The notes below the pieces were generated by a model, which worked only from the letters and a program-made list of their open reading frames with translations, did no database searches and was not told where the DNA came from. A program made the position numbers and the translations under genes. From Archangium gephyra (lineage in GTDB: Bacteria; Myxococcota; Myxococcia; Myxococcales; Myxococcaceae), in the NCBI RefSeq assembly GCF_001027285.1, contig NZ_CP011509.1, forward strand, positions 7,278,501-7,342,500: a stretch of 64,000 bases of DNA. The letters are read 5' to 3'. Below are positions 1 through 64,000 of the stretch, piece by piece; the first letter of the stretch is position 1; every line of letters begins with the position of its first letter.

Positions 1-1
1 G

Positions 2-1252
2 GGCATGGTGCGCAACTTCTTCTTCGAGCTCCAGCACTACGGGGGCGTGCTCAACGCCAACCGCACCTACTACCTCACCCGTTCCCAGCCGCCCTTCCTC
101 ACCTCGATGGTGCTGGCGGTCCACGACTCGCTCGGAGAGGCGGAGAAGCGTGCGTGGTTGACCGAGGCCCTGCCCTACCTGGTCCGCGACTACGAGATGT
201 GGGTGAAGGGAGAGCACCTGGCCGGGGACACGGGGCTGTCGCGCTACTTCGATTTCGGCGAGGGGCCCGTGCCCGAGCTCGACACGCACGCCCGCTACTA
301 CCGCGATGTCGTGGGGTACTTCGTGAGCCACCCCGAGGCCGGCCAGCCCTATCTGCGCGAGGTGGATCCGGACAAGCGGGAGGCGACCGGAACGAGCCCC
401 GTGTTCACCCTGCAGGTGTGTGAGCGGGACGTCGGGACGACGAGTTGCACGGCCATGAAGTCCTTCGTGCTCACGCAGGACTACTACAAGGGAGATCGCA
501 GCATGCGCGAGTCGGGCTTCGACGTCTCCTTCCACCAAGGGCCCTTCAACGCGAGCACGCACCACTATGCGCCGGTGGACCTCAACAGCCTGCTGTACAA
601 GACGGAGACGGACCTGGAGCGCATCACCACGTTGCTGGGCCGCCCCGCTGAAGCACGGGGATGGAAGGAGCGCGCCGCCCGGCGCCGGGAGCTGGTGAAC
701 CGGTACCTGTGGGACGCCCAGCGGGGCATGTACTTCGACTACGACTTCGTGGCCGGCAAGCGCTCGACCTACGAGTACGCGACGACCTTCTATCCACTCT
801 GGGCGGGGCTGGCGTCTCCCGAGCAGGCGCGAGCCGTGGCGGGCAAGCTCTCCCGCTTCGAGCAGCCTGGCGGCGTGGCGATGAGCCGCCAGGAGACGCT
901 CACCCAGTGGGATTACCCCTATGGATGGGCTCCCATCCAGCTCCTCACCATCGAGGGGCTCCGCCGCTACGGGCAGGGCCCGGAGGCTGACCGGCTCTCC
1001 CGGAAGTTCCTCGACACGGTCGCCGAGAACTTCCGCCGCGATGGGACCATCCGCGAGAAGTACAACCTGGTGACGCGCTCCTCCGAGGTGAAGATCTCCG
1101 CTGGCTATGTGGAGAACGTCGTCGGCTTCGGGTGGACCAACGGCGTCTTCCTGGAGCTGCAGCACGGGCTCCAACAGCAGGAGCCCGCGCGCCGCGTGGG
1201 ACGCAAGCCGCCCCCCCCGCGGCGGGAGCAGCGGCCGTCCCAGGCGCCCTGA
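2..1252 (+). CDS. Trehalase, GH37 family (5' end cut by window edge)
   Basis: Hydrolyses trehalose to two glucose molecules (known of the family). The frame is open to the window edge, and the family's first signature (PGGRFxExYxWDxY) is missing, so the N-terminal part lies upstream. Numbering from the ATG at position 5: RSQPPF near residue 27, ESGFD at 169-173 whose Asp matches the general acid, the second trehalase signature QWDYPYGWAP from residue 301, and EKY at 351-353 whose Glu matches the general base. A typical GFGWTNG stretch follows. The C-terminal 25 residues are Pro/Arg-rich and outside the domain. I cannot see the N-terminus, so periplasmic or cytoplasmic location is unknown. It ends convergently against the next gene across a shared hairpin. 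Confidence 0.93.
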   Translation, partial: GMVRNFFFELQHYGGVLNANRTYYLTRSQPPFLTSMVLAVHDSLGEAEKRAWLTEALPYLVRDYEMWVKGEHLAGDTGLSRYFDFGEGPVPELDTHARYYRDVVGYFVSHPEAGQPYLREVDPDKREATGTSPVFTLQVCERDVGTTSCTAMKSFVLTQDYYKGDRSMRESGFDVSFHQGPFNASTHHYAPVDLNSLLYKTETDLERITTLLGRPAEARGWKERAARRRELVNRYLWDAQRGMYFDYDFVAGKRSTYEYATTFYPLWAGLASPEQARAVAGKLSRFEQPGGVAMSRQETLTQWDYPYGWAPIQLLTIEGLRRYGQGPEADRLSRKFLDTVAENFRRDGTIREKYNLVTRSSEVKISAGYVENVVGFGWTNGVFLELQHGLQQQEPARRVGRKPPPPRREQRPSQAP

Positions 1253-1272
1253 GGCTTCCGCCCGAGGGCGCC
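1243..1272. terminator. Bidirectional hairpin terminator
   Basis: GGCGCCCT (1243-1250) pairs with AGGGCGCC (1265-1272), giving a perfect 8-bp GC-rich stem and a 14-nt loop. It overlaps the trehalase stop codon and ends three bases before the stop of the convergent lipoprotein gene. There is no clear T-run on either side. Confidence 0.5.
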
Positions 1273-1275
1273 AGG

Positions 1276-4200
1276 TCACGGCTCCAGCGGGCTGGCCCGG
1301 TTCTGCGGTTGACGGCTGGGGCGCAGCACGAAGTCCTGGGAATTGTCATTCGAGTCGAAGGCGTTGCCCTGGAAGGCATGGGCACCGGTCTCCATGGAGC
1401 TGGCCGTGGAGTCACGCCAGGCCTTGCGCTCGAAGCTGCCGTTCGCGCTGGGGAGCGTGGGGAAGGCACTCCCCTCGGGCGCATTGGCCGGTCCGTAGCC
1501 CACCGTGTCCACCGCCAGGGGATCCGTGGGCGAGGAGCCGACGCCCGTCCTGCCGAGCCGCACGTGGCCGCCATTGCTCGCGTTCGCCCCCAGATTCAGG
1601 GAGCCGCCCCAGTTGGCATCCCCGGCCGCCGGCCCGGTGTAGCCAGCCGCCACCACCAGGAAGTAGCCATGGGCGGCGATCCTCGAGCCCGCGGGCAGGA
1701 CGTACGAGGCGTAGGAGGTCCCCGTGCCGCTCTTGTACTGGACCTTCCAGCCGGACAGATCCACTTCGGCACTGGTGGGGTTGTAGAGCTCGATGAACTC
1801 GTCACTCGCCCCTCCCGGGCCCTGAGGGGCGAATTCGCTGATGACCACGTGGTCCGTGGTGGGCGGCGCCAGCACCTCGATGGAAACCGAGAGCGACTGA
1901 CTCCCGAGCGTGGTGATGACCTGGCCGTTGCCACTCAGGCTCGAGGAGGCGGTGAACATGAACACGGCGGAGAGCTGATGCGCCGGGATGAGCACCTCGG
2001 AGGGCACCATGCCGAGCTCCGCGGGCGACACCGACAGGGACACCACCGTGTCGGTCTCGGGCGGAACATCCAGCATGACGGAACAGCGCGCCGTCCCGCC
2101 CCGCGCCACCGTGGTGCGCTCACACGCCATGACGAGCAGTTGGGAGGCCTGGTCCCCGGCGAGCACGTTCATCGTGGTGGTCATCGAGAGGCCATCGAGC
2201 GTGGCCGTCAGCCATGTGTCACCGGTGTGCCCTCCCTCCTCGGAGAGATCGACATTCACCCAGAGCGGCGCGGAGCTCTGACCGGCGGGGATGAGCACAC
2301 CTCCCAGGGGGATGAGCACCCCGGGATTGGAGGACGTCACCGGGACGAACGTGTCCACTTCGGCCGGCAGGCTCAACTTCACGAGGATCTCCCCGGGGAA
2401 CGTGGGGCCGGCGTAGCCATCCCGCACGAAGGCCTGGTCCGGCGCGCCGAATTCCAAGAGGAACGGAGTCGTGTCGGCCACCAGGTCGCCGCTGGAGCGC
2501 GGCTCCAGCTTGGAGTTGTTGTTGCGCCACTCCAGCACGCCCGTGATGGACGTGTAGAGATCGCCCACGGCCGGCATGGGATGACGGTAGAGGTAGTCGT
2601 TGACGCGCAGCACGCCATCCACGACGAACTCGTAGGTGGGGCTGGAGTCACCCCCGCCCGGCGGCGGCTCGAGCTGGGTCACCTCCACGCCCCGGACACG
2701 GACGAGCACGCCTTCCAGTGACTGCGCGCGCGCCCCACCGGACGCCACGTCCCAGGCCGACACCTCGACGGGCTCGGGCAGCGGGTTGTCCGTGCTCTGG
2801 AGGGCGATGCTGGCGGGACTGGAGAGCTGCAGCTGTCCGAAGTAGTCGGTGACGAGCGCACTCTCGAGATTCACCCGGTCGCCCGCTTTGAGGGTGTGGC
2901 CGGACTTGAAGACGAAGATGCCGGAGTAGTCGGGACCGGAGTAACCGGCCTCGGCCGGGTGCACCTGGACGAAGAAGCCCGAGGTGCCCACGCCCGTCAC
3001 CAGCACGTTGTTGAGCACCACGCGCTGCCCCACCCAGGCCCAGGCACCGCCCACCGGCGTCTTGAGCATGTAGATGCTCACCGGACACGCCGAGCCACCG
3101 GGGTTGGACACGGGGCACGCATCGCAGGCGTCGCCGGTGCCATCACCGTCCCCGTCCTCCTGGCCCGGGTTGGACACGTAGGGGCAGTTGTCCACCGCGT
3201 TGGACACGCCGTCGCCGTCCGTGTCGTCCGGGTCCGGCGCGGCACAAGAGGTGGAGTACGGAGTGAGCGGGCACACGTCGCACGTGTCCCCGTCCCCATC
3301 ACCGTCCGAGTCCGCCTGCATGCCATTGTCCAGCGGGCGCACGGGGTTGAAGACGTTGGGGCAGTTGTCGCTGACGTCGAGCACCCCATCGCCGTCGATG
3401 TCGTTGGTCTCGGGCAGGCCCGAGTACAGCGTCGAGCCATTCACGGAGCCGGGGAAGCGCGGATTGGTGGACGCGCGCTGCGGGGTGCAGACGGGCTCAT
3501 TGGAGGGGTCCGAGGAACAGAAGAAGAGCGGGTAGGAGCCCGTGTTCAGGCCCTGGAGCGTGGCGAGCGACTCCGAGGTCTCCGACTGGAGGCACACCCG
3601 GCGCGAGGCCCCACACACGTCGAGCGCATCGCACCCGGTGGCGCCGAGCGCCTCGATCAGCGCCGAGTCGCCATAGAGCGGCTTGCCTCCGCGCAGGGTG
3701 AGGACGACGTCCTCGGGGTTGGCGGCGATGACGGCACGGTGCGGCGAGTGCGCGAAGGACTTGAGCCGGAAGATGGCGATGTCCGCGATCTTTCCAGGGC
3801 TCAGGTCACCGATCTTCGACGCGGTCTGCGTGGCCCGGGCCGCGTTGCGGGTGACCAGGGCCCACAGCTCGGCGTCGCTGAAGGAGGCGTTGTAGTAGAT
3901 GCTGTTGAGGTAGTCCGCGCAGCGCAGCTCGCGCAGCAGGTTCATCGAGCCGGAAGGCAGCCAGTCCGTGCCCAGCGCGACGTTGACACCCATCCGCTTG
4001 TAGACGGCCACCTGGGCGGTATCGCCGTAGAGGGACACGTTGGAGCGCGGCGACCAGACGAGGCTCGCGCCCTCGGCGGCCATGTGCCCGATCTCTGGCA
4101 CGCGCAGGCCGATGCCGTGGATGATCGCCGTCCGAGGAGTGATCAGGTCCCGCCCGGCCGGGTTGAGGCCCGAGGTGCAGAGGAACTCGTTGAGGGCGGA

Positions 4201-5841
4201 GGTCTCGATGCCCTCGGCGATGTGCGGCAGGTAGGCGGAGTCGCTCGGGATGGCGCTCAGCGGATCGATGGACGGATAGGCGCAACCGCTGGTCAATTCG
4301 GTGCCGGAGCTGTCCCCCAGCGGGAAGGTCTCATAGTTGAGGCCGCTGGCGCCGGCCCCCAGACCTTCCTGGTTGCCACCGCTCGTGGAGGTGCTCGGCT
4401 TGTCGAGGTTGCGCAGCAGCCCGTTCTGACCGCCGGAGCCAGCGATGGAGGTGGTGCCCGCCATCACCTGCCGCAGCTCCGCCCAGCGGATGGCCGCGCC
4501 ACTGGAGGTGGAGGATGGGATCTTCGTGTGGCCATCCTTGCCGATGCGCCAGTCGTGGCGGTGCTCGTAGCGCTCCGAGGTGAAGCCGGAATAGGGCGCG
4601 CCCTGGTAGGTGATGTGATCGTGCGGGTTGATGAGACCCGGAGACACCACGCCGTCCGGGCACACCACCTGCGTGGCCGAAGCCGCCTCGGCGAAGCTGG
4701 AGCAATTGCAGCCCACGCACTGGATGACGCCAGCCGGATCGAAGAGGACCTGGCCACCGTTGTAGACCGTGTCCGCGGTGAGGATGACGCCCGTGATGAG
4801 GCGGCTGGCGCTTCCCGGCGTCACCGAGCACGTTCCCGACGTGGGCGGCGGCAGCGGGGAGCTCAGGCACTCGACGATCGTGCCCATGCCTCCATCGGAT
4901 CCCGCGTCCGTTGCCGTGCCTGCATCCGGCCACGTGCCTGCGTCTGGCCATGTGCCCGCGTCCGGCCGCGTGCCTGCATCCGGCCACGAGCCTGCGTCCG
5001 GCCACGTGCCCGCATCCGGCCACGTGCCCGCATCCGGCTCCGTGCCTGCGTCCGGCCACGTGCCTGCATCCGGCCACGTACCCGCATCCGGCTCCGGCTC
5101 CGTACCTGCGTCTGGCCACGTGCCTGCATCCGGCCACGTGCCTGCATCCGGCTCCGTACCTGCGTCTGGCCACGTGCCTGCATCCGGCCACGTGCCTGCG
5201 TCATCGCCTGCATCCGTCCCGGTCCCAGCATCTACATGGGTACCCGCGTCCACGACCTCCGTGCCCGCATCGACGACCGGCAGGGTGCAGTTGTGCTCGC
5301 ACCCATCACCCCCCACGGTGTTGCCATCGTCGCACTGCTCCGGCGGCTCGACGATCGCATTGCCACAAACTGGCCCTGAGGACCCCGCGTCGGGTTCCGT
5401 GCCCGCGTCGGGTTCCGTGCCCGCGTCGGGTTCCGTGCCCGCGTCTGGCTTCGTGCCCGCGTCGGGCTCCGTGCCCGCGTCGGGTTCCGTGCCCGCGTCT
5501 GGATCCGTGCCCGCGTCTGGATCCGTGCCCGCGTCGATGACCGGCAGGGTGCAGTTGTGCTCGCACCCATCACCTCCCACGTTATTGCCGTCGTCGCACT
5601 GCTCCGGTGCCTCCAGGATCTTGTTGCCACAGACCGGCCCCGTCCCGTCAGGAGTCAGGGTACAGGTGTTCTCACACCCGTCACCGTTCACCCTGTTGCC
5701 GTCGTCGCACTGCTCGGCGCCAGCCTTCACGCCATCGCCGCAGCGGGCCGCTTCCTCTCCGTCGCCGCACCCCGTGAGCACCAGCAGCAACGCGGTGAAG
5801 GCAACGAGTCCCACTCGACGGGATGGCAGCATCGGGCGCAC
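1276..5841 (-). CDS. Giant modular lipoprotein: Cys repeats, amidohydrolase, TSP3, lamin-tail domain
   Basis: A 1,521-residue secreted lipoprotein with lipobox LTGC (Cys25). In order: three myxobacterial cysteine repeats (EQCDDGN...GDGCE pattern, near residues 33-62, 71-100, 160-188), alternating with two Pro-Asp-Ala-Gly-Thr tracts (about 100-155 and 190-320). An amidohydrolase-like domain follows at about 330-750, with a metal-site HDH near 405, IIHG and GTDW near 624. Acidic calcium-type thrombospondin-3 repeats (DxDGDGxxD) lie at about 810-910, then an OB-like segment, a beta-rich region, and a lamin-tail domain at about 1330-1455. The architecture suggests a cell-surface or secreted hydrolase on a flexible stalk; the substrate is unknown. 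The signal peptide and start are clear. Confidence 0.85.
4897..5277. repeat. Coding minisatellite (PDAGT repeats), long tract
   Basis: Tandem 15-18 bp units (CCTGCATCCGGCCACGTG and variants) inside the giant lipoprotein gene, encoding [12 protein letters not shown] units. Units differ by silent and one-residue changes, and compound units such as TEPEPDAG occur, consistent with slippage or recombination. Coding, not a CRISPR array. Confidence 0.85.
5379..5546. repeat. Coding minisatellite (PDAGT repeats), short tract
   Basis: Second tandem array in the same gene: about nine near-identical 18-bp units (GTGCCCGCGTCGGGTTCC and variants) encoding EPDAGT. Its units are more uniform than those of the long tract, suggesting more recent expansion. 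It separates the second and third cysteine repeats of the protein. Confidence 0.85.
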
Positions 5842-5958
5842 CTGCTCCGGCCCGGAAACCTTCCCGCGGAGGGCGGGGGACCGGATCGGCGCCCATCATG
5901 CCCGAGAGGTCATTCAAGTGACACTCACCCCATTCCACTCGGGGCGGAATCCCCACGC

Positions 5959-6927
5959 TCAGTGCGTCATCACCGGATACGCCGGGCCCACCCCGCACTT
6001 CTGCCGGAAGGCGCGCACGGACTCGGCGATCTCCGTGCCCGCCTCCACCAGGCCCGCGTGACCCGCGTCATCCACGACCACCCACTCCGCGGCCGGCATC
6101 CGCTCGCGCATCCGCTCCATCTCGCGCAGGGGGATCAGCAGATCGTTCTTCGCGGCGATGATCTGCGTGGGCACGCGGATCTCCTGCAGCACATCCCAGC
6201 ACGGCGGGCAGTCCACCAGGCCGCGCATCATCATCCAGAAGGCCTGTGGATCCATCCGGCGCAGGGCCAGCATGAACTCCAGGATGTCCGCGCGAGGGGC
6301 ACGAGCCCTCAGCAGGCCCGAGACACGTCCGAGCGGATACGCCAGCCGCGAGGCGAGCACCTGGTGGACGAGCGGCGCCACCCGGGGCACCAGCGGCGTC
6401 AGGGTCTTCAAGGCGCGGCCGAGGGTGGAGTGTCCGCCCGGCAGGGGGATGAACCAGGCGCTCGGATCCGGGGAGGACGGGCTGCCGGCGATGAGCGTCA
6501 TGGCGGGCACCAGCTCCGGCCGCCGCCGGTACAGCTCCAGCACCACCCGGACGCCCATGGAGAACGCCACGTGGTGGGGCGGGCGCCCGTCGCCCCGGAC
6601 CATCATCTCCTCGGTGACGCGCTCCAGGTCATCCACGTGGACGCGCAGCGCGTAGTCGCCATTGACGGACAGCTGGCTGCGGCCGTGGCCCCGGTAGTCC
6701 CAGTGCACCACCCGGTGGTCCTGCTCCAGGTCCGCGACGAGGTAGCGCCAGAAGTTCTCCGACGTGCCAATCCCGTTGGTGAGCAGCACGGACGGACGGG
6801 CGGCGAGCGCGGGTTCCGCCTCACTCTCCGGGGCATTGCCCACATGCGTGTGGTACGCGACGCGGGTGCCATCCGGAGCGGTGACGAAGCGAGTGAGGCG
6901 GAGGTAGGGCATATTCCCCTTCACCAT
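5959..6927 (-). CDS. Alpha/beta hydrolase
   Basis: About 322 residues of alpha/beta-hydrolase fold. An NGIGTSENFWRYL oxyanion-region strand is followed by HWDYRGHGRS, then AFSMGVRV, where the nucleophile elbow reads F-S-M-G rather than the usual GxSxG. A C-terminal AGHAG supplies the likely catalytic His, and NDLLIP the likely acid. I place the start at 6927 (MVKGNMPYL) because a GGGGGGAG ribosome site lies seven to eight bases upstream; the longer open frame would run into the divergent reductase gene. The substrate cannot be told from sequence. The divergent reductase begins about 40 bases away, so both probably share a promoter region. Confidence 0.85.
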   Translation of the reverse strand: MVKGNMPYLRLTRFVTAPDGTRVAYHTHVGNAPESEAEPALAARPSVLLTNGIGTSENFWRYLVADLEQDHRVVHWDYRGHGRSQLSVNGDYALRVHVDDLERVTEEMMVRGDGRPPHHVAFSMGVRVVLELYRRRPELVPAMTLIAGSPSSPDPSAWFIPLPGGHSTLGRALKTLTPLVPRVAPLVHQVLASRLAYPLGRVSGLLRARAPRADILEFMLALRRMDPQAFWMMMRGLVDCPPCWDVLQEIRVPTQIIAAKNDLLIPLREMERMRERMPAAEWVVVDDAGHAGLVEAGTEIAESVRAFRQKCGVGPAYPVMTH

Positions 6928-6967
6928 TCGGCCGCTCCCCCCTTGGCGCAAGGCCCGGCGTTCACTA

Positions 6968-7969
6968 GTGGCTATCATGATCCCCTCCCCACCCCTCTCG
7001 CGTTGGCTCGAACCCCGTTCCCCGGAGCCTGGAGCGCTGCCCGCCACCGTCTCCGTGGGCACGATGAACTTCGGGGCGCGCACCCCGGCGCCCGAGGCGC
7101 AGCGGATCATCGCCCGGGCCCTGGAGCGGGGCGTGCCCTTCTTCGACACCGCCAACTCGTATGGCAACGGCGAGGCCGAGCGGCTCCTCGGCCAGGCACT
7201 GCGCGGCCGGAGGGCGGAGGTGGGGCTCGCCACCAAGGTGGGGCTGGCGCGCGTCCGGGGGAAACCCGAGGGCCTCTCGAGGGAACAGGTGGTGCGTGCG
7301 GTGGAGGACAGCCTGAAGCGGCTCGGGACGGACTACGTGGACGTGCTCTACCTGCATGCCCCGGATGCCGCCACGCCGGTGGAGGAGACGCTGGAGGCCG
7401 TGCACGGGCTGCTGCGCGCCGGCAAGGCGAGGCACTGGGGCGTGTCCAACCACGCCGCCTGGCAACTGCTGGAGCTGCGCGGCCTGTGCGATGCGCGCGG
7501 CCTGCCCCGCCCGGCGGTGTCCCAGGTGCTCTACAACGTGCTGGTGCGCCAGGTGGAGGTGGAGTACCTGCCCTTCACGAGGCGCTACCCCATCCACACC
7601 ACCGTCTACAACCCGCTGGCCGGAGGGCTGCTCTCCGGGCGCCATGTGCCGGGCGGCGCCATTCCCGCCGGCTCGCGCTTCGACGGCAACCGCTTCTACC
7701 AGCGCCGCTACTGGTCCGAGCGCCTCCTGGAGCAGGCCCTGCGCCTGCGCGAGGTGGCGGAAGCCGCGGGCCTCACCCTGGTGGAGCTCGCCTACGCGTG
7801 GCTGGCGAGCCGGCCCGGAGTGGACTCGGTGCTGGCCGGCCCGGCGACGGTGGAGCACCTGGATGCGGCGCTGGACGCCTGCGCGAAGCCGCTGCCCCCG
7901 GAGGTGGCCTCGCGCGTGGACGAGCTCTCCCGGGAGTGGCTGGGCACGGACGCCACGTACGCGAGGTGA
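6968..7969 (+). CDS. Aldo/keto reductase
   Basis: A cytoplasmic NADPH-dependent reductase of the (beta/alpha)8 aldo/keto reductase family, 333 residues. The catalytic tetrad is visible: Asp60 and Tyr65 in DTANSYG, Lys90 in ATKVG, His130 in LYLHAPD. The GVSN strand near 158 and the C-terminal VLAGPATVEHLDAAL cofactor-binding stretch are also typical. The start is GTG at 6968 or ATG at 6977, and neither has a strong ribosome site. The dioxygenase gene begins three bases after its stop, so the two are almost certainly co-transcribed. The substrate is unknown. Confidence 0.88.
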   Translation: MAIMIPSPPLSRWLEPRSPEPGALPATVSVGTMNFGARTPAPEAQRIIARALERGVPFFDTANSYGNGEAERLLGQALRGRRAEVGLATKVGLARVRGKPEGLSREQVVRAVEDSLKRLGTDYVDVLYLHAPDAATPVEETLEAVHGLLRAGKARHWGVSNHAAWQLLELRGLCDARGLPRPAVSQVLYNVLVRQVEVEYLPFTRRYPIHTTVYNPLAGGLLSGRHVPGGAIPAGSRFDGNRFYQRRYWSERLLEQALRLREVAEAAGLTLVELAYAWLASRPGVDSVLAGPATVEHLDAALDACAKPLPPEVASRVDELSREWLGTDATYAR

Positions 7970-7971
7970 GC

Positions 7972-8763
7972 ATGCTGGCGGTGGACGCGGAGACTTTCGA
8001 CCTGAGCGGGCCGCTGGCGCACTACGCCGAGCACGGCTACGCGCGCCTGGGCCGGCTGCTCAGCCCCGAGGGCCTGGAGACGCTGCGCGAGCGCGCGGAC
8101 GATCTGATGCTGGGCCGGGTGAGCTACCCGGGCTTCTTCTGGCAGATGGACGCGCCCACGGGCCGCTACGAGGACGCGCCGCTGGGGCTCGGCTGGCAGG
8201 GGCCGTCGCTGGACTACCGCAAGCTGGAGAAGCTGGAGAAGGATCCGCGCTTCCTCGAGTGGATGGAGAACCCGCTCTTCGAGCGCCTCGCCCGGACGCT
8301 CATTCCCGGGGACATCTGCCTCTACCGGGCCATCCTCTTCCACAAGGGCCAGCGGGGCGGCAGCGAGCTGCCCTGGCACCAGGACGGGGGCAAGCTGTGG
8401 GGCCTCACGAAGGATCCCGAGCTGCAGCTGTGGACGGCCCTGGACGACGCGCCGCTGGACGGAGGCTGCGTGGAGGTGGTGCCGGGGAGCCACCGTTGGG
8501 GGCTGGCCACGGCGCTCGGGGGCGTGGTGCCGCCGGATCAGGTGGCGGCGCGAGAGGCGGACCGGCTGGCGGTGCCGCTGCCGGTGGAGGCCGGTGAGGT
8601 GCTGCTGCTGCACAACTACGTGTGGCACCGCTCGGGGCAGAGCCGCACGGGCCAGCGGCGGCGGGGCTTCTCGGCCTGCTACATGAGCGCGGACACCCGC
8701 TGCGTGCGCAAGAAGAAGGCCCCTCGGGACTTCTTCCCGCTCTTCCGCCGCGCCTCGCGCTGA
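7972..8763 (+). CDS. Phytanoyl-CoA dioxygenase (PhyH) family protein
   Basis: A 263-residue non-haem Fe(II)/2-oxoglutarate dioxygenase of the PhyH family. The metal triad is visible as H136-Q-D138 in WHQDGG and H219 in VWHRSG, followed by the Arg-rich TGQRRRG that usually binds 2-oxoglutarate. GGCVEVVPGSH precedes it, as in the family. Members hydroxylate acyl-CoAs or natural products; the substrate here is not evident. ATG at 7972 follows the reductase stop directly, with GAGGTGAG as a likely ribosome site, so translation is probably coupled. Confidence 0.88.
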   Translation: MLAVDAETFDLSGPLAHYAEHGYARLGRLLSPEGLETLRERADDLMLGRVSYPGFFWQMDAPTGRYEDAPLGLGWQGPSLDYRKLEKLEKDPRFLEWMENPLFERLARTLIPGDICLYRAILFHKGQRGGSELPWHQDGGKLWGLTKDPELQLWTALDDAPLDGGCVEVVPGSHRWGLATALGGVVPPDQVAAREADRLAVPLPVEAGEVLLLHNYVWHRSGQSRTGQRRRGFSACYMSADTRCVRKKKAPRDFFPLFRRASR

Positions 8764-8769
8764 GGCGCC

Positions 8770-11166
<2,397 letters not shown>

Positions 11167-11544
11167 GGAAGGCAGGAGCGGATTCTAAGAAACAGAAGAT
11201 TGCTAGATCGAGGCCCTTCCGGTCCACCACGAGCGCCCGATTCCGGGAGAACCGCTCTCCGTTGGACGGAAGCCTATCCTTGTTCGCTCCGCGCGGGGGA
11301 GGGTTGGGAGGCGCACGGGGGGCACCATGGGCCGTCCGTGCACCGGGCGGGCGGCCCGCATTATTGCCACGTGTCCAACGTTTGTGCGACCTCGACGTGC
11401 TCAATGGTGGTCGGCCGGGAGCAAGAACGCGCCTGACCCCCTGGCGTCCGAGCAGGTGCGCCCTACCTCAATGGGGTTGTCCGCCACGGCCGGGGGCGGG
11501 CACGGGTGGCTCGGGGCGGGTGGTTCCGGGGGGGAAGGTCAGAG
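11167..11544. other. Divergent intergenic region
   Basis: 378 bases between the divergent sensor kinase and the EEP lipoprotein. It has a short AT-rich patch at 11186-11206, just upstream of the kinase, and another near 11358-11385. I see no clear gene, repeat or operator. A strong purine-rich ribosome site (GGGGGGAAGG, 11529-11538) serves the lipoprotein. Confidence 0.5.
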
Positions 11545-12663
11545 ATGAAGTACGGCATCGCGGTGGGGCTGTGGATGGTGGCGCTCGGCGCCTGTCAGGT
11601 GGCGACGCTGCCCCAGGTGGTGGACGGACGGGAGGAGCGCTCCGCGTCCAAGCTCTTCGACCGGGGCACCCTCACGGTGATGACGCGCAGCCTGTCGGGC
11701 GGGAGGCACCTGGAGCAGGTGCTGGACGATCCACGGGCGCGGGAGCCCGCGCGAGCCGCGGAGCTGCTCGAGGCGCTGAGCCAGGAGGACGTCCAGGCCC
11801 GGGCGCGCGAGCTGGCGGAGGAGATCCAATACGCGCGGCCGCACCTCATCGGGCTGCAGCAGGTGGCGCAGGTGCGGCTGCAGTCGCCGGGGGACGCGCT
11901 CTTCGGAGGCACGCGGCCGGCGGAGGAGCTGCGCCTGGACGTGTTGCCGGTGCTGCTGGGCGAGCTGGAGGCGCGCGGGCTGCACTACCGGGAGGTGGCG
12001 CGGGTGCGCAACGCGGACGTGGAGCTGCCGCTGCTCACGAGTGCCGCGCCGGCGTTCGACGACGTGCGGCTGACGGACTTCGAGGTGATCCTCGCGCGGG
12101 CGGACGTGGAGGTGAAGGAGGCGCGAGCGGGCAACTACGTGGCGCGCCGGGAGGTGCGGCGGCCGGGCCAGGAGCCGGTGTCACTGCCGAGGGGTTGGGC
12201 GTCGGTGGTGGCGAAGGTGGAGGGCCGGAAGTACCGCTTCGTCAGCACGCACCTGGAGCCGGCGCCGGACGAGCAGGGGCTGCGCGTGCAGGTGGCGCAG
12301 GCGGGGGAGCTGATTGGCGGGCTGCGCGGCGAGCCGCTGCCGGTGGTGCTGGTGGGGGACTTCAACACGCCGGCCAACCTGGGATTGATGGGAGCGCCCA
12401 CGTACCGGGAGCTGCTGCTCGCGGGCTACGTGGACGTGTGGACGCACCGCCCGGGGAGCACGCGGCCGGTGGGAGCGGACCTGCCGCCCACGATGCCGTC
12501 GTTGGCGGAGCGCCTCAACCTGGTGCTGGTGCGCAAGCCGGTGGCGCCGGGCCCGCGCCGGATGGGCCCCGTGCTGGCGTACGGGTTGGGAGGAGCGCTG
12601 GAGGAGCGCTTCGGCCCCTGGAAGCCGGACCTGGCGGGAGTGGTGGCGCGGCTGCGCATGTGA
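11545..12663 (+). CDS. EEP-fold lipoprotein, probably catalytically dead
   Basis: A 372-residue lipoprotein (lipobox LGAC, Cys17) with the endonuclease/exonuclease/phosphatase fold. STHLE (His236) and VGDFN (Asp272, Asn274) are retained. The metal-binding Glu of the usual LQE motif is Gln106 (GLQQ), the ERxDYVLV motif reads ERLNLVLV, and the terminal SDH reads PDL (Asp362, Leu363). Three active-site positions are therefore changed, so I infer a binding or structural role. The start at ATG 11545 is supported by the GGGGGGAAGG ribosome site. The stop overlaps a GTG start of the WbqC gene. Confidence 0.72.
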   Translation: MKYGIAVGLWMVALGACQVATLPQVVDGREERSASKLFDRGTLTVMTRSLSGGRHLEQVLDDPRAREPARAAELLEALSQEDVQARARELAEEIQYARPHLIGLQQVAQVRLQSPGDALFGGTRPAEELRLDVLPVLLGELEARGLHYREVARVRNADVELPLLTSAAPAFDDVRLTDFEVILARADVEVKEARAGNYVARREVRRPGQEPVSLPRGWASVVAKVEGRKYRFVSTHLEPAPDEQGLRVQVAQAGELIGGLRGEPLPVVLVGDFNTPANLGLMGAPTYRELLLAGYVDVWTHRPGSTRPVGADLPPTMPSLAERLNLVLVRKPVAPGPRRMGPVLAYGLGGALEERFGPWKPDLAGVVARLRM

Positions 12664-13457
12664 CCCCTACACTGAGACGCGTGACGGAGCCGCACGCGGG
12701 AGTCCTGGTCGCCGAGCAACCCCACTACCTGCCGTGGCTGGACTTCTACGAGCAGGTGGCGAGGGCGGACACGCTGCTGGTGCTGGACAACGTGCAGTGG
12801 CTGAGGAGGGGCTGGCAGCGGAGGGCGCGAGTGGCACTGCCACCGGGCACTCCCCTCCCCTCCCCCACGGAGCCCGCGTTCCAGTGGCTGACGATTCCGT
12901 TGGAGGGAGCGCACCGGGACACGCGGATCTCCGAGCTGGCGGTGGAGCCGGGGCAGCGGTGGACGCGCAAGCACCTGGCGACGCTGACGATGCTGTACGG
13001 GAGGAGGCCCTACTTCCGGAGCCAGGTGCTGCCGAGACTGGAAGGCTTCTACGCGGAGGCGGAGAAGGAGCAAGGCCCGGGCTCGCTGCTGCGCACGCTG
13101 CTGGCGAGCATGGCGCTCTTCTACGAGCCGTTGGGGATGAGCCCGAGGGTGGAGCTGGCGTCGAAGCTGGACCGCTCGCACCCGGACAAGACGGGGCGGC
13201 TGGCGTCGTACTGCACGCAGTTGGGGATGGGGACGTACTACTCGGCGGTGGGGTCGCTGTACCTGAAGCCGGGGCCGTTCCGGGAGGCGGGGGTGCGGCT
13301 GCTGTGGCAGAAGTTCCGCTACCCGGGGTACGACCAGGGCCGCAAGGGAGAGCGCTTCGTGGTGGGCCTGTCGATCGTGGACGTGCTGTCGAACGTGCCG
13401 GTGGACGAAGTGCGCGAGTGGCTCAAACCCAACCCCTGGGGCCCCTTCGCGAAATAA
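12660..13457 (+). CDS. WbqC-like family protein
   Basis: About 265 residues. It opens with VAEQPHYLPWLDFYEQVARAD, the typical WbqC start (xQPxYxPWxGYF), and contains VLDNVQW, SKLDRS, and a C-terminal LSIVDVLSNVP that matches the family's SIIDxLFN. Family members are found in O-antigen and other sugar clusters, but their chemistry is not settled. The start is either GTG 12660, which overlaps the preceding stop (GTGA), or GTG 12681. A hairpin repeat follows three bases after the stop. Confidence 0.82.
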   Translation: MTPTLRRVTEPHAGVLVAEQPHYLPWLDFYEQVARADTLLVLDNVQWLRRGWQRRARVALPPGTPLPSPTEPAFQWLTIPLEGAHRDTRISELAVEPGQRWTRKHLATLTMLYGRRPYFRSQVLPRLEGFYAEAEKEQGPGSLLRTLLASMALFYEPLGMSPRVELASKLDRSHPDKTGRLASYCTQLGMGTYYSAVGSLYLKPGPFREAGVRLLWQKFRYPGYDQGRKGERFVVGLSIVDVLSNVPVDEVREWLKPNPWGPFAK

Positions 13458-13459
13458 CT

Positions 13460-13495
13460 CCCCTCGCCCTCCGGGAGAGGGACGGGGTGAGGGTA
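13460..13495. repeat. Dispersed hairpin repeat, copy 1
   Basis: CCCTCGCCCTCC/GGGAGAGGG followed by GGGGTGAGGGT. It is one of seven intergenic copies in this window that share the arm CCCTCTCCC/GGGAGAGGG and an ACCCTCACCCC tail. It starts just after the WbqC-like stop, so it may act as a terminator or RNA-stabilising end. Confidence 0.75.
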
Positions 13496-13541
13496 TCCGC
13501 CCCCGTCCTCCCCACCGTGGGGAACGCCGTGAGCCCGAGCA

Positions 13542-15485
13542 TCAGCGCCCGGACCCACGCTCCTTGTCGAACCGGACGAAGTAACTGCGCACCGCCGAAT
13601 CAATCAGATCCGGATCCAGCTGCGGAGCCATGCCGCGGTAATGCGCCATGTCGATCATCTGATCGAGCAGGTCACGGGGCTGGCACGCGGCGAAGCGGCG
13701 GCCGATGGGCTTGTAGTGGGTATCGATGAGGTACTGGACCATCTCGGCGTCATAGGGAACGCCGCGCTTGCGGCACATGACGTCGAAGATCTGATGGAAC
13801 AGCTCCTCATCGGGGGGCTGGACCTCGAGCTTGTAGCGGACGCGGCGCAGGAAGGCGTCGTCGACGAGGTCGCTGGGATCGAGGTTGGTGGAGAAGGCGG
13901 CGAAGACGTCGAAGGGGACCTGGATCTTCTTGCCGGTGTGGAGCGTCAGCATGTCCACATCGCTCTCGAGCGGGACGATCCACCGGTTGAGGAGATCCTT
14001 GGGGGAGACCTTCTGACGGCCGAAGTCGTCGATGAGGAGCATCCCGTTGGTGGCCTTCATCTGGAAGGGAGCCTCGTAGTACTTGACCTCGGGGGAGTAG
14101 ACGAGGTCGAGCATCTCGAGGGTGAGCTCACCGCCGACGACGACGAGGGGCCGGCGGCAGCGGACCCAGCGCCGGTCATAGGAGCCGGTATTGACGTCAT
14201 CCTCGATGGGCTTGTGGAGGATGCTGTCGTAGATGCGGACGACGAAGTCGTCGATGAGGATGGCGTGGGGGACGAAGATCTCCCCATCGAAGCAGTTGAC
14301 CATGCCCTGGCAGATGGCGGTTTTTCCGTTGCCGGGGGGCCCGTAGAAGAAGATGGCGCGGCCCGAGTTCATGGCGGGGCCGATGCCATCGAAGATGTAG
14401 TCGCGGATGATGAGGTCGCCGAACTGGTCCTCCATCCGGCCGCGGGTGATGCGGTTGCCGCGGACGGTCTGCTTCTTGACCGAGTCGATCCACTCCTGGA
14501 GGGTGACGGGAGCGGGGCCGTTGTAGCGGTTGCGATCGAGGATCTGCCGCAGCACGTCGGTGGCGAACGTGGTGAGCTGGTAGATCATCGTGGACTTGCC
14601 CACGCCCGAGCCGCCGCCGCCGCGGATGTCGATGTACTTCTGGCGGCGCAGCCCCTCGACGACCTCATCGATGATGGTGGAGGGAAGCTTGAGGCGGTTG
14701 GCGATGTCCATGCCCCGCATCTCGCCGGCGTAGAAGATGGCCTTGAGGACGAGCTCCTCCACCATGGTGGCGGTGAGCCCCGACTCGGCGAGGGTGCGCG
14801 GCTGGGCGGGCCAGAAAGTGGAGGAGTTGGGAGCACCCCCACCGTCGGCGATGGCGGCGCGGCGCATGGTGCCGGTCATCTTGCGCTCGGGGGCCGGGGC
14901 GACGGGGCTGCCGGACGAGGCACGCCGCATCTCGACGGGGACGGGAGGCAGCTCCGACGTCGGGACGGGCGGGCCGGAGCGGCGCTGGTCGATGATGACG
15001 GAGGGCAGATCCATGGAGGGCACCGGCGGGGCCGGGCGGCGCTGGTGCTCCATGGGGACGGGAGCCATCTCCATGCTGGGGACGGGAGGAGCGGAGCGCT
15101 TCTCCATGGGAACGGCGGCCAGGTCCATGCTGGGCATGGGAGGGGCCTGGCGGCGCAGCTCCGCGGGCACGGGCGGCAGCTGCTCCGTGGGCAGGTTGGA
15201 GATGACGCGGCGGGCCTCGGGGCTGGGAGGGCTCGGGGCGCGGCGCTCGAGGAAGGGACTGGGACCGACGGGACGGCGCTCGGGGGCACCGCCCTGCGCG
15301 GGAGGCCGCGCGGGGGCACCCTGCGCGGGCCCTTGCCCGGGGGGAGCCCGGAGCTTGGGAGGCGCGGAGAGCACATTGCCCGCGGGGGGAGTCTCCCGTG
15401 GGGTGACGGTGCGGCCCGTGTCGGTCTCGAATTCGGGGGAGTCGAATGGAGGGGGATTGCCCCCCGGCCTCCGCTGCTCGGCCAT
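13542..15485 (-). CDS. AAA-family ATPase with proline-rich repeat N-terminus
   Basis: 647 residues. Residues 1-200 are disordered and Pro-rich, and 103-188 hold five copies of a 17-18-residue unit (PPVPSMDLxxVPxExRR type). A winged-helix-like segment at about 220-300 ends in the GPAPV motif. A AAA module follows with Walker A GPPGNGKT (about 380), Walker B LLIDDFG (about 480), and FSTNLDP plus FLRRVRYK as likely sensor and Arg-finger regions. The P-loop look-alike GGSGVGKS near 300 lies in the wing of the winged helix. The substrate is unknown; the Pro-rich arm probably mediates protein contacts. It is divergent from the AidB-like gene, with 68 bases between starts. Confidence 0.82.
   Translation of the reverse strand: MAEQRRPGGNPPPFDSPEFETDTGRTVTPRETPPAGNVLSAPPKLRAPPGQGPAQGAPARPPAQGGAPERRPVGPSPFLERRAPSPPSPEARRVISNLPTEQLPPVPAELRRQAPPMPSMDLAAVPMEKRSAPPVPSMEMAPVPMEHQRRPAPPVPSMDLPSVIIDQRRSGPPVPTSELPPVPVEMRRASSGSPVAPAPERKMTGTMRRAAIADGGGAPNSSTFWPAQPRTLAESGLTATMVEELVLKAIFYAGEMRGMDIANRLKLPSTIIDEVVEGLRRQKYIDIRGGGGSGVGKSTMIYQLTTFATDVLRQILDRNRYNGPAPVTLQEWIDSVKKQTVRGNRITRGRMEDQFGDLIIRDYIFDGIGPAMNSGRAIFFYGPPGNGKTAICQGMVNCFDGEIFVPHAILIDDFVVRIYDSILHKPIEDDVNTGSYDRRWVRCRRPLVVVGGELTLEMLDLVYSPEVKYYEAPFQMKATNGMLLIDDFGRQKVSPKDLLNRWIVPLESDVDMLTLHTGKKIQVPFDVFAAFSTNLDPSDLVDDAFLRRVRYKLEVQPPDEELFHQIFDVMCRKRGVPYDAEMVQYLIDTHYKPIGRRFAACQPRDLLDQMIDMAHYRGMAPQLDPDLIDSAVRSYFVRFDKERGSGR
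14922..15179. repeat. Coding repeats, PPVPSMDL units
   Basis: Five tandem units of about 51-54 bp inside the ATPase gene, encoding PxPxxLxxVPxExRR variants (residues 103-188). The units are diverged in sequence but keep the Pro-Pro-x-Pro, acidic-Leu and Arg-Arg positions, suggesting conserved docking sites. Confidence 0.7.
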
Positions 15486-15553
15486 GGTTGCTCCGGGTTG
15501 AGGCGGGCGAGTCTAGCAGGAAGTGGCGGCGGCTCGATGCTAGCTTGCCGGGT

Positions 15554-17215
15554 ATGAGCTTCTTCCAGGATCCGCCGAGGCTTGGGAACCAGTACGACGA
15601 CGACGCCCTGCTGCGCAGCTACCTGGAGCGGGCGCTGCCGGGGGACCTGCGGACGGGGCTGGAGGACGAGCTCCGGGAGCTGGGCGAGCTGGGAGGCGGG
15701 CCCCTGTACCAGTTCCAGCTCAGGGATCGGACGAACGAGCCGGAGCTGACGCAGTGGGACGCCTGGGGCCACCGGGTGGACCACATCGAGGTGTCGCCGC
15801 TGTGGAAGGAGGCGGAGACGCTGGCGGCGAAGCGGGGCCTGGTGGCGGTGGCGTACGAGCAGAAGAACGGAGATCGCTCGCGCATCCACCAGTTCGTCCT
15901 GAACTACCTGGTGCAGCCGTCGCTGGACGTCTACTCGTGCCCGCTGGCGATGACGGACGGAGCGGCGCGGACGCTGCTGTCGCTGGGGAACCCGGAGCTG
16001 ACTCAACGCGCCCTGCCCCACCTGACGTCGAGGGACCCGAAGACATTCTGGACGTCGGGCCAGTGGATGACGGAGCGGACGGGCGGCTCGGACGTGGGGC
16101 TGACGCAGACGGTGGCGAGGCAGTCGCCCGAGGGGTGGAGGCTGTACGGGACGAAGTGGTTCACCTCGGCGACGACGGCGCAGATGGCGCTGACGCTGGG
16201 GAGGCCGGAGGGGAACGGACCCGGGGGCAAGGGGCTGGCGATCTTCTACGTGGAGACGCGAGGGGCGGACGGGAGGCTGAACGGGATTCAGATCAACCGG
16301 CTGAAGGACAAGCTGGGGACGAGGAAGGTGCCGACGGCGGAGCTGACGCTGGACGGGACGCTGGCGGTGCCGGTGGCGGGGCTGACGGACGGCATCCGGA
16401 ACATGGCGTGGATGCTGAATGTGACGCGGACGTGGAACGCGATGGGCGCCGCGTGGAGCATGAGGAGGGCGCTGGCGCTGGCGAGGGACTACGCGAAGCG
16501 GCGGGTGCAGTTCGGGGCGCCGCTGGCGGAGAAGCCGCTGCATGTGGACACGCTGGCGGGGCTGGAGGCCGAGTTCCACGGGGGCTTCCTGCTGGCGTTC
16601 CGGGCGGTGGAGCTGCTGGGAAAGATGGAGGCGAGGACGGCGACGGAGGAGGAGCTGCTGTTGCAGCGGCTGGTGACGCCGTTGGCGAAGCTGACGACGG
16701 GGAGGCAGGTGGTGCACGTGACGTCGGAGGCGGTAGAGAGCTTCGGCGGAGCGGGCTACGTGGAGGACACGGGGTTGCCGAGGCTGCTGGCGGACGCGCA
16801 GGTGCTGTCCATCTGGGAGGGCACGACGAACGTGCTCTCGCTGGACACGCTGAGGGCGATGGCGAAGGGGGGCGCGCTGGAGGCCTTGTATACGGACGCG
16901 GAGCGGCGGCTGGGGGCGGCGAAGGACGCGGGGCTGAGGCCGTGCGTGGCGGCGGCGCAGGAGTCGCTGGAGAAGGCGCGGGCGTGGGTGATGAAGGCGA
17001 TGGAGAACCCGGCGGGGGTGGAGGCCGGGGCGAGGCGGTTCTCACTCACGCTGGGCCGCACCTACGAGCTGGCGCTGCTGGTGGAGCACGCGCAGTGGTG
17101 TCTGGACCACGGGCACGGCCCAAGGGCGATGGCAGCGGCGCGGCGGCTCATGCGCAACGGCGTGGAGCTGATCGCCGACATGGACCTGGACGACGCGCGA
17201 CTGCTGGTGGGCTGA
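15554..17215 (+). CDS. Acyl-CoA dehydrogenase family protein, AidB type
   Basis: 553 residues, longer than ordinary acyl-CoA dehydrogenases and matching the AidB/ACAD11-like subgroup. Visible motifs are MTERTGGSDVG (FAD and substrate loop), GTKWFTSA, RRVQFGAPL, SFGGAGYVEDTGLPRLLADAQVLSIWEGTTNV, and a C-terminal helical extension. In AidB the fold serves the adaptive response to alkylation and binds DNA; others in the subgroup act on acyl-CoAs, so function is open. The ATG at 15554 gives the usual SFFQDPP start. It is divergent from the AAA ATPase and ends against a strong hairpin. Confidence 0.85.
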   Translation: MSFFQDPPRLGNQYDDDALLRSYLERALPGDLRTGLEDELRELGELGGGPLYQFQLRDRTNEPELTQWDAWGHRVDHIEVSPLWKEAETLAAKRGLVAVAYEQKNGDRSRIHQFVLNYLVQPSLDVYSCPLAMTDGAARTLLSLGNPELTQRALPHLTSRDPKTFWTSGQWMTERTGGSDVGLTQTVARQSPEGWRLYGTKWFTSATTAQMALTLGRPEGNGPGGKGLAIFYVETRGADGRLNGIQINRLKDKLGTRKVPTAELTLDGTLAVPVAGLTDGIRNMAWMLNVTRTWNAMGAAWSMRRALALARDYAKRRVQFGAPLAEKPLHVDTLAGLEAEFHGGFLLAFRAVELLGKMEARTATEEELLLQRLVTPLAKLTTGRQVVHVTSEAVESFGGAGYVEDTGLPRLLADAQVLSIWEGTTNVLSLDTLRAMAKGGALEALYTDAERRLGAAKDAGLRPCVAAAQESLEKARAWVMKAMENPAGVEAGARRFSLTLGRTYELALLVEHAQWCLDHGHGPRAMAAARRLMRNGVELIADMDLDDARLLVG

Positions 17216-17233
17216 GCGTAGAGGTAACCGGCG

Positions 17234-17255
17234 AGGGAGACAGGCCCGTCTCCCT
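17234..17255. terminator. Bidirectional terminator
   Basis: AGGGAGAC (17234-17241) pairs perfectly with GTCTCCCT (17248-17255) around a 6-nt loop. It lies between the convergent AidB-like and hydrolase genes. Confidence 0.7.
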
Positions 17256-17265
17256 TGTCGAGCGG

Positions 17266-18090
17266 CTACGTGCCCTCTCGTGCGAACCGCACCAGCTCTT
17301 GAAGAGTGGCCGGCTGATCGAGCACATCATTGTGACGCTTTCCCTCGAGAAGGCGCACGGTGGCGTTCGGGAACAGGGTGCCCAGCGTCTGTCCCATGTC
17401 CACGGGGATGACCTCATCCCGCGTCCCGTGGACGATGAGCACCGGCAGCTTCAAGCCGGGGGCCTTGGCCGCGCTGTCGAACGGATCCCTCACGAGCAGG
17501 CTCGCGGGCAACCACGAGAAGATCCTGGCCCCCATGTCCACGATGGAGGTGTAGGGCGTGATGAGCACCAGCCGCGAGCCGTGGCCCCGCTTCGCCATCT
17601 CGACCGCCACCCCTGAGCCGAGTGACTGTCCCTGCAGCACGGTGCGCTCGCGAGGCACGTCCAACTGCTGGTGCAGATGCTCCAGCGCGGTCTCCGCCGC
17701 CGCGTAGATGCCGGTCTCGGAGGGTCCCCGCGCCGCCGCGAGCCCGTAGCCCGGATACTCCACCGCATAGAAGCCGAGTCCCGCCTCCTGGAAGCGCTGC
17801 GCCAGCCACGCTCCGTCCGCGAGCTGCTCGCCATTGCCGTGGAAGTGCACCACGGTCGGTGCCCCTGCCGGCGCGGGCACGTACAGCGCGAAGACCGTCG
17901 AGCCCTCGGGTCCTGGGAGGCGCAGGAGCGTGGCTCCGGGCAGCGAGGGCTCACGAGCCCCTGGAGGTACCGGGAACACGATGTGCCGCTGGTTGAGGAA
18001 CACCAGCACGCAGATGCTCACATACGCGATGACCACCGTGACCAATACCAGGAGCAGCATCCGCTTCGCGCCTCGGAGGAGACGATCCAT
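17266..18090 (-). CDS. Membrane-anchored alpha/beta hydrolase (BEM46/Fsh-like)
   Basis: 274 residues. One N-terminal membrane segment (about 11-33) is followed by an alpha/beta-hydrolase domain. HFHGNGE forms the oxyanion region, GQSLGSG the nucleophile elbow (Ser near 153), HGTRDEVIP carries the likely catalytic Asp, and KRHNDV the His. The layout matches BEM46-like serine hydrolases, anchored with the domain probably on the periplasmic side. The substrate is unknown. Confidence 0.85.
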   Translation of the reverse strand: MDRLLRGAKRMLLLVLVTVVIAYVSICVLVFLNQRHIVFPVPPGAREPSLPGATLLRLPGPEGSTVFALYVPAPAGAPTVVHFHGNGEQLADGAWLAQRFQEAGLGFYAVEYPGYGLAAARGPSETGIYAAAETALEHLHQQLDVPRERTVLQGQSLGSGVAVEMAKRGHGSRLVLITPYTSIVDMGARIFSWLPASLLVRDPFDSAAKAPGLKLPVLIVHGTRDEVIPVDMGQTLGTLFPNATVRLLEGKRHNDVLDQPATLQELVRFAREGT

Positions 18091-18126
18091 GGCGGTACCT
18101 TAACTCCGAACTGGTTTACATGTTCG

Positions 18127-18477
18127 CTATTCAGGATCCAGGGCCCAGGAACCCTCATCCCACCGCTTTAGGGATTCTGATGCCTCGAAGGCTGCCAGCC
18201 CTTCCCCTTTTGCTATTTCTTGCAGAACAGCCCTGGCCTCCGCCGTTCGATAACGCAACAGATGCGCGGCAGCAGCGACCCGCACGTCCATGCGAGGATG
18301 CGTGAACAAGGTGGTGAGCGCTTCCCGCCCTGCATCACCGTGACTTCTCAACTTCTCGAAGGCAGCAACATAACGCTTCGCGTGCCTATTACCTGTTCGA
18401 GAGTCCCCCCGGAAAATGGCATCGGTCTGCGCTGCAACGTGCTCGGCGAAGTCATCAACCAGCTTCTCGATACTCAC
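18127..18477 (-). CDS. DUF2019-like immunity protein (SitI-type partner)
   Basis: 116 residues, helical, HEAT-like, with HPRMDVRVAAAAHLLRY and AFEASESLKRW as in DUF2019 proteins. The GTG start (18477) overlaps the toxin stop as GTGA, so its translation is coupled to the toxin. In Myxococcus, SitA lipoprotein toxins are each followed by a small specific immunity gene; by position and size this is that gene (inference). Base composition is visibly poorer in GC than the flanks, like the toxin tip. There is no signal peptide, so it protects in the cytoplasm. Confidence 0.75.
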   Translation of the reverse strand: MSIEKLVDDFAEHVAAQTDAIFRGDSRTGNRHAKRYVAAFEKLRSHGDAGREALTTLFTHPRMDVRVAAAAHLLRYRTAEARAVLQEIAKGEGLAAFEASESLKRWDEGSWALDPE

Positions 18478-19904
18478 TTCCAGACCCCTCTTCTGATATT
18501 TTCCATGGCCCGCAGTCCGAACTCACGCTGCGCCTCATAAGACTGGGTACGAATCCATTGACGTACAGTCAATTTATCTGTGCCGGTGATGAATCGGCGC
18601 TTTGATGAATAGAGCGCGCTTACGGCGGTATGGAGACCCTCATCAAGAGGGATGACGTTCTCTGTATTGTGAATGGCCTCAGGTCCAAAACGATTGATGT
18701 TGCTCTCGTGCTGCTCAACGATGTGATGCCAACGCTTGCTATTGCCCGGCGATCCCAAGGCATTTGTAATGCCGCTGTGAGAGCGCCAGGCCCTATGTCC
18801 ATTGAGAAGTAACTTGCCTCCAGTAATCGCAGGACTCTGGTCACCTTCACCCTTGGACGTCATGGCCACCGCAGTCATGGGCAGCACGACACGGATCGTG
18901 CTCTCGGGCACGGACACGATGACCCGCTCTGCCCCAACCGCCGCATCCACCAGGCTCAATCCGGTGTTGACCTCGACCGCACGTGAGGTATGCACGAAGC
19001 CTGGTAGCATCGGCGCTTTGGAAGCGAGTGCCGCTGTCTCGCCCACTGCCGCCGTCCCCACCAAGACGAGAATGCGCACGCTGTTGGGGCCAATGACGCG
19101 GCCGAACCGCTCGCCCGCCTCGCGCAGTTCCGCGAACGTGGTGGCCCGTGCCGCCTCCTCGGAGAGCAGCGCATAGGCCCGAATCAGCTCGAAGAACTCA
19201 AACCCGAGATAACCCCACAAGAGCACCGAGAATGCGGCCACCACGCCCTTCGAAACGGGCTCTGGCGCCACCAGCAGCGCCATGTAGGCCGTGATGGTGA
19301 TGCTCACCGTCGCCAGCACCCGCGTCGGGTCGACCATGGCCCGCACTTCCGCGTCTACTCCCTCCAGTGCCGGGCCCACGGCCAGAGCCATCGCGATGCG
19401 GAGCTTATCGTCCTGCTGGAGATGAGGCCCGTCATCGAACAGCGTGAAGCAGTCCCCGGGAGTGCCCCGCTGCTCGCAGATACGTCCATAGGACCGGACC
19501 ATGTCTGCTTGCCACGGTTCTCCACCTGAGCCTCCGGAGCCAGGCGCCAAACCGCCACCATGCGGCCCGGGCGCGGAGGAGGCCAGCCGCAGCGGCATGT
19601 CGAGCATCATCCTCGACAGGGCTGCCTTGAACTCCGCCTCCCCTACTCGCACTGGCGCAAAGTCCGTGGGCAACTTGGCGAAGAGCAGCACGTCATGACC
19701 CGCGTCTTCCCAGGCCGCATTCGTCCTCTCCTGGGTTTTCGAGGACTGGCGCGACCTTGGTGACTCGCCGCGTTGCGCCATCAGTCGTCCGCCAGAGGAA
19801 GAGTCTGTGGTGCACGCACCCAGGAGAACCAGGGCCACCAGAGCCAACACGCCCTTGAGTGAGCGCCTTCGCTCACTCAAGGGGGATGGATGCTGAGTCG
19901 ACAT
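18474..19904 (-). CDS. SitA-like lipoprotein polymorphic toxin with HNH-type nuclease tip
   Basis: 476 residues with lipobox LLGAC (Cys31). A variable spacer and a hydrophobic pair of segments (about 195-245) lead to a C-terminal domain from about residue 365. That domain carries WHHIVEQ (His393, His394, Glu397), Asn416 in HNTENVIPL and His425. The H-H...N...H pattern fits HNH/EndoVII toxins of the WHH kind. SitA lipoproteins of myxobacteria move between cells by TraA/B outer-membrane exchange and kill kin lacking the immunity protein (known). Family membership is inferred from the lipoprotein-spacer-nuclease layout and the coupled immunity gene. AGAGAGGT is the ribosome site. GC falls over the toxin tip. 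Confidence 0.72.
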   Translation of the reverse strand: MSTQHPSPLSERRRSLKGVLALVALVLLGACTTDSSSGGRLMAQRGESPRSRQSSKTQERTNAAWEDAGHDVLLFAKLPTDFAPVRVGEAEFKAALSRMMLDMPLRLASSAPGPHGGGLAPGSGGSGGEPWQADMVRSYGRICEQRGTPGDCFTLFDDGPHLQQDDKLRIAMALAVGPALEGVDAEVRAMVDPTRVLATVSITITAYMALLVAPEPVSKGVVAAFSVLLWGYLGFEFFELIRAYALLSEEAARATTFAELREAGERFGRVIGPNSVRILVLVGTAAVGETAALASKAPMLPGFVHTSRAVEVNTGLSLVDAAVGAERVIVSVPESTIRVVLPMTAVAMTSKGEGDQSPAITGGKLLLNGHRAWRSHSGITNALGSPGNSKRWHHIVEQHESNINRFGPEAIHNTENVIPLDEGLHTAVSALYSSKRRFITGTDKLTVRQWIRTQSYEAQREFGLRAMENIRRGVWK

Positions 19905-20050
19905 GGCTGCACCTCTCTGGCGAGTCGTACGAGGTGAACGCTCGCCGCGTCCCCAAGGGGCCAGATGTCAGGTGGTCGAGAGTCCCACTGTCAAGCCGCC
20001 GGATCCGCCGAGTGGCCGGATTGGTTACGCGCGGCACACCCGTCGGGAAG

Positions 20051-20085
20051 ACCCTCACCCCAGCCCTCTCCCAAAGGGAGAGGGA
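20051..20085. repeat. Dispersed hairpin repeat, copy 2
   Basis: ACCCTCACCCC-AG-CCCTCTCCC-AAA-GGGAGAGGG. It lies upstream of the SPFH gene, between divergent genes, so here it cannot be a simple terminator. Confidence 0.75.
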
Positions 20086-20126
20086 GTCATCCACGGATCC
20101 ATTCCTTGTTGCATACGTGTCAAATT

Positions 20127-20143
20127 TACACTATGTTGGTGTA
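20127..20143. promoter_or_regulatory. Operator-like imperfect palindrome
   Basis: TACACTATGTTGGTGTA: outer arms TACAC/GTGTA are perfect and the inner part is partly symmetric. It sits in an AT-rich patch 33 bases upstream of the SPFH start, where a repressor could act. No known regulator is assigned. Confidence 0.35.
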
Positions 20144-20175
20144 GATAAAACACGAAAAAGGAAAAGAACCTGGCC

Positions 20176-21153
20176 ATGAGCATCCGGTACATGAAGGCAC
20201 CTCCGACGACGTACGTCATGCAGTTCAAGGATGGACGGGTGAAGCGGGAGGGACCGGGACTCTCCTTCTTCTACTGGGCGCCCACCACCACCGTGGTCGC
20301 CGTGCCGCTCGCCAGCTCGGACGTGCCTTTCGCCTTCAACGAGATCACCCAGGACTTCCAGGCCGTCACCCTCCAGGGACAGCTCACCTACCGCGTCGCG
20401 GACCCCAAACTGCTCGCCGGGCTGCTGGACTACTCCGTGAAGCCCTCGGGCGAGTACGCCTCGGAAGACCCCTCGAAGCTGGAGGAGCGGCTCGTCCAGA
20501 TTGCCCAGGTGCGCGCCCGCACGGTGGTGCAATCCATGCCCCTGCGCGAGGTGCTCGTGCAGGCGGCCACCATCGAGGCCAAGGTGCTCTCGGGGCTGAG
20601 GGAAACGGAGGCGGTGCGGATGCTCGGTGTAGAGGTGCAGGGCTTCGCGCTGCTGTCGGCGCGCCCCACCCCGGAGATGGCTCGGGCCCTGGAGGCCGAG
20701 GCCCGCGAGGCCCTCCAGCGGCGCGCGGACGAGGCCATCTACGCCCGCCGCAACGCCGCCGTGGAGCAGGAGCGGCGCATCAAGGAGAGCGAGATCGCCA
20801 CCGAGCTGTCCGTGGAGGCCGGCAAGCGACAGATCCGCGAGGCGCAGATCGCCGCGGACATCGCCGTGGAGGAGCAGCGCGCCTCCTTCATGGAGCGCTG
20901 GAGCGAGAACGAGCGCAAGGCCGCCGAGGCCAAGGCCTACTCGCTGGAGAAGACGCTCGCCCCCGTGCGGAACATGGACTGGAAGGTGCTCATGGCGGCG
21001 GCCGGCGGCGGGAACGATCCCAAGCTGAACATCGCCCTCGCCTTCCGCGAGATGGCGGAGAACGCGGGGAAGATCGGCGAACTGAACGTATCCCCGGACC
21101 TGTTGCGCTCACTGCTCTCGGCTCCGTCCGGCAACCAGGGCCGCCATGGCTGA
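20176..21153 (+). CDS. SPFH/Band 7 domain protein
   Basis: 325 residues. An SPFH core (about 10-185; FNEITQDFQAVTLQGQLTYRV, REVLVQAATIE and GVEVQGFALLSARP are typical) is followed by a charged coiled coil (about 180-265) and a short hydrophobic stretch. No N-terminal membrane segment is seen, unlike classical stomatins. SPFH proteins form ring scaffolds at membranes. The stop overlaps the next start by 8 bases, so it is tightly coupled to the NAD-kinase-like gene, which is an unusual pairing. Confidence 0.82.
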   Translation: MSIRYMKAPPTTYVMQFKDGRVKREGPGLSFFYWAPTTTVVAVPLASSDVPFAFNEITQDFQAVTLQGQLTYRVADPKLLAGLLDYSVKPSGEYASEDPSKLEERLVQIAQVRARTVVQSMPLREVLVQAATIEAKVLSGLRETEAVRMLGVEVQGFALLSARPTPEMARALEAEAREALQRRADEAIYARRNAAVEQERRIKESEIATELSVEAGKRQIREAQIAADIAVEEQRASFMERWSENERKAAEAKAYSLEKTLAPVRNMDWKVLMAAAGGGNDPKLNIALAFREMAENAGKIGELNVSPDLLRSLLSAPSGNQGRHG

Positions 21154-22072
21154 GTACGAGAAGATCGTCCTCGTCACCCGCAAGACGCGGCTCGCCGAGC
21201 TGGTGGAGCGATTCAACACGCGCTCGCAGGCTTGCTTCTATCTGGAGCACGCCGGCCAGGACTTCGAGGACTACGCGCGGGAGGATGACACCTACCGCCG
21301 CTCGCTCGATGCGCTGCACAAGCTGCTGGAGCTCGGCCTGCCGGTGCAGCAGGTGGACCGCTCGCTGGTGCCCACCTTCCTCTTCACCGGCAAGGAGCTG
21401 GTGGTGACGGTGGGCCAGGACGGCCTGGTGGCCAACGTGGCCAAGTACGTGGGCTCGCAGCCCATCGTCGGCGTCAACCCGGACCCCGAGCGCATCGACG
21501 GCGTGCTGCTGCCCTTCGGCGTCGACAAGGCCCGGGTGGCGGTGCGCCACGTGCTGGAGTCGCAGGCCCGCTTCCGCGAGGTGACACTCGCCGAGGTCGT
21601 ACTGAGCGATGGCCAGCGGCTGCTCGGGTTCAACGACTTGTTCCTCGGGGCGCGCACCCACGTCTCCGCCCGCTACACCCTGCACTACGAGCACCGCGCC
21701 GAGTCCCAATCCTCCAGCGGCATCATCGTCTCCACGGGCGCGGGCTCGAGTGGCTGGCTGTCCTCGGTGTTCACGCTCGCCCAGGGACTCACAGCGGCAA
21801 CGGGAGGACAGCCGGGCCAACCATGGCGGCTCACCTGGGAGGACCCACGGCTGGCCTTCGTGGTGCGAGAGCCCTTCATCAGCCGGCACTCAGCAGCCAG
21901 TGTGGTGGCTGGGTTCGTTAGCGCGCAGCAGGAACTGGAGGTGGAGTCGCGGATGCCCTCGGGGGGCGTCATCTTCAGCGATGGGGTGGAGGAGGACTTC
22001 TTGGCCTTTAACGCTGGCACCACAGCCCGCGTGCGCCCGGCTGCCCAGCGCGCCCGGCTCGTTGTCCACTGA
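21146..22072 (+). CDS. Divergent NAD-kinase-like protein
   Basis: 308 residues with the ATP-NAD kinase/diacylglycerol kinase fold. The GGDGT motif is changed to VGQDGL, and the NE motif appears as GFNDLFLG. The Thr-Pro-Thr-Gly-Ser substrate loop appears as STGAGSSGW. The changed ATP motif suggests altered chemistry or ligand binding only. It could be a sugar or nucleotide kinase or a sensor. It overlaps the SPFH gene by 8 bases, so the two products probably act together. Cytoplasmic. Confidence 0.7.
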   Translation: MAEYEKIVLVTRKTRLAELVERFNTRSQACFYLEHAGQDFEDYAREDDTYRRSLDALHKLLELGLPVQQVDRSLVPTFLFTGKELVVTVGQDGLVANVAKYVGSQPIVGVNPDPERIDGVLLPFGVDKARVAVRHVLESQARFREVTLAEVVLSDGQRLLGFNDLFLGARTHVSARYTLHYEHRAESQSSSGIIVSTGAGSSGWLSSVFTLAQGLTAATGGQPGQPWRLTWEDPRLAFVVREPFISRHSAASVVAGFVSAQQELEVESRMPSGGVIFSDGVEEDFLAFNAGTTARVRPAAQRARLVVH

Positions 22073-22134
22073 GACATTCCTTTCCAGGAAGCACATCCAA
22101 AGCCGCTCCGGTGGCACCGCTGGCAAGGGCACTC

Positions 22135-22794
22135 TCAATCACCCGCAATGCGGCAGTGGACATTCAGTTCTGGCACGCGAAGAACGAGCACATCACCTGG
22201 TCCGAACCCCTGCTTCAGCTTCGCCGGATTATCTGTTTCGCAGTACATCGACATTTCGTCCTTGAGGTTCTCGCTGATACGGAACTGCTGGGGCAGCGAC
22301 GAATCGACAGTGAAGGGAAGGACGAGTCCGTTGTCCGGGCTGAGGTGGCTACGCCCTCGTATCGAGTAGCGCATCGAATCTTCTTGGTGCAGCGTGTAGG
22401 AGATGGGATCGGGCTCCAGGCCGTAGTCCATATGGACCTTCACGCGCTCGATGGCGAGAAGCCGCAACGCCTCGGGAGCTTCGACTTCGACCCGCCGCAC
22501 ATAGGCGCCCTGGAGCTTCTTGCGGATGAACGCCGCGAGCGTGTTCGCGACTTCCTCGTCGGCGGAAATCGCGGCGACGACGATGAAGAAGCCTGGGTTC
22601 AGCCCCTTGATGGTGGACGAGCCCATCACCTTGGGGAAGTCGCCGTGCTCCGGCAAGTGCTTTGCCTTGTAGCTCTTGAGCTTCGCGTCGGCGGCAGCCT
22701 GGGTCTTGGCTCCATCGGCGATGACGATGAAGGCTGGCTTGAGTTCCGCGGGGGCCGCGTTCAGCAGCGAAAGGGTGAGCAGCAGGGAGATCAT
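22135..22794 (-). CDS. Secreted protein of unknown function
   Basis: 219 residues. It has a short signal peptide (about 1-15, ending AAPA) with no lipobox Cys. The body has a mixed alpha/beta pattern; GLNPGFFIVVAAI is reminiscent of SPOR-type strands, but the match is weak. I do not recognise a family. It lies 14 bases downstream of dnaE2 and on the opposite strand from the SPFH pair, so it may be read through from dnaE2. Confidence 0.6.
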   Translation of the reverse strand: MISLLLTLSLLNAAPAELKPAFIVIADGAKTQAAADAKLKSYKAKHLPEHGDFPKVMGSSTIKGLNPGFFIVVAAISADEEVANTLAAFIRKKLQGAYVRRVEVEAPEALRLLAIERVKVHMDYGLEPDPISYTLHQEDSMRYSIRGRSHLSPDNGLVLPFTVDSSLPQQFRISENLKDEMSMYCETDNPAKLKQGFGPGDVLVLRVPELNVHCRIAGD

Positions 22795-22808
22795 GCCGAC
22801 AGCATAGT

Positions 22809-25800
22809 TCAGCCCGGAATGCCCTGGGCGAGCGGCTCCAGGTGCTGCACCTTCACGTTCAGCACCTTCCCTGTCTTCTCGAGTATCCCCTGCCCCACCA
22901 GGAACAGTGCGCCGTGGATGTCCTTGCGGAACCGCGCGTACGCGTCCGGTGCCACCACCAGGTTCGCGATTCCCGTCTCGTCCTCGAGCGATAGGAAGCA
23001 GAACCCCTTCGCCGTTGGCGGCATCTGCCGGGTGATGAGCATCCCGCCCACCGCCACTCGAGCCCCCGCTCGCACCCGCTCCAGTCCCGCCGCCGTCACC
23101 GCGCCCCGCTTGCGCAACGCCGGTCTCAACAGCTCCAGCGGGTGCTTCTCCAGCGAAACCCCCACCGTCTCGAAGTCCTTGCTCACCCGCTCCGCCACGT
23201 TCATCTGCGGCAGTTCCACCTGCGTCCCGTCCATCGCCATCCCGAAGAACAGGTCATTCTCCTCCAGCGGGCCCAGCGCCTGGATCTCCCACAGCGCATC
23301 CCGCCGCGAGCCGCTGATGCTCCCCAGCGCTCCCGACAGCGCCAGCCTCGCCAGCTCGTGCCGGGGCGCCCGCGTCCGCCTCGCCAGGTCGCCCACGCTC
23401 GCGTAGCGCCCTCCCTGTCTCCCCGCCTCCACCCGCCGCCCCGCTGCCTCCTGGAGCCCTCGTATCATCCGCATCCCCAGCCGCAGCGCCCCGCCCTCCT
23501 CCATCGTGCAGTCCCACCCCGAGTGGTTCACGTCCACGCCCAACACCTTCACGCCGTGCCGCTGCGCGTCCGCCACCAGCGTGTGCGGCGCGTAGAAGCC
23601 CATCGGCTGCGAGTTCAGCAGCGCCGCCGTGAAGGCCGCCGGGTAGTGGCACTTCAGCCATGACGACGCGTACGCCAGCAGCGCGAAGCTCGCCGAGTGG
23701 CTCTCCGGGAAGCCGTAGTGCGCGAACCCGCGGAACTGGCGGAACAGCGTGTCCACGTACTCGGGCGTGTACCCCCGCGCCACGCCGCCCTCCACGAAGC
23801 GCTGGTGGAACGGTCCCAGCCGCTCCTCCGCCCGCTTGTGTGACAGCGCCCGTCTCAGTCCGTCCGCCTCCGCTGGCGTGAAGCCCGCCACTGCCATCGC
23901 CAGCTTCATCGCCTGCTCCTGGAAGAGCGGCACCCCCAGCGTCTTCTGCAGAATCCGCCGCACGTCCTCCGACGGGTACTCCACCGGCTCCTTCCCCTCC
24001 CGCCTCCGCAGATACGGGTGCACCATGTCCCCGACGATGGGCCCCGGCCGGATCAGCGCGATCTCCACCACCAGATCGTAGAAGCACCGCGGCTTCAGCC
24101 TCGGCAGCATGTTCATCTGCGCCCGGCTCTCGATCTGGAACACCCCGATCGAGTCCGCGTTGCACAGCATGTCGTAGACCTTCGGGTCCTCCGCCGGAAT
24201 CGTGGCCAGCGACAGCTCGCGCCCGTGGTGCTCCTTGATCAGCGCCAGGCACTTCGCCAGCGCCGTCAGCATCCCGAGCCCCAGCAGGTCCACCTTCAGG
24301 ACGCCCACCGCCTCCAGGTCGTCCTTCTCCCACTGCACCACCGTGCGGCCCTTCATCGCCGCGTTTTCCACGGGGATCATCTCCACCAGCGGCTCGCGTG
24401 TGATCACGAACCCGCCCACGTGGATGGACAGGTGTCTCGGGAAGCTCTCGATCTCCTGCGCCAGCGCGAGCGTCTGCCTCACTCGCCGGTCATCCTCCGA
24501 CAGCCCCACCTCCTTCAGCAGCTCCAGCGACATCTCGCCGTGGGCTCCCGCCACCTTCGCCAGCCGATCCACCTGGTCCAGCGACAGCCCGAGCGCCTTG
24601 CCCACCTCGCGCAGCGCCAGCCTCCCCCGGTAGCAGATGACCTCGCACACCATCCCCGCCCGGTGCCGGCCGTGCTTCTCGTACACGTACTGCAGCACCT
24701 CCTCGCGCCGCTCGTGCTCGAAGTCCACGTCGATGTCCGGCGGCTCCTTGCGCTCCATGCTCAGGAAGCGCTCGAAGAGCAGCCCCATCCGCACCGGATC
24801 GATCGCCGTCACGCCCAGCGCGTAGCACACCGCCGAGTTCGCCGCGCTCCCCCGCCCCTGGCACAGAATCCCCTTCGAGCGCGCGAACCGGACGATGTCC
24901 CAGATCGCCAGGAAGTACCCCGCGAAGTCCAGGGCCGCGATCAGCTTCAGCTCGTGCTCGATCTGCTTCACCACCTCGGGCGGCACGCCTCCCGGGTAAC
25001 GCACCTGCAGCCCCCGGTACGTCAGCTCGCGCAGCCACGTCGACGTCGTTTGTCCCGGTGGCAGATCCTCCTCCGAGAAGTGGTAGCGCAGCCCGTCCAG
25101 CGTCGCATTGCAGCGGCTCGCCAGCTCCACCGTGCGCTCCAGCGCCTCCGGGCAGTCCGCGAACAGCCGCGCCATCTCCTCCGGCCCCTTCAGCGTCCGC
25201 TCCGCGTTGGGCAGCCGCCTCGTCCCGAGCTGCCCCAGCGTCGTCTTGTACCGGATGGCCGTGAGCACATCCTGCAACGGCTGGCGGCTCCGCTGATGCG
25301 TGTGCACGTCGTTGTGCGCGCACAGCGGCACCCCGAGCGTCTTCGCCAGCGCCTTCGCCTTCGCCACCCGCGCCTCGTCTCCCGAGGACAGCGTGCGGCA
25401 CATGCCCACGTAGAAGCGCTCCCGGAAGGACTCCGCCAGCGGCCCCACCTGCTCCGCCGCCACCGGGTACGGCAACAGCGCCAGCAGCCCCTCGTTGCCC
25501 TCCGCCAGCTCGCGCCACGGCAGGCCCGCTTCCCCCTTGGGGTGCAGCATCCGGCTCTTCGAGATCAGCCGGCTCAGGTTCGCGTAGCCCCTCGCGTCCT
25601 GCGCGTACACCACCACCCGCGGGCCATCCATCAGCGTCAGCTCGCTGGCGATCAGGTACTTGATCCCCGCTTCCCTCGCCGCGAGGTGGGCCTTCACGGC
25701 TCCGTACAGGCCGTCTCCGTCCGCCAGCGCCACCGCGGACAGTCCCCGCTCGGCCGCTGCCTGGATCAGTTCCTCGGGGTGCGAAGCCCCGCGCAGAAAC

Positions 25801-25835
25801 GAGAAGTTCGACCGGCAGACCAGCTCGGCGTACAC
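22809..25835 (-). CDS. dnaE2: Error-prone DNA polymerase III alpha, DnaE2
   Basis: About 1,008 residues, the usual DnaE2 length. It has a PHP domain at the start (YAELVCRSNFSFLRGASHPEEL), then the polymerase palm with PDIDVDF (near 370) carrying two catalytic Asp and KVDLLGLGML carrying the third. A fingers region, helix-hairpin-helix and C-terminal OB domain (GARVAVGGMLI...) follow. It carries out translesion synthesis with ImuA and ImuB, both encoded 30 kb away in this window. I place the start at GTG 25835, which has AGGGTG ahead of it; GTG 25844 is also possible. A LexA-like box lies 14 bases upstream, so SOS induction is expected. Confidence 0.95.
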   Translation of the reverse strand: MYAELVCRSNFSFLRGASHPEELIQAAAERGLSAVALADGDGLYGAVKAHLAAREAGIKYLIASELTLMDGPRVVVYAQDARGYANLSRLISKSRMLHPKGEAGLPWRELAEGNEGLLALLPYPVAAEQVGPLAESFRERFYVGMCRTLSSGDEARVAKAKALAKTLGVPLCAHNDVHTHQRSRQPLQDVLTAIRYKTTLGQLGTRRLPNAERTLKGPEEMARLFADCPEALERTVELASRCNATLDGLRYHFSEEDLPPGQTTSTWLRELTYRGLQVRYPGGVPPEVVKQIEHELKLIAALDFAGYFLAIWDIVRFARSKGILCQGRGSAANSAVCYALGVTAIDPVRMGLLFERFLSMERKEPPDIDVDFEHERREEVLQYVYEKHGRHRAGMVCEVICYRGRLALREVGKALGLSLDQVDRLAKVAGAHGEMSLELLKEVGLSEDDRRVRQTLALAQEIESFPRHLSIHVGGFVITREPLVEMIPVENAAMKGRTVVQWEKDDLEAVGVLKVDLLGLGMLTALAKCLALIKEHHGRELSLATIPAEDPKVYDMLCNADSIGVFQIESRAQMNMLPRLKPRCFYDLVVEIALIRPGPIVGDMVHPYLRRREGKEPVEYPSEDVRRILQKTLGVPLFQEQAMKLAMAVAGFTPAEADGLRRALSHKRAEERLGPFHQRFVEGGVARGYTPEYVDTLFRQFRGFAHYGFPESHSASFALLAYASSWLKCHYPAAFTAALLNSQPMGFYAPHTLVADAQRHGVKVLGVDVNHSGWDCTMEEGGALRLGMRMIRGLQEAAGRRVEAGRQGGRYASVGDLARRTRAPRHELARLALSGALGSISGSRRDALWEIQALGPLEENDLFFGMAMDGTQVELPQMNVAERVSKDFETVGVSLEKHPLELLRPALRKRGAVTAAGLERVRAGARVAVGGMLITRQMPPTAKGFCFLSLEDETGIANLVVAPDAYARFRKDIHGALFLVGQGILEKTGKVLNVKVQHLEPLAQGIPG

Positions 25836-25848
25836 GCTCGCCACCCTA

Positions 25849-25864
25849 CTGAGCAGCCGTTCAG
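25849..25864. promoter_or_regulatory. LexA-like SOS box of dnaE2
   Basis: CTGAGCAGCCGTTCAG, an inverted repeat CTGA-N8-TCAG. It agrees at most positions with the Myxococcus LexA motif as I recall it (CTRHAMRYBYGTTCAGS), and has the same spacing as the box ahead of imuA at 57257. Confidence 0.72.
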
Positions 25865-26016
25865 GCGGAAGGTCCGCCCCGGTAGGTATGTCCGCTCTAC
25901 CCGCCGTGTCACGTCACTCGGGAAGTGGGATCCGCCCGCGTGACCTTCTCGCGGAGTGTGGGGACGGATGAGAACTCGGGACGTCTGATCCCAGAGGGGG
26001 AACCCGGGACTCTCGA

Positions 26017-26052
26017 TACCCTCACCCTGTCCCTCTCCCGGAGGGCGAGGGG
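26017..26052. repeat. Dispersed hairpin repeat, copy 3
   Basis: TACCCTCACCCTGT-CCCTCTCCC-GGA-GGGCGAGGGG, with one arm base changed. It lies in the divergent gap between dnaE2 and the next lipoprotein. Confidence 0.75.
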
Positions 26053-26105
26053 ATGGGGGCGCGGTGCTCGCCAGGGTCCGCTCGTTCGTGCGATGGAGCA
26101 CATTC

Positions 26106-27434
26106 ATGCACGCTCGATCCCTGATCCTGCTCGTTGCCCTGGTCTCCTCTGGCTGTGCCGTACGGCCCACGGCCTCGACTCCTTCCTCCAGCGGCGTCCT
26201 CTCCCGCTCCGAGGTGGAGGCCTTGTCGGCCACGTACCTCCAGGCCGGTGGCTCCCTCGTCCAGGGAGACCTCCCCGCCTTCGCCAGTACCCTCACCCGC
26301 GCGCTCGAGCTGAACCCGGGTGACGAGTCGCTCGTCTACGACATCGCCGCCACCCTCGCCCAGGCCGGCCGCACCGAGGAGTCCCTCGCCTGGCTCGACA
26401 AGCTCGTGGCCATGCGCAGCAACCTCATTCCGCAGGACCGCGACTTCCCCGGCCTCCAGGGCGAGCGCTACCAGCGCATCGTCCAGGCCCTCCAGGGCAA
26501 CACGCCCGCCTCGCGCAGCACCACGGCCTTCACCCTCTCCGAGCGCGACCTCATCCCCGAGGGCATCGCGCATGATCCGGTGACCGGCACCTTCTTCGTC
26601 AGCAGCATCCTCAAGCGGAAGGTCATCGCCATCCGCCCGGATGGTTCCGTCTCCGATTTCGCCACCTCGGAGGCACAGCTCGACAGCGTGCTCGGCATGC
26701 GCGTGGACCCGGCCCGCCGCGTCCTCTGGGTCAACAGCTACGCCTCTCCCAACATGCTCGGCTTCGACGAGTCCCTGCGGGGCCGCTCCACCCTCCACAA
26801 GTTCGAGCTCACCACGGGCCGGCAGCTGGCCCGGTTCGTCCGGGGCCCCGGCGGCCGGCACCTGCTCAACGACATCGCCCTGAGCGCCTCGGGTGACGTG
26901 CTCCTCACCGACAGCGAGGCTGGCGAGGTCCTGAAGCTGCGCGCCGATGCACCCGAGGGCACGCCCTTCGAGGTGCTCGTCCCCTCGGGGCACCTCTTCT
27001 ATCCCAACGGCCTCACCCTCTCCGACGACGGAAAGTCCCTGTTCGTCGCCGACTTCGTCAACGGCCTCACCGTCCTCCGGCTCGACTCCGGTGAGCGCTT
27101 CACCCTCGCGCATCCGCGTGGCGTGTCCACCCATGGGCTCGATGGCCTGTACTTCCACCAGGGCAGCCTCGTGGGGGTCCACAACGGCAATGGGCCCGGG
27201 CGCATCATCCGCTTCGTGCTCTCGGACTCGCGCGACAGCATCGTCCGCACGGAAGTCCTCGAGTCCAATCACCCGAGCTTCCAGCTGCCCACGACCGGAG
27301 TGCTCGTGGGCAACGCGCTCTACTTCATCGCCAACAGTCAGCTGCGCAGCGTCGGCGCGGATGGGAAGTACCTGCCGGCGGAGAAGCTGCAACCGGTGTC
27401 CATCCTGCGTGTCTCCGTGGCTCGCGAGAACTGA
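26106..27434 (+). CDS. Lipoprotein with TPR-like N-terminus and SMP-30/NHL-type propeller
   Basis: 442 residues with a lipoprotein signal (lipobox SSGC). A short TPR-like region (about 35-105) is followed by a six-bladed propeller-like domain with SMP-30/gluconolactonase features: IPEGIAHDPVTGTFFVSS, LNDIALSASGDVLLTDS, FYPNGLTLSDDGKSLFVAD. Some such proteins are calcium-dependent lactonases, and metal ligands cannot be assigned safely. Probably on the outer membrane. ATG 26106 is chosen because it starts the signal peptide and has GGAGC upstream. Confidence 0.82.
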   Translation: MHARSLILLVALVSSGCAVRPTASTPSSSGVLSRSEVEALSATYLQAGGSLVQGDLPAFASTLTRALELNPGDESLVYDIAATLAQAGRTEESLAWLDKLVAMRSNLIPQDRDFPGLQGERYQRIVQALQGNTPASRSTTAFTLSERDLIPEGIAHDPVTGTFFVSSILKRKVIAIRPDGSVSDFATSEAQLDSVLGMRVDPARRVLWVNSYASPNMLGFDESLRGRSTLHKFELTTGRQLARFVRGPGGRHLLNDIALSASGDVLLTDSEAGEVLKLRADAPEGTPFEVLVPSGHLFYPNGLTLSDDGKSLFVADFVNGLTVLRLDSGERFTLAHPRGVSTHGLDGLYFHQGSLVGVHNGNGPGRIIRFVLSDSRDSIVRTEVLESNHPSFQLPTTGVLVGNALYFIANSQLRSVGADGKYLPAEKLQPVSILRVSVAREN

Positions 27435-27448
27435 GTTAGGATCCCCCG

Positions 27449-28570
27449 GTGTCCTCGATACGGCGATGCACCTGGAAGTGGCTGGGCGTTTGGCTCTTCG
27501 CGCTCGGCCTCGCGTGCTCGCGGGGAGACTCGCGACAACCCCAGGCGCTCGTCCACGAGTCCTATGTCTGGCAGCGCGACTGGAGCCCGGAGCTGGGACA
27601 GGCCGTCGCGGAAGTCCCCTCGGAGCTGGGAGCCCTCCGGGTGCTGGCTCGCGAGCGCTCCGGGTCCGCACGCACGCCGGTGGACATCTCGGTGGATGTG
27701 CAGGCCCTGGCTCGCAGTGGCCGCGAGGTGGTGGCGGTGATGCGCGTGGATGGCACGGCGCCGCTCGAGGGCATCTCGCTCCAGGAGGTCGCCACCCACG
27801 CACGGGCCTGGCGGGCGAAGGGGGTCCGCGTCCGGGGCATCGAGCTGGATCATGACTGCGCCACCGCCGCACTGCCCGCCTACGCGGACTGGCTCGCGCA
27901 CGAGCGGGCGGCACTCGGAGACCTGGCGCTCTCCCTCACGGCGCTGCCCACGTGGAGCACCTCGCCAGCACTCGCCCGGCTGGTCTCCATTCCCGATGGC
28001 ATCGTCCTCCAGGTGCACGCCGTGCGTGCCCCCACGCTCTTCACCCCCGAGGAGGCCCGGAGCTTCACCGAGGCCTGGTCCCGGGCCACTGGCCGCCCCT
28101 TCCATGTCGCGCTTCCCACCTACCGTGTGCGGCTGCGCGATGGGACGCCCCTGTCCGCGGAGCCTCGCGAGGTGGCCCGCTTCCTCGCCGGGCTGCGCGA
28201 GCGCCCCGTGGAGGGAGTCACGGGCATCGTCTGGTTCCGGCTCGGCCACCGGGGCGATCCGGAGGCGTGGAGCCCGTCCACCCTCTCGGCGGTGGTGCGC
28301 GGTGAATCGCTCGACCCGCGGTTCCTCCCGCGCCTGGTGGACGTGGGCGGAGGCACGCTGGACATCGTCATCGAGAACACCGGCCGCGTGGACGCTCCTG
28401 CCCCCGCGCGCCTCACCCTTTCTGGAAATCTAGAGGTCCTCGATGGCGTGGGCGGCTACGCCCCGCGGGGGACCTCACTCGTGGCGCGCACGCCTCCCCG
28501 GCTGCGCGCCGGCGAGCGCCGTGTCATCGGCTTCGTCCGGGGATCCGAGGTGGCCATTGCTGCTCCGTAG
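27449..28570 (+). CDS. DUF3142-type lipoprotein
   Basis: 373 residues with signal peptide and lipobox ALGLACS. The DUF3142 pattern is a secreted TIM-barrel-like domain: VWQRDW, GVRVRGIELDHDC and LPTYRVRL. The GTG start at 27449 lies 14 bases after the preceding stop. The next gene starts inside its 3' end, so the three secreted proteins form one transcription unit. The activity is unknown. Confidence 0.8.
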   Translation: MSSIRRCTWKWLGVWLFALGLACSRGDSRQPQALVHESYVWQRDWSPELGQAVAEVPSELGALRVLARERSGSARTPVDISVDVQALARSGREVVAVMRVDGTAPLEGISLQEVATHARAWRAKGVRVRGIELDHDCATAALPAYADWLAHERAALGDLALSLTALPTWSTSPALARLVSIPDGIVLQVHAVRAPTLFTPEEARSFTEAWSRATGRPFHVALPTYRVRLRDGTPLSAEPREVARFLAGLRERPVEGVTGIVWFRLGHRGDPEAWSPSTLSAVVRGESLDPRFLPRLVDVGGGTLDIVIENTGRVDAPAPARLTLSGNLEVLDGVGGYAPRGTSLVARTPPRLRAGERRVIGFVRGSEVAIAAP

Positions 28571-30563
28571 TGCATTGACGTTCCTGGTCCTCCTGGTGGT
28601 GCTCACGCCTGTGCGCCGCGCGCGCGCCTGTGGCCCCGACTTCCCGCCCGATGCGCTGGGCAACCGGGCCCGCACACTCGCGGAGCTGCCGGACGGCACC
28701 TTCCTGCATGAGGCCTCGCACCTGCTGCCGAAGCCAGCGGACGTCTTCGTCGTCGTCGAGAGCTCCGAGGAGCCAGAGGGGGCTCGAACGGGCGGCGGCG
28801 CCCGGGAGACGGAGCTGTACCAGTCCGGCGCGAAGGCCTTCCACGCGGGGCACTGGGACGAGGCAAGCGCCCGTTTCCTGGAAGTGCTCGCACTGCCCGG
28901 GGAGGAGCGCCGCCGGTTCTCCACCTTCGCGGCCTTCATGCTGGGGCGAATGGCGGGCGCGGGCACGGAACAAGAAGAGGCATGGCGGCGCTTCGCCGAG
29001 GTGCGTGAGCTGGTCCGCCAGGGTTTCGAGGATCCGTTGGGTCTGGCGGTCGCGAGTCTCGGCGAGGAGGCCCGGTTGCTCCTGAGGGAGGGGAACGACG
29101 CGGGGGCGATCTCGCTCTACGCGGAGCAGGCGGCCCATGGGAGCGAGATCGGGGCGGTCTCGCTGCTGTTCGTTGCCCGTGCGATTGCCCAGGACGAGGC
29201 GCGCCTGCCGCGGGTGTTGAAGGCTCCCCTGGGGCAGCGCCTGATGGCGACCTATGCCTGGACTCGCGGAGAGGAGTTGCGGTGGATGGACGGTGCCATG
29301 CCGCTGCCGCGTCTGATGGAGGCGCTCGCGGCCGTGCCCGGGCTGGCCGGGGCGGACCGGCTGGCCGCGAGTGCATGGCGCGCGGGACGCTTCGATCTGG
29401 CCGAGCGGTTCGCGGGACAGGAAAAGACTCCGCTCGCCGCCTGGGTGAAGGCGAAGCTGGCGCTGCGGCGGGGAGACAAGGCGGCGGCGGATCAGTTCCT
29501 CGCGGAGGCCGCGGAGGGCTTTCCGGAGCTGGAGAACTGGGAGCTCAGGTCCTGGACGCATCCGATGCGTCCGCGGGTGCGCGTGGGAGGGGAGCGGATC
29601 ATCCTGGCGCTGCTGCGCGGCGATTTCCCGCAGGCGGCGGAGCATGCGCTGAAGACCTGCTCCTGGCCGGACATCGCCTACGTGACGGAGCAGGTGCTGA
29701 CGGTGGAGGAGTTGCAGCGGTTCATCGCGGCCCATGCCTCGGGCCCGGAGTTCCAGTGCAAGCCCGAGCCCGGCGTGTGGGTAGAGGAGAACGAGCGCAA
29801 GGACGTGGGCGCGCAGCTCCGCCTGCTGCTCGCGCGGCGCCTGTTGCGCGGCGGGCGCGGCCAGGAGGCGCTGGAGTATTTCCGGGGGACGACGTGGGAG
29901 GAGCCCGCGCGCAAGTACGTGGAGGCCCTCGAGCAGGCACGGTCGGCCTGGCGAGACCTGGATGAGGCACAAGCGCTCTACTCGGCGGCGCGGCTCGCCC
30001 GCTCCGCCGGGATGGAGCTGATGGGCACCGAGGTGGCCCCCGACTGGACCTGGCTCGCGGGCTCATTCGAGGTGAACCACTGGAGCCTCGAGGTACAGCA
30101 GCCGGCCGAGGGTTCCCCGGCACGGGCCATCCTGGGGGAGTTGCCGCTCAACTCGGAGGCGGAACGCGCGCGGCTGGCCGCCAACGCGCCACCGCACACC
30201 CTGCGCTTCCACTACCGCTCCACGGCGGCGGAGCTCGCCGAGAAGGCCGCGGCACGGGTGCCTCCCCGCAGCCAGGCGTATGCCGCGCTCCTGTGTCACG
30301 CCGCGCGGTTCGTCTCGAGCACCGAGCCAGAGCGCTTCCAGCGTCTCTGGAGCACCTACGTGAAGAACGGAGCGTTGATCTCCGATGCGATGGTGTTCGG
30401 CCAGAGTTGCCCGGAGCCGGACTTCGAGCGGCTGCGCAACCAGAAGATCGCCATGCCCTGGCGGACCTGGCGGCTCCGCACGCTGGCCACGGTGGGCGCG
30501 GGATTCCTGCTGCTGCCCATGCTGGGCGCTGTTGTCCTCGTGCGCCGTAAACGCCGCCAGTAG
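28557..30563 (+). CDS. Secreted TPR-like protein with C-terminal membrane anchor
   Basis: About 668 residues. A signal peptide (LLRSALTFLVLLVVLTPVRRARA) is followed by an alpha-helical repeat body (AFHAGHWDEASARFLEVLALPGEE and similar units), then a single membrane segment and basic tail (GAGFLLLPMLGAVVLVRRKRR) at the C-terminus. No ATG lies near the signal peptide; TTG 28557 has GAGGTGG upstream and overlaps the preceding gene by 14 bases. I do not recognise a family. It is probably periplasmic and held in the inner membrane by the tail. Confidence 0.72.
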   Translation: MLLRSALTFLVLLVVLTPVRRARACGPDFPPDALGNRARTLAELPDGTFLHEASHLLPKPADVFVVVESSEEPEGARTGGGARETELYQSGAKAFHAGHWDEASARFLEVLALPGEERRRFSTFAAFMLGRMAGAGTEQEEAWRRFAEVRELVRQGFEDPLGLAVASLGEEARLLLREGNDAGAISLYAEQAAHGSEIGAVSLLFVARAIAQDEARLPRVLKAPLGQRLMATYAWTRGEELRWMDGAMPLPRLMEALAAVPGLAGADRLAASAWRAGRFDLAERFAGQEKTPLAAWVKAKLALRRGDKAAADQFLAEAAEGFPELENWELRSWTHPMRPRVRVGGERIILALLRGDFPQAAEHALKTCSWPDIAYVTEQVLTVEELQRFIAAHASGPEFQCKPEPGVWVEENERKDVGAQLRLLLARRLLRGGRGQEALEYFRGTTWEEPARKYVEALEQARSAWRDLDEAQALYSAARLARSAGMELMGTEVAPDWTWLAGSFEVNHWSLEVQQPAEGSPARAILGELPLNSEAERARLAANAPPHTLRFHYRSTAAELAEKAAARVPPRSQAYAALLCHAARFVSSTEPERFQRLWSTYVKNGALISDAMVFGQSCPEPDFERLRNQKIAMPWRTWRLRTLATVGAGFLLLPMLGAVVLVRRKRRQ

Positions 30564-30588
30564 GATGGCGCTCCACAAGGGGACAGCG

Positions 30589-31680
30589 ATGACGGAAGCG
30601 GATCTACTGAAGGAAGCGGAGCGGCTCCAGGTGCTGCTGGCCGAGCACGCCACGAAGCACGATCGTGAGACCAGCTTCCCCGAGGAGGGGAAGCTGGCCA
30701 TGAAGGACTCGCCGCTGAACACGGCGCTCCTGGATGGAGCCTCGTGGCTGACCTTCGGGCGGGCCATCAGCATCCTGGCCCGGGGGGATGCCTCCTTCGG
30801 CACGGCCTGGCTGATGCACCAGGGCGTGGCGGTGTCTCTGCGGGCCCTGGTGGATCCAGCGCAGGCGGCCTTCATGGAGGCGGAGTTCCGCCGTGGCGCC
30901 TGGTTCGGCAACGCCCTGGGCGAGCCCACCAGCGGCAACCAGTTCCTGTCGCCGCTGCTGCAGGCCCGCCGCGTGGAGGGAGGCTGGCGCCTCACGGGCG
31001 CCAAACGCTTCGTCTCCGGCGGCGAGGGCTCGAAGTACCTCCTCACCAGCGCCCTCTGTGACGGGCAGCCCGGCTTCTTCCTCATCGACAAGGATGACTC
31101 CATCCGGGCGGAGGAGATCTGGGATCCCATGGGCATGCGGGCCACCCGCAGCCAGCTCCTGCATTTCCAGGACACGCTCCTGCCGGAGTCCCGGAGGCTC
31201 CAGCTCGATCCCAGCCAGCCCAGCGCCATCTCCGTGGGGCTGGCGTGGATCTCCATCGGCATCGCCGAGGCGGCGATGGGCTTCGCCATCGGCTACGCGA
31301 AGGAGCGCAGGCTTCCCCCGGAGAACAAGCCGCTCGCCGAGCTGCAGTGGATCCAGTTCTCCGTGGCGGACATGAGCACCCGTCTGGAGGCGGCGCGCTC
31401 CCTGGCCATGCGCTCGGCCATCGCCACCGACCAGCGCGCTCCGGACGCGCCCTTCCTGCAGATGCAGGCCAAGATGGTGGCCAACGAGGCCGCCATCGCC
31501 ATCGCCACCGCGGCCCTGGAGATCGCGGGGGGCTCGGGCTACCTGAAGAGCCGCCCCATCGAGCGCTACGTCCGTGACGCCATGAGCGGACCGCTGATGG
31601 CCTGGTCCCCCGCCGTCACGCGCGACATCCTCGGCAAGGCGCTCCTGGGGCTGCTGGGGCCCATGCCTCCAGCAGCCTGA
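30589..31680 (+). CDS. Acyl-CoA dehydrogenase
   Basis: 363 residues of acyl-CoA dehydrogenase fold. NALGEPTSGNQFLSPLL and GGWRLTGAKRFVSGGEGS form the FAD and substrate loops, and GGSGYLKSRPIERYVRDA the C-terminal helix. Most active-site features are recognisable, though the loops differ from classical short-chain enzymes; substrate unknown. ATG 30589 follows AAGGGGAC. It ends convergently 12 bases from the APH-type kinase cluster, which looks functionally related. Confidence 0.85.
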   Translation: MTEADLLKEAERLQVLLAEHATKHDRETSFPEEGKLAMKDSPLNTALLDGASWLTFGRAISILARGDASFGTAWLMHQGVAVSLRALVDPAQAAFMEAEFRRGAWFGNALGEPTSGNQFLSPLLQARRVEGGWRLTGAKRFVSGGEGSKYLLTSALCDGQPGFFLIDKDDSIRAEEIWDPMGMRATRSQLLHFQDTLLPESRRLQLDPSQPSAISVGLAWISIGIAEAAMGFAIGYAKERRLPPENKPLAELQWIQFSVADMSTRLEAARSLAMRSAIATDQRAPDAPFLQMQAKMVANEAAIAIATAALEIAGGSGYLKSRPIERYVRDAMSGPLMAWSPAVTRDILGKALLGLLGPMPPAA

Positions 31681-31692
31681 ACGGCTGTCCGC

Positions 31693-32778
31693 TCACGGGC
31701 GGATGGCCCCCGTCTCGATGGCCCGGGCCGCCGTCCGTGAGAGCACCCGCACTCCCGTGATCATCGCCGCGAAGCGCTCGTCCTTCGTCAGGCCCTGCTT
31801 GAACCGGGAGTAGATCTGCTGCGCGATCACCGACACCTTGAAGAGTGACAGCACGTAATGGAAGGCGAGGCCCCGCGTGTCCCGTCCGCTCTTCTCCGCG
31901 TAGCGCGCCACCAGCTCCTCGCGCGTCAGGTTGCCCGGCAGCATCGTTGGCCCGAACGGCAGCGCCCGCCGCTCCTCGGGGTCCGACGCCTCGGCCCAGT
32001 ACGCCAGCGCCATGCCCAGGTCCGACAACGGATCGCCGATCGTCGCCATCTCCCAGTCCAGCACCGCGCGAATGCTCGGGAGCCGGTCCGGATCCAGCAC
32101 CAGGTTGTCGTACTTGTAGTCGTTGTGGATCAGCGTCGGCGCCAGCTCCGCCGGGAGGTTCCCCGCGAGCCACTTCGCCACCTGCTCCATCTCGGGGAGG
32201 TCGTCCGTCCTCGCCTTGCCGTAGCGCTCCGTCCAACCCGCCACCTGCCGGCCCAGGTACCCCTCCGGCTTCCCGAGCTCCCCCAGTCCCGCCGCGCGCC
32301 AGTCCACCGCGTGCAGCTCGACCAGGTTGTCCACGAAGTTCTCCGAGAGCTTCCGCATCAGCTCCGGCGTCAGCTCCAGCCCCTTCGGAGGTTTCGCGCG
32401 GAGGATGACCCCGCTCACCCGCTCCATCACGTAGAAGGACACTCCCATCGGAGACTCGTTCTCTCCGAGGAACACCAGCGGCCGGGGCACCTTCGGGTAC
32501 ACCGGCAGCAGCCCGCTGAGGATCCGGTACTCCCGGCCCATGTCGTGCCCGGCCTTGATCGCCTTGGCTCCGAAGGGCGGCCGGCGCAGCACCAGCTCCT
32601 TCCCGCCCATCCGCAGCAGGTAGGTGAGGTTCGAGTGCCCTCCCGGGAACTGCTCCACCACCAGTGGCCCCGTCAGGCCCGGCACCTTCTCCGCCAGGTA
32701 CTTCTCCAGCCACGCGGCGTCCAGCTCCTCCCCGGGACGCACCGTCCGCGTCCGGTCCAGCCACTCCGGCGTGCTCAT
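31693..32778 (-). CDS. APH-type phosphotransferase (ACAD10/11-like kinase)
   Basis: 361 residues of aminoglycoside-phosphotransferase/kinase fold, of the kind fused to or near acyl-CoA dehydrogenases. Visible are FPGGHSNLTYLL (nucleotide loop), LVLRRPP (Lys/Arg region), YVMERVSG (hinge), HNDYKYDNL (catalytic HxD and Asn) and DWEMATIGDPLSD (Mg-binding Asp). Relatives phosphorylate the 4-hydroxyl of hydroxyacyl-CoAs (known for LvaA and for ACAD10/11). It is the last gene of a minus-strand unit with the phosphatase-like and SDR genes. A strong GGGAGGGAG ribosome site lies upstream. Confidence 0.88.
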   Translation of the reverse strand: MSTPEWLDRTRTVRPGEELDAAWLEKYLAEKVPGLTGPLVVEQFPGGHSNLTYLLRMGGKELVLRRPPFGAKAIKAGHDMGREYRILSGLLPVYPKVPRPLVFLGENESPMGVSFYVMERVSGVILRAKPPKGLELTPELMRKLSENFVDNLVELHAVDWRAAGLGELGKPEGYLGRQVAGWTERYGKARTDDLPEMEQVAKWLAGNLPAELAPTLIHNDYKYDNLVLDPDRLPSIRAVLDWEMATIGDPLSDLGMALAYWAEASDPEERRALPFGPTMLPGNLTREELVARYAEKSGRDTRGLAFHYVLSLFKVSVIAQQIYSRFKQGLTKDERFAAMITGVRVLSRTAARAIETGAIRP

Positions 32779-32810
32779 GACTCCCTCCCCTTCTTCGCTC
32801 CGTCCTCGTC

Positions 32811-33524
32811 TCAGCGCATCGTCTGGAGCTCGGGCTCCAGCAGGTGTGGCGTCCCGTTGAAGCTCCGCAGCGACAGGCGCTCTCCCGAGAAGAGGAAGTC
32901 CGTACAGGCCGTGTTCCACACCATGAGGCTCAGAGCGAAGACCTTCTCCGCGCTCGCCCCCAGCGACAGCCCCGTGGCCACCGCCATCGGCCCCGCCGAC
33001 GTGAACGCCACCAGCTCCGCCTTCCTCCCCGGCTGCTGCATCATCTTGCGCAGCCCCGCTTCCACCCGCGACACGAACGTGCTCCAGGGCTCCACCCCCG
33101 GGTCTTCCAGCTCGCCCCGCGCCCATGCCCGGCCCAGCGGATCCAACAGCCGGAACAGCCGCCGCGCTCCGTCCGGCCCCTCCAGCGCGCCCGACTCCAT
33201 CAGCTCGCGCACCTGCTCGTTCCGCTCCGCCAGCTTCGGCAGCAGCACCCGGAACAGTGGCTCCGCCGAGTACTCGTCCAGTTCCGGCAGCACCACCGGC
33301 TCGGGGAACCTCAGCCCCCGGGCCAGGTACGCCGCCCTCACCGCCTCGCACGTCTGCTGGTGGCGCCGCGCCGGCCCCACGTACACCGCCTCGAACGCGT
33401 GCTCCGACGCCGCCCACACCTCACCCAGCCGCGCCGCTTGACGCATCCCCAGCTCGGACAGCCGGTCCCGGTCGTACCACTCGCCGGACGTCTGCCCGTG
33501 CCGCACCAGGGTCAACACTCCCAT
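32811..33524 (-). CDS. Histidine phosphatase family protein, second His missing
   Basis: 237 residues. The RHGQT motif (His9) opens the protein, as in phosphoglycerate-mutase-like phosphatases. The usual second catalytic His (SHGG-like) is replaced in AFTSAGPMAV (near 175). It may be inactive or use another base; family relatives near acyl-CoA genes often share this. It sits between the kinase and the SDR, so a role in the same acyl-CoA pathway is likely. Confidence 0.78.
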   Translation of the reverse strand: MGVLTLVRHGQTSGEWYDRDRLSELGMRQAARLGEVWAASEHAFEAVYVGPARRHQQTCEAVRAAYLARGLRFPEPVVLPELDEYSAEPLFRVLLPKLAERNEQVRELMESGALEGPDGARRLFRLLDPLGRAWARGELEDPGVEPWSTFVSRVEAGLRKMMQQPGRKAELVAFTSAGPMAVATGLSLGASAEKVFALSLMVWNTACTDFLFSGERLSLRSFNGTPHLLEPELQTMR

Positions 33525-33565
33525 CCGTCACCTCCCACGCTCGAAGGACCGGGTTCGAAGGTAAC

Positions 33566-34333
33566 TCACATCGCCGTGGTGCCACCGTCCACGACGAGCT
33601 CCGAGCCGGTCATCAGCTTGGACTCGTCCGAGGCCAGGTACAGCACCGCGTAGGCGACATCATCCGGCTCGCCGATGCGGCCGAGTGGAATCATGCGCGC
33701 GAGCCGCGCCTTCCCCGCCGCCATGTCACCGCTCAGGCTGGCGAGGTCATCCACCATGGGCGTCTCGATGAACGTGGGGTGCACGGAGTTGCAGCGGATG
33801 CCGTAGCCCTTGCGCGCGCAGTGCAGCGCCACGGACTTCGTCAGCAGGCGCACGCCGGCCTTGCTCGAGCAGTACGCCGGCAGGGTGTCCACTCCCACCA
33901 GCCCCGCCACCGAGCTGATGTTGATGATGGAGCCCTTCGCGCCGCTCTGGCGCATGCCGCGGATGGCGTGCTTGCAGCCCAGGAACACCCCGTCCAGGTT
34001 CACCGCGTGCACGAGCCGCCACTCTTCCAGTGAAAGCGACTCGATGTCCTTCGAGACACCGATGCCCGCGTTGTTCACCACCACGTCCAGCCGGCCGAAG
34101 GTGGCCACCACCTCGTCCACCACCCGCTGCCAGTCCTGCTCGCGCGTGACGTCCAGCGCCCAGGCCCGCGCGGAGTCACCCAGCGCTCCCGCCACCTCGC
34201 GGACACCGGCCTCGTTGCGGTCGGTGAGCGCCACCCGGGCGCCCTCGCGCAGCAGCATGGCCGCCGCGGCCTTGCCCAGCCCCGACGCCGCTCCCGTCAC
34301 CAGTGCCACCTTGCCCTCGACTCGTCCGGCCAT
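33566..34333 (-). CDS. Short-chain dehydrogenase/reductase
   Basis: 255 residues, classical SDR. Cofactor loop TGAASGLG, NNAG, catalytic Ser in NISSVAG, YCSSK with the Tyr/Lys pair, and C-terminal MTGSELVVDGG. NAD-linked by the Asp in ALTDRN. Start ATG 34333 has GGAGGAG upstream. First gene of the minus-strand unit with the phosphatase-like and kinase genes; probably an acyl-chain alcohol dehydrogenase or reductase (inference from neighbours). Confidence 0.9.
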   Translation of the reverse strand: MAGRVEGKVALVTGAASGLGKAAAAMLLREGARVALTDRNEAGVREVAGALGDSARAWALDVTREQDWQRVVDEVVATFGRLDVVVNNAGIGVSKDIESLSLEEWRLVHAVNLDGVFLGCKHAIRGMRQSGAKGSIINISSVAGLVGVDTLPAYCSSKAGVRLLTKSVALHCARKGYGIRCNSVHPTFIETPMVDDLASLSGDMAAGKARLARMIPLGRIGEPDDVAYAVLYLASDESKLMTGSELVVDGGTTAM

Positions 34334-34425
34334 CACTCCTCCAGGGGTTCGACGGCGGCGCAGCCTACACGGTCCTGGCGCACCGCGTCTCCAAGGTGGC
34401 AAGCTCCCAGCCGAGAGGAGCGTTC

Positions 34426-34908
34426 ATGGACATCGAGGTCTGGCATTTGTGGGTCCTCGCCGCGATCATCGGGGGAGCGCTGGAGATGGCCCTTCCCGGC
34501 TTCGTGGTGCTCTGGTTCGCCGTGGGATCGCTGGCCGCCGGCCTGACAGCGGCGCTGGGGCTGGGCATCAACCTCCAGCTCGCGATCTTCATGGGCGTGT
34601 CACTGGCGCTCTTCGGCGGCTCGCGCACGATCTTCAAGAAGGCCTTCATGCGCAACGCCTCCAGGATGAAGACGGGCGTGGAGGCGATGGTGGGCCAGGA
34701 GGCCGTGGTGACCGAGGCGCTCGCCGAGGGGCATGGCGGCGGCACCGTGCGCATCAACGGAGAGCTCTGGTCCGCGCGCACCCTGGGAGGTGGCGTGGCC
34801 GTGGGCGAGCTCGTCATCGTCGAGCAGGTGGAAGGTTTGAAGCTGTGGGTGCGGCGTCCCGCCGCGTCCCTGGAAGTGTCTCCCCAGCAGAAGAAGGAAG
34901 GTCGTTAG
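34426..34908 (+). CDS. NfeD-family membrane protein
   Basis: 160 residues. Membrane segments at about 7-27, 30-45 and 50-65, then a soluble OB-like NfeD domain from about 85 (VGQEAVVTEALAEGHGGGTVRINGELWSARTLGG). NfeD proteins partner stomatins, and this one directly abuts the SPFH gene. Start ATG 34426 follows GAGAGGAG. Confidence 0.88.
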   Translation: MDIEVWHLWVLAAIIGGALEMALPGFVVLWFAVGSLAAGLTAALGLGINLQLAIFMGVSLALFGGSRTIFKKAFMRNASRMKTGVEAMVGQEAVVTEALAEGHGGGTVRINGELWSARTLGGGVAVGELVIVEQVEGLKLWVRRPAASLEVSPQQKKEGR

Positions 34909-35976
34909 ATGGGTACTGCCCTCTTTGTGATTGGTGCGGCGGCCGTGGTGTTCGCGATGATCAAGGGCCTGCGCATCGTTCCCCAGGCCAAGGTCATGGT
35001 GGTGGAGCGCCTTGGCAAGTTCCACCACGTGGCCAGCAGCGGTCCGAACATCCTCATCCCGTTCTTCGACTCGCCCCGCGTGATGGAGATGCGCGTGGGC
35101 AACCGGTTCTTCCGCAGCCACCTGGTGGATCTGCGCGAGCAGGTCATGGGCTTCGAGACCGTGCAGGCCATCACCCATGACAACGTCACCATGGAGGTGG
35201 GCTCGGTCATCTACTACCAGATCGTGGACGCGGCGAAGGCGCTCTACGCGGTGGAGAACCTGGCGCTGGCCATCGAGCAGCTGACGATGACGAACCTGCG
35301 CAACATCATGGGCGGGCTGACGCTGGACCAGACGCTCACCAGCCGCGAGACGGTGAACACCAAGCTGCGCCTGGTGCTGGACGAGGCCACCGAGAAGTGG
35401 GGCGTGAAGGTGACGCGGGTGGAGCTGCGTGAGATCGAGCCGCCGGCGGCCATCAAGGACGCGATGGCCAAGCAGATGACGGCCGAGCGCGAGCGCCGCG
35501 CCGAGGTGACCAAGGCCGAGGGTGACAAGTCCGCGGCGATCCTCCAGGCCGAGGGCGAGAAGATCTCCCGGATCCTCCGCGCGGAGGCCGAGCGTGACGC
35601 GGAGGTGGCGCGCGCCGAGGGCCGCAAGCGCGCAACGCTGCTGGACGCGGAGGCGAAGGCCGATGCCACGCGGATGGTCTTCGATGCCATCAACGCCGGT
35701 GGCGGCGCGACGCCCGAGGTGCTGGCGCTGCGCTACATGGAGACGCTGCAGGAGCTGGGCAAGGGCGACAACAAGATGTTCGTGCCCTACGAGGCCACGG
35801 CGGCACTGGGCAGCATCGCGACGCTCAAGGAGGTGTTCGCGAAGGAGGGCACCGTGAAGTCGCAGCCCGCGCCGAGCGCCGCGGCCCTGAGCGCACAATC
35901 GCTCTCGCGCACGCTGCAGACGCAGCCGCCCGCCGTGCCGGTGCGCAACCGTCCGGCGCTCCCCTCCGAGGAGTAG
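34909..35976 (+). CDS. Stomatin/paraslipin-like SPFH protein
   Basis: 355 residues. One N-terminal membrane segment (about 3-20), then an SPFH domain (KVMVVERLGKFHHVASSGPNILIPF, VQAITHDNVTMEVGSVIYYQI), a charged coiled coil with EAERDAEVARAEGRKRA, and a Pro/Ala-rich tail. It begins at the base after the NfeD stop. The SPFH-NfeD pair is a widespread membrane-quality or protease-support module. Confidence 0.92.
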   Translation: MGTALFVIGAAAVVFAMIKGLRIVPQAKVMVVERLGKFHHVASSGPNILIPFFDSPRVMEMRVGNRFFRSHLVDLREQVMGFETVQAITHDNVTMEVGSVIYYQIVDAAKALYAVENLALAIEQLTMTNLRNIMGGLTLDQTLTSRETVNTKLRLVLDEATEKWGVKVTRVELREIEPPAAIKDAMAKQMTAERERRAEVTKAEGDKSAAILQAEGEKISRILRAEAERDAEVARAEGRKRATLLDAEAKADATRMVFDAINAGGGATPEVLALRYMETLQELGKGDNKMFVPYEATAALGSIATLKEVFAKEGTVKSQPAPSAAALSAQSLSRTLQTQPPAVPVRNRPALPSEE

Positions 35977-36061
35977 CCACGGCGCAGTCCCGGCGGAACA
36001 ATCCGCGCGAAGCACAGCGCGGATGAATGCCCGCGGCCCCCTCCCCTCACCGCGTCAACAT

Positions 36062-36097
36062 CCCCTCGCCCTCCGGGAGAGGGTCGGGGTGAGGGTA
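36062..36097. repeat. Dispersed hairpin repeat, copy 4
   Basis: CCCTCGCCCTCC/GGGAGAGGG followed by GGGGTGAGGGT, nearly identical to copy 1 and in the same orientation. It lies between the stomatin gene and the small membrane gene. Confidence 0.75.
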
Positions 36098-36168
36098 TCT
36101 CGGTTCTGGGGTTGGAACCTTTCGCGCGCCCCATTGTCCGAGGGGGTGCTCATTCACAAGGAGAGCCC

Positions 36169-36558
36169 ATGTCCATTTCGGACGCGTTCATCGCAGGTGG
36201 TTTCGGAATGTACCCCACGCTCATCGCGGGGGTGGCGCTGTTGGTGACCAGCATTCGGTACGCCAGCCGCCCCGAGTCCCGCTATGTCCCCCTGCTGATC
36301 AGCCTGGGGCTGTTCACGCTCTTCGCGGGATGCCTGGGCTTCGTCTCCGGCGTCATCACCATGCTGCGCTTCTACGCCGAGATGCAGGGCGAGCCGAAGC
36401 CGGTCATCCTGTATTACGGGTTCCAGGAGTCGCTGCACAACATCGCCCTGGCGCTCCTGCTGACCACGGCGTCGACGCTGGCCGCGTCCGTTGGCGCCTG
36501 GCGGCTCGCCCGGCAGGCTCGGGACGCCGCCGTGCCCGCGACCGTGCCCGTCCGCTAG
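36169..36558 (+). CDS. Small TolQ/ExbB/MotA-like membrane protein
   Basis: 129 residues with three membrane segments (about 8-25, 40-65, 85-110). The central LGFVSGVITMLRFYAEM...GFQESLHNIALALL stretch resembles the LGTVxGM...GIxEAL core of TolQ/ExbB/MotA, but the protein is shorter and has no TolR/ExbD partner nearby. The match is a judgement from pattern, not certain. AAGGAG lies five bases ahead of the ATG. Confidence 0.6.
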   Translation: MSISDAFIAGGFGMYPTLIAGVALLVTSIRYASRPESRYVPLLISLGLFTLFAGCLGFVSGVITMLRFYAEMQGEPKPVILYYGFQESLHNIALALLLTTASTLAASVGAWRLARQARDAAVPATVPVR

Positions 36559-36609
36559 GACGAGCCGTCAGGGATTGCGTGGGGGCCCGTCGGTGGTTAA
36601 TAGTTCCGA

Positions 36610-36625
36610 GCCCGGAAATCCGGGC
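36610..36625. terminator. Short hairpin upstream of ABC-F gene
   Basis: GCCCGG-AAAT-CCGGGC, a perfect 6-bp stem with a 4-nt loop, followed by CCCCCT. It lies 132 bases before the ABC-F start and may be a terminator or part of an attenuator, as ABC-F genes are often controlled that way. Confidence 0.4.
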
Positions 36626-36741
36626 CCCCTCGAACACGAGGCTTCGTACTCCATTGAAGATTCACTCCTGAATCGTCGGCGCTGTCTCTCAGCCAACCCC
36701 CGGGCCCCTCGTGCGTGCCCGGAACGATTCTGGAGTACCTC

Positions 36742-38244
<1,503 letters not shown>

Positions 38245-38304
38245 GGTTCTGATCAGGGAGTCCATCCACACTGGGGCCACGGCCCCGATAGGAAAGCTGA
38301 CGAC

Positions 38305-38817
38305 ATGAGCAACACGCGTCCGGTGCTGCACTTCATCGCGGGGAAGGTCGGAGCGGGAAAGACCACGCTGGCGCGCAAGCTCGCGCTCGAGGTTCCCGCG
38401 GTGCTCATCTGCGAGGATCAGTGGATCGCCTCGCTGGGCGGCGAGGTGAAGGAGCTGCGGGACTACGTGCACGCCACCACGCGCTGCCGCAAGCTGATGG
38501 TGCCTCACCTGCGCGACATCCTGCGCGTGGGGGCCTCGGTGGTGCTCGACTTCGCGGGGAACACGCCACGAGACCGCGCCTGGGTGCGCGGCATCTTCGA
38601 GGCCGCGGGGGCGGACCACGTGCTGCATGTCCTCGACGTGCCGGAGACGCTGTGCCTCGAGCGGCTGCGTCAGCGCAACGCCGAGCGCCCCGAAGGCCTG
38701 TTCTGGGGCGAGGTGAGCGAAGCACTCTTCCACGAGGTGACGAAGTACTACGTGCCGCCCACGGAGGCGGAGGGCTTCCGCATCGTGCGGCACGACGTCA
38801 CGACGAACGAGGAGTGA
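38305..38817 (+). CDS. Small P-loop kinase (AAA_33-like)
   Basis: 170 residues with Walker A GKVGAGKTT (about 13-21). VLDFAGNTPRDRAW (about 78-91) and RLRQRNAERPEG are a lid-type region. It fits the AAA_33/zeta-like small-molecule kinase group, substrate unknown. It stands alone, 60 bases downstream of the ABC-F gene, possibly in the same transcript. It ends three bases before the convergent LysR gene. Confidence 0.78.
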   Translation: MSNTRPVLHFIAGKVGAGKTTLARKLALEVPAVLICEDQWIASLGGEVKELRDYVHATTRCRKLMVPHLRDILRVGASVVLDFAGNTPRDRAWVRGIFEAAGADHVLHVLDVPETLCLERLRQRNAERPEGLFWGEVSEALFHEVTKYYVPPTEAEGFRIVRHDVTTNEE

Positions 38818-38820
38818 TTC

Positions 38821-39735
38821 CTAGGAGCGCTTGCCTGAGATGGGCGGCCGTTCCGACAGTGCCAGGAGCTGCGCGCGCAGCCACCGGCTACGAGGCTCGT
38901 CGTCCATCTGGCGATGCCAGTAGAGATGGAGCTCCACTGGCGGGAGCTCCACTGGCATCGGCAGGAGGTGGTTGCCGAGGGGCACATTGAGCGCCGCCGC
39001 GTAGCGCCGGGGCATCGTGAGGAGCAGGTCCGAGTCCGCGACGATGCGGCACGCCGCCTCGGGGTGCTGGCAGCGCACGGCGATCTCGCGCTGGTAACCC
39101 AGGCGGCTGAGCACCAGGTCCTCCAAGGCCAGACCCGTGCGCCGCGAGGAAACGGTGACATGCCGTGCCGCCAGATAGGCCGCGACATCCAACCTCCGCC
39201 GCCGCGCGCTGACGACACAAAAGGTATCGTGCAGCAGCACCGTGTGGCGCAGCTCGGCGCCAGTCGGCTGCGCCACGTCCACCGCCAGGTCCAGCCTCCC
39301 CGACGCCAGGTCCCTCTCGAGGCTGGCCCGCTCCAGCCGCACGCTCGAAACCCGGACCTGCGGAGCACTCTCGCGCAGGCGCTTGACGAACCGCGGGAGC
39401 AGTGACGGCTCCAGCTCATCGTTCATCGCGAGGGTGACGTGGCCCGCGTCACGCCGGGGCTCGAAGTGCCGGGTGCGAGCCACCGCCTGCTGGAACAGCG
39501 AGAGCGCCTCCTGGATCCCAGGGGCCAGACGCTCGGCGAGCGGCGTGGGCGCCACACCGCGTCCCTGGCGCACGAAGAGCGGGTCATCCAACTGCTCCCG
39601 CAGGCGCGCCAGGGCGTGGCTCACCGCTGACTGGCTCAGGAACAGGACCTCGGCGGCCCGCGTGAAGTTGCGCTCCCGGTAGACGACGTCGAACACCCGG
39701 AAGAGGTTGAGGTCGAGCTGGGACAGCCTCCCCAT
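38821..39735 (-). CDS. LysR-family transcriptional regulator
   Basis: 304 residues. N-terminal winged helix (LNLFRVFDVVYRERNFTRAAEVLFLSQSAVSHALARLREQ, split here for length: core FTRAAEVLFLSQSAVSHAL), then a LysR effector-binding domain from about 95. It is divergent from the acyl-CoA operon with a gap of 96 bases, the usual layout for the regulator of its neighbour, so it probably controls that operon with a pathway acyl compound as inducer (inference). The start at 39735 has GAGG upstream; ATG 39753 is also in frame. Confidence 0.88.
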   Translation of the reverse strand: MGRLSQLDLNLFRVFDVVYRERNFTRAAEVLFLSQSAVSHALARLREQLDDPLFVRQGRGVAPTPLAERLAPGIQEALSLFQQAVARTRHFEPRRDAGHVTLAMNDELEPSLLPRFVKRLRESAPQVRVSSVRLERASLERDLASGRLDLAVDVAQPTGAELRHTVLLHDTFCVVSARRRRLDVAAYLAARHVTVSSRRTGLALEDLVLSRLGYQREIAVRCQHPEAACRIVADSDLLLTMPRRYAAALNVPLGNHLLPMPVELPPVELHLYWHRQMDDEPRSRWLRAQLLALSERPPISGKRS

Positions 39736-39831
39736 GTCATGAGCCTCATTCATGACGACACATGACCAACATTCACTGGATTCATCAAGGGGCCTCGCCC
39801 CAGGATGGGGCGGCGAGACAAGGGGCCTCTC

Positions 39832-41076
39832 ATGAACTTCGAGCCGAGTGACCGTTCCAAGGACTACCGCGAGCGCGTGCGGCGCTTCATCCAGAAGCAC
39901 ATCCAGCCCGTGGAGGCGCAGTACTGGGCGCAGATCCGCTCGGCCAGCCACGGTGGCGACTGGCGGCAATGGAAGATCCCCCCCGTCATGGAGGAGCTCA
40001 AGGCTCGCGCCAGGGCCGAGGGCCTGTGGAACCTCTTCCTTCCCGACGCGAAGCTCGGCGCCGGCCTCAGCACCCTGGAGTACGCCCTCGTCGCCGAGGA
40101 GACGGGCCGCAGCTTCATGGCCCCCGAGGTCTTCAACTGCAACGCCCCGGACACCGGCAACATGGAGGTGCTCTGGCGGTATGGCTCCGAGGAGCAGAAG
40201 GCTCGCTGGCTCACGCCGCTGCTCGCCGGGGAGATCCGCTCCGTCTTCTGCATGACCGAACCCGACGTGGCCTCCTCGGACGCCACCAACATGCAGGCCA
40301 CCGCCGTCGTCCAGGGTGACGAGGTGATGCTCAACGGCAAGAAGTGGTGGTCGAGCGGCATCGGCGACCCCCGCGCGAAGATCATCATCTTCATGGCCCG
40401 CACCGCCAACGAGGGCGGCGATCGCCACCACCAGCACTCGATGGTGCTCGTGCCGCTGGACACCAAGGGCGTGGAGATCCAGCGCATGCTCCCGGTGTAC
40501 GGCGACTACGACGAGCCGCACGGCCACGGCGAGGTGCACTTCCGTGACGTCCGGGTGCCCGTCTCCAACATCATCGCGGGCCCGGGACGCGGCTTCGAGA
40601 TCGCCCAGGGACGCCTGGGCCCTGGCCGCATCCACCACTGCATGCGCTGCATCGGCGCGGCGGAGCAGACGCTCGATCTGATGATCGACCGAGGCATGAG
40701 CCGCACCGCTTTCGGCAAGCCGCTGCTCAACCTCGGCGGCAACCGCGAGCGCGTCGCCGAGGCCCGCATCGCCATCGATCAGGCCCGCCTGCTCACGCTC
40801 TACGCCGCCTGGAAGCTGGACGAGCTGGGCGCCCTGGGGGCGATGAACGAGATCTCCGCCATCAAGGTCGTGGCGCCCAACGTGCTTCAGAAGGTCGTGG
40901 ATGATGCCATCCAGATCCACGGTGGCGCCGGGGTGTCTCACGACACGCCGCTCTCGGGCTTCTTCGCCCAGGCGCGCACCCTGCGCCTCGCGGATGGACC
41001 GGATGAGGTCCACAAGGGCGTCATCGCCCGCCTCGAGCTCGCCCGGCGCGGGTTCTCCAGGAGCCGGGAGTCATGA
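39832..41076 (+). CDS. Acyl-CoA dehydrogenase, ACAD11/LvaC-like
   Basis: 414 residues. CMTEPDVASSDATNMQ and GKKWWSSGIGDPRAK form the FAD/substrate loops, and FGKPL plus IQIHGGAGVSHDTPL complete the fold. These motifs are those of the ACAD10/11 group rather than beta-oxidation enzymes. With the SDR and APH kinase genes that follow in overlap, the set matches LvaC/LvaD/LvaA of levulinate catabolism, where kinase and dehydrogenase-like enzyme together convert 4-hydroxyacyl-CoA. Start ATG 39832 follows AAGGGG. Confidence 0.88.
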   Translation: MNFEPSDRSKDYRERVRRFIQKHIQPVEAQYWAQIRSASHGGDWRQWKIPPVMEELKARARAEGLWNLFLPDAKLGAGLSTLEYALVAEETGRSFMAPEVFNCNAPDTGNMEVLWRYGSEEQKARWLTPLLAGEIRSVFCMTEPDVASSDATNMQATAVVQGDEVMLNGKKWWSSGIGDPRAKIIIFMARTANEGGDRHHQHSMVLVPLDTKGVEIQRMLPVYGDYDEPHGHGEVHFRDVRVPVSNIIAGPGRGFEIAQGRLGPGRIHHCMRCIGAAEQTLDLMIDRGMSRTAFGKPLLNLGGNRERVAEARIAIDQARLLTLYAAWKLDELGALGAMNEISAIKVVAPNVLQKVVDDAIQIHGGAGVSHDTPLSGFFAQARTLRLADGPDEVHKGVIARLELARRGFSRSRES

Positions 41077-41897
41077 GCGACCAGCGCATCTTCATCACCG
41101 GCGGCGCCAGCGGGCTCGGGCAGGCCATCGCCCTGCGCTACGCCCGCGCGGGCTGGCGGGTCTGCATCGCCGACGTCAACGACACCCGGGGCGCGGAGAC
41201 CCTCAAGACCCTCTCCTCCCTCACCCAGCATGCGCACTACCTGCGCTGTGATGTGACCCGCGAGGAGGACCTGCGCGCGGCCTCCGAGTGGCTCGCCTCG
41301 AACTGGGGCGGCGTCGACGTGGTGGTCAACAACGCCGGTGTCGCGCAGGCCGGCGCCATCGAGGAGGTCTCGCTCGATGACTGGCAGTGGATCATCGACA
41401 TCAACCTCCTGGGCGTCGTGCGCGGCTGCAAGGTCTTCACGCCGCTGTTCAAGCGCCAGGGCCATGGCCACTTCGTCAACGTCGCCTCCATGGCCGGTCT
41501 GCTCGATGTCCCGATGATGAGCAGCTACAACGCGACCAAGGCCGCCGTCGTCTCCCTCTCGGAGACGCTGCACAACGAGCTCGCGGACAATCACATCGGC
41601 GTCAGCGTCGTCTGCCCGTCCTTCTTCAAGACCAACCTCACCGAGTCCCTGCGGACCTCCAACGCCGGGCTGCGGACGGTCATGGGCAAGCTGCTCGAGC
41701 GCTCGCCCATCACCGCGGACGACATCGCCGATCAGATCTTCCGGGCCGTCGCCCGGCGCGACTTCTACATCCTCCCCCACTCCGAGGGCCGCCAGGCCTG
41801 GCTGATGAAGCGGCTGCTCCCTCGCAACCTCTACGCCTCGGTGATTCGCAACCGCACCCGCCGGATGCGCGGGCACGGAGGCGCGCCGCAGGCATGA
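41073..41897 (+). CDS. Short-chain dehydrogenase/reductase
   Basis: 274 residues. TGGASGLGQ, NNAG, Ser in VNVASMAGL, and YNATK give a complete SDR active site. The basic C-terminal tail (RNRTRRMRG) could touch the CoA phosphates. The start overlaps the dehydrogenase stop (ATGA) and its stop overlaps the kinase start, so the three are translated together. By analogy with LvaD it may reduce a 4-oxoacyl-CoA to the 4-hydroxy form (inference). Confidence 0.9.
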   Translation: MSDQRIFITGGASGLGQAIALRYARAGWRVCIADVNDTRGAETLKTLSSLTQHAHYLRCDVTREEDLRAASEWLASNWGGVDVVVNNAGVAQAGAIEEVSLDDWQWIIDINLLGVVRGCKVFTPLFKRQGHGHFVNVASMAGLLDVPMMSSYNATKAAVVSLSETLHNELADNHIGVSVVCPSFFKTNLTESLRTSNAGLRTVMGKLLERSPITADDIADQIFRAVARRDFYILPHSEGRQAWLMKRLLPRNLYASVIRNRTRRMRGHGGAPQA

Positions 41898-42970
41898 CTC
41901 CCGCTCTCGATGAGGCCAGGGCCGTACGCGCGGGTGAGGAGCTCGACCTCCCCGCCGTGGATGCCTGGCTCAAGGCCCAGGTGCCCACGCTGGAGGGCAC
42001 CCCCAAGGTCACCCAGTACGCGGGGGGCGCCTCCAACTGGACGTACCGCCTCGAGTACTCAAACCGGGACCTCATCCTGCGGCGGCCCCCCGCGGGCACC
42101 AAGGCGAAGTCAGCGCACGACATGGCGCGCGAGTACACGGTGCAGAAGGCGCTCAAGCCCGTCTACCCCGCCGTGCCCACCATGATCGGCCTGTGCCAGG
42201 ACCCGGCCGTCATCGGCGCCGACTTCTACGTCATGGAGCGCATCCCCGGCCTCATCCTCCGCTCGCGCCTGCCTCGAGGGCTCCAGCTGGACGCGGCGCA
42301 GACCCGGCAGCTGTGCCTCAACGTCATCGACAAGCTCATCGAGTTGCACCGGGTGGACTACCGCGCCGTGGGGCTCGAGTCGATCGGCAAGGGCACCGGC
42401 TACCCCCGGCGGCAGATCGAGGGCTGGTCGGATCGCTACGAGAAGGCCCGCACCTGGAACGTCCCCAGCTTCCGCTTCGTGCGCGACTGGCTCGCGGCCC
42501 ACATCCCCGACGACGTCTCCACCTGCGTCATCCACAACGACTGGCGCTTCGACAACGTGGTGCTCCACCCCGAGCGTCCCACCGAGGTCATCGGCGTGCT
42601 CGACTGGGAGATGGCCACGCTGGGAGATCCGTTGATGGACCTCGGCAACACCCTCGCCTACTGGGTGCACGCCGATGATCCCTGGCTGATGCGCATCACC
42701 CGCCGCCAGCCCACGCACCTGCCCGGCATGCTCCGGCGCGAGGAGGTCGTCGCCTACTACCTCGAGCGCACCGGGCTGAAGCCGGCCAACCAGGCCTTCT
42801 ACGAGGTCTACGGCCTGTTCCGCCTCGCCGTCATCGCCCAGCAGATCTACTACCGCTACCACCACAAGCAGACGCGCAACCCGGCGTTCAAGAACTTCTG
42901 GATCCTCATCAACTACTTCGACTGGCGTTGCCGGGGCATCATCAAGAAGGCGTCTCGAAGCGCTCGCTGA
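41894..42970 (+). CDS. APH-type phosphotransferase (LvaA-like kinase)
   Basis: 358 residues, a paralogue of the kinase at 31693. YAGGASNWTYRL, LILRRPP, YVMERIPG, HNDWRFDNV (catalytic HxD and Asn) and DWEMATLGDPLMD are all present, so it should be active. Likely phosphorylates the hydroxyl of a hydroxyacyl-CoA for elimination by the dehydrogenase of this operon (known chemistry for LvaA and ACAD10/11; inferred here). Last gene of the operon, followed by a hairpin. Confidence 0.88.
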   Translation: MTPALDEARAVRAGEELDLPAVDAWLKAQVPTLEGTPKVTQYAGGASNWTYRLEYSNRDLILRRPPAGTKAKSAHDMAREYTVQKALKPVYPAVPTMIGLCQDPAVIGADFYVMERIPGLILRSRLPRGLQLDAAQTRQLCLNVIDKLIELHRVDYRAVGLESIGKGTGYPRRQIEGWSDRYEKARTWNVPSFRFVRDWLAAHIPDDVSTCVIHNDWRFDNVVLHPERPTEVIGVLDWEMATLGDPLMDLGNTLAYWVHADDPWLMRITRRQPTHLPGMLRREEVVAYYLERTGLKPANQAFYEVYGLFRLAVIAQQIYYRYHHKQTRNPAFKNFWILINYFDWRCRGIIKKASRSAR

Positions 42971-42977
42971 CACGTCA

Positions 42978-42996
42978 ACGCGCCCGGCTGGCGCGT
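42978..42996. terminator. Probable operon terminator hairpin
   Basis: ACGCGCC (42978-42984) pairs with GGCGCGT (42990-42996), loop CGGCT. It starts eight bases after the kinase stop. No T-run follows. The rest of the 42997-43232 gap holds nothing I recognise. Confidence 0.45.
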
Positions 42997-43232
42997 CAGC
43001 CGGTAGGTCAGCGGGGGCCCTCGCATCCGCTCCTGGCACCCGAGGCCCGTCTTCTCGCGGGGTTCCACGCGGGACCGCGCTGGCCCCGTTTGTGCTCATA
43101 GGGGGGCCCAATGATGAAAACAGGACTTTGCGCTCGGAGTGCTCCTGGTAGTAGACGCTGCGTCCTATCCGCGGCCGAGAGCGCTCGTCCTCCCAGCCGC
43201 CGCTGAAGTCCCCCACATTCCGCGAGTCCGCC

Positions 43233-44255
43233 GTGCTTCCAGCCCACGCACTTCTTTCCGCCTTCCTGACGTTCCAGACGCCCGCTCCGGCGCAGCCCGC
43301 CACTCCGGCGCAGCCCTCCACTTCGGAGCAATCCGCCGATCGCGCCGCGGCCTCCGCCGAGCGCGCCGCCGCCGCCGCCGAGCGCGCCGCCGAGGCCAAT
43401 GCCCGCATGGCCGAGGCCATCGAGAGCCTCGCCCGCGGTATCGCCCGTACGGCGCCCGCCGAGCAGCCCCCGGCCGAGCAGCCCCCGGCCGAGCAGAAAC
43501 CCGAGACCGCCGCCGAGAAGAAGGAAGCCGCGAAGAAGGACGTCTGGGACGTCACGGTGGGCCTGGGCCTCATCTTCATCACCGGCAATGCCTCCACCGT
43601 CACGTTCAACGGGCTGGTCGCGGCGGAGCGCAAGACGGAAAACTGGATCTACTCCGTCACGGCCTCGGGCGTTTACGGTGAGAGCCGTCCCCCCGGGCTG
43701 GAGGGAGAGGTGGTGACGGTGTCGCAGGTGACGGCGCTCAACGCGGCCCTGCAGCTGCGCGGAGACCGCCGCTTCACCCAGAAGATCAGCGGCTACCTGC
43801 TGGGTGCCGTGGACGCGGACCACGTGAAGAGCGTGGAGTTCCGCGGCGCTGGCGAGGCGGGACTCGGCATCATCTGGCTGGACACGAAGCGCTCGGACGG
43901 AGGCGATGCCTTCCTGCGCACGGACCTGGCCTTCCGCTACGCCCGCGAGACGCGCTTCCAGTACTACCCCTCACGCACGGATCTGCCGGACGTGGCGCTC
44001 AGCGGCCCCCGCTTCGGCGCGGCCTTCCGTTACGGGATCGCCAAGGACGTCGCGTTCCTGGAGGAGTTGAGCGTACTGCCCAGCCTCATCGAGGGCTCGC
44101 GCCTGGTCATCAACAGCCAGACGCAGCTGTCCGTGCGGCTGACGCAGACGCTGTCGATCGCCACCACCTTCCTCTTCCTGTACGACAGCGAGCCGGCCCA
44201 GGGGAAGCTGCCCACCGACACCTCGCTGTCGGTGAGCGCCGCGATCAGCTTCTAG
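43233..44255 (+). CDS. DUF481-type outer-membrane protein
   Basis: 340 residues. A short signal-like N-terminus precedes an Ala/Glu-rich coiled coil (about 30-75: ADRAAASAERAAAAAERAAE), a PPAEQ repeat linker, and a beta-barrel domain (VTVGLGLIFITGNASTVTFNG...) ending in Phe (SVSAAISF), as outer-membrane barrels do. The DUF481 pattern with a periplasmic coiled-coil arm suggests a barrel tethered to the wall or another protein. GTG 43233 is the start in frame. Function unknown. Confidence 0.78.
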   Translation: MLPAHALLSAFLTFQTPAPAQPATPAQPSTSEQSADRAAASAERAAAAAERAAEANARMAEAIESLARGIARTAPAEQPPAEQPPAEQKPETAAEKKEAAKKDVWDVTVGLGLIFITGNASTVTFNGLVAAERKTENWIYSVTASGVYGESRPPGLEGEVVTVSQVTALNAALQLRGDRRFTQKISGYLLGAVDADHVKSVEFRGAGEAGLGIIWLDTKRSDGGDAFLRTDLAFRYARETRFQYYPSRTDLPDVALSGPRFGAAFRYGIAKDVAFLEELSVLPSLIEGSRLVINSQTQLSVRLTQTLSIATTFLFLYDSEPAQGKLPTDTSLSVSAAISF

Positions 44256-44264
44256 GCGCTCCGC

Positions 44265-45227
44265 TCAACCCTCGGTGCCGCGGTACCACGCCACCAGTCT
44301 GGCGAGCCCCTCCTCCAGCGGCACCGAGGGGCGGAAGCCCGTCTCGCGCTCCAGCGCCGTCACGTCCGCGCACGTCACGGGCAGCTCGCCCGGCTGCGCG
44401 GACCGCAGCTCCACCCAGGCCTTCGTCCCCAGCTGTTCCTCCAGCAGGTCCACGAAGCGCGCCATCGTCACCGGCGTGCCCCGCCCCACGTTGAGCACCC
44501 GGTACGGCGGCGCCCCCGCGGGCGGCTTGTCCAGCAGCCGCACCAGCGCCTCCACCACGTCGTCCACGTAGGTGAAGTCGCGCTGCATCCTCCCCTCGCC
44601 ATTGAGCACGATGGAGCGGCCCTCCAGCATCGCCCGGAGGAACAGCATCGGCGCCATGTCCGGCCGGCCCCACGGGCCATACACGGTGAACAGCCGCAGC
44701 CCCGTCACCGGCAGCCCGTACTGGTGGCTGTACACGTGCGCCATCAGCTCGTCCGCGCGCTTCGTCGCCGCGTACAGGCTCAGCGGGTGATCCGCCGGCG
44801 AGCTCTCGGCGAAGGGCACCGGCGTGCCCGCCCCGTACACCGAGCTCGAGGAGGCGAACACCAGGTGCTCCACCTTCGCCAGCCGGCACAGCTCCAACAC
44901 CTGCAGGAAGCCCGAGACGTTCGTCTCCGCGTAGTCCGGCGCTTCCGACGGCAGCGCCCGCACGCCCACCCTCGCCGCCAGGTGCACCACGCGCTCGGGC
45001 TTCGCCCCGTCGAAGAGCTCCCGGCAGGCCTTCACGTCCCGGATGTCCATCCGGTGGAAGCCGAAGTTCGGCGCCGCCTTCAGCCTCGACAGCCGCGTTG
45101 CCTTCAGCGTCACGTCTCCCGACGTGTCCAGGTTGTCTACTCCAATGATCGTGTCCCCACGCGCGAGCAACCGCTCACACACGTGGTACCCGATGAAGCC
45201 CGCTGCGCCCGTGACGAGCACCTTCAT
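44265..45227 (-). CDS. NAD-dependent sugar-nucleotide epimerase
   Basis: 320 residues, extended SDR of the UDP-glucuronate/UDP-glucose 4-epimerase group. VTGAAGFIGYHV nucleotide loop, VVHLAARVGVR, Ser in FASSSSVYG, and YAATK with the Tyr/Lys pair. RLFTVYGPWGRPDMAP is typical of UDP-glucuronate 4-epimerase. Last gene of the minus-strand train; the hairpin repeat lies between it and the FAD gene. Probably supplies a sugar nucleotide for a surface glycan made with the two glycosyltransferases upstream. Confidence 0.9.
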   Translation of the reverse strand: MKVLVTGAAGFIGYHVCERLLARGDTIIGVDNLDTSGDVTLKATRLSRLKAAPNFGFHRMDIRDVKACRELFDGAKPERVVHLAARVGVRALPSEAPDYAETNVSGFLQVLELCRLAKVEHLVFASSSSVYGAGTPVPFAESSPADHPLSLYAATKRADELMAHVYSHQYGLPVTGLRLFTVYGPWGRPDMAPMLFLRAMLEGRSIVLNGEGRMQRDFTYVDDVVEALVRLLDKPPAGAPPYRVLNVGRGTPVTMARFVDLLEEQLGTKAWVELRSAQPGELPVTCADVTALERETGFRPSVPLEEGLARLVAWYRGTEG

Positions 45228-45275
45228 GACCCGACTCCCACTTCGCGATCCAGGACCCCGGAACTGCTCTGGGAA

Positions 45276-45309
45276 GATCCTCACCCGGGCCTCGCCCAGA
45301 GGCAGGGGG
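45276..45309. repeat. Dispersed hairpin repeat, degenerate copy 5
   Basis: ATCCTCACCCGGGCCTCGCCC-AGA-GGCAGGGGG. The layout is that of the family but both arms carry changes. It lies in the only sizeable gap (95 bases) in the minus-strand train. Confidence 0.55.
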
Positions 45310-45322
45310 ACATAGCACCGAG

Positions 45323-46681
45323 TCAGTCCTCGATCTGTGTTTCGAGAAATGGTTTCTGCAGGCCGCGCCAGACTCGGGAACTCGCGCCTTCCGAGACCAC
45401 TCGCCCTACCGCCAGACCCGCGGCGCACGCGTGGTGCACGTTGTCATGCACGAACAGCGCGCTGCGTCCCACCGGGTAGAGTCCCTCCACCCGACTCAAT
45501 TCGTTCAATGCCCGCTCGCGCGCCACCGCGAAGCCCTTGCGGTACAGGGGATAGGCCGCTGCCATGCGCCGCACTCGGGCGCCCAGCACCTCCACGCCCG
45601 CCAGCCCCGTCCGCTCCAGTGCCGGGCGCACCCGCTCCGTGAGCTCCTCCGGCGACGCCCGCCAGATGCCGTCTCCCACCGCGCACGGCAGATCGAAGCC
45701 CACCACCGTCCGGCCCGCGGGCCCCGCGCCGCCCAGGAAGTTCCTCGCCTCGAAGAGCCGGTTGGCCGGGAGCCGCTCGTCCGCGAAGTAGTGCACGTCC
45801 TGCGGTGTGCCGCGCTGTGTCGCGAGCGCCAGGTACAGCAGCGTCAGGGCCCGGTAGCCCAGGCCCTCGGCCGCCTCGGGACGCCCCGTCCACTCGCACA
45901 ACAGCGGCAGCGGCACCGTGGCCACCACCGACTCCGCCGGCAGCTCCCGCCCCGCCACCACCACCGCCCTCACCCGCCCGCGCTCCAGCACCAGTCCCTG
46001 GGCCGCCGCGCCACAGCGCACCTCGCCCCCGGCCCGGCGGATGCCTTCCGCGAGGCCCTCGGCCAGCGCGCCCACGCCGCCCTCCGGGTAGAAGTAGCGC
46101 CGCCCCGCGGACGCGCCTCCGCGCCCGAGCGCCGCGCGTACCACCGCCAGTGGGCCGCCCTTCTGCACCCGCGCCCGCCCGAGCGAGGCATCCAGTTCCT
46201 CCGGCGCCAGGCCCCACACCTTCCTCGCCGCGGGCCCGTACAGCACCTGGGCCGCGTGCCGTCCCAGCCGACGCGCCGCCTCCGCTCCGAAGTGGTTGCC
46301 CTCCGGTGGGCGCAGCCGCGCCATCACCGCGGACAGCCCGTGCCTCGCCACCTCGGTGAGCCCCAGGCCTCGCGCGAGGCCGAGCAGCGACAGCGGATAC
46401 GGCAGCCGCCTCCCGCCCACGTGCACCATGCCGCTGCGCGCCCTCACCTGCAGCGCGGCGCCCAGGGCCTCGCGGTAGAGCGCCAGCACCTCCGGCCCCG
46501 CCGCCTGGTGCAGCCGGTGCGGGCCGTAGTCCACCTTGAAGCCCGCGAAGTCGAACGAGCCCGACAGTCCGCCCACCTGCTCGGCCGCCTCGAGCACCAC
46601 CACCCGCTTCCCGGCCCGGACGAGCGCATGCGCCGCGGCCAGTCCCGAGGGCCCCGCGCCGATGACCACCGTCGCGCTCAC
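45323..46681 (-). CDS. FAD-dependent amine-oxidase-like oxidoreductase
   Basis: 452 residues. N-terminal dinucleotide loop VIGAGPSGLAAAHAL and VVVLEAAEQVGGL (ribose-binding Glu), with the C-terminal FAD stretch near HHACAAGLAVGR. The family includes protoporphyrinogen oxidase and UDP-galactopyranose-mutase-like enzymes, and such genes are common in glycan clusters. GTG 46681 overlaps the glycosyltransferase stop (GTGA). Substrate unknown. Confidence 0.85.
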   Translation of the reverse strand: MSATVVIGAGPSGLAAAHALVRAGKRVVVLEAAEQVGGLSGSFDFAGFKVDYGPHRLHQAAGPEVLALYREALGAALQVRARSGMVHVGGRRLPYPLSLLGLARGLGLTEVARHGLSAVMARLRPPEGNHFGAEAARRLGRHAAQVLYGPAARKVWGLAPEELDASLGRARVQKGGPLAVVRAALGRGGASAGRRYFYPEGGVGALAEGLAEGIRRAGGEVRCGAAAQGLVLERGRVRAVVVAGRELPAESVVATVPLPLLCEWTGRPEAAEGLGYRALTLLYLALATQRGTPQDVHYFADERLPANRLFEARNFLGGAGPAGRTVVGFDLPCAVGDGIWRASPEELTERVRPALERTGLAGVEVLGARVRRMAAAYPLYRKGFAVARERALNELSRVEGLYPVGRSALFVHDNVHHACAAGLAVGRVVSEGASSRVWRGLQKPFLETQIED

Positions 46682-47403
46682 CCCGTGCCTCCCACCGCCG
46701 GCAACTCCAGCGCCGCGAGCCTCCTCGGCGCCCGGCCCTCGCGCAGCCAGCCGATGCCTCGCGCCACCGTGCGGCCCATCAACCACGTGTCCCGCACCGG
46801 GCGCCACTTCGAGCGGCCTACGCGCGCGTGGTAGTCGATGGGCAGGAAGACGATGGGATCTCCCGCCGCCGCCAGCGCCAGCGTCAGCGTCGTGGTGAGC
46901 GAGAAGCGATCCGGCAGCACCGGCGCGAGCGACAGCAGGTCCGCCGTGCGCAGCACCCGCAGGCCCGAGTTGAGATCCGGCGCCTCGAAGCCGCCCAGCC
47001 ACCGCACCGCGCCCCGGAAGAGCGCCTTCACCGCCGAGCGCGCGAAGGGCTCGGAGGCTCCAAGCTTCGGCCGCGCGCCAATCGCCTGCCTCGCGCCGCC
47101 ACGCACCGCCGAGAGCAGCTGGGGCAGCGCCGCTTCCGGGTACGTCCCGTCCGCGTCGATGAGCGCCAGCAGCGAGCCGTGTGCCTGGGCGGCCCCGGCC
47201 TTGATCGCCGCGCCGTAGCCCACCCCGGTCAACGTCAGCACCCGCGCTCCGGCCTCGCGCGCCACCGCGCCCGTGCCGTCCCGCGAGCCGTCGTCCACCA
47301 CGAGGAGCTCGTGCGCCTCCCCCGCCAGTGCCGCGCCCACCCGCCGCACCACTCCGGCGATGGCGCCCACCTCATCGCGCGCGGGGATGACGACGCTGAT
47401 CAT
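46678..47403 (-). CDS. Family 2 glycosyltransferase
   Basis: 241 residues. GT-A fold: VVIPARDEVGAI, LLVVDDGSRDGT, and the DAD metal motif in LIDADGTYPE. No C-terminal membrane segments of the DPM type are seen. Likely transfers a sugar to a lipid carrier or acceptor at the inner face of the membrane. It overlaps both neighbours by 4 bases (ATGA and GTGA). Confidence 0.9.
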   Translation of the reverse strand: MISVVIPARDEVGAIAGVVRRVGAALAGEAHELLVVDDGSRDGTGAVAREAGARVLTLTGVGYGAAIKAGAAQAHGSLLALIDADGTYPEAALPQLLSAVRGGARQAIGARPKLGASEPFARSAVKALFRGAVRWLGGFEAPDLNSGLRVLRTADLLSLAPVLPDRFSLTTTLTLALAAAGDPIVFLPIDYHARVGRSKWRPVRDTWLMGRTVARGIGWLREGRAPRRLAALELPAVGGTG

Positions 47404-48017
47404 CCCGGCGCCACCTCCGACGAGGCTGGCACCGGCCGCCACATCTCCCACAGCGGCCACACCAGCATCGGCAACCACCCCACCGCCGCGCCCACCACCG
47501 ACACCGGCATCAGCCAGCCCCACTGCGGCCCCACGAAGCGCACCAGCAGCGGCGCCAGCAGGTGCACGAACGTCGCCACCGAGGCCAGCGTGATGACGCC
47601 CACCTTCAGCCGCACGGACAGCGCCGTCAGCATGAACAGGTGCCCGACGATCAGCAGCACCACCGGCACCGTGAACAGGTGGAAGTGGAACGTCTCCATC
47701 ACCTGCCGCGCGGGCTTCTCCAGCCGCATGGGCGCTACGGCCGCCGTCTCTCCGGGCAGCTCCAACGCCGGTCCATCCGGAGGCAACTCCAGCGCCGGGC
47801 CTCCCGCCGCGTCCACCCCGGGCGCGGTCGCGGCTTGCGCGGCACCACCCCGGTAGTACTCCACGGTGCTCCGCCCGGACAGACCTCCGAACGAGTCCGC
47901 GTACAGCCACACCGAGGACACGAAGCCCAGCACCAGGAACAGCAGGAACCCGGTGTAGAGGACGCGCGCCTCGAGCGACAGGCGGGTGATGGGAAACGGC
48001 CGGGCGAACTGACGCAC
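47400..48017 (-). CDS. Membrane protein of the flavin cluster, possible electron-transfer subunit
   Basis: 205 residues. One N-terminal membrane segment (about 20-42), a periplasmic Pro/Gly/Ala loop (about 45-105), then about three further segments. ETFHFHLFTVPVVLLIVGHLF carries three His at the start and end of one helix, placed where haem or quinone ligands could sit (inference). No family recognised. It starts eight bases after the FMN-binding gene and overlaps the GT2 by 4 bases, so it is made with both. Confidence 0.65.
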   Translation of the reverse strand: MRQFARPFPITRLSLEARVLYTGFLLFLVLGFVSSVWLYADSFGGLSGRSTVEYYRGGAAQAATAPGVDAAGGPALELPPDGPALELPGETAAVAPMRLEKPARQVMETFHFHLFTVPVVLLIVGHLFMLTALSVRLKVGVITLASVATFVHLLAPLLVRFVGPQWGWLMPVSVVGAAVGWLPMLVWPLWEMWRPVPASSEVAPG

Positions 48018-48024
48018 GAGAAGG

Positions 48025-48615
48025 CTACCCCTTGGGCGTACCCAGATCGGGCTTGAGAATGAGCTCGTCCAGCAGCACGAGCGCGCGGCGCACCCCCATG
48101 GCCATCGACCTCGACGAGATGGTCGCTCCCGTCACCACGTCGACGTCCACCCCCGCCCGCACCGGATCCTTCGCCGTCTTCCCCTGGAACTGGCGGCGGA
48201 AGCGCGCGTCGGTGATCTCCTGGCCGTACGACTCCCGGTACACCATCACCTCGTGACGCTCGACCACGCCCTCGGGCGACAGCTTCACCGCGAAGGTGAT
48301 CTGCTCGTGCTGGCCCAGCTCCTCGTCGATGATGGCGTAGCCGTCCACGTGCTCGCCCGTGGTGGCCACGAAGATGACGTACTCGGGCTTCGCCGGCTTG
48401 TAGCCAAGCCGCCCCTGCACCGCGGCCAGCTCGGGGGGACCGAGCTTCACCTTGCGGTAGGTGACGCGCTGGCTCTTGGGGAAGAACTCCTTGAGCACCT
48501 GCGGCGTCGTGAAGAACGTGCCCGCCGCCCGCGCGGGCAGCGATGCCCCGAGCCACAACCCCACCAGCAGCACCAGCGCGAAGTGCTTCACCATCATTCC
48601 CCTTACCACGCTCAT
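48025..48615 (-). CDS. FMN-binding domain protein (flavinylation target)
   Basis: 196 residues. Signal peptide (about 8-30, ending ARA), then an FMN-binding domain like that of RnfG/NqrC. DVVTGATISSRSM carries the T-G-A-T/S flavinylation motif, whose Thr takes FMN by phosphoester from ApbE; apbE is divergent at the head of this train. This makes it a periplasmic flavin electron carrier. GTG/ATG choices: 48615 overlaps the lipoprotein stop (ATGA); ATG 48594 near an AAGGGG site is an alternative. Confidence 0.85.
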   Translation of the reverse strand: MSVVRGMMVKHFALVLLVGLWLGASLPARAAGTFFTTPQVLKEFFPKSQRVTYRKVKLGPPELAAVQGRLGYKPAKPEYVIFVATTGEHVDGYAIIDEELGQHEQITFAVKLSPEGVVERHEVMVYRESYGQEITDARFRRQFQGKTAKDPVRAGVDVDVVTGATISSRSMAMGVRRALVLLDELILKPDLGTPKG

Positions 48616-49148
48616 GGCAGCTCCCGAACCGCCTGGATGACGGCCTGCCTGACGTGCGAGCGCCAGTCCGTCCGGGCGCGATAGAGATTCTGCGACGTCG
48701 CGCTCCGGCGATCGTCGCTCGACAGGACCCGGCCATCCGGGCCCACCATCATCGACTCCAGCTCGATCTCGGCGCGCCCGAGCGGCTGCATCGCCGACAG
48801 ATCCAACCGCGTCAGCACCAGCACCACCGCCGCCTCCGCGCGGTACTCGCGCGCCAGGGCCGCGGCCTGCTCCACCGTGGGCGCCGCCCCCGCCGTCAGC
48901 TCCACGCCCAGCACCTCGTAGCCTCGGGTGCGCAGGGCCTCGGCGCCTTCCCGGGCCACCACGTCACGCGGATTCTCCGAGCCAAACACGTCTCCGGTGA
49001 ACCCTCTCGGCGCGGGCCTGGGCACCACCGACGCGCCCACCACCACCACCCGCGACGGAGCCCCTTCCGGACGCACGGCCTTCCCGCCACAGGCGGCGGC
49101 GAGCAACACACTGGCGGCAATACGGGTGGTGAGCAGCAAGGCGCGCAT
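48612..49148 (-). CDS. Lipoprotein of unknown function
   Basis: 178 residues with lipobox LLAAAC (Cys20). The mature part alternates strands and helices (VVVVGASVV, REGAEALRTRGYEVLGVEL, AEAAVVLVLTRLDL), a pattern seen in outer-membrane lipoproteins of the GNA1162/TolB-N type. No firm family. It sits between the barrel and FMN-binding genes, overlapping the latter. Confidence 0.68.
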   Translation of the reverse strand: MRALLLTTRIAASVLLAAACGGKAVRPEGAPSRVVVVGASVVPRPAPRGFTGDVFGSENPRDVVAREGAEALRTRGYEVLGVELTAGAAPTVEQAAALAREYRAEAAVVLVLTRLDLSAMQPLGRAEIELESMMVGPDGRVLSSDDRRSATSQNLYRARTDWRSHVRQAVIQAVRELP

Positions 49149-49162
49149 CGGTTCTCCGGCTC

Positions 49163-50554
49163 TCAGAAGAGGTAGGCCACGCTGGCCAGGAACGTCCAAT
49201 GGCCCTCGTCCCAGAACTGCCCCGACCAGGCGTGCGGCTGCTCGCCATCGCCGCCGCTCTTCTCCCAGAAGAAGCTGCTCTTGAGGACATAGGGCGGCAG
49301 TGGCCGGAAGTTCAGGCCGAGCGTCAACCGCGCCACGTCTCCCGAGGTGATGAACTCCGTGTCGGTGTCCTTCTCCTCGTAGCGGAGCGAGGCCGTGAAG
49401 TGGCCCTCCTTCCACTCGTCTGGCAGCAGCCGGAAGAAGGGCTCGATGCGGAAGCGGTAGTTGGCCTGCCCGTAGAAGCCGAACATCCCCGTGGGCACCC
49501 GGTCGCGGGTGTTGGCCGTCGAGCCGTTCGGGAAGCCCTGCACGAAGCCGGGATCGATGAAGGCGCCCACCACCTCGCCCGTCAGGTCCAGCGCGCCGAG
49601 CCGCCAGAAGACGTCGGCGTTGAGCATGTTCACCCGGCGGCCCTCGACGTCATACGCGCCCGTGTAGCCGGACAGGCCCGCCTCCAGCCCCAGGAAGGGC
49701 GAGACGGACACGCGGCCGGTGAGGGCCTTGTCGTTGTTGTTGTCCTCCAGGTGGCTGCCGCGCGCCGCCCGGAAGCCCTGGCCATCGAGGATCTTCGCGT
49801 CCAGGCCGTTGACCGCGTACACCTCGTAGGACAGGCGCCAGTCCCGGCCCAGGTCGAAGCCGCCCAGGAAGCCCGCGCCGGACTCGAACCAGGTGGTGGG
49901 AACGATCGTCGTGTACGCGATGGGGCGCTCGGGCAGCTCCTGCGCCGGCGCGTCGTGCCGCAGGTTGTACGCGCCCACCGGCACCAGGATGACGCCCGCC
50001 CGGAAGGTAGCCCAGTCCGTCAACATCAGATCCACCACCGAGAACTCGAGCAGCACCTCGCCCGCGCCCAGGCTGCCGTCGCGCTTGAGCGGGCTGCCCG
50101 CGAACTCGAACTCGATCTCCGTCGCCGTGGAGACGCGCTCGGAGATGTGGCTGTAGACGAAGAGCACGTACCGGTGGGCACGGAACGTGGTCACGCCCTG
50201 CTGGGGCAGGATGAAGTCATGCTCGGCGTAACCGCCCAGCGTCGTCCGGTCGAGGATCGCCGCCGCCCGCTGCGCCAGCGTGGTGGTGGGCTGGAGCCGC
50301 TCGGTGAAGGTGTCCTGCTCCGTCTGGCCGGGCGTCTCGGCGTTGGGCGCCGGAGCCGCCGTGCCCGTCCCGGCCGGATCCTCCAGGCCTTCCAGGTCCA
50401 GCTTCGGGCCCTCCTCCTGCTTCGGCGCGTCCTCCGCCGGGCGCGCGGGCGTGGAGCCCTCTTCTTGCGCGAGACCCGTGAGGGGCGCGAGCAGCAGGCA
50501 CAGCAGAAACAGGTGATGGCGGCCCGGCATGGTGGCTCTCGAAGTCATACGCAT
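49163..50554 (-). CDS. Outer-membrane beta-barrel (porin-like)
   Basis: 463 residues. Signal peptide to about residue 30 (LLAPLTGLAQ), acidic Pro-rich linker, then amphipathic strands (HRYVLFVYSHISERVSTATEIEFEF, split: YVLFVYSHIS, STATEIEFEF) and a terminal aromatic (SVAYLF). The pattern resembles phosphate-selective-porin-like barrels. DNNND and acidic loops could bind cations. The start overlaps the lipoprotein stop (TGATG). Probably the outer-membrane conduit of this cluster (inference). Confidence 0.8.
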   Translation of the reverse strand: MRMTSRATMPGRHHLFLLCLLLAPLTGLAQEEGSTPARPAEDAPKQEEGPKLDLEGLEDPAGTGTAAPAPNAETPGQTEQDTFTERLQPTTTLAQRAAAILDRTTLGGYAEHDFILPQQGVTTFRAHRYVLFVYSHISERVSTATEIEFEFAGSPLKRDGSLGAGEVLLEFSVVDLMLTDWATFRAGVILVPVGAYNLRHDAPAQELPERPIAYTTIVPTTWFESGAGFLGGFDLGRDWRLSYEVYAVNGLDAKILDGQGFRAARGSHLEDNNNDKALTGRVSVSPFLGLEAGLSGYTGAYDVEGRRVNMLNADVFWRLGALDLTGEVVGAFIDPGFVQGFPNGSTANTRDRVPTGMFGFYGQANYRFRIEPFFRLLPDEWKEGHFTASLRYEEKDTDTEFITSGDVARLTLGLNFRPLPPYVLKSSFFWEKSGGDGEQPHAWSGQFWDEGHWTFLASVAYLF

Positions 50555-51258
50555 CACTCGCCCGTCTCGGCGTCCATGCAGCGGCCACGCATGCACGTCT
50601 TGCCCGTGGCGCACTCGCTCTCCGGGTTGGTGCCCCCACAGCACACGCCCACGCAGACGCAGCACACGGTGCCCTCGGGCGCGGTGCCCGCCAGGCACTC
50701 GGGCGTTGCCTGACAGCTCGGGGGATCCACGCACACCACCGCCTTGGGCGCGTTCGACTCGCCCACGTACGTGACCGTGCCGTAGTACGAGTCCACCACC
50801 TCCCGGCCCGGACTCCCCATGTTGGTGTCGAAGTACTCGTAGACGCCCGGCTTCGGGAAGGCATAGCGCCAGTAGGAGAACGTCTGCCCGGACTCGGTCC
50901 CCACGTTGTAGGGGCGCACCAGGTTGGGGCTGAAGAGCGGCGCGGGCGACGACAGCGAGGTGATGTTGGTGGGCACCTCGGGCTGGTAGTTGCGGAACTC
51001 GACGATCTGCTCCGGCAACATGGACAGCCCGCCCGCTCGGGTGAACACCGCCGTGCCCTCCGGCACGTCCACCGTGTACCGCGGCCCGATGCACGTGGGC
51101 GTGATGGTGCGGTAGCGGCCATCGACGATGCGGTTGAGGGACACGGTGATACGGGGCACGCCCTTCGCCGAGTCCTGGACGGGCTGGAAGTCCGCGGGCG
51201 CGGGGCCCTTGCACGCAGCGGCACAGAGCGCGAAGGCGAGGAGGAGGCAGGCGCGCAT
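50554..51258 (-). CDS. Cupredoxin-like lipoprotein without copper ligands, Cys-rich tail
   Basis: 234 residues with lipobox CAAAC (Cys16). Residues about 50-170 look like a cupredoxin fold: GQTFSYWRYAFPKPGVYEYFD...GTVTYV matches the plastocyanin-type C-terminal half. The usual His (PHxVTS) is Thr in PTNITS, and the Cys of YEYFC is Asp, so copper cannot bind in the normal way. The last 60 residues hold about a dozen Cys (CCVCVGVCC and others), probably disulphide-bonded. It overlaps the glycosyltransferase stop by one base. Confidence 0.68.
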   Translation of the reverse strand: MRACLLLAFALCAAACKGPAPADFQPVQDSAKGVPRITVSLNRIVDGRYRTITPTCIGPRYTVDVPEGTAVFTRAGGLSMLPEQIVEFRNYQPEVPTNITSLSSPAPLFSPNLVRPYNVGTESGQTFSYWRYAFPKPGVYEYFDTNMGSPGREVVDSYYGTVTYVGESNAPKAVVCVDPPSCQATPECLAGTAPEGTVCCVCVGVCCGGTNPESECATGKTCMRGRCMDAETGE

Positions 51259-52793
51259 CAGAGGACCTTCTCGGGACGGGCCGGCGGCGCGGGCCGGTAG
51301 TGGAAGAGGACGATGTCGTGGGCGTGCGAGCGCATACGCCGGTTGCACGTGAAGCGCGACACGGGCTCCAGGTGGGGCGCGAGCGACTCGGCCCCGGGAG
51401 CGGTGGAGGTGACGTAGACGTCCGCCCCGGCGGCGGCCACGCGCTCCACCTCGCGGCGCAGCTGCTCGCCCGTGGCGGGACGGCCCGCGCGGAAGTGGGG
51501 CACGTAATGCTCGAAGAGCCGCGCCTCCTCGCCGGTGAAGAGCAGCATGCCGGACGGAGCCAGCGTGGAGGACACGTGCGCCACCAGCCGCGCCGCGGGC
51601 GAGGGCTCGCGGCCCTGCTCGAGTGCCACGGGCAGCATGACGGCCACGGTGCTCACGGCGAGGGCTCCGGCCACGGAGACAGAGACCCGGGACGGCCGGG
51701 CGCGGGCGAGCACCGCCACGCCCACCGCGGCCAGCAGGGACAGCGCGAGCACCACGGGCAGGGCATGGCGCGCCTTGAGCAGGTTCTGCCCGAGGAACAT
51801 CCACGCCGCGTAGGGGCCTCCGAGCACCAGTGCCAGCAGGGCCACGCGACGCTCGGTGGCGGACAGCGACGCACGCAGCGCCGCGTGGGCGAGCGCCACC
51901 AGGGACGCGGTCAGGCCGAGCGCCAGGAGGAGCCGCGCGGTCAGCACGGCCACGGAGTCACCGCCCACGCCAGGCCAGGGCAGCCCGAGACCCGCGCCCA
52001 GGATGTCGAAGCCGAAGTGCTCCAGGCGCCAGCCGAGGTCCGGGCGCACGGCCACGGTGCCGCCCCACTTGCCCGCGTGGCCGAGCAGGAAGCCCGAGCA
52101 GATGCGCAGCAGCTCCGCCGGGCCCGTGAGGACCACCAGGGGAACGAGCCACGCCCCCACGCCAATGCCACCGCCCGCGAGCGCCGCCAGCCGCCGGCCA
52201 CGAGGCACCACCAGGGCGAGCCCGAGCAGCGCCGGGAGGAACGAAGGCCGGGCCCCGAGCGCCACACCCGCCACCGCGCCCGCCAGCACCGCCATCCGGG
52301 GCGCGGAGTCGGCCACGCGCAGTGCGGCACAGGCGGCGAGCACCAGGAACGCGAGGCCCGTCCCATCCGAGCCCGGGGTGGCGCCGAAGAGCACGGGCAG
52401 GGGCAGCAGGGCCAACAGGGCCGAGGCCACCAGCGCCCCGGTGTCCCCAAGGTACCGCCGCAGCACGAGGCCCAGCGCGCCAATGGCCGCCGCTCCGAGG
52501 ACGAGTCCGGGCAGGGCCAGCGCCAGCACCTCGGAGGCACCAGCAGCCGAGGCGAGCCGCGCCAGGGCCACGTACACCGGGTAGCCCGGGAAGTGCGGAG
52601 CCTGCGCGGCGAGCTCGAAGCGGCTGAGGGAGCGCGCGAAGTTCACCGCATCCAGGTCCGGCAGGAGCCTGGGCAGCGCGAGCACGCGTGCGGTCACTCC
52701 GGCCCCCACCAGCAAGGCAAGGGCACCCGTGAAGGCCCGGGAAGGCGCGGAGTGAATGATTTTGAGATTCATTCTCAAAAACAGAGAATACAT
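51258..52793 (-). CDS. GT39-like integral membrane glycosyltransferase
   Basis: 511 residues, about ten membrane segments, and a C-terminal soluble part (about 420-511). LPDLDAVNFARSLSRF and HFPGYPVYVALARL near the start resemble the first periplasmic loop of GT-C (PMT/ArnT-like) transferases, with an Asp pair for catalysis. It would use a polyprenyl-phosphate sugar outside the membrane. First gene of the train. The Fur-like box overlaps the first codons if ATG 52793 is used; ATG 52772 also lies in the box, so the true start is uncertain. Confidence 0.78.
   Translation of the reverse strand: MYSLFLRMNLKIIHSAPSRAFTGALALLVGAGVTARVLALPRLLPDLDAVNFARSLSRFELAAQAPHFPGYPVYVALARLASAAGASEVLALALPGLVLGAAAIGALGLVLRRYLGDTGALVASALLALLPLPVLFGATPGSDGTGLAFLVLAACAALRVADSAPRMAVLAGAVAGVALGARPSFLPALLGLALVVPRGRRLAALAGGGIGVGAWLVPLVVLTGPAELLRICSGFLLGHAGKWGGTVAVRPDLGWRLEHFGFDILGAGLGLPWPGVGGDSVAVLTARLLLALGLTASLVALAHAALRASLSATERRVALLALVLGGPYAAWMFLGQNLLKARHALPVVLALSLLAAVGVAVLARARPSRVSVSVAGALAVSTVAVMLPVALEQGREPSPAARLVAHVSSTLAPSGMLLFTGEEARLFEHYVPHFRAGRPATGEQLRREVERVAAAGADVYVTSTAPGAESLAPHLEPVSRFTCNRRMRSHAHDIVLFHYRPAPPARPEKVL
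52760..52780. promoter_or_regulatory. Fur-box-like palindrome
   Basis: TTTTGAGA-N5-TCTCAAAA, 8-bp perfect arms. On the minus strand the core reads TGAGAAT-G-AATCTCA, which agrees at 11 of 14 positions with the 7-1-7 Fur consensus TGATAAT-N-ATTATCA. It is AT-rich in a GC-rich setting and lies between the divergent train and apbE, so it could control both. Confidence 0.6.
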
Positions 52794-52875
52794 GACGTAC
52801 TACGCGTCCGGGTAGGAGGTCAAGTTGAGGGGAGCGGTGGCACCAGTAGGCCATCTCATGTGACAGAGGGAGACC

Positions 52876-53892
52876 ATGATGCTGAGTGCCCTGCTGGTGG
52901 TGGTCGTGGCCGCTGCACCCGCTGTGCGAGTCCGCACCGAGACGCGTCCGATGATGGGGACGACGGTGACGGTGACGCTGGTGGGAGGCACGCCGGAGAA
53001 GGCGCGCGAGGGGTTCGACGCGGCCTTCGGCGCCTTCGAGCGCGTCAACCAGGTGATGAACGAGTGGCGCCCGGACAGCGAGCTGTCGGCGGTGAACCGC
53101 AAGGCGGGAGATGGGGAGTGGGTGACGGTGCCCGAGGACCTGTGCGCGGCGCTGAGGCGCGGGGTGCAGGGAGCGGAGCAGACGGGAGGGCTGTTCGACC
53201 CGACATGGGCGGCGCTGCGGGGAATGTGGAGATTCGGGACGGACCTGACCCCTGCCCTACCGGACGCGGCCGAGCTGAAGAAGCGGTGCGCGCTCATCTC
53301 GTACAAGGATCTGGAGTTCGCACCGGCGGCGGACGGAGGGGCGCCCGGGTGCGGCGTGCGGCTGAAGCGCGCGGGGATGCAGCTGGGACTGGGAGGCCTG
53401 GCGAAGGGCTGGGGCGTGGACGAAGCGGTGAAGAAGCTACGGGGACAGGGGTTCAAGGACTTCTTCGTGCAGGCCGGGGGAGACTTCTACGCGGCGGGGA
53501 AGAAGGCGGGCCGGCCGTGGAAGGTGGGGATCCGGGATCCGCGAGGCGAGCCGGACAGTGTCTTCGCGGTGCTCGAGGTCTCCGACGCGGCGTTCTCGAC
53601 CAGTGGGGACTACGAGAACTTCTTCGTGCTGGAGGGCAAGCGCTACCACCACATCATCGATCCACGGATGTGCTACCCGGCGACGGCCTCGCGCTCGGCG
53701 ACGGTGCTCGCCCCGAGTGCGGTGGACGCGGAGGTGCTGACCAAGTCCGTGTTCATCCTCGGAGGCCAGGAGGGACTGGCGCTTGCGGAGAAGCACGGCG
53801 CCTCTGCGGTGGTGGTGACGGGGGACAACCAGGTGCTGGTCTCACCCAGGTTGGAGAAGAGGCTTAAGCGACTGAAACCACCCAGCCCCTGA
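52876..53892 (+). CDS. apbE: ApbE-family FAD:protein FMN transferase
   Basis: 338 residues with a signal peptide and no lipobox Cys. Typical ApbE motifs: MGTTVTVTL, LGGLAKGWGVDEA, GGDFYA, and STSGDYENFFVLEGKRYHHIIDP, where the SGDY and HHIIDP residues bind FAD/Mg. It attaches FMN to Thr in periplasmic proteins; the natural substrate is the FMN-binding protein encoded at 48025. AGGGAGACC precedes the ATG. It is divergent from the train across the Fur-like box. Confidence 0.93.
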   Translation: MMLSALLVVVVAAAPAVRVRTETRPMMGTTVTVTLVGGTPEKAREGFDAAFGAFERVNQVMNEWRPDSELSAVNRKAGDGEWVTVPEDLCAALRRGVQGAEQTGGLFDPTWAALRGMWRFGTDLTPALPDAAELKKRCALISYKDLEFAPAADGGAPGCGVRLKRAGMQLGLGGLAKGWGVDEAVKKLRGQGFKDFFVQAGGDFYAAGKKAGRPWKVGIRDPRGEPDSVFAVLEVSDAAFSTSGDYENFFVLEGKRYHHIIDPRMCYPATASRSATVLAPSAVDAEVLTKSVFILGGQEGLALAEKHGASAVVVTGDNQVLVSPRLEKRLKRLKPPSP

Positions 53893-53964
53893 ACAAACTG
53901 AGACACAATCACGGCTGGAACACAGGCCCGCGTACCGAAACCGCGTTTCACCAATTCAGCCTAC

Positions 53965-54591
53965 TCACCTCTTGCGCGTAGGGAACCCCAAACTCTCAAC
54001 AACACCTTGCGCGTTCTTCAGCCTTTCTCTCCGAGCCTCAAGCCTTTGATAGACCTTCGCGTGAAGCTCCCGATTGAACGAGGAAACATCTTGCTCAATC
54101 CACTCCAACCACTGCTTGATATTTGCCAACTCCTGCTGGAAAGAGGCCTTTACCTGTTCCGCATTCAGTGAAATCCCCTGCCGAGAAACAACCAACTCCC
54201 GATTCTCGACGCGTGCGCGCGGAGGATTAGAACTCCAACGTGAAGGCCGTGCGGAAAACAGCTCGGGATTTCCTTCAAACGGAACAAAGAAAGAGATTTG
54301 AGTCCCCGGCTTGTAAGCAGGACGGCTCCTATCAAACAACATGAAGTTCGGATCGCCACGAACATCCACCTGAGCCTCTTGCTGCTCAACGGTTACCTTA
54401 TCCTCCAGAAGACGAGGCGCCGTGAGTGCGTGCTGGCTGGCCAACTGCGTAGCAATCTCAGCCAAATTACCGCTCTTCATTTTTTCGGCATCGACAGCCT
54501 CGACAGCGCTATACACCGACGCCTCTCGACGCGTCATCAGCACACGAAGTTCCTGCTCATTAAACAGCAACATGTCGTTCGCCCCTCTCAT
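53965..54591 (-). CDS. Orphan protein of unknown function, AT-richer composition
   Basis: About 208 residues, soluble. FNEQELRVLM..., QQEAQVDVRGDPN, GTQISFFVPFEGNPELFSARPS and RLEARRERLKNAQGVVESLGFP are conserved-looking blocks, with a C-terminal coiled coil (about 150-205). I recall similar proteins encoded beside nuclease- or TIR-domain genes in other bacteria, but no such partner is adjacent here (weak inference). GC is clearly lower than neighbours, suggesting transfer. ATG 54591 has GGAGGAG upstream; GTG 54600 is an alternative. Confidence 0.6.
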   Translation of the reverse strand: MRGANDMLLFNEQELRVLMTRREASVYSAVEAVDAEKMKSGNLAEIATQLASQHALTAPRLLEDKVTVEQQEAQVDVRGDPNFMLFDRSRPAYKPGTQISFFVPFEGNPELFSARPSRWSSNPPRARVENRELVVSRQGISLNAEQVKASFQQELANIKQWLEWIEQDVSSFNRELHAKVYQRLEARRERLKNAQGVVESLGFPTRKR

Positions 54592-54850
54592 CAGCTTCAC
54601 TCCTCCAGACAGGGAGATACCCCACCAAGCAAACTCAGTGAGTGCTCAGGAATATACCCCATCAACAGACGAATGTACCCAAATCAAAGGAGGGCTGCCG
54701 AACCAGCAGCAAGTCCTTGAGCTTTCGACTCAAACAAAATCACGCACTTCAGCTTTCTTGGCACCTGCAGTGTATTTCAAGACATTCAGGAGAAGCTGAC
54801 TTTAGAAGTACTCCTGCAAATCAAACAGAAATTCTCACCCATTGGCATAA
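54592..54850. other. AT-rich intergenic region
   Basis: About 260 bases between the orphan gene and imuB, of lower GC than any other stretch here. It holds the likely promoter of the orphan gene. No repeat, RNA gene or operator is recognised. Confidence 0.4.
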
Positions 54851-56362
54851 TCAATCGAAGAGACCCTGGAGGTAGAAGCGGCCGTCCCGCGCGTCCCGGA
54901 ACACCCACGCCGGGCCCAGTCCCTCGAAGTGCACCCGGTAGTAGTCGCGGCTGTACGGCCTCGCGTCCCACCAGTCCCCGCTCAGCCGCTCCGGGCCCAC
55001 CAGCGCCATCACCCGGCGCCTCCGCCCTCCCAGCCTCGCCGCCAGCAGCTCTCCCGAGGCCGTTATCTCCACGTCGATCGTGGCCGGCGTCCCCAGCATC
55101 CGCGAGGGCCTCTCCCGCATCACCTCGGGCACCGGCTCCGCCGCCTCCACCGGCTGCAGCAGCTCGCCCTCCAGTCCGCGCCTCATGGGCGGTGGCCGGA
55201 AGGTCTTGGTCTCATACGCGTCCTCGGGCCGGTGCGTGTCCTCCAGCGCCGCCATGAAGAGCGCGTCCTCGCCCAGCGCCGTCGCCAGCCGCGAGAGCAC
55301 CACCTCCAGCGCCGCGTCTCCCTCGGGTGCGTCTCCCAACGCCAGTTGCTGGCCCCGGTCCTCGCAGTCCTCCTCCACCCGGAGGATCAGCCCCGCCACC
55401 GGTCCCTCGAGCCGCACGTCCGACAGCCGGTGCCGCGTCAGCTCCAGCAGCATCTTCGCCTGCGCCGTCGGCCTCGCCAGCGTCAGCGGCACCACCGCCT
55501 GTCCCGACGGGTCCAGCTTCAACGTCAGGTTCAGCCGCACCGCCGCGCGCTTCCGGCCTCCCAGCCGCCCGCACAGCCGGTCCAGCACCGTCTTCAGCGC
55601 GAATTGCAGTGGCTCCAGCGACTCGGCCGCCCACTCCAGCGTCAGCCGCTCCTCCAGCACCTCTTCCAGCACCTCCGCGATGAACGGCGTCTCATCCCCG
55701 CCCCGGCAGCGCGCGTGCGCCCTCATCCCCGCCGCGCCGCCTCGCGCCGTCACCGCTCCCACCGGCAGCCCCGCCACCTCGCCCAGCGTCATCAGCCCGA
55801 GCGCCGCGAACGCCGTCTGCTCCGGGCCCTCCAGCGCACTCAGCGGCAGCGGCGCCAGCGCCTGCGCGCTCTCTCCTTCCGGCACCACGCTCATCCGCGG
55901 CGCCCCATGCCTCGCCAGCGCCCTCGCGGTGAACTTCTCCGAGGCCACCACCACCCTCCCCCTCCACCCCAGCTCCGAGCACTGTGCCAGCACCTTCGCG
56001 CACAGCCCCTCCTCCCCCTTCGCCAGGTTCGCCGCGCTCGCGTCGAACCACAGCCCGTCCGGCTCCGACAGCTGGAAGCCCGGCGCCAGCCCCATCAGCA
56101 TCTCGCCAATGCCCACCAGCGCCCGCCGCTCCTCCTCCGGCCGGTACGGGAAATGTCTCAGCGCCGGCTCCAGCGCCGTCGCCGCCGTCACCGTCATCCC
56201 CTGCTTCACTCCCGCCTTCAGCGCACTCGTGGACGCGCACGCCACCCGCTGCTGGCCTCGTACCTCCTCCACCAGCACGAACGGCCTGCCCGCCAGCTCC
56301 GGCAGCTCGATGACCTTGCGCTGCACCGGAAAGCGCGAAAAGTGCAGATACCCCAACCGCAT
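54851..56362 (-). CDS. imuB: ImuB, Y-family-polymerase-like mutasome subunit
   Basis: 503 residues. Y-family fold (GYLHFSRFPVQRKVIELPELAGRPFVLVEE, abbreviated: LHFSRFPVQRK, ACASTSALKAGVKQGM), with the catalytic acidic residues replaced, as in ImuB. The C-terminal part is the ImuB-specific tail (DWWDARPYSRDYYRVHFEGLGPAWVFRD). ImuB is the hub that joins DnaE2, ImuA and the beta clamp. It lies 21 bases downstream of imuA, one operon. Confidence 0.93.
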   Translation of the reverse strand: MRLGYLHFSRFPVQRKVIELPELAGRPFVLVEEVRGQQRVACASTSALKAGVKQGMTVTAATALEPALRHFPYRPEEERRALVGIGEMLMGLAPGFQLSEPDGLWFDASAANLAKGEEGLCAKVLAQCSELGWRGRVVVASEKFTARALARHGAPRMSVVPEGESAQALAPLPLSALEGPEQTAFAALGLMTLGEVAGLPVGAVTARGGAAGMRAHARCRGGDETPFIAEVLEEVLEERLTLEWAAESLEPLQFALKTVLDRLCGRLGGRKRAAVRLNLTLKLDPSGQAVVPLTLARPTAQAKMLLELTRHRLSDVRLEGPVAGLILRVEEDCEDRGQQLALGDAPEGDAALEVVLSRLATALGEDALFMAALEDTHRPEDAYETKTFRPPPMRRGLEGELLQPVEAAEPVPEVMRERPSRMLGTPATIDVEITASGELLAARLGGRRRRVMALVGPERLSGDWWDARPYSRDYYRVHFEGLGPAWVFRDARDGRFYLQGLFD

Positions 56363-56383
56363 GTCCGTTCCTCTCCCCTCGCC

Positions 56384-57232
56384 TCAGTGCAGCGCCGTGC
56401 CCGCTTCCAGGCTCGCCCGCAACGACGGCATCGGCGTGTCACGGCCCGGGCGCTGCCACAGGATTCCCCGATGTCCCTCGGACGGAGGCTGCTCCCTCGG
56501 GAGCTCCGGCACCGTCACGTCCTCCGCTGGCGGCAGCTCCGACCCCCACGGGGCCTCGCCTCCCTCCAGCTCCGGATAGAGCGCCTTCCACGGCACCAGC
56601 GTTCGAGCACCGATTCCTCCCTGCCGGCTTCGCACCACCTCCACCGACAGGCCGTCCTCGTCTCGCGCCTCCGTGCGCAGCCTCATCATCCCGTCCCCCG
56701 GGGCCTCCGGCGCCGTCAGCAGCAGCAGCAGGCTCCCGCCTCGCACCGCCGCGTCCATCAGCCGCTTGCCCTCCGCCGGGGACAGTCGCACTCCTCCCGC
56801 GCCCTTGGGACCCCGCGTCAGATCCAGCACCACGCACGCGAAGGCCCCGCTCCTCACCAGCTGCACCGCCGACCACGCCAGCTGCTCCGCCGTCTTCGGC
56901 CGCACCATCAGCAGCCGGGCAGGGTCTACCCCCGCTGCCACCGCCGCCGGCGGGTAGAGCTCTCCAGGTCCATCCACGTACGCGCACAGCCGCCCTTCCC
57001 GGTGCGCCGACGCCACCGCCCTCAAGGCCAGGCTCGTCCTCCCCGAGGCCGCCTCCCCCCACAGCTCCACCACCTGCCCCAACGGCAGCCCTCCCCCCGG
57101 CAGCAGCTCGTCAAAGGCCTCCACCCCCGTCCTCAGCGCCGCCAGGTACTTCCTCGGCGCCGCTTGCAACCGGCGGATCTGCTCCCTCAGCGCCTCCACC
57201 GTCACCGATGCCTTCTCGGCCGTCGCACTCAT
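56384..57232 (-). CDS. imuA: ImuA, RecA-like mutasome subunit
   Basis: 282 residues. RecA/SulA-like fold with P-loop-like GEAASGRTSLAL (near 60), VVLDLTRG and LLLLLTAPE. It regulates the mutasome through interaction with ImuB and RecA. ATG 57232 has GGGGGAC upstream, and the LexA-like box ends 25 bases further up, so the operon is expected to be SOS-induced. Confidence 0.9.
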   Translation of the reverse strand: MSATAEKASVTVEALREQIRRLQAAPRKYLAALRTGVEAFDELLPGGGLPLGQVVELWGEAASGRTSLALRAVASAHREGRLCAYVDGPGELYPPAAVAAGVDPARLLMVRPKTAEQLAWSAVQLVRSGAFACVVLDLTRGPKGAGGVRLSPAEGKRLMDAAVRGGSLLLLLTAPEAPGDGMMRLRTEARDEDGLSVEVVRSRQGGIGARTLVPWKALYPELEGGEAPWGSELPPAEDVTVPELPREQPPSEGHRGILWQRPGRDTPMPSLRASLEAGTALH

Positions 57233-57256
57233 CACGTCCCCCGTCCCACACTGGAC

Positions 57257-57272
57257 CTGAAACTGGGTTCAG
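57257..57272. promoter_or_regulatory. LexA-like SOS box of imuA-imuB
   Basis: CTGAAACTGGGTTCAG. Same length and half-sites (CTGA-N6-GTTCAG) as the box at dnaE2 (25849). It fits about 14 of 17 positions of the Myxococcus LexA motif as I recall it. Confidence 0.7.
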
Positions 57273-57374
57273 TATGCCGGGCGGGCTGACATGCGCCAGG
57301 AAATGTCGCCTGGTGATCAGCCGGACGGCTTCTTTTTCACGGTTATTCGGGTGGGTGCGCAGGGGAGACGACAG

Positions 57375-57410
57375 ACCCTCACCCCTACCCTCTCCCAGTG
57401 GGAGAGGGGG
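57375..57410. repeat. Dispersed hairpin repeat, copy 6
   Basis: ACCCTCACCCCTA-CCCTCTCCC-AGT-GGGAGAGGG, perfect 9-bp arms. It is paired with copy 7 only 30 bases away. Confidence 0.8.
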
Positions 57411-57439
57411 TTGACGCGGGCTCAACCTGGGGTCCAGGC

Positions 57440-57474
57440 ACCCTCACCCCGTCCCTCTCCCGGAGGGAGAGGGG
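57440..57474. repeat. Dispersed hairpin repeat, copy 7
   Basis: ACCCTCACCCCGT-CCCTCTCCC-GGA-GGGAGAGGG, the closest copy to the consensus. Same orientation as copy 6. It ends 32 bases before the stop of the VWA gene on the minus strand. Confidence 0.8.
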
Positions 57475-57505
57475 TTCTTGGGGGCTTGGGGTTCTTGGGG
57501 GCTGC

Positions 57506-58720
57506 TCAGTTCGCGCAGAGCAGCTTCACTTCCAGCTTCTGATCCGTCGGCATCCGCGGACACGAGGACTGGAAGTACAGCCGCGCCGCCCTCCCCCCCG
57601 CGGACGGCTCGTACGTCAGATCTCCCCCCACCACGCTGCACGTCTGCACCGAGCCGTCCTCCCTCGTCACCCTCACCTGCGCCAGCCTCGCGTCCGGCAG
57701 GTTCACCACCTCGATGCTCTGTGACGTCCTCGCCAACGTCGCGATCGACACCAGCGTCTCCCGGAAGCTCGTCCGGCAGATGGAGTCCAGGTTCTTCAGC
57801 CCCGTGTCGAACTGCGACGCCATCTCCCGCTGCCGGAAACCGGGCCCATACGATGTCGGGCAGTCCACGTTGCGCACGAACGTCCCCGTCGGCGTCCGAT
57901 CCAACACCGTCCCCACCGCCTTGTCCGTCAGCCCCACCGGGCCAATCGTCGCCCACAGCACCTCGCGCGTCGATCCCGTCCCGTCCTCCAGGTTCCGGAA
58001 GATCCGCACGTACTCCCGCACCGGCGTCAGCCGATCCGACTGCTCACTGCACAAGTCCCGGCTCGTGTCCTCCGTCAGGATCACCGGCGACGGCCGCTCC
58101 GTCGAACTGCAGTCCTCCTCGTCCGACACCACCACCACCAGCAGCCGCGCCCCATCCCGCAGGAAGCCTCCGTTTCCTCCCTCGCCCAGCGGCGTCGTCG
58201 TCAGCGGCGGCGTCACCGCCAACCGCACCGCCTCGAACGGCGTCTCCTGGCCGCTTCCACTCGTCCCCACCTTCACCAGGCGGCGGAACTTCGCCAACAG
58301 CTCCGGATCACCCTCGTCCAGGTAGCGTTCGGCCGTGGGCCGCTCCCGCTCGTCAGGGACCGGCCTCAGCCGCCCCGCCTGCTCGGGAAAATCCGTCAGC
58401 TGCTCGCGGTTATCATAGAACGCACGCAGGTAGACCGACGTCGTGATGACGCCCACGCGGAAGTCCTGCTCCACGGCGTTGCCTCGCTGGAGCTCCTCCA
58501 GGAACGCGGGCAGCTCGGTCGCGATGGCCGCCTGCTCCTCGGCCATCGAGCCCGAGTTGTCGATGACGAAGAGCAGATCCGTCTTCTGGGCGGAGATCAG
58601 CGGGGCGTCCGACTGACACCGGCCCGGCAACGTGGAGCCGGGCTCCTCCACCGGCGACGTACACGCCACACCCCACAGGGCGGTGGCCAACAGCGCGCTC
58701 GTACGGATGGAATGCATCAT
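57506..58720 (-). CDS. VWA-domain lipoprotein
   Basis: 404 residues with lipobox GVAC (Cys20) and a von Willebrand A domain starting at TDLLFVIDNSGSMAEEQ; the MIDAS motif DNSGS is residues 54-58. Metal-dependent ligand binding is expected. VVVSDEEDCSS and Cys residues in the C-terminal half suggest disulphides. Similar lipoproteins are numerous in myxobacteria and likely act in surface adhesion. AGGAGACCCC precedes the ATG. Confidence 0.88.
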   Translation of the reverse strand: MMHSIRTSALLATALWGVACTSPVEEPGSTLPGRCQSDAPLISAQKTDLLFVIDNSGSMAEEQAAIATELPAFLEELQRGNAVEQDFRVGVITTSVYLRAFYDNREQLTDFPEQAGRLRPVPDERERPTAERYLDEGDPELLAKFRRLVKVGTSGSGQETPFEAVRLAVTPPLTTTPLGEGGNGGFLRDGARLLVVVVSDEEDCSSTERPSPVILTEDTSRDLCSEQSDRLTPVREYVRIFRNLEDGTGSTREVLWATIGPVGLTDKAVGTVLDRTPTGTFVRNVDCPTSYGPGFRQREMASQFDTGLKNLDSICRTSFRETLVSIATLARTSQSIEVVNLPDARLAQVRVTREDGSVQTCSVVGGDLTYEPSAGGRAARLYFQSSCPRMPTDQKLEVKLLCAN

Positions 58721-58884
58721 GGGGTCTCCTGGGAACGTGGCCGGGCGTAGCGCGAGCGCGGCCACGACAAAGGGGGGCCACCGAACATGCCCCACATCCG
58801 GGGGATGTGCGAGCAACCGTCCGGGATCCGACGACCTACACGAAAAACGCAGGTCGCGTTTGCCATGTGCGTTTTGGTTGCTAC

Positions 58885-58923
58885 GTTGAGTCAACTCTCA
58901 CAGAAGATCGACAACTAAGTTGT
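58885..58923. promoter_or_regulatory. Two palindromes in the lonD promoter
   Basis: GTTGA-G-TCAAC (58885-58895) and ACAACT-A-AGTTGT (58911-58923), both perfect, 21-22 bases apart centre to centre, i.e. two helical turns, and sharing the GTTG/CAAC half-site. They lie 53-91 bases before the lonD ATG. A dimeric regulator bound twice on the same face would fit. Confidence 0.45.
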
Positions 58924-58975
58924 TCTACCGGCTCGGAAGCTGTCCGGCCGGGCTGGAAACCGAGGCATCGACTAC

Positions 58976-61453
58976 ATGTCCGACGACAAGAAGAAGGGTT
59001 CCGGCGCCGCAGCCATGCCGGCCGCGATGGCGCCTCCGGGGATGATCAACAAGGAGGACATTCCACAGGTCCTGCCGATCCTCCCCCTGCGCAATTCAGT
59101 GTTCTTTCCGGGCGGCGTGCTGCCGCTCGCGGTGGGGCGGCAGAAGACGATCGCCCTCATCAAGGACGCGGTGCGTGACGACCAGGTGATCGGCGTCGTC
59201 ACCCAGCGCCGCGCCGAGGAGGAGGACCCGGGTGCGTCCGACCTCTACACGATGGGCACCGTGGCCCGCATCGTGAAGCTCCTGAAGATGGGCGAGGACA
59301 ACTACTCCCTCGTCGTCCAGGGTCTGGCGCGCTTCCGCGTCATGGATCTGGTCCAGGAGGCCCCCTACCTCAAGGCCCGCGTGGAGGCGGTCGAGGACCG
59401 GACGTCGGCGGAGAACGTCGAGGTCGAGGCCCTGGGCATCAACCTCAAGAAGCTGGCGCGCGAGGTCATCGAGCTGATGCCCGAGCTGCCCGCCGCGGCC
59501 ACCGAGCTGGTCGAGTCCATCACCCACCCCGGCCACCTGGCGGACCTCATCGCCGCCAACGTGGACGTGCCCATCGAGGAGAAGCAGGCCGTCCTCGAGA
59601 CCGTGGACCTCAAGGCCCGGATGAAGCTCGTGCTCGAGCTGCTCAACCGCAAGCGCGAGATCCTCAAGCTCTCCAACAAGATCGACTCCGCCGTGAAGGG
59701 CGAGATGTCGAAGACCCAGCGCGAGTACTACCTGCGCCAGCAGCTCAAGGCGATCAAGGAAGAGCTCGGCGAGATGGGCGAGGAGGAGGAGGAGCTCGAC
59801 GAGCTGCAGGAGCGCCTGAAGAAGGCCGGCCTGCCGCCCGAGGTCGAGAAGGTGGCCAACAAGGAGCTCAACCGCCTGAAGACGATTCCGGCGGCCTCCA
59901 GCGAGTACACCGTCGCGCGCACCTACCTCGATTGGATCGCCGACCTGCCCTGGGCCAAGCTCAGCGAGGACAACCTCGACATCGAGAACGCCCGGCAGAC
60001 GCTGGACAAGGATCACTTCGGCATCAAGAAGGTGAAGAAGCGCATCCTGGAGTACCTGGCCGTCCGCAAGCTCAAGAACGACATGCGTGGGCCCATCCTC
60101 TGCCTGGTGGGGCCGCCGGGTGTCGGTAAGACGTCGCTGGGTCAGAGCATCGCCAAGGCGGTGGGCCGCAAGTTCGTGCGCCTGTCGCTCGGCGGCGTGC
60201 GTGACGAGGCGGAGATCCGTGGCCACCGGCGTACCTACGTCGGCGCGCTGCCGGGCCGGTTCATCCAGAGCATGAAGAAGGCCGGGACCAAGAACCCGGT
60301 GATGATGCTCGATGAGATCGACAAGCTCGGCGCGGACTTCCGCGGCGACCCGAGCGCGGCCCTACTCGAGGTGCTGGACCCGGAGCAGAACAACACGTTC
60401 AGCGACCACTACCTGGACGTGGCGTTCGACCTGTCCAAGGTGCTCTTCATCGCCACGGCGAACCAGCTGGATCCGATCCCTGGGCCGCTCCGTGACCGCA
60501 TGGAGATCATCGAGCTGTCCGGCTACACCTTCGAGGAGAAGCAGAGCATCGCGCGCATCCACCTGGTGCCCAAGCAGCTCAAGGAGCACGGGTTGAGCCC
60601 GGATCACCTCACCATCACCGACGAGGCGCTGCTCACCCTGACCACCGCGTATACCCGTGAGGCCGGTGTGCGTAACCTCGAGCGGCGCATCGCGGACCTG
60701 TGCCGCGCCGTGGCGGTGGAAGTGGCCGGCGGGAAGACCGAGAAGCAGAACGTGGACGGCAACCGGGTGAAGGAGATCCTGGGGCCCGAGATGTTCTACT
60801 CGGAAGTCGCCGAGCGCACCGAGGTGCCGGGCGTGTCCACGGGTCTGGCCTGGACGGCGGCCGGTGGAGACCTGCTCTTCATCGAGGCGACCAAGATGGC
60901 GGGCAAGGGCGGCATGACGCTCACCGGCCAGCTGGGCGACGTGATGAAGGAGAGCGCCACGGCCGCGCTGAGCTACCTGCGCAGCAAGGCGGAGGTGCTG
61001 GGCATCAATCCGAACTTCCTCGAGAAGACGGACCTGCACCTGCACTTCCCCGCGGGCTCCATCCCCAAGGATGGTCCCTCGGCCGGCGTGACGATCCTCA
61101 CCGCGCTCACCAGCCTCCTCACGGGCATCCGGGTGCGTGGCGATACGGCGATGACGGGCGAGGCCACGCTGCGTGGCCTGGTGCTGCCGGTGGGCGGCAT
61201 CAAGGAGAAGGTGCTCGCGGCTCACCGCGCGGGCATCAAGCGCGTCATCCTCCCGGAGCGCTGCCGCAAGGATCTCCAGGACGTGCCGGAGCAGGCGAGG
61301 AACGAGATCGAGTTCATCTTCGCCACCCGCATGGACGAGGTGCTCGAGGCCGCGCTCGAGACGTCTCCGTTCAAGACGCCGATCGCTCCTCCGGAGGGCG
61401 GGGAGAAGTCCGTCCCCGTCCAGACGGAGCAGGCTCCCGAGGTCCGCGCGTAA
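58976..61453 (+). CDS. lonD: ATP-dependent Lon protease, LonD/BsgA type
   Basis: 825 residues. N-terminal LON substrate-binding domain (LPILPLRNSVFFPGGVLPL), coiled coil (about 200-290), AAA module with Walker A GPPGVGKT (about 380) and Walker B MMLDEID, and the proteolytic domain with catalytic Ser in KDGPSAGVT (about 700) and Lys in GGIKEK (about 743). Length and the MSDDKKKG start match LonD (BsgA) of Myxococcus xanthus as I recall it, a protease needed for fruiting-body development, rather than LonV. Cytoplasmic hexamer. Confidence 0.95.
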   Translation: MSDDKKKGSGAAAMPAAMAPPGMINKEDIPQVLPILPLRNSVFFPGGVLPLAVGRQKTIALIKDAVRDDQVIGVVTQRRAEEEDPGASDLYTMGTVARIVKLLKMGEDNYSLVVQGLARFRVMDLVQEAPYLKARVEAVEDRTSAENVEVEALGINLKKLAREVIELMPELPAAATELVESITHPGHLADLIAANVDVPIEEKQAVLETVDLKARMKLVLELLNRKREILKLSNKIDSAVKGEMSKTQREYYLRQQLKAIKEELGEMGEEEEELDELQERLKKAGLPPEVEKVANKELNRLKTIPAASSEYTVARTYLDWIADLPWAKLSEDNLDIENARQTLDKDHFGIKKVKKRILEYLAVRKLKNDMRGPILCLVGPPGVGKTSLGQSIAKAVGRKFVRLSLGGVRDEAEIRGHRRTYVGALPGRFIQSMKKAGTKNPVMMLDEIDKLGADFRGDPSAALLEVLDPEQNNTFSDHYLDVAFDLSKVLFIATANQLDPIPGPLRDRMEIIELSGYTFEEKQSIARIHLVPKQLKEHGLSPDHLTITDEALLTLTTAYTREAGVRNLERRIADLCRAVAVEVAGGKTEKQNVDGNRVKEILGPEMFYSEVAERTEVPGVSTGLAWTAAGGDLLFIEATKMAGKGGMTLTGQLGDVMKESATAALSYLRSKAEVLGINPNFLEKTDLHLHFPAGSIPKDGPSAGVTILTALTSLLTGIRVRGDTAMTGEATLRGLVLPVGGIKEKVLAAHRAGIKRVILPERCRKDLQDVPEQARNEIEFIFATRMDEVLEAALETSPFKTPIAPPEGGEKSVPVQTEQAPEVRA

Positions 61454-61484
61454 CGCGGCCCTGAGCTCACCTTGAAGTCGACGG

Positions 61485-61524
61485 CGGGCAGGTCTCCGGA
61501 CAGGGGGCCTGCCCGTTGTCGTTT
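61485..61524 (+). terminator. Terminator of lonD
   Basis: CGGGCAGG (61485-61492) pairs with CCTGCCCG (61508-61515), 15-nt loop, followed by TTGTCGTTT. Confidence 0.65.
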
Positions 61525-61575
61525 GGGCAGGGTGAGGGTGGGAACGCCGAGCCCCCGGCCGGGGTCCGAGGAGAC

Positions 61576-62510
61576 ATGTCGAAGAGCCCCACCTGGCCGC
61601 TGATCCTGATCCTGGCCCTGTCCGCCGGATGCGAGGACCAGGCCCATGCCGCGCCCCCTCCCCCGAGACCGCTCCCGCTCCCGCCGTGATCGCCGCTCCC
61701 GCCCCGGCGCCGGAGTCCCCACCCCGCTGGCCGGCCGCGAGCGCCCCGCTCACGGTGGCCCCGGTGGAGTTCCCCAAGGGTTTCGGGAAGAAGCGCATCT
61801 ACCTGGACGCGGGACACGGCGCGCCCGGGAACGAGGGGAACACCTCCGTCGTCTGCGAGCCGGAGGAGGCCCATACGCTCCGGGTAGCCGAGGAGCTCGC
61901 GAAACGGCTGGAGGCCACGGGGCACTTCCAGGTGAAGGTGAGCCGGAAGGCCGGGCAGCGGCCCACGTACCAGACCCGGCTCGAGGAGGCCGAGCGCTGG
62001 CGGGCGCAGCTCTTCGTGAGCCTCCACTCGGACGCACGCGGGGAGGCGCGCTGGTGGCAGAGCTCGCTGGATCAGGTGTGCCTGAGGAACGACACGGCCC
62101 CCGGGTACAGCGTGCTCTACGCGGACGACATCGCCGAGCCCCTGCTCTCCCAACGGCTCACCCTGGCCCGGGCGCTGGCCCGGCGCATGGGGGACGCGGG
62201 CTTCCTGCCCTACAGCGGCGAGGACTACGTGGGCCTCTACGCCCCCGACTCCGAGCAGCCAGGGACCTTCGTGAGCCGGCACCTGCCAGGACAGCGCATC
62301 TTCGTGCTGCGCAAGCCGCCCATGCCCTCGGTCATCATCGAGACGCACCACGCGCTGGACCTCGAGGAGGTGGCGCGCTGGCGCGAGGAGCGCACCCTGG
62401 AGGCCTTCGCGGCGGCGGTGGCCCGGGGGCTGCTGGACGCCTTCGCCCCACCCCCGGGTGTCCCGCCCGCGGCCCAGGTCTCAACCCGTGCCACGCTCCC
62501 CGTGCCCTGA
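61576..62510 (+). CDS. Lipoprotein N-acetylmuramoyl-L-alanine amidase (Amidase_3), with apparent -1 frameshift
   Basis: The ATG at 61576 has a GAGGAGAC ribosome site and encodes a lipoprotein signal (lipobox LSAGC), but the frame ends at 61687-61689. The amidase domain is in the next frame from about 61660 to 62510. A single missing C in the CCCCC-T-CCCCC tract (about 61655-61666) would join them. The domain has the Zn ligands in DAGHG, SLHSDA and VIIETHH, and should cut the peptidoglycan amide bond. A start at 61629 would have no signal peptide or ribosome site. It is either a sequencing error, a slippery tract or a real frameshift. Confidence 0.78.
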
Positions 62511-64000
62511 CTCCGCCCGCTCCGCCTCCGCCAGCCAGCGCGTGAGCCGCTCCGCCAGCTCGTGCACGTGCGGCGCCCGGAGGATGCCGTGGTGGTCGCC
62601 GGGAATGTCCTCCACGGTGAGCCCAGTGGCCGCGAGCCGCCCCCAGCCGTGCGTGGCGTCCACCTCGATGCCCTTCCGTGCGTCCCGCGCCCGGAGCAGC
62701 AGCATCCGCCCCTCATGGGGCTCGGGGCTGTAGCCGGCCACCGCGCGCAGGTTCGCCCGGGCCACCTCCAGCAACACCCGCAGCTCCTCCAGGCCCGCCC
62801 CAGGAGGCAGCAGCCCCGCCTCGTGCGCCCGCGTCCAGAGGGTGCGAAGCTGCTCCTCGGGCGACAGGCCCGCGAGGGACTCGGGGGTGAGGGACAGCTC
62901 GCGCCCGGCACTCCGGGCCAGGTCCGCCGCGAAGCCCGCCAGCAACGTGGCCGGGTCCGGCTCCGGCGCCGGCTGCCCCGCGGGAGCGAAGCTGTCGAGC
63001 AGCACCAGCAGCGCCACCTCCTGCCCCTGGCGCCGCAGCTCCCTCGCCATCTCGTAGGCCACCGTGCCGCCCAGCGACCAACCACCGAGGAGGTACGGCC
63101 CCTCGGGCTGCACGGCGCGCACCTGCTCCAGGTACCGGCGGGCCATGTCCTCCACACGCGTGAGGGGGGCCTCGCTCCCATCCAGCCCCGTGGCCTGCAA
63201 CGCATGGAAGGGACGCCCGGTGCCCAGGTGCCTCGCGAGCTCCGCGTAGCACAGGACGTTGCCTCCCACCGGGTGCACCCAGAAGACCGGCGTGCCCGTG
63301 CCCTCGGGTTGCAGCGTCACCCGGTTGCCCTGGACGGAAGCTGGAGTCCCCGCGCGCAGCCGGGCCGCGAGCGCCTCGATGGTGGGTCCCTCGAAGAGCG
63401 CCGCCAACGGCACGGTACGGCCCAGCCGCTCCCTCAGCCGCGCCACCAGCCGCACCGCCAGCAGCGACTGGCCGCCCAGCTCGAAGAAGCTGTCCGTCAC
63501 GCCCACCGCATGGACCCCGAGTACCTCTTCCCAGACGCGCGCCAGCTCCCGCTCGAGCTCATCCCTCGGCGGGACGGAGGCGCGGCCCTCCCGGTGTACT
63601 TCCCCGGGCGCGGGCAGGGCTCGCCCATCCACCTTGCCGCTCGACGTCAGCGGCAACGCGTCCAGCCAGACGAAGGCCGAGGGCACCATCGCCTCCGCCA
63701 ACCGCCGCCGCAGCCTCGCGCGGACCTCCCGCTCCTCGCGCGGCGTGCTCTCTGCTGGCACCACGTACGCCACCAGCCGCGTCTCGCCCGAGGGGCTCTT
63801 CCACGCCCTCACGTGCGCCTGCTTCGCGCCGGCCAGCTCCCTCAGCGCCGCCTCCACCTCTCCCGGCTCCACCCGGACGCCATTCACCTTCACCTGCGCG
63901 TCCACACGGCCCAGGAAGTCCAACCGCCCGTCCGCCCTCCACCTCACCACGTCCCCCGTGCGGTACAGGCGCTCGCCCGGCTCGCGGCCGAAGGGGTTGG
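62481..64000 (-). CDS. NRPS terminal module: adenylation end, PCP, thioesterase (cut by window edge)
   Basis: Frame open to the right edge (5' end of the gene lies beyond). It contains the end of an A domain (YRTGDVV, GRVDAQVKVNGVRVEPGEVE, PLTSSGKVDGR), a carrier domain with the phosphopantetheine Ser in LGGQSLL, and a type I thioesterase with nucleophile Ser in GWSLGG, Asp in LLDSF and His in PGDHHG. The thioesterase releases the finished peptide, so this is the last module of the line. The A-domain specificity code is outside the window. Its 3' end overlaps the amidase gene by 30 bases on the other strand. Confidence 0.92.
   Translation of the reverse strand, partial: NPFGREPGERLYRTGDVVRWRADGRLDFLGRVDAQVKVNGVRVEPGEVEAALRELAGAKQAHVRAWKSPSGETRLVAYVVPAESTPREEREVRARLRRRLAEAMVPSAFVWLDALPLTSSGKVDGRALPAPGEVHREGRASVPPRDELERELARVWEEVLGVHAVGVTDSFFELGGQSLLAVRLVARLRERLGRTVPLAALFEGPTIEALAARLRAGTPASVQGNRVTLQPEGTGTPVFWVHPVGGNVLCYAELARHLGTGRPFHALQATGLDGSEAPLTRVEDMARRYLEQVRAVQPEGPYLLGGWSLGGTVAYEMARELRRQGQEVALLVLLDSFAPAGQPAPEPDPATLLAGFAADLARSAGRELSLTPESLAGLSPEEQLRTLWTRAHEAGLLPPGAGLEELRVLLEVARANLRAVAGYSPEPHEGRMLLLRARDARKGIEVDATHGWGRLAATGLTVEDIPGDHHGILRAPHVHELAERLTRWLAEAERAESGHGERGTG

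Follow-up and report, generated by a model that had tools for sequence, protein, structure and literature searches.

A probable Fur operator at a flavinylation and porin locus of Archangium gephyra suggests a role in iron acquisition

In Archangium gephyra, an apbE gene and a leftward train of flavin-related genes diverge from a short region containing a palindrome, which raises two questions: is this locus governed by iron through Fur, and does its electron-transfer system itself handle iron? We addressed both starting from a window of 64 kb (the whole stretch of DNA that was analysed). The FMN transferase gene apbE lies on the plus strand (52876–53892; Pfam ApbE, 268 bits). On the minus strand, the train opens with a PMT_2-type membrane glycosyltransferase (51258–52793; Pfam PMT_2, 30.5 bits), followed by a lipoprotein-like secreted protein with a Cys-rich C-terminus (50554–51258; no family found, conserved in seven relatives), an outer-membrane porin weakly matching Porin_O_P (49163–50554; 22.4 bits at a cut-off of 20.9, kept in relatives) and a small lipoprotein, p144 (48612–49148, start estimated). 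Next come an FMN_bind protein (48025–48615; Pfam FMN_bind, 35.3 bits), which carries the conserved flavinylation motif TGATISS and is the predicted ApbE substrate, and a four-helix membrane protein, TM205 (47400–48017; no family match), a candidate b-type cytochrome with conserved H111, H113 and H126. A family 2 glycosyltransferase (46678–47400) and an FAD-dependent amine-oxidase-like protein (45323–46720), both assigned by family matches and both in conserved order in relatives, are the following genes of the train. An ApbE domain accompanied by an FMN_bind substrate with the [ST]GA[ST] motif points to ApbE-type flavinylation.

The C-terminal cysteines of the secreted protein are conserved in the pattern VCC.C...CC...C....TC.RGRC. 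Structure prediction, based on eight closely related sequences in each case, gave a weak model with four helices for the four-helix protein (mean pLDDT 56) and a poor one for the Cys-rich lipoprotein (mean pLDDT 37).

The palindrome at 52760–52780 (no strand assigned) reads TTTTGAGATTCATTCTCAAAA, with perfect 8-bp arms around a 5-bp centre; the 21-bp repeat described in an earlier note on this DNA is thus borne out by direct reading, and an inverted-repeat search also describes it as 11-nt arms of 91% identity. Its core 15-mer (52763–52777) agrees with the 7-1-7 consensus TGATAATNATTATCA at 11 of 14 positions, reproducing the match claimed in that note, and fits TGAGAATNATTCTCA better, at 13 of 14, a palindromic 7-1-7 match beyond chance. 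Elsewhere in the 64-kb window, the runner-up places have four mismatches to TGAGAATNATTCTCA. Across the 12.49-Mb genome (12,489,432 bases), five places come within one mismatch of TGAGAATNATTCTCA and ten within two; the expectations, taken from a first-order Markov model of the window, are 0.2 and 5.1. At three mismatches or fewer we found 72 places against about 80 expected, and genome-wide enrichment at this level was rejected as evidence for Fur boxes. The pattern read backwards gave 11 places at the same threshold against 72 forward, a contrast that mostly reflects composition. Because enrichment is absent at this level, only the class with at most one mismatch is informative genome-wide, and a lone three-mismatch box is weak.

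The same genome contains Fur-family regulators and further copies of the motif at iron genes. Its two Fur-family genes include one Fur-like member at 135 bits (L001) and a second at 50.8 bits (L002), one that NCBIfam scores cannot assign to Fur, PerR or Zur. Three of the four other places with at most one mismatch adjoin siderophore, TonB or siderophore-receptor genes. One box (L003) is found at a TonB-like ORF whose neighbours are an Fe2+-dependent dioxygenase (NCBIfam, 367 bits) and a PepSY-like membrane ORF; the TonB-like and PepSY-like assignments were made by eye. Another (L004) precedes a 2,3-dihydro-2,3-dihydroxybenzoate dehydrogenase (384 bits, above cut-off) and then an isochorismate-synthase-like ORF recognised by eye, and a third (L007) stands ahead of a Fiu-like TonB receptor. 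Beside the fourth box (L006, 1501–1515), no plausible gene and no iron gene was recognised. The genome also encodes one FTR1-cytochrome c fusion (L201, 421–2259), with TGATTTTGATTCTCA (three mismatches) directly upstream of its frame, and a genome search found no feoB above cut-off. The 135-bit Fur-type regulator and the recurrence of the box at siderophore and TonB genes support its identity as a Fur box. In Myxococcus xanthus, the myxochelin genes are repressed by FurA, according to the accessible part of PMC11388931.

The earlier note named a lack of conservation of the palindrome in orthologous promoters among the findings that would refute the Fur-box reading. A family search with ApbE covered 96 genomes, 23 of which had a match. 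The full divergent locus, with ApbE facing away from PMT2-lipoprotein-porin-p144-FMN_bind-four-helix-GT2-amine oxidase, is kept in seven genomes besides the window, four of the same genus (G002, G003, G004 and G006) and three of a sister genus (G031–G033). All seven carry a box with at most three mismatches: one in G003 and G004, two in G006 and G031, and three in G002, G032 and G033. The G002 box has changed to TGATAATCAATCGCA and retains a Fur-type palindrome. Neither ApbE nor FMN_bind was matched in G005, of the same genus.

The position of the box relative to the train is also conserved. By consensus resemblance, a promoter-like pair for the leftward train lies on the minus strand at 52797–52823, with TTGACC (52823–52818) separated by 15 nt from TAGTAC (52802–52797); TTGACC followed 14–15 nt later by TAGTA precedes the box on this strand in all eight orthologous promoters. 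Since the pair precedes the box, the box would lie just downstream of the likely transcription start, which is a repressor's place. Towards apbE, a consensus scan of the window sequence yielded only a weak sigma70-like pair on the plus strand (TTGAGA-16-GAGAAT, 52762–52789; 9 of 12 consensus positions), whose −35-like hexamer is overlapped by the box. As the earlier note placed it, the box lies between apbE and the flavin train, but, a point absent from that note, it also covers what appears to be the N-terminal end of the leftward ORF 51258–52793. This frame opens at 52793 or 52772, and the ATG at 52772–52770 is inside the box. In six relatives, the first membrane helix is closely preceded by an ATG that leads into (T/P)(P/S)R(A/S/V)F and lies about 50 bp downstream of the box. 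A 36-bp deletion at 52746/52747, common to the window and G004, removes the ATG that these six relatives apparently use for the PMT_2 gene, so that the ORF of the window and G004 opens in or above the operator.

Beyond the orthologous loci, the module of porin, FMN-binding protein, four-helix protein and ApbE is spread through Myxococcota and also turns up in acidobacterial genomes. Searches of Myxococcota gave the four-helix protein in 17 of 195 genomes and a match to the FMN_bind profile in 36 of 193; the same profile matched in 64 of 199 genomes of the phylum of a Terriglobia MAG, which we take to be Acidobacteriota. Boxes were scanned in 64 loci, the window included, comprising family loci, relatives of the four-helix and FMN_bind proteins, and MAG loci. 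The scan took 37 of the 40 listed Myxococcota FMN_bind places and 21 of the 67 from the phylum of the Terriglobia MAG, best scores first and not at random, and loci were picked by protein score before their boxes were examined. For each head of at least 300 bp, we recorded the best match to three Fur consensi between −700 and +150 of the first same-strand module gene; the third consensus, TGAAAATNATTTTCA, was added after PMC545781, an earlier scan having used two. Loci with heads below 300 bp (L080, L157, L181 and L187) and L089, L090 and L097, which repeat L046, L047 and L058, were left out.

Among porin-bearing heads, 41 of 51 have a box with at most three mismatches, 22 with at most two and 11 with at most one. 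Dinucleotide shuffles of the same heads gave 1.45 at three mismatches and 0.05 at two, and the backwards patterns gave 1 and 0. A narrower scan region, leaving out boxes inside the first gene's tblastn match, gave 35 of 51, and the region was widened to +150 for all loci to give the count of 41. When the four best-sampled genera were collapsed, 29 of 36 groups carried a box. The ten porin-bearing heads lacking a box at this threshold are L093, L159, L163, L165, L170, L173, L179, L185, L186 and L195; in L093 the box lies instead between the four-helix and FMN_bind genes, and in L159, L163 and L165 a match with at most three mismatches lies instead ahead of a neighbouring fur. Loci without a porin had a box in two of nine cases (the misses being L083, L084, L171, L172, L175, L176 and L183), and none was present at the seven ApbE loci of the family where neither porin nor FMN_bind was matched, the best sites there showing 5–7 mismatches. 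In L087, L091, L092, L093, L094, L161, L162 and L164, judged by eye, the box overlaps the start codon and encodes the first signal-peptide residues, such as MKIVFKF (L091) or MRMTINI (L162, L164).

The membrane partner varies among the remote loci. In a second four-helix family, from other loci, 16 aligned sequences show five positions at which His reaches 90% or more, a pattern compatible with a di-heme b cytochrome. PepSY_TM proteins stand beside the module in L178 (2567–3025) and L096 (5526–6020), where no four-helix protein matched, which suggests an exchange of the membrane partner.

Iron genes recur in the neighbourhood of these modules. A fur gene lies within the analysed stretch at 16 of the 64 loci, as in L095 and L096 (PF01475, 124 and 115 bits) and in L081, where it is directly upstream of the train (133 bits). 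In one genus (group g31), presumably Anaeromyxobacter, a feoB match directly follows fur in all eight loci. The Pfam check, made in L162, gave the order fur (122 bits), feoB (FeoB_N 166 bits, Gate and FeoB_C), a DtxR-C/FeoA protein, Fur box, porin, FMN_bind and four-helix, with apbE convergent; here the porin and FMN_bind proteins were named by tblastn rather than by Pfam. The DtxR-C/FeoA protein (5262–5936), which follows feoB and precedes the porin's Fur box, fuses a DtxR-type dimerisation domain to FeoA. In the acidobacterial locus L178, the box lies between the module and an FTR1-FtrD-like permease (115 and 94 bits), which face each other. Since similar boxes stand at related flavin-porin sets, some of them beside iron-uptake genes, the system most likely helps the cell to obtain iron. 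The suggestion in the earlier note that the electron-transfer system handles iron gains support from regulation and from linkage to fur, feoB and FTR1, and we infer it from these rather than from chemistry.

Taken as a whole, the sequence evidence makes it very probable that the palindrome is a Fur operator. A reader other than Fur, namely a PerR- or Zur-like member of the family such as the product of L002, would make peroxide or zinc the signal. The second gene, whose class NCBIfam leaves open, allows for this, but near-identical boxes at siderophore and siderophore-receptor genes speak against it, as do the regulators beside the remote modules of L081 and L190, the two scanned with NCBIfam, which both score best as Fur; we consider such a reader very improbable. 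A palindrome arising by chance, or conserved merely through the overlapping frame, might be imagined given that the box covers N-terminal codons of ORF 51258–52793 and that this frame stays open through the box in relatives. Yet only 0.2 places of this quality would be expected genome-wide, the likely start in six relatives is downstream of the box, and boxes recur ahead of first genes as unrelated as those for porin, FMN_bind, ApbE and PepSY proteins, which makes this explanation extremely improbable.

As to function, the explanation that we find best and judge likely to be correct is a flavin-based ferric reductase that serves iron uptake and is repressed by Fur. When iron is sufficient, Fe(II)-Fur would sit just downstream of the leftward promoter and block the PMT2-lipoprotein-porin-p144-FMN_bind-four-helix train, and it would probably repress apbE through the same site. 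When iron is short, the train would be expressed and ApbE would attach FMN to the FMN_bind protein. The His-rich, possibly heme-bearing membrane protein could then carry electrons from the quinone pool to the flavin, which would pass them to ferric iron that has entered through the porin or is located at it; the porin's part may be either the entry of a ferric ligand or the placing of the reductase at the outer membrane. The resulting Fe(II) would be taken up by a ferrous (FeoB) or FTR1-type permease. Against the ferric-reductase reading, the window's own train includes no iron transporter and its genome no feoB above cut-off, ten of the 51 porin-bearing heads are without a box at three mismatches, and an iron role is not evident for three members of the train, the PMT_2 glycosyltransferase, the GT2 protein and the amine oxidase.

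The same Fur control would be expected if the module spared iron instead of acquiring it, with Fur switching on a flavin-based envelope electron path that replaces heme or Fe-S carriers and iron not being the substrate. This saving principle is discussed in the accessible parts of PMC8238504 and, for flavodoxin, of PMC545781, and it agrees with the lack of a transporter gene in the window's train. It sits poorly with the linkage to feoB in the eight g31 loci and to FTR1 in L178, with the porin as a constant partner and with a membrane partner that itself retains heme-like His, and we regard it as unlikely. A role in respiring extracellular acceptors, to which Fur control would be incidental, has a precedent in the flavinylated carriers of several respiratory chains (PMC8238504, as far as accessible). 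However, with Fur repressing the module in iron-replete cells, iron respiration would stop just when iron is abundant, and the neighbouring genes are those of assimilation, leaving this role quite improbable.

Preferring the ferric-reductase reading, we see an even chance that it extends to an iron-acquisition system, widespread in Myxococcota and Acidobacteriota and so far without a name, whose trans-envelope chain is repressed by Fur. In such a chain, a periplasmic protein with covalently bound flavin would work with a dedicated outer-membrane porin to reduce ferric iron, FeoB or FTR1 would receive the Fe(II), and the operator would often lie in the first codons of the leading gene. What began as a guessed promoter motif now gives a flavinylation module found in at least two phyla an assignment that can be tested and that ties it to iron uptake. 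According to the accessible text of PMC11334425, no characterised system is present in about half of the genomes that encode ApbE flavinylation machinery, and the module, if the assignment is true, would account for one class of these uncharacterised flavinylation systems. Myxobacterial predation depends on iron competition (PMC11388931, accessible part), and a further iron route, independent of siderophores, would therefore matter to these bacteria.

Several known systems share parts of this design. Operators of the Fur regulon (7-1-7 or delta-type FUR box) have the same TGAGAATNATTCTCA-class palindrome, found also beside siderophore and TonB genes of this genome, and several remote module heads match the delta consensus WTGAAAATNATTTTCAW given in the accessible part of PMC545781; the module boxes differ in often overlapping the start codon or encoding a signal-peptide head. 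A connection between flavinylation and iron assimilation is drawn in the accessible text of PMC8238504, which also cites the repression of PepSY-like clusters by Fur. These clusters (DUF2271/ApbE, in Shewanella and Caulobacter) have the same ApbE flavinylation under Fur and a proposed role in iron reduction and assimilation. The present module has FMN_bind rather than DUF2271, together with a porin and a four-helix protein without PepSY match (PepSY_TM being beside the module only in L096 and L178), and neither PepSY_TM nor DUF2271, the pair that marks such a cluster, was matched among the ten window proteins scanned with Pfam. The P19/FTR1 systems with FMN-binding genes, as presented there, join FTR1 to a flavinylated partner, and L178 likewise sets its FTR1-FtrD-like permease opposite the module; the difference is a porin module in place of P19, of which the proteins scanned gave no match, and the ten window proteins include neither P19 nor FTR1, the two genes of such a cluster, FTR1 being elsewhere in the genome. 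Flavinylation-associated cytochromes are described in the accessible part of PMC11334425, and those of the DUF4405-like type are comparable in placing a His-bearing membrane protein beside a flavinylated carrier, whereas here there are four helices, not six, and no DUF4405 Pfam match. Under iron limitation, a bifidobacterium needs apbE and a cluster with an FMN-binding protein (PMC5449479, accessible part). The combination of flavin, porin and feoB or FTR1 was not found in the literature searched, where subscription papers were mostly beyond reach. In the accessible part of PMC545781, psp, a PF07396-like porin behind FUR boxes in Geobacter metallireducens and Desulfuromonas, is proposed to act in iron transport, and no link to FMN_bind or ApbE is made there; its likeness to the window porin consists of a weak PF07396 match in each and the FUR box. 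The known kin of the module are the Fur-repressed PepSY flavinylation clusters and the FUR-box porin psp.
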